Shown one piece after another: positions 1-10,030 of a DNA stretch of 10,030 nucleotides (positions are counted from its first letter, which is position 1; each line of letters starts with the position of its first letter). The stretch spans positions 1 to 10,030 of the forward strand of contig CBDUXZ010000037.1 of NCBI GenBank assembly GCA_965371325.1, in the 5' to 3' direction. The notes beneath the pieces were generated by a model. The model was not told where the DNA came from and made no database searches. It saw nothing but the letters and a program-made list of their open reading frames with translations. Position numbers and translations under genes: made by a program. The DNA is from CBDUXZ01 sp965371325 [NCBI: uncultured bacterium] (GTDB taxonomy: Bacteria > JAUYMQ01).

Positions 1-42
1 ACTACGCAATTCCCTGATTAAAAGGAATCCGTTTGCGGGGGG

Positions 43-82
43 GGATTGCCACGTCGGGCCTTCGACCCTCATCGCAATGACA
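43..82 (-). repeat. Dispersed palindromic repeat (REP-like)
   Basis: Read on the minus strand this begins TGTCATTGCGATGAGGG and ends GACGTGGCAATCC. It has terminal inverted repeats ATTGC (74-78) and GCAAT (complement of 45-49) and an inner GGGT/GCCC stem around a CGAAG loop. From memory, repeats of the form CATTGCGAGGAG...GGCAATC are scattered in intergenic regions of many deltaproteobacterial and other environmental genomes; I could not search for copies. It lies about 30 bases past the lgt stop, so it could help end or protect the 3' end of that transcript, but it has no U-tract. An eight-G run adjoins it at 37-44. Only one copy is in the window. Confidence 0.6.
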
Positions 83-109
83 AGTTTTTAGACAGTAGTG
101 GGAGCGTCC

Positions 110-901
110 CTATTTCTCTACAAGGCGCGCGGCGCGCGCCCGGTAACCGAGGATGATCATGAGCGCCAGACCGGCCAGAAGAACCGGCACGCCCGTGGCG
201 ACGGAGACCGAAAACCCCTCGATCGCCGCCCCGCGTTCGCCGCTTCGGAAAGGTTCCTCAACGGCATAGCGTAAGAAGGCGTAGCCGACCAGAAAGGCGC
301 TGAAAATCTGACCATGAAAGCGTTTGTAAGGCTGAAGAAGGACAAGGGCCGTGAAGAGGATGAGGCCGTCCAGCGACGCGTAGAGCTGCGTGGGGTGAAG
401 CGGGATGCCGTGATCCGCGATTGCGTCGGGATGCCGGAAGACGACGGCCCACGGCACGTCCGTCTCTCGTCCGTAACAGCAGCCGGCCGAGAAGCATCCC
501 AAACGGCCGAAGAAGATGCCGAGGGGCACGGCCGGGGCCATCAGGTCACAGGTGCGCCAAATCGGCATCTTCCATCGGTGCATGAAGAAGACCGCGGTCA
601 GGATCGCGGCGATCGCGCCGCCGTAGAAAACGAGCCCGCCGCGCGTGAAGTTCAGGATCTGCAGCGGATTGCTGGCGTAGTAGGGCCACTCGATGAGGAC
701 GTAGTAGAGCCGCGATCCGATGATCGCCGCGATGAGAATGTAGAAGCAGAGGTCGAGAAGCCGCTGGGGGTTCTCCCCGTATCGCCGGGCCTGGTGAACG
801 CAGAAGCCGGCGCCCGCAAGAAAGCCCATCGCCAGCAGCACACCGTAGGTGTGAACGGTAAGTCCGTCGAAAACGGGAATGTCGAACAGGTGAGGATGCA
901 T
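110..901 (-). CDS. lgt: Prolipoprotein diacylglyceryl transferase Lgt
   Basis: This inner-membrane enzyme moves diacylglycerol from phosphatidylglycerol to the lipobox cysteine of prolipoproteins, the first step of lipoprotein maturation. The 263-residue product has the usual family length and about seven hydrophobic segments. The Lgt signature is at residues 132-144 (GRLGCFSAGCCYG), where R133 matches the essential E. coli Arg143. HPTQLY lies at 169-174, and R211, E215/E216 and R219 form the conserved late motif. GGLVFYGG at 88-95 has Tyr where E. coli has His103. It follows lspA by 24 bases in the same direction, so the two are probably co-transcribed and work in sequence on the same substrates. 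The ATG start has a weak GGAA-type ribosome site but gives the standard N-terminus. The end overlaps a GGGAGCGTCCC palindrome. Confidence 0.97.
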   Translation of the reverse strand: MHPHLFDIPVFDGLTVHTYGVLLAMGFLAGAGFCVHQARRYGENPQRLLDLCFYILIAAIIGSRLYYVLIEWPYYASNPLQILNFTRGGLVFYGGAIAAILTAVFFMHRWKMPIWRTCDLMAPAVPLGIFFGRLGCFSAGCCYGRETDVPWAVVFRHPDAIADHGIPLHPTQLYASLDGLILFTALVLLQPYKRFHGQIFSAFLVGYAFLRYAVEEPFRSGERGAAIEGFSVSVATGVPVLLAGLALMIILGYRARAARLVEK

Positions 902-925
902 GGTTGCCGTTCCAGGCCGTGACGG

Positions 926-1432
926 CTAGTTGCCCGAGGCCGACTCCTGGGCGAGTTGCCGCCGCCTCTGCGTCTCGCTGCTGAGAATCTCTATGATCAG
1001 CAGGAAGACGCCGATGGTGATTGCCGCGTCCGCCACGTTGAAGGCCGGCCACCTGAGAGAGTGCCAGTGCAGGTCGATGAAGTCCACAACCGACCCGAGA
1101 CGAACGCGGTCTATCAGGTTTCCGACAGCCCCTCCAAGAATGAGAGACAACGCGGTTGCGGGGAGCCGCTGCGTTTTCTCGAGACTCGCGAAAAAGATGA
1201 AGACGACGCCGATCGCCAACCCTGAGATGACGATGAAGAATTTAGGATGCACCCAGGAGAGCACGCCGAATGCCCCCCCCGGGTTCCGGACATGGGAGAG
1301 ATGAACGAAGTTCTCGAGAAGCGTGATGGACGCGTAGGGGGGCAGGTGGAGATTCACCAGGTGCTTCGTAACCTGATCAAGCACGATCACGAGCGGGGCA
1401 ATGATGATGAAGATCTTGAATTTCGGCGTCAT
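926..1432 (-). CDS. lspA: Lipoprotein signal peptidase (signal peptidase II)
   Basis: LspA is the aspartic protease of the inner membrane that removes the signal peptide from diacylglyceryl-modified prolipoproteins made by Lgt. The 168-residue product has four predicted membrane helices (about 7-24, 66-83, 92-108, 134-152). It carries the family motifs DQVTK (19-23), NPGGAFG (50-56), GNLIDR (104-109), VVDFID (115-120) and FNVAD (131-135). D117 and D135 match the catalytic aspartate pair. Its ATG overlaps the ileS stop as ATGA, a classic translational coupling, and GGAG lies seven bases upstream inside ileS. The ileS-lspA pairing is conserved in proteobacteria, including E. coli. A run of eight G residues encodes the PGG of the NPGGAFG motif. 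Confidence 0.98.
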
Positions 1433-4362
1433 GCGGCCGCTCCAGGCATCTCCGCGAGTACCCTGGCGCAGCGGCCGCAGGTACCGGGGTACTCTTTGTC
1501 GGCGCCTACGTCAGGGCGCCACAACCAGCAGCGCGCGCATTTTATCCATGGGTCTGGGAGCGTAACGCGGACCTTCATCCCTACAATGACCGGGCTCGCA
1601 TAAACGGGCGTAACTCGTGTATGAGAATCCATGGGCCGGAACTCGAGCACCGGACCCAAATCGATCTTCGAAACCAGGAAGAAATCGCATAATTCATTGT
1701 GTGCGGCGCCATCCGGGCCCAGCCATTTTCGAAAGAACTCATCTTCTGCCTGCGGCAGCTCGATTTCGAGCCTTGCTTCCGTCGAACCTCCGATGCGCTT
1801 CTTGCTCCGCGCCGCCTCGATGGCTTTGGCCGCCTCCCCGCGAATCTGAAGAAGCCTGTCGTATTTGTCGGCCAATGCGTCGTTGACCCAGGCCTTCTCC
1901 GGATCCGGCAGGCGCGCGAGGTGCACGGAAGGTCCGTTCTCTCCCGGCAGATGATCCCAGATCTCCTCCGACGTGAACGAGAGCACGGGCGCCATGAGAG
2001 GCGTGATGGCTTTGAGAATCTGGTGCATGGCGGTCTGCGCCGCGCGCCTCTCCGGGCCCGCCGCGCTGTCGCAATAGAGGCGATCTTTCAGGATGTCGAG
2101 ATAGAGGGACGAGAGCTCGACCGTGCAGAACCGGTTCAGGGCGTGGAAGACGATGTGGAATTCATACGCGTCGTAGGCGCGCCGCACGCGCTCGACGAGC
2201 CGGGTCAGGCGGTGCAGGGTCCAGCGGTCGAGCCCCGGCAGGTGATCGTAGGGAACCGCATCACGGGAGGGATCGAAGTCGGCGATGTTTCCGAGGATGA
2301 AGCGGCAGGTGTTTCGAATCTTCCGGTAGGCCTCGTTCAGCTGCTTGAGGATGTCGTCGGAGAAGCTGATGTCGGTGCTGTAATCCTCCGCCGCCACCCA
2401 GAGGCGAAAAATTTCGGCCCCCTGCCTCTTGATGATCTTCTCGGGCGGAACGAAGTTCGGCGTCGACTTCGAGTACTTCTTCCCCTTCTCGTCCACCACG
2501 AAGCCGTGGGTGAGCACCGCCCCGTAGGGCGCCGCGCCACGTGTCGCCACCGAAACCAGGAGCGACGACTGGAACCATCCGCGGTGCTGATCGCTTCCCT
2601 CGAGATACAGGTCCGCGGGCGGCCCGTCCTCCGGCGCGCGCTTCAAGCTCTCCCGCCGCTCGAGCACGCCGGCCCAGCTCGCCCCCGAATCGAACCAGAC
2701 ATCGAGAATGCTCGCGTCGCGAACGAATTTCTTCTCCCCGCACTTCTCGCAGGCGATGCCTTCGGGGAGAAGCGGATCGGGCACGGCCGGGGCGAAGGGC
2801 CCCTCCTCCGCGAACCAGACGTCCGATCCCTCTTTCTCGAATACGTCGGCCACATGATTCATGGCCTCCGCGCTTATTAGATATTCGATAGATTCGCCAC
2901 AGGCCTCGTTCCCACACGCCCAGACGGGAATCGGCACGCCCCACTTGCGCTGCCGCGAGATGCACCAGTCGGGCCGGTTCTCCACCATCCCGTAGATCCG
3001 GTCGCGTCCCCAATGGGGGATCCAGGCCACGTTCTCGATGGCCCGGAGGGCTTTTTCGCGCAACCCGTCCACCGCCATGCTGATGAACCACTGCTCGGTG
3101 GCGCGGAAGATGACGGGGTTCTTGCAGCGCCAGCAGTTCGGATAGCTGTGCTCGACATCGCTCTCGCCGAGGAGCGTGCCTTTAGCCTTCATAAGGGCGA
3201 TGATCTTGCGGTTCGCGTCGTGAACGAAGAGCCCTTGCAAGACCTCTTCGATTTCCGGGTCGGTCGTGTAACGGCCGGCCTCGTCGACGGGCGTGAAGAT
3301 CTCGAGGCCTTTCTCCATGCCCAGTTCGTAGTCTTCCTGGCCGTGGCCCGGCGCGATGTGCACCGCGCCCGTCCCCGCCTCGAGCGTTACATGCTCCGAC
3401 GCCAGAATCCGGCGCATGTGCCCCTTCCAGGGGTGTCTGGCGGACAGTTCGACGAGATCGGCACCGCGCAGGTGAGCGATGACCTGCTGGTTATGCCAAC
3501 CCAGATCCTTGGCAACGGCTTCGAGCAGCGCCTCCGCGACTATGAGCACCTCCCCGTTCACCTCGACGGCGACGTAGGGGAACGCCTTGCCGACCGCGAT
3601 GGCGCGGTTCGCAGGCAACGTCCACGGCGTCGTCGTCCAGATGGTCATCGAAACGCGCTTCCCGTCGATCTCGGGGATTTTCTCTGCTAGCGCCGCGTAG
3701 TTTGGGGGGAAGGGAAACTTCACATAGACGGAGCGCGAGGTGCGCGGTTCGTACTCGACCTCGGCCTCGGCCAACGCGGTCTTGCACGACCAGCACCAGT
3801 GAACGGGTTTCTTTCCCCTGTAGAGCCCGCCGGCCCCGGCAATTTTCGCCAGCTCGCGCACTTCGGCCGCTTCATAGCCGGGCTCGGTCGTGAGGTAGGG
3901 GGTCTCCCAGCGCCCGAACACAGCCAGCCGCTCGAACTCTTTACGCTGCACATCCACGTACTTGTCCGCGTAGCGCCGGCACGCCTCCCGGATCTGGCGC
4001 GTGCTCATTTGCTTCTTGCGCGGGCCGAGATCCTTGTCGACCTGCAGCTCGATGGGAAGCCCGTGACAGTCCCACCCCGGCACGTAGTCGGCGCGGAAGC
4101 CGCCCATGTTTCTCGACTTCACGATGATGTCCTTCAGAATCTTGTTCAGGATGTGGCCGTGATGAATTCGCCCGTTCGCGTAGGGGGGGCCGTCGTGGAG
4201 TATGAAGGACGGAAGGTCTGCGTTGACCTCCATGATGCGATCATACAGGCGCAACTCTTCCCAGCGCCGGAGAATCTCCGGCTCGCGCTGGGCCAGGTTC
4301 GCCTTCATCGGGAACTTCGTCCGAGGAAGGTTGAGGGTGTCCTTATAGCTGTGTTGGGTCAT
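1429..4362 (-). CDS. ileS: Isoleucyl-tRNA synthetase
   Basis: A class I aminoacyl-tRNA synthetase that charges tRNA-Ile and edits misactivated valine. From the chosen ATG the protein is 977 residues and begins [13 protein letters not shown], like the E. coli enzyme. A GTG at 4422 would add 20 residues with no family likeness, so it was rejected. Visible landmarks: GPPYANG and the HIGH-type motif HHGH (67-70); [11 protein letters not shown] of the CP1 editing domain, with the Thr triplet at 244-246; [11 protein letters not shown] (336-346); DVWFDSG; and the second catalytic signature as KYSKS (629-633) in place of KMSKS. A C-terminal zinc finger has cysteines 942, 945, 962 and 965. No strong ribosome site precedes the ATG. 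It lies 127 bases after the DAHP synthase stop, with no clear promoter or U-tailed terminator between, and overlaps lspA by four bases. Confidence 0.98.
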
Positions 4363-4489
4363 GGCGCGTAGTCGATTGGGGAGGGAGAGGCGCTGTCCAG
4401 CCGGAGCGCCAAAAGCTATCACAAGCCCCGGGGACCGTCTATGACGCGGAGGGATCAGCGGGATCCGCCGTCGTTCCAGAGGCGGCCGA

Positions 4490-5515
4490 TCAGAGCGTCC
4501 GGCCGACCGCGTTGGCGAAGCTCTCGAGACCTTCTACAAGCGCCCGGAAGCGCTTGGGCTTTAATGACTGGGGCCCGTCGCTCCAGGCCTTCTCGGGGTG
4601 CGGATGCACCTCGATCATGATGCCGTCGGCGCCACAGGCGATCGCGGCGTAAGCCATCGGCGTGACCCAAGGCCACTCGCCGGTGCCGTGGCTCGGATCG
4701 ACGATCACGGGCAGATGGGTTTTCCCTTTGAGGACGGGCACCGCGTTCAGATCCAGCGTGTTGCGCGTCGCCGTTTCGAAGGTGCGGATGCCGCGCTCGC
4801 AGAGGATCACATCGGGGTTCCCCTCCGAGAGTATGTACTCCGCAGACTGCAGCCATTCCTTGATCGTGGTCGACATGCCCCGCTTCAGAAGGACCGGCTT
4901 GGTGGCTCTCCCGAGCTTCTTCAGGAGCGCGAAGTTCTGGACGTTACGGGCGCCCACCTGGAGGATGTCGGCGTACTCGCTCACGACCCCCACATCGTGG
5001 GGATCCATGATCTCGGTCACGACCGGAAGTCCCGTCTCGTCACGCGCCTCCGCGAGGAGTTTCAATCCCTCGACCTCGAGGCCCTGGAAGGAGTAGGGGC
5101 TCGTGCGCGGTTTGAATGCGCCCCCACGGAGAATGGTTCCGCCCCCTTCCTTCACGGCACGCGCCACCTCGAGGAGTTGCTCACGCCCCTCCACCGAGCA
5201 GGGCCCGGCCATGATCACGAGTTTCTTCCCGCCAACCGTGACACCCTGTCCCACCTTGACCTCGGAGGGCTCCTGCTTGAACTGGCTGCTCGCCAGTTTG
5301 TAGGGCTCGAGGATCGGCATCACACGTTCAACGCCGGACATCGATGGCAACGTCTCGGCGATGACCGATTTGTCCTGGCGCTCATCGCCCACACAACCCA
5401 CCACGGTTCGCTCGACACCGCGGATGAGATGCGCACGGTAGCCCAGCTTTTCCACGGAGCTCACGACCGCGTCGACCTCGTCGTTCGTCGCCCCCGCCTT
5501 CATGACGACAATCAT
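4490..5515 (-). CDS. aroF: DAHP synthase, type I-beta with ferredoxin-like domain
   Basis: 3-deoxy-7-phosphoheptulonate synthase joins phosphoenolpyruvate and erythrose 4-phosphate in the first committed step to chorismate and Phe, Tyr and Trp. The 341-residue protein has an N-terminal ferredoxin-like domain (about 1-67), as in the Thermotoga maritima enzyme, where it mediates feedback inhibition. The TIM barrel follows: GPCSVE (104-109), [16 protein letters not shown] (130-145), KRG (211-213), ERG (240-242), DPSH (273-276) and EVHP (302-305). C106, H276, E302 and D313 match the T. maritima metal ligands Cys102, His272, Glu298 and Asp309 at a constant offset of four. The ATG follows an ideal AAGGAGGT seven bases upstream. 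It is first in the block leading to ileS and lies behind an aromatic-rich leader peptide and attenuator, so transcription is probably controlled by charged tRNA-Phe. Gene naming in this family varies (aroF, aroG, aroA). Confidence 0.96.
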
Positions 5516-5522
5516 TTTCGTT

Positions 5523-5530
5523 ACCTCCTT
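5523..5530 (-). promoter_or_regulatory. Consensus Shine-Dalgarno of DAHP synthase
   Basis: The transcript reads AAGGAGGT seven bases before the ATG at 5515, the strongest ribosome site in the window. It fixes the start and excludes a longer reading frame from 5639 (another frame) as the gene start. A segment 10 bases upstream of it (5540-5549) is perfectly complementary to part of the attenuator at 5710-5719. Confidence 0.9.
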
Positions 5531-5583
5531 CAGTGAACTGGCAGACGGGCTGCTGCTCTTCCTCGGGTTGCCTGGTTTGCGGC

Positions 5584-5618
5584 GGGGCTTCCGCTCCCAC
5601 GCGCGCGGCGGAACCCCC
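5584..5618 (-). other. Stable hairpin in DAHP synthase leader (proximal)
   Basis: In the transcript the arm at 5618-5608 (GGGGGUUCCGC) pairs with the arm at 5594-5584 (GCGGAAGCCCC): ten base pairs with one internal G/G mismatch and an 11-base loop. It lies downstream of the attenuator and about 54 bases before the Shine-Dalgarno. There is no U-tract, so it is not a terminator. Its role is unknown; RNA stabilisation or a translational layer is possible. Confidence 0.5.
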
Positions 5619-5633
5619 GAAGGGATCGAAAGA

Positions 5634-5662
5634 GGCCATAGGGCCGGTCGGCGCCTATGGCC
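5634..5662 (-). other. Perfect 9-bp inverted repeat in DAHP synthase leader
   Basis: GGCCATAGG at 5634-5642 is exactly complementary to CCTATGGCC at 5654-5662, with an 11-base spacer that can add three more pairs. In the transcript it is followed by UCUUUCG, a poor terminator tail. It sits about 20 bases past the attenuator U-tract. It could be a second weak terminator, a stabilising hairpin, or a partner of the attenuator, because its GCCAU can also pair with AUGGC of the terminator's right arm. Confidence 0.5.
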
Positions 5663-5681
5663 TGTCGATTACAAACGCGCG

Positions 5682-5725
5682 AAATAACAAAGCCATGAGC
5701 GACCACCTTCCCGTCTGCCCATGGC
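5682..5725 (-). terminator. Attenuator terminator (3:4 hairpin) before DAHP synthase
   Basis: In the transcript GCCAUGGGC (5725-5717) pairs with GCUCAUGGC (5700-5692): nine pairs, one of them G-U. Past a one-base bulge three more pairs form (GAC 5715-5713 with GUC). The stem is followed directly by UUUGUUAUUUC (5691-5681), a proper intrinsic terminator tail. It lies after the leader peptide stop and about 165 bases before the DAHP synthase ATG, so when formed it should end transcription before the gene. Its left arm overlaps the segment that can pair with the end of the leader peptide coding region. Confidence 0.8.
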
Positions 5726-5796
5726 CCGTTGATCCCGATTTGTGGCGATCAGCGCACCGCGGCAGACCGGCTAAAGCCGAACCCGAACCGCCAGTC
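5710..5796 (-). promoter_or_regulatory. Attenuator pause (1:2) and antiterminator (2:3) pairings
   Basis: Region 1, GACUGGC (5796-5790, over the Asp12-Trp13 codons), pairs with region 2, GCCGGUC (5771-5765): seven pairs with one G-U, holding the last three Phe codons in the loop. Region 2, GUCUGCC (5767-5761), can instead pair perfectly with region 3, GGCAGAC (5719-5713), with two further pairs beyond a mismatch. Region 3 includes the inner left arm of the terminator, so antiterminator and terminator exclude each other. A ribosome stalled at the Phe codons would mask region 1 and allow 2:3 (readthrough). A ribosome reaching the stop would mask region 2 and allow the terminator. Pairings were found by eye without energies. 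Confidence 0.72.
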
Positions 5797-5829
5797 GAAA
5801 TAGAAGCGGCCTGCCATGCGCGTTGTCAT
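5749..5829 (-). CDS. Aromatic-rich leader peptide of DAHP synthase attenuator
   Basis: A 26-codon ORF, starting MTTRMAGR, in which residues 9-19 read FYFDWRFGFGF: Phe at 9, 11, 15, 17 and 19, Tyr at 10 and Trp at 13. Seven of eleven codons are aromatic and five are Phe (four TTC, one TTT). GGGAG lies seven bases before the ATG, and a near-consensus promoter is placed to give a leader of about 34 bases. The TGA stop is 23 bases before the terminator stem. By analogy with the pheA and pheST leader peptides of enterobacteria, its translation speed should report charged tRNA-Phe, with lesser Tyr and Trp input. The peptide itself probably has no function. It is too short for normal gene calling. 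Confidence 0.85.
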   Translation of the reverse strand: MTTRMAGRFYFDWRFGFGFSRSAAVR

Positions 5830-5869
5830 CCACAATCTCCCAAAAGGGTGAATCCCTAATTGTTCCGGC

Positions 5870-5898
5870 AGTGTAGGTACAGGACACCTGCCTGTCAA
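5870..5898 (-). promoter_or_regulatory. Sigma70 promoter for leader peptide and DAHP synthase
   Basis: On the minus strand a perfect -35 TTGACA (5898-5893) is followed by a 17-base spacer and a -10 TACACT (5875-5870, four of six consensus bases). Transcription would begin near 5863, giving an RNA leader of roughly 350 nt to the DAHP synthase ATG and about 34 nt to the leader peptide. The spacer holds weak symmetric sequence (AGGT...ACCT), but I see no clear TrpR or TyrR box. Confidence 0.78.
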
Positions 5899-6016
5899 CC
5901 CGAAAGGCCGGGGGGGATGCGCGGCCCCTACTCCCCGCAGCGGCGCAGGAGGTAGTGTAGGATGTGGGACCCGCCCGCCTGGGCGCTTCCAATCCCGGCA
6001 CGCCGAGGTCCGGATC

Positions 6017-6298
6017 ATGAAAGTTTCGGGAAAGCAGATTGAGCAGATCGCCGCGGCTATCACGGAGGGGCTCGTGGTGGGGGGCTTCGCCCGGCCGCGG
6101 GGCGAGCGCGCGGACCTGGAAGCCGCCATCAGCAATGCGCTGCGGACCGACCTCGAAGCGGAAGGGGCGCTTGACCGTGAGGTCGAGAGCCTCCTGCAGC
6201 AACACGCGGACCGGCTCGACGCCGAAGGGGCCGACTACCGCCGCATGTTCGCGATGCTCAAGAAAAAGCTCGCCCGCGACCGGGGCATCGTGCTCTAA
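6017..6298 (+). CDS. DUF507 family protein (paralogue 1)
   Basis: A 93-residue, highly charged, helical, soluble protein recognised as DUF507. It has the family pattern of an MKxSxKQIExIA start, a middle DLEAE...LDREVESLLQQH segment, then EGADYRRMFAMLKKKLARDRGIVL at the end (about residues 70-93). No enzyme motif, signal peptide or membrane segment is visible, and the family function is not established. The ATG follows GAGG at eight bases. It is divergent from the DAHP synthase leader and converges on the RRM gene with only 10 bases between stops. No clear promoter was seen upstream. The second DUF507 gene lies about 3 kb away; the two resemble different subtypes of the family rather than a recent duplication. 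Confidence 0.88.
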   Translation: MKVSGKQIEQIAAAITEGLVVGGFARPRGERADLEAAISNALRTDLEAEGALDREVESLLQQHADRLDAEGADYRRMFAMLKKKLARDRGIVL

Positions 6299-6308
6299 AG
6301 GCCGAAAA

Positions 6309-6578
6309 CTACCGCCGCCCCCCGCCGCGATCCTCCCGCGGACGGGCCTCGTTCACGCGAAGGTTACGGCCATCCATATCCGTTCCGTCGAGGGCCGAGA
6401 TCGCGGCAGCGCCGCCAGCGTCATCCATCTCGACGAATCCGAATCCTCGTGCACGACCGGTCTCCCGATCCACGATCAAATTGACGGAAACGACTTCGCC
6501 GTGCTTCCCGAAAAGCTCGCGAACTTCGTCCTCCGTCGCACTGAAAGGCAGGTTCCCGATATAGATCCTCTTCGGCAT
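6309..6578 (-). CDS. RRM-domain RNA-binding protein
   Basis: An 89-residue single-RRM protein. RNP2 is IYIGNL (5-10) and RNP1 is RGFGFVEM (44-51), with the aromatic residues that stack on RNA bases. The domain is complete (NLPFSATEDEVRELFGKHGEVVSVNLI...GRNLRVNEA) and ends in a short charged, Gly-rich tail (REDRGGGRR). Small bacterial RRM proteins of this kind bind single-stranded RNA; in cyanobacteria several are cold induced, and the targets here are unknown. GGAG lies nine bases before the ATG. A promoter-like site at 6773-6802 would give a leader of about 190 nt with two hairpins, which suggests post-transcriptional control. It faces the DUF507 gene tail to tail. Confidence 0.95.
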   Translation of the reverse strand: MPKRIYIGNLPFSATEDEVRELFGKHGEVVSVNLIVDRETGRARGFGFVEMDDAGGAAAISALDGTDMDGRNLRVNEARPREDRGGGRR

Positions 6579-6597
6579 GATCTTTCACTCCGCGTCC

Positions 6598-6651
6598 GTC
6601 CGAAGGCGGACTCCTGAAAGTTGCCTGTGCATATTCCGGCAGTCCCGGAAT
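6598..6651 (-). other. Two hairpins in the leader of the RRM gene
   Basis: ATTCCGG and CCGGAAT (6633-6639 and 6645-6651) form a perfect seven-pair stem with a five-base loop. GTCCG and CGGAC (6598-6602 and 6607-6611) form a five-pair stem with a four-base loop. The second lies about seven bases upstream of the RRM Shine-Dalgarno (GGAG). They could tune translation with temperature or be sites for autoregulation, but could also be chance structure in GC-rich DNA. Confidence 0.4.
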
Positions 6652-6772
6652 CGGCCGGCGTTTCAAAAGAGAAAGATAGGGTACCAGGAGACTTTCGAGA
6701 ATGGATGCCAGGCGGGAGTTCAGACCGTCTATCCGAAGCTCTCAGTACACCGAACTTCTCTCAACACCGCAT

Positions 6773-6802
6773 ATTATAGATGCCCGTTTTCTCCGACCGC
6801 AA
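6773..6802 (-). promoter_or_regulatory. Candidate sigma70 promoter for the RRM gene
   Basis: A perfect TATAAT (-10) reads on the minus strand at 6778-6773, in an AT-rich patch. A weak -35 TTGCGG (6802-6797, three of six bases) lies 18 bases upstream. Transcription would start near 6766, leaving about 190 nt before the RRM ATG. It sits just after the stop of the upstream SRPBCC-like gene, so the RRM gene can be transcribed separately from that operon. Confidence 0.5.
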
Positions 6803-6812
6803 CCGCCGACCT

Positions 6813-7367
6813 TCATCCGACGGAAGGTCCCCCCCTCATTGCTTCTTTGCGAATTCCCTCGAGCATCACCCGGCGAATGAGCCCGCTGGCACCCCGAATG
6901 AGCGTCCAGTAGGTCGCGAAGAGCGCCAGGGTCACCCGGTCGGCGCACCGAACACGGGTCTCGGTGGAGAGCCGGGCGCCCCCGTCAGCCAGGGGATCGA
7001 CACGCAGGTTCGCGGCAATCTTGATCGTCCGCCGGGTGGAGAGCGTGCGAAAGTCAGAGGGGGTGTGGACCTCTACCGGGGCCATGAACCTTCCCCGCGA
7101 AAACAGGGCCGCGGCCAGGCCGAACACGACCTCGCGTCCCGGCTGCTCGCCGAGGATTGCGAAATCGATCGCCCGAAGTGATTTGCGGAAGGTCCCCGGC
7201 GGCGGGAGGCCGCGAAGCCGGAAGAGAATCCGGATGGTGGGCGATTCGTTCAGCCGGTAGGTGTCGGCGGCCTCATAGACCCGGCCGGGGGGGGCGGCCA
7301 CCGTGATCGCGTGGCGGTGCCCGAAATCAAATTCGGAGAGGCAGTCGTCGAGAATCGATGCCGGCAT
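6813..7367 (-). CDS. SRPBCC-like (START fold) protein of unknown function
   Basis: A 184-residue protein that reads like a short SRPBCC/polyketide-cyclase-like domain: an opening beta strand and helix with the typical FGHRHAITVAAPPGRVYEAADT (residues 15-36), a run of strands (78-140), then STETRVRCADRVTLALFATYWTLIRGASGLIRR (134-166) in a closing amphipathic helix. Such folds bind hydrophobic ligands; no ligand or enzyme activity can be read here. There is no signal peptide. The ATG at 7367 lies 13 bases after the stop of the VIT-like gene; its ribosome site is weak. A GTG at 7406 would overlap that gene and was not chosen. It is third in a compact operon with the TPR and VIT-like genes. A hairpin (ACCTTC/GAAGGT, 6809-6828) overlaps the stop but lacks a U-tract. 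Confidence 0.7.
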   Translation of the reverse strand: MPASILDDCLSEFDFGHRHAITVAAPPGRVYEAADTYRLNESPTIRILFRLRGLPPPGTFRKSLRAIDFAILGEQPGREVVFGLAAALFSRGRFMAPVEVHTPSDFRTLSTRRTIKIAANLRVDPLADGGARLSTETRVRCADRVTLALFATYWTLIRGASGLIRRVMLEGIRKEAMRGGPSVG

Positions 7368-7380
7368 CGGCGATGGCTCA

Positions 7381-7854
7381 CTAAAACCTGGCCGCCACCC
7401 ACACACCCACGTAATGGGTGACCACGATAACCACCATGGCGATGAGAAGGTGCTCTGCGATGGTTTTCAGGCGCCCCTCACCCCGCGCTTTCGCAAGGAG
7501 ATCGCTGATGATGACAACCACGAGCAACGCCCAAACCACGCACAGGACCACGGCGGTTGCGAGTTTGAGAAAAAGAAGTGGAATGAGGAACGTGGCCGCC
7601 ATGAGAAACTTTGAAAAGAACGTTGATAATGTCGCGGCCCAGATGTGCTGGCCGGTGCGCCCGTCGCGCGACTCCTCGGCAATGTGAATTCCCAGTGCAT
7701 CAGAGAGGGCGTCGGCGATGGCAATCGTGACCACGCCGCCGATGACGGCGAGCCGGGAGTGCGTGCCTGCATTGAGTCCGACGATCAGGCCGACGGTGGT
7801 GATCACGCCTGACGTCAGACCAAAACTTATCCCTGAGAGCAGCGACTCCCGCAT
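7381..7854 (-). CDS. Small VIT1/CCC1-like membrane transporter
   Basis: A 157-residue integral membrane protein with about five hydrophobic helices (8-28, 33-58, 82-96, 98-118, 132-152). The N-terminal part, FGLTSGVITTVGLIVGL (11-27) then ADALSDALGIHIAEES (47-62), resembles helices 1 and 2 of VIT1/CCC1 transporters, which export Fe2+ or Mn2+ from the cytosol in yeast, plants and protists. D48, D52, E60 and E61 are candidate metal ligands. It lacks the cytoplasmic metal-binding domain of full VIT1 and is shorter than the usual 220-250 residues. The ATG at 7854 has AGGAG five bases upstream, overlapping the stop of the TPR gene. A longer reading frame to 7962 runs back into that gene and is not used. 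Transport of iron is an inference from the family only. Confidence 0.75.
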   Translation of the reverse strand: MRESLLSGISFGLTSGVITTVGLIVGLNAGTHSRLAVIGGVVTIAIADALSDALGIHIAEESRDGRTGQHIWAATLSTFFSKFLMAATFLIPLLFLKLATAVVLCVVWALLVVVIISDLLAKARGEGRLKTIAEHLLIAMVVIVVTHYVGVWVAARF

Positions 7855-7862
7855 GGGTTCTC

Positions 7863-9206
7863 CTAAAAGATGCTCTTCTTCCCCGGCGGGGTGAGAGGTC
7901 TGTCGGGAAGACCCCGAATCCGGGTTGAGATTCGGAAAGCCTCGAGGGCGCGATCGGACCAAGCCTTGGAAGCGCCGAGATCCGACCTCGACTTTCTATC
8001 GTAGGCGTTCCCGAGCCTGTCGTAAGCCTCGGGATCCCGGGGGTTCTCCTCGACCGAAGCCTCGAGGGCCGCGATTGCCTTGTCCAGTTCCCCGGCCTCG
8101 AGGTAGACGCCCCCGAGGTCGCGCTTCGTGCGCGCGCTCAGCCCCGGGGTGGGAAACCCGATTGCGACGGCTCTCTCCAGTGCGGCTGCCGCCTCGGGAT
8201 ACTCGCCCCCCTCGATGCGGGCCCGGGCGACATTGAGCCATCCCTCGAGAAACGCCGGGTCCGCCTCGATGCTCTTTTGCCAGGAGGCGTATGCCGCGCG
8301 CTCCCGGCCCGCCAGCGCCTGCCCCCTCGCCAGGGCCGCAAACGAAGTGGCCTGCGGGCGAAGCGTCGCCAACCGCGCGAGCGCCCCGAGGGGAACCTCG
8401 ACAAGAACCGTCCCATCCCGAATCTCCGCGTACGCCTCCTCCACGAGCACATCCCTGGGCGGATCGTATGCGGGATCGCGCTGGATTGATTCCAGAAACG
8501 CATCCAGGATCGGGCGCGGGTCGGCCGCCATGACACGGCTGTCCCGCAGGAAACGCATATCCTCCCCCCTGAGGTATGCGAGAAGCGCCTCCCAGCCAGG
8601 CTCATGGGGGGGGCGGGGAGCGTTACGCGCGGCCTCGCCCAGACCGTCGGGGAAAGCCAACGCGAGATCGTGCGCCGCCTGGGCGAGAAGGCTGCCCGCC
8701 TCGGCCGTGGGCTTCTCATAGACACTTTGCCAGAGGGGCTGGCCACTTTGCACCTCATAGAGCCGCACACGGACCTTTAACTTGTCGGTGACAGCCACCA
8801 CCCCGTCCAGAAGGAAGGTCGCACTCCCTTCCCGTCCGATACGTAGCGCTTCGGCACCCGATGAGAAGTGCTGGGGGACCACGAAACGAGCCCGCCCCCC
8901 CGTCGTGGTGCGGAAGGCGAAGAACCGGGTGTCCACCTCGAGAAGTCCGGCCATGCGCCGGCCGATCTCCCGCGGCACCTCGCGGCTGAGAACCCCCTTG
9001 AAGCGGGAGCTGTGGGGAACCGCGCCGACCTGGGGCACGGCAAAGGCAAGAATCATGAGCTGGGGCCGCCCCGGGGGGGAGCCGGCACCCGGAGAGCTGG
9101 CCAGGGCCGGCAGGTCCGTGAGAAGGCAGGCAAGCGAGAGCGCCAACGCCCGCAATCCGACCCGCGGCGTGATCCATTGCACCGCGGGTGATCCCGAAGG
9201 AGACAT
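7863..9206 (-). CDS. Exported TPR protein with TolB-N-like domain
   Basis: A 447-residue protein with a Sec signal peptide: arginine near residue 15, hydrophobic core LRALALSLACLL, likely cleavage after ALA at 34-36. The cysteine at 27 is not in a proper lipobox. Residues about 48-185 form an alpha/beta domain (LMILAFAVPQ; AEALRIGREGSATFLLDGVVAV; KVRVRLYEVQSGQPLW; AAHDLALAF) resembling the N-terminal domain of TolB or FlgO-like periplasmic proteins. Residues about 285-430 hold tetratricopeptide repeats (AYASWQKSIEADPAFLEGWL, AAAALERAVAIG, GGVYLEAGELDKAIAALEASVEENPRDPEAYDRLGNAY). It probably acts as a periplasmic scaffold; partner unknown. The ATG at 9206 follows GGAG at seven bases. The longer frame to 9311 would overlap the divergent DUF507 gene and was rejected. 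First gene of the operon with the VIT-like gene. Confidence 0.85.
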   Translation of the reverse strand: MSPSGSPAVQWITPRVGLRALALSLACLLTDLPALASSPGAGSPPGRPQLMILAFAVPQVGAVPHSSRFKGVLSREVPREIGRRMAGLLEVDTRFFAFRTTTGGRARFVVPQHFSSGAEALRIGREGSATFLLDGVVAVTDKLKVRVRLYEVQSGQPLWQSVYEKPTAEAGSLLAQAAHDLALAFPDGLGEAARNAPRPPHEPGWEALLAYLRGEDMRFLRDSRVMAADPRPILDAFLESIQRDPAYDPPRDVLVEEAYAEIRDGTVLVEVPLGALARLATLRPQATSFAALARGQALAGRERAAYASWQKSIEADPAFLEGWLNVARARIEGGEYPEAAAALERAVAIGFPTPGLSARTKRDLGGVYLEAGELDKAIAALEASVEENPRDPEAYDRLGNAYDRKSRSDLGASKAWSDRALEAFRISTRIRGLPDRPLTPPGKKSIF

Positions 9207-9258
9207 GGAGAAGCTCCGCTGGCGATAGTGGGGCCGTGATGATAGCATTGCTGTCGTA

Positions 9259-9266
9259 TTTATAAT
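9259..9266. promoter_or_regulatory. Overlapping divergent -10 elements
   Basis: An AT-rich island in GC-rich DNA reads TATAAT on the plus strand (9261-9266) and TATAAA on the minus strand (9264-9259). The plus-strand site would serve the second DUF507 gene with a very short leader of about 10 nt; no good -35 was found. The minus-strand site would start RNA near 9252, about 45 nt before the TPR gene ATG, with at best a poor CTGCAC -35 at 17 bases. Confidence 0.4.
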
Positions 9267-9281
9267 GAATCCGGAGTGGGC

Positions 9282-9548
9282 GTGCAGCTTTCGGACGATC
9301 GCATCGCGCATTTATCGCACCAGATCCTCGCGCGGCTGAGGCCCCTGGCCGAAATTCCGGTCGAGGAACGCGCGCTGAGGGAAATCAAACGCTGCATGAT
9401 CGCGGTGCTGAAGGAAGACGACGTGATAGACGCACTTGCTCGGCGGAAGATTGCATCACTCAAGCGTGGCGTTCCCGAGGGAGGGAACGAGTGGGATATC
9501 CTCTACCGTAAGTATTATGATGAGGAGGCCGCCCGCAGGAGACGCTGA
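9282..9548 (+). CDS. DUF507 family protein (paralogue 2)
   Basis: An 88-residue charged, helical protein of the DUF507 family: opening xQLSDDRIAHLSHQIL, then an AVLKEDDVIDALARRKIASLKRGVPEGGNEWDILYRKYYDEE core (about residues 47-84) and an arginine-rich end. The RKIASL...VPEG..EWD.LYRKY motif is typical of one of two DUF507 subtypes that I recall occurring together in deltaproteobacteria; function is unknown. GTG at 9282 is chosen because GGAG lies five bases before it and the family starts M-x-L-S. The in-frame GTG at 9276 lies within that ribosome site. It is followed by an intrinsic terminator, then argH, so it is probably a single-gene transcript. It is divergent from the TPR gene. Confidence 0.88.
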   Translation: MQLSDDRIAHLSHQILARLRPLAEIPVEERALREIKRCMIAVLKEDDVIDALARRKIASLKRGVPEGGNEWDILYRKYYDEEAARRRR

Positions 9549-9577
9549 CGCCCCATGTGGCGCGCGACGACCTGGAT

Positions 9578-9600
9578 AGGCGGCTTTGATGCCGCCTTTT
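9578..9600 (+). terminator. Intrinsic terminator of DUF507 gene 2
   Basis: AGGCGGC (9578-9584) and GCCGCCT (9591-9597) form a seven-pair stem with loop TTTGAT, followed by TTT (9598-9600). It lies 29 bases past the stop codon. The U-tract is short, but stem and position are typical. Confidence 0.85.
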
Positions 9601-9627
9601 CTGATTCCGGGCCCGGCGCGGCTTTCG

Positions 9628-9656
9628 TTGACATCCCCGGGGGCCGGTGATAACTG
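9628..9656 (+). promoter_or_regulatory. Candidate promoter for argH
   Basis: A perfect -35 TTGACA (9628-9633) is followed by a 17-base spacer and a weak TAACTG (9651-9656); GATAAC at 15 bases is an alternative -10. It sits between the terminator of the DUF507 gene and argH and would leave a leader of about 70 nt. The -35 is convincing, the -10 is not. Confidence 0.5.
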
Positions 9657-9731
9657 CTAGTTTTCTCAAGCCTTATGTGACTTCCCGCGCTGCCCGTCCC
9701 CCCCGCGCCGGGATCGTTCGAGGAGCCGGAC

Positions 9732-10030
9732 GTGAAGCGGAAAAAAGCGTGGAGTGGACGCTTCAAAATGGATACCGATCGGATGGTCGAAGCCTTCACG
9801 GCATCGCTTGCCTTCGATCGCAAGCTCGCCCAGTCCGACATCCGCGTGTCGATTGCCCATGCGCGGATGCTGGCGAAGCAGAAGATCATCCCCGCGAAGG
9901 ACGGCCGCGCCATCGTGAAGGGGCTCGAGGCCATCGCCCGCGAGATCGACTCGGGCGGCTTCCCGTGGCGCGAGGAGCTTGAAGACATTCACATGAACGT
10001 GGAGGCGCGCCTCATCGAGAAGATCGGCGA
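9732..10030 (+). CDS. argH: Argininosuccinate lyase, N-terminal part (cut by window end)
   Basis: ArgH splits argininosuccinate into arginine and fumarate, the last step of arginine synthesis, in the cytoplasm as a tetramer. Only the first 99 codons are inside the window and the frame stays open to the edge. Recognition rests on WSGRF (residues 7-11), FTASLAFDRKLAQSDIRVSIAHARML (22-47) and the conserved EDIHMNVEARL block (84-94) that is part of the substrate site. The start is GTG with AGGAG six bases upstream. A TTGACA-type promoter lies about 100 bases before it. Confidence 0.96.
   Translation, partial: MKRKKAWSGRFKMDTDRMVEAFTASLAFDRKLAQSDIRVSIAHARMLAKQKIIPAKDGRAIVKGLEAIAREIDSGGFPWREELEDIHMNVEARLIEKIG

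Follow-up and report, generated by a model that had tools for sequence, protein, structure and literature searches.

The pheA, pheST and trp leaders of enterobacteria are composed of four segments with a single terminator. The his leader comprises six, where the pairings A:B, C:D and E:F give termination and B:C and D:E give read-through. Attenuators are usually regarded as built anew for each operon, the enterobacterial trp, his, phe and leu leaders being unlike in sequence. For the his operon leader of Salmonella and E. coli, two alternative structures and seven His are described (PMC3896937). AroR-aroF of Corynebacterium glutamicum (Neshat et al. 2014) is treated in PMC11802643, PMC4046766 and PMC7356990; according to the first of these, Phe limitation raises expression and Tyr availability is without effect. 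Weinberg et al. 2010 list the candidate RNAs Bacteroid-trp and pheA, for Bacteroidetes and for Actinobacteria (PMC2864571), and leader peptide systems were in 2010 known only in Proteobacteria and Actinobacteria, as stated in PMC2965389. A search of open-access papers yielded no description of an attenuator of this kind for Geobacter, Deltaproteobacteria or Rokubacteria.

The window analysed here, a stretch of 10,030 nt, carries upstream of a DAHP synthase gene an element that is in all likelihood a ribosome-mediated transcription attenuator, controlling this gene by charged tRNA-Phe, perhaps also by Tyr and Trp, through a six-segment relay. What is shown comprises its anatomy, the aromatic leader, the covariation of four pairings in relatives and, in simulation, a switch of hairpin A when just made; that transcription terminates, which signal is sensed and that the relay operates in the window are what we infer. 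The nearest precedent is AroR-aroF by function and the six-segment his leader by layout. By description, AroR-aroF resembles the window in its Phe-Tyr-Phe leader peptide, its DAHP synthase gene, the ribosome-mediated attenuation and the answer to Phe limitation, but it belongs to another phylum, and the sources used mention neither a relay nor tandem hairpins. The Bacteroid-trp and pheA motifs, likewise set beside the window by description, were found by comparison and bear names that point to aromatic amino acid genes. The his leader has the same pairing parity as the proposed relay, with seven His as sensor in place of Phe/aromatic codons. Unlike in the his leader, a U run mostly follows the middle hairpin outside Candidatus Rokuibacteriota (the phylum of L045), and the hairpin cores change in step. 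The pheA, pheST and trp leaders share with the window a peptide rich in the regulating amino acid and the competition of terminator and antiterminator. The features of the locus are as follows.

5893–5898 (−): −35 hexamer TTGACA (sequence, promoter scan)
5870–5875 (−): −10 hexamer TACACT, 17-nt spacer to the −35 hexamer (sequence, promoter scan)
5837–5841 (−): GGGAG, likely ribosome site of the leader ORF (sequence)
5749–5829 (−): leader ORF MTTRMAGRFYFDWRFGFGFSRSAAVR plus stop, 26 codons, second in-frame ATG at codon 5 (sequence, shuffles, stall simulation)
5790–5796 (−): segment 1, GACTGGC, with 5771–5765 as partner (sequence, stall simulation)
5761–5771 (−): segment 2, GCCGGTCTGCC, of which 5771–5765 pairs with segment 1 and 5767–5761 with segment 3 (sequence, alignment)
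5713–5725 (−): segment 3, GCCATGGGCAGAC, 5′ arm of hairpin A, its tail pairing with segment 2 (sequence, alignment)
5692–5700 (−): segment 4, GCTCATGGC, 3′ arm of hairpin A, pairing with segment 5 possible (simulation, alignment)
5681–5691 (−): U-rich tail of hairpin A, TTTGTTATTTC (sequence, U-run count)
5654–5663 (−): segment 5, AGGCCATAGG, 5′ arm of hairpin B (simulation, alignment)
5633–5642 (−): segment 6, CCTATGGCCT, 3′ arm of hairpin B (simulation, alignment)
5625–5632 (−): tail of hairpin B, CTTTCGAT, a weak U run (sequence, U-run count)
5625–5776 (−): whole RNA element, extent from a covariance model with the window excluded, E 9.9e-11 (rough)
5524–5530 (−): AAGGAGG, ribosome site of the DAHP synthase gene (sequence)
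4490–5515 (−): type I-beta DAHP synthase with N-terminal ferredoxin-like domain, PF00793 and PF18152 (Pfam)

The earlier note had proposed a phenylalanine-type attenuator at this site, and its individual claims about the window were recovered: the TTGACA-17-TACACT promoter is present on the minus strand at 5898–5870, the 26-codon leader ORF follows with its ribosome site and seven aromatics in 11 codons, and the pairings 1:2 and 2:3 and the nine-pair hairpin (3:4) agree to the base. The enzyme is indeed a type I-beta DAHP synthase, Pfam detecting both DAHP_synth_1 (PF00793, E 9.8e-84) and the N-terminal ferredoxin-like domain (PF18152, E 6.1e-23). As to the extent of the element, the segments listed in that note hold, but the element runs on to 5625 and includes a second hairpin, B, absent from the list. 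Similarly, the comparison to ribosome-mediated attenuation in enterobacteria is retained for attenuation as such, whereas the plain trp/pheA layout gives way to six segments with a second hairpin and a relay. The earlier reading was thus right in substance, and missed the relay and the membership in a family of attenuators on many genes.

The promoter scan returned TTGACA-17-TACACT as the sole promoter-like site in 5500–6000 (shuffles 0.0 ± 0.2). The 600 nt upstream of the gene were shuffled 5000 times with dinucleotide content preserved: none of the shuffles reached seven aromatics in 12 codons, the number of the window leader, and 5 of 5000 held six. The best antisense score was two.

Pairing 1:2 connects GACTGGC (5796–5790) with GCCGGTC (5771–5765) by seven pairs including one G-U, and pairing 2:3 connects GTCTGCC (5767–5761) with GGCAGAC (5719–5713), again by seven pairs. 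Hairpin A is formed from GCCATGGGC (5725–5717) and GCTCATGGC (5700–5692), with nine pairs (one G-U) and a 16-nt loop, and is followed by TTTGTTATTTC. The additional hairpin B joins AGGCCATAGG (5663–5654) to CCTATGGCCT (5642–5633) by ten Watson-Crick pairs. The 5′ arm of hairpin B can also pair with the 3′ arm of hairpin A (the relay, 4:5); in the window nine of the ten relay pairs form, two of them G-U, leaving one mismatch. The leader RNA is more stably folded than its shuffles (z −2.39), of which 3 of 200 were equally good.

A strict terminator scan (loop 3–8) of 5500–6000 found no terminator, the loop of hairpin A being 16 nt. Moreover, the tail of hairpin B is U-poor in the window (5 T of 10, as compared to 8 of 10 after hairpin A), and hairpin B ends about 95 nt upstream of the DAHP synthase ribosome site. 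Such features would suit a leader that acts on translation or via Rho (polarity, ribosome shielding), with hairpins that serve RNA stability. We regard this reading as very improbable, as neither hairpin covers the ribosome site at 5530–5524 and U runs follow the hairpins in relatives (A 34/38 and B 30/38 outside the phylum of L045; B 34/35 inside).

Because pairing 2:3, both hairpins and the relay covary in relatives, the element is read as a six-segment relay like the his leader. With ample aromatic amino acids, the ribosome would run to the leader stop and cover segment 2. Hairpin A (3:4) would fold first and hairpin B (5:6) after it, and transcription would end at one or both of them. Conversely, a ribosome stalled on the FYFDWRF codons would cover segment 1 and leave segment 2 free to pair with segment 3, whereby hairpin A would come too late to form and segment 4 would be released. 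Pairing of segment 4 with segment 5 before segment 6 is made would then hold back hairpin B, and the polymerase would read into the gene.

The switch was simulated by folding the RNA while all bases shielded by a halted ribosome, taken to reach up to 12 nt beyond the A-site codon, were held single-stranded, pairing 2:3 being zero at the stop by construction. In RNA truncated right after hairpin A, placing the ribosome on the sensor codons freed the antiterminator among the mutually exclusive pairings in silico. Stalls at codons 9–16 (FYFDWRFG) brought the just-made hairpin A to 0.27, 0.09, 0.02, 0.03, 0.03, 0.11, 0.11 and 0.15, respectively; it amounted to 0.88 with the ribosome at codon 17, to 0.99–1.00 from codon 18 to the stop and to 0.98 in the absence of a ribosome. 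Early stalls lowered hairpin A too (0.38 at codon 1, 0.08 at codon 2, 0.55–0.77 at codons 3–8). According to the simulation, the codons that matter as sensors are F9, Y10, F11, W13 and F15, and F17 and F19 lie too far downstream; cross-sensing of Tyr and Trp is allowed by the model, stalls at Y10 and W13 also opening hairpin A. Only one of 400 synonymous recodings of the leader gave an equally low value under stall (mean 0.948, native 0.106), which indicates that the codon choice of the leader carries the antiterminator.

In the full-length RNA at equilibrium, hairpin A was back at 0.73–0.97 for stalls at codons 9–13 and 16, and at 0.33 only for codons 14–15. As hairpin A returns under most stalls, the switch depends on timing. 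The response of the second hairpin in the window was small: the relay reached 0.23 under stall in a simulation that covered 74 loci, with hairpin B remaining at 0.99, and a longer RNA stalled at codons 14–15 gave 0.48 for the relay and 0.37 for hairpin B. Taken for the window by itself, these values would fit a plain four-segment attenuator with hairpin A as sole terminator, where hairpin B is unrelated or a backup devoid of a control role. Hairpin A has the better U tail (8 T of 10, as against 5) and alone switches clearly when just made, and hairpin B hardly responds at equilibrium. On the other hand, a hairpin B that terminates independently would block the gene regardless of the ribosome, and the relatives described below speak for a coupled pair of hairpins; we consider the four-segment layout unlikely.

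Loci for comparison were collected by a scan of genome contigs (80 loci), by whole-genome searches and from 95 regions taken from part of the matches, resulting in a total of 229, of which 223 unique loci of at least 300 nt were used for the leader count. The earlier note had proposed a search for aromatic mini-ORFs and compensating changes in related genomes. At least seven aromatics in 12 codons were present in 78 of the 223 upstream regions, as compared to 12 of 4460 shuffles and 1 of 223 antisense regions. Relatives lacking the mini-ORF had been named there as evidence to the contrary, and 105 of the 223 regions, about half, indeed fall below five aromatics in 12 codons and lack such a leader; among them are L006, whose genome gave the best match to the IleS of the window, and L082. 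Judged from the sequences, the aromatic leader is real and common among relatives, albeit not universal. Compensating changes were found as well: across the 42 aligned loci, 98.2% of the cells of 2:3 hold a pair, as do 92.5% of those of hairpin A, and five of the hairpin A pairs have both partners changed.

A leader score of at least 5 was obtained for 118 rows (window included), 115 of them with a hairpin. The score cut-offs, one of which is 2:3 pairing itself, were passed by 74 loci (56 unique); 17 of the 74 were removed by hand for doubtful hairpins, near-duplicates were pruned to 45, and 42 hand-picked loci were aligned. Geomonas leaders stand outside the alignment, the automatic extraction having chosen another hairpin there. 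Geobacter-type leader peptides end in FYFWYGFYFRPSARVEV or similar, close to FYFDWRFGFGFSRSAAVR in the window. After the aromatic codons many relatives carry GTCTGCCC or GTCCGCCC, and after the stop many carry GGGCAGAC or GGGCGGAC, inside the 5′ arm of hairpin A. The motif GTCYGCC is present in 62 of the 74 leaders; relative to the leader frame, 44 have it in phase 0, 17 in phase 2 and one in phase 1, and its occurrence in several phases implies that it is kept as RNA rather than as peptide.

Aromatic leaders of a different make precede the same enzyme in Poribacteria (L054, L060, L061, L063–L065, L067, L068, L070, L073–L075, L078 and L079) and in Acidobacteriota (L058, L071 and L072). Examples are LYLYLYLY and SFWYWGF, and a U-tailed hairpin was seen in those inspected. 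The attenuators of these two groups are seemingly independent of the window type. In L137 (296–461) and L141 (417–592), cobalamin riboswitches above the gathering score are located upstream of the leader and directed away from the DAHP synthase gene.

Most relatives that pass the cut-offs have two tandem hairpins with a similar core, which varies by group (GCCATGGG, GCCGCGGG, GCCGTGGG, GCCACGGG or GCCGGGG). In the 42 hand-picked loci, whose statistics are uncorrected for relatedness, 94.7% of the cells of hairpins A and B hold a pair, both partners have changed in 12 of the 20 pairs, and doubly changed cells number 106 as compared to 31 in shuffles. Pairing 2:3 (98.2%) and the relay 4:5 (87.4%) are jointly paired in 92.1% of cells, a value that drops to 30–53% when the partners are slid by 1–3 columns. 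The relay pair 108–154 is GC in 17 loci, AU in 15 and CG in 10, and broken in none, and columns 82, 108, 154 and 172 change in step. For 2:3 and the relay, pairs changed on both sides and further pair types were not above shuffles, 421 and 491 of 500 shuffles matching the observed values. The relay duplex is more stable with its own partners (−18.5) than with permuted ones (−14.6 ± 0.4; 0/5000) across the 56 unique loci, kinship being uncorrected. Segment 3:6 pairing also beats permutations, as the shared A/B core requires, and owing to this core it is indistinguishable from 4:5 by sequence. The support for 2:3 is given by the alignment counts, as the permutation test is biased by segment 2 having been chosen for its own fit. 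In 44 loci from the regions surveyed below, none of which entered the model, 2:3 and the relay are paired in 91.0% of cells (28–49% in slides); hairpins A and B reach 97.6% there, in an alignment fitted to A and B.

In the stall simulation of the 74 loci, hairpin A decreased from a mean of 0.97 to 0.43 (by at least 0.3 in 46), and the relay, just before hairpin B is complete, increased from 0.28 to 0.74 (by at least 0.3 in 47). Hairpin B at equilibrium fell by at least 0.3 in only 13 of the 74, from which it follows that the relay needs a kinetic order, to which equilibrium folding is blind. The relay covaries in the family; in the window it is weak, with little loss of hairpin B in simulation. 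Loci were assigned to the phylum of L045 by their search of origin. Inside this phylum, at least five T in ten follow hairpin A in 3 of 35 loci and hairpin B in 34 of 35; outside it, hairpin A in 34 of 38 and hairpin B in 30 of 38. With a U run at hairpin B only, hairpin A would act through B in that phylum, i.e. via the relay, and is by the look of its tails unlikely to end transcription itself. Accordingly, the four-segment layout is at odds with the U runs of this phylum, with the relay energy (0/5000 permutations), and with hairpins A and B sharing a core and changing together between groups, pair 108–154 never being broken in the 42 loci.

A covariance model of 41 loci with the window excluded (R2) located the element at 5776–5625 with E 9.9e-11 (rough calibration), the sole match in the 10 kb at E <= 10. 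This match bears on the notion that a Phe-rich short ORF and fortuitous inverted repeats met by chance in G+C-rich DNA. Short ORFs and hairpins are common, and equally rich mini-ORFs did arise in 12 of 4460 shuffles of related regions. Opposed to this are the independent model match (E 9.9e-11), 0/5000 shuffles of the window, 1/400 recodings, the stall switch and the covariation. Chance, or plain composition, was rejected on the shuffles, the synonymous recodings and the model match, and its probability is negligible.

A second model (R1) was built from 42 loci with the window as one of them. At E <= 0.01 it has matches in 78 of the 94 genomes from the phylum of L045 and in 213 of the 297 from that of L006; by hand count, 71/94 and 144/297, respectively, also pass 1e-5. 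In the phylum of L016 (Nitrospirota), 2 of 148 genomes were matched at the stricter E <= 1e-5. Up to seven R1 matches were counted per genome, some of them perhaps antisense echoes of one and the same hairpins, but those of G038 fall at six separate places. When the element was compared to Rfam in the window, in 15 relatives upstream of DAHP synthase genes and in 10 upstream of other genes, no family attained its gathering score, and a known Rfam family or riboswitch, including Phe_leader and Trp_leader, was rejected on these grounds. In some relatives the element overlaps with weaker Rfam matches that stay under the gathering score (BjrC1505, ar7, BjrC68, SorX and others). A T-box riboswitch was likewise rejected, with no T-box match at E <= 1 in the window. 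Elsewhere in the window, at 7145–7077 (−), a guanidine-II riboswitch match scored 23.2 bits, below the gathering score of 32.

The genes behind the same RNA were surveyed in 60 regions, a non-random sample fetched from the higher-scoring part of the model matches and chosen away from DAHP genes already listed, except L289; several turned out to be further DAHP genes. NCBIfam was run on 40 of the 60 downstream proteins, trimmed to at most 330 aa, so that full-length cut-offs were often missed, and placed 31 of the 40 at E <= 1e-20: ADH synthase (8), pyruvate phosphate dikinase (PPDK, 4), trpE (4), TrpB-like (3), phenylacetate-CoA ligase (3), DAHP synthase I-beta (2) and I-alpha (1), sigma-54 regulators (2), and one each of ilvB, leuB, acyl-CoA dehydrogenase and malate-synthase-like. 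Nine were without an NCBIfam match; seven of these were run on Pfam, which gave five periplasmic binding proteins, one acetyltransferase and one Phenol_MetA_deg. Sensor classes were called by weights of our own as the best of several ORFs. Phe/Tyr leaders precede 8/8 ADH synthases, 3/3 phenylacetate-CoA ligases and 3/3 DAHP synthases, Trp leaders precede 4/4 trpE and 2/3 TrpB-like genes, and Leu/Ile/Val leaders precede ilvB, leuB, 4/4 PPDK and 2/2 sigma-54 regulators, these last calls being the weakest since Leu, Ile and Val are common residues. The mean distance from sensor to segment 2 ranges from 4.3 to 11.4 codons. At two TrpB-like loci segment 2 is very different (GATTTGTC, picked for fit) and segment 3 is altered to match (GGCAAATC, GACAAATC).

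Taken together, it is probable that a single homologous chassis was copied repeatedly within genomes of two or more phyla, the copies receiving different sensor codons. This chassis would comprise segment 2 GTCYGCC, segment 3 GGGCRGAC and twin hairpins with a common core and the relay between them. Phe/Tyr codons would stand before DAHP and ADH synthases, phenylacetate-CoA ligase and periplasmic binding proteins, Trp codons before trpE and a trpB-like gene, and Leu/Val/Ile codons before ilvB, leuB, PPDK and sigma-54 regulators. If true, this would be a modular class of regulatory RNA with the ribosome as exchangeable receptor and several copies per genome. It would then be possible to tell from sequence which amino acid governs a large number of unstudied genes in large uncultured groups, including genes with no known link to amino acids such as PPDK (Leu-rich) and phenylacetate-CoA ligase (Phe-rich). 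The class would also allow the coupling of two terminators through a relay helix to be put to the test, in a design where the codons alone set the input.

In L233, L234, L236 and L241, all from the phylum of L045, Leu-rich leaders (LSLGLILLALPGLPGASAK and similar) on the same chassis precede pyruvate phosphate dikinase, which is an odd target for amino acid attenuation. Leu-rich leaders are also found in L235, L237, L242 and L243, where the enzyme was recognized by its N-terminus alone. Phe-rich leaders precede phenylacetate-CoA ligase in L255, L261 and L266 (and in L263, by N-terminus alone), which suggests that this ligase may answer to Phe supply; it perhaps belongs to a route from arylacetates to amino acids. 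Val-rich leaders (SVVVAVV) in L238 and L239 precede sigma-54 dependent regulators, i.e. an attenuator on a regulator gene, and the call of the regulator gene in L238 may start late.

The best protein relatives of the window are 67–68% for the DAHP synthase and 57% for IleS (the L006 genome). The order DAHP synthase–ileS of the window was not seen in the loci of relatives; in L096 and L105 ileS is near but directed away. Two short genes of the window match DUF507 (PF04368): 6017–6298 (+) corresponds to its first half (1–93) and 9276–9548 (+), about 3 kb from the first, to its second half (90–180). Homologues of the second DUF507 gene accompany the DAHP synthase gene in L026 and, among the 11 loci of the class of L026 (L125–L134, where L133 is the same place as L026), are found nearby in 10.
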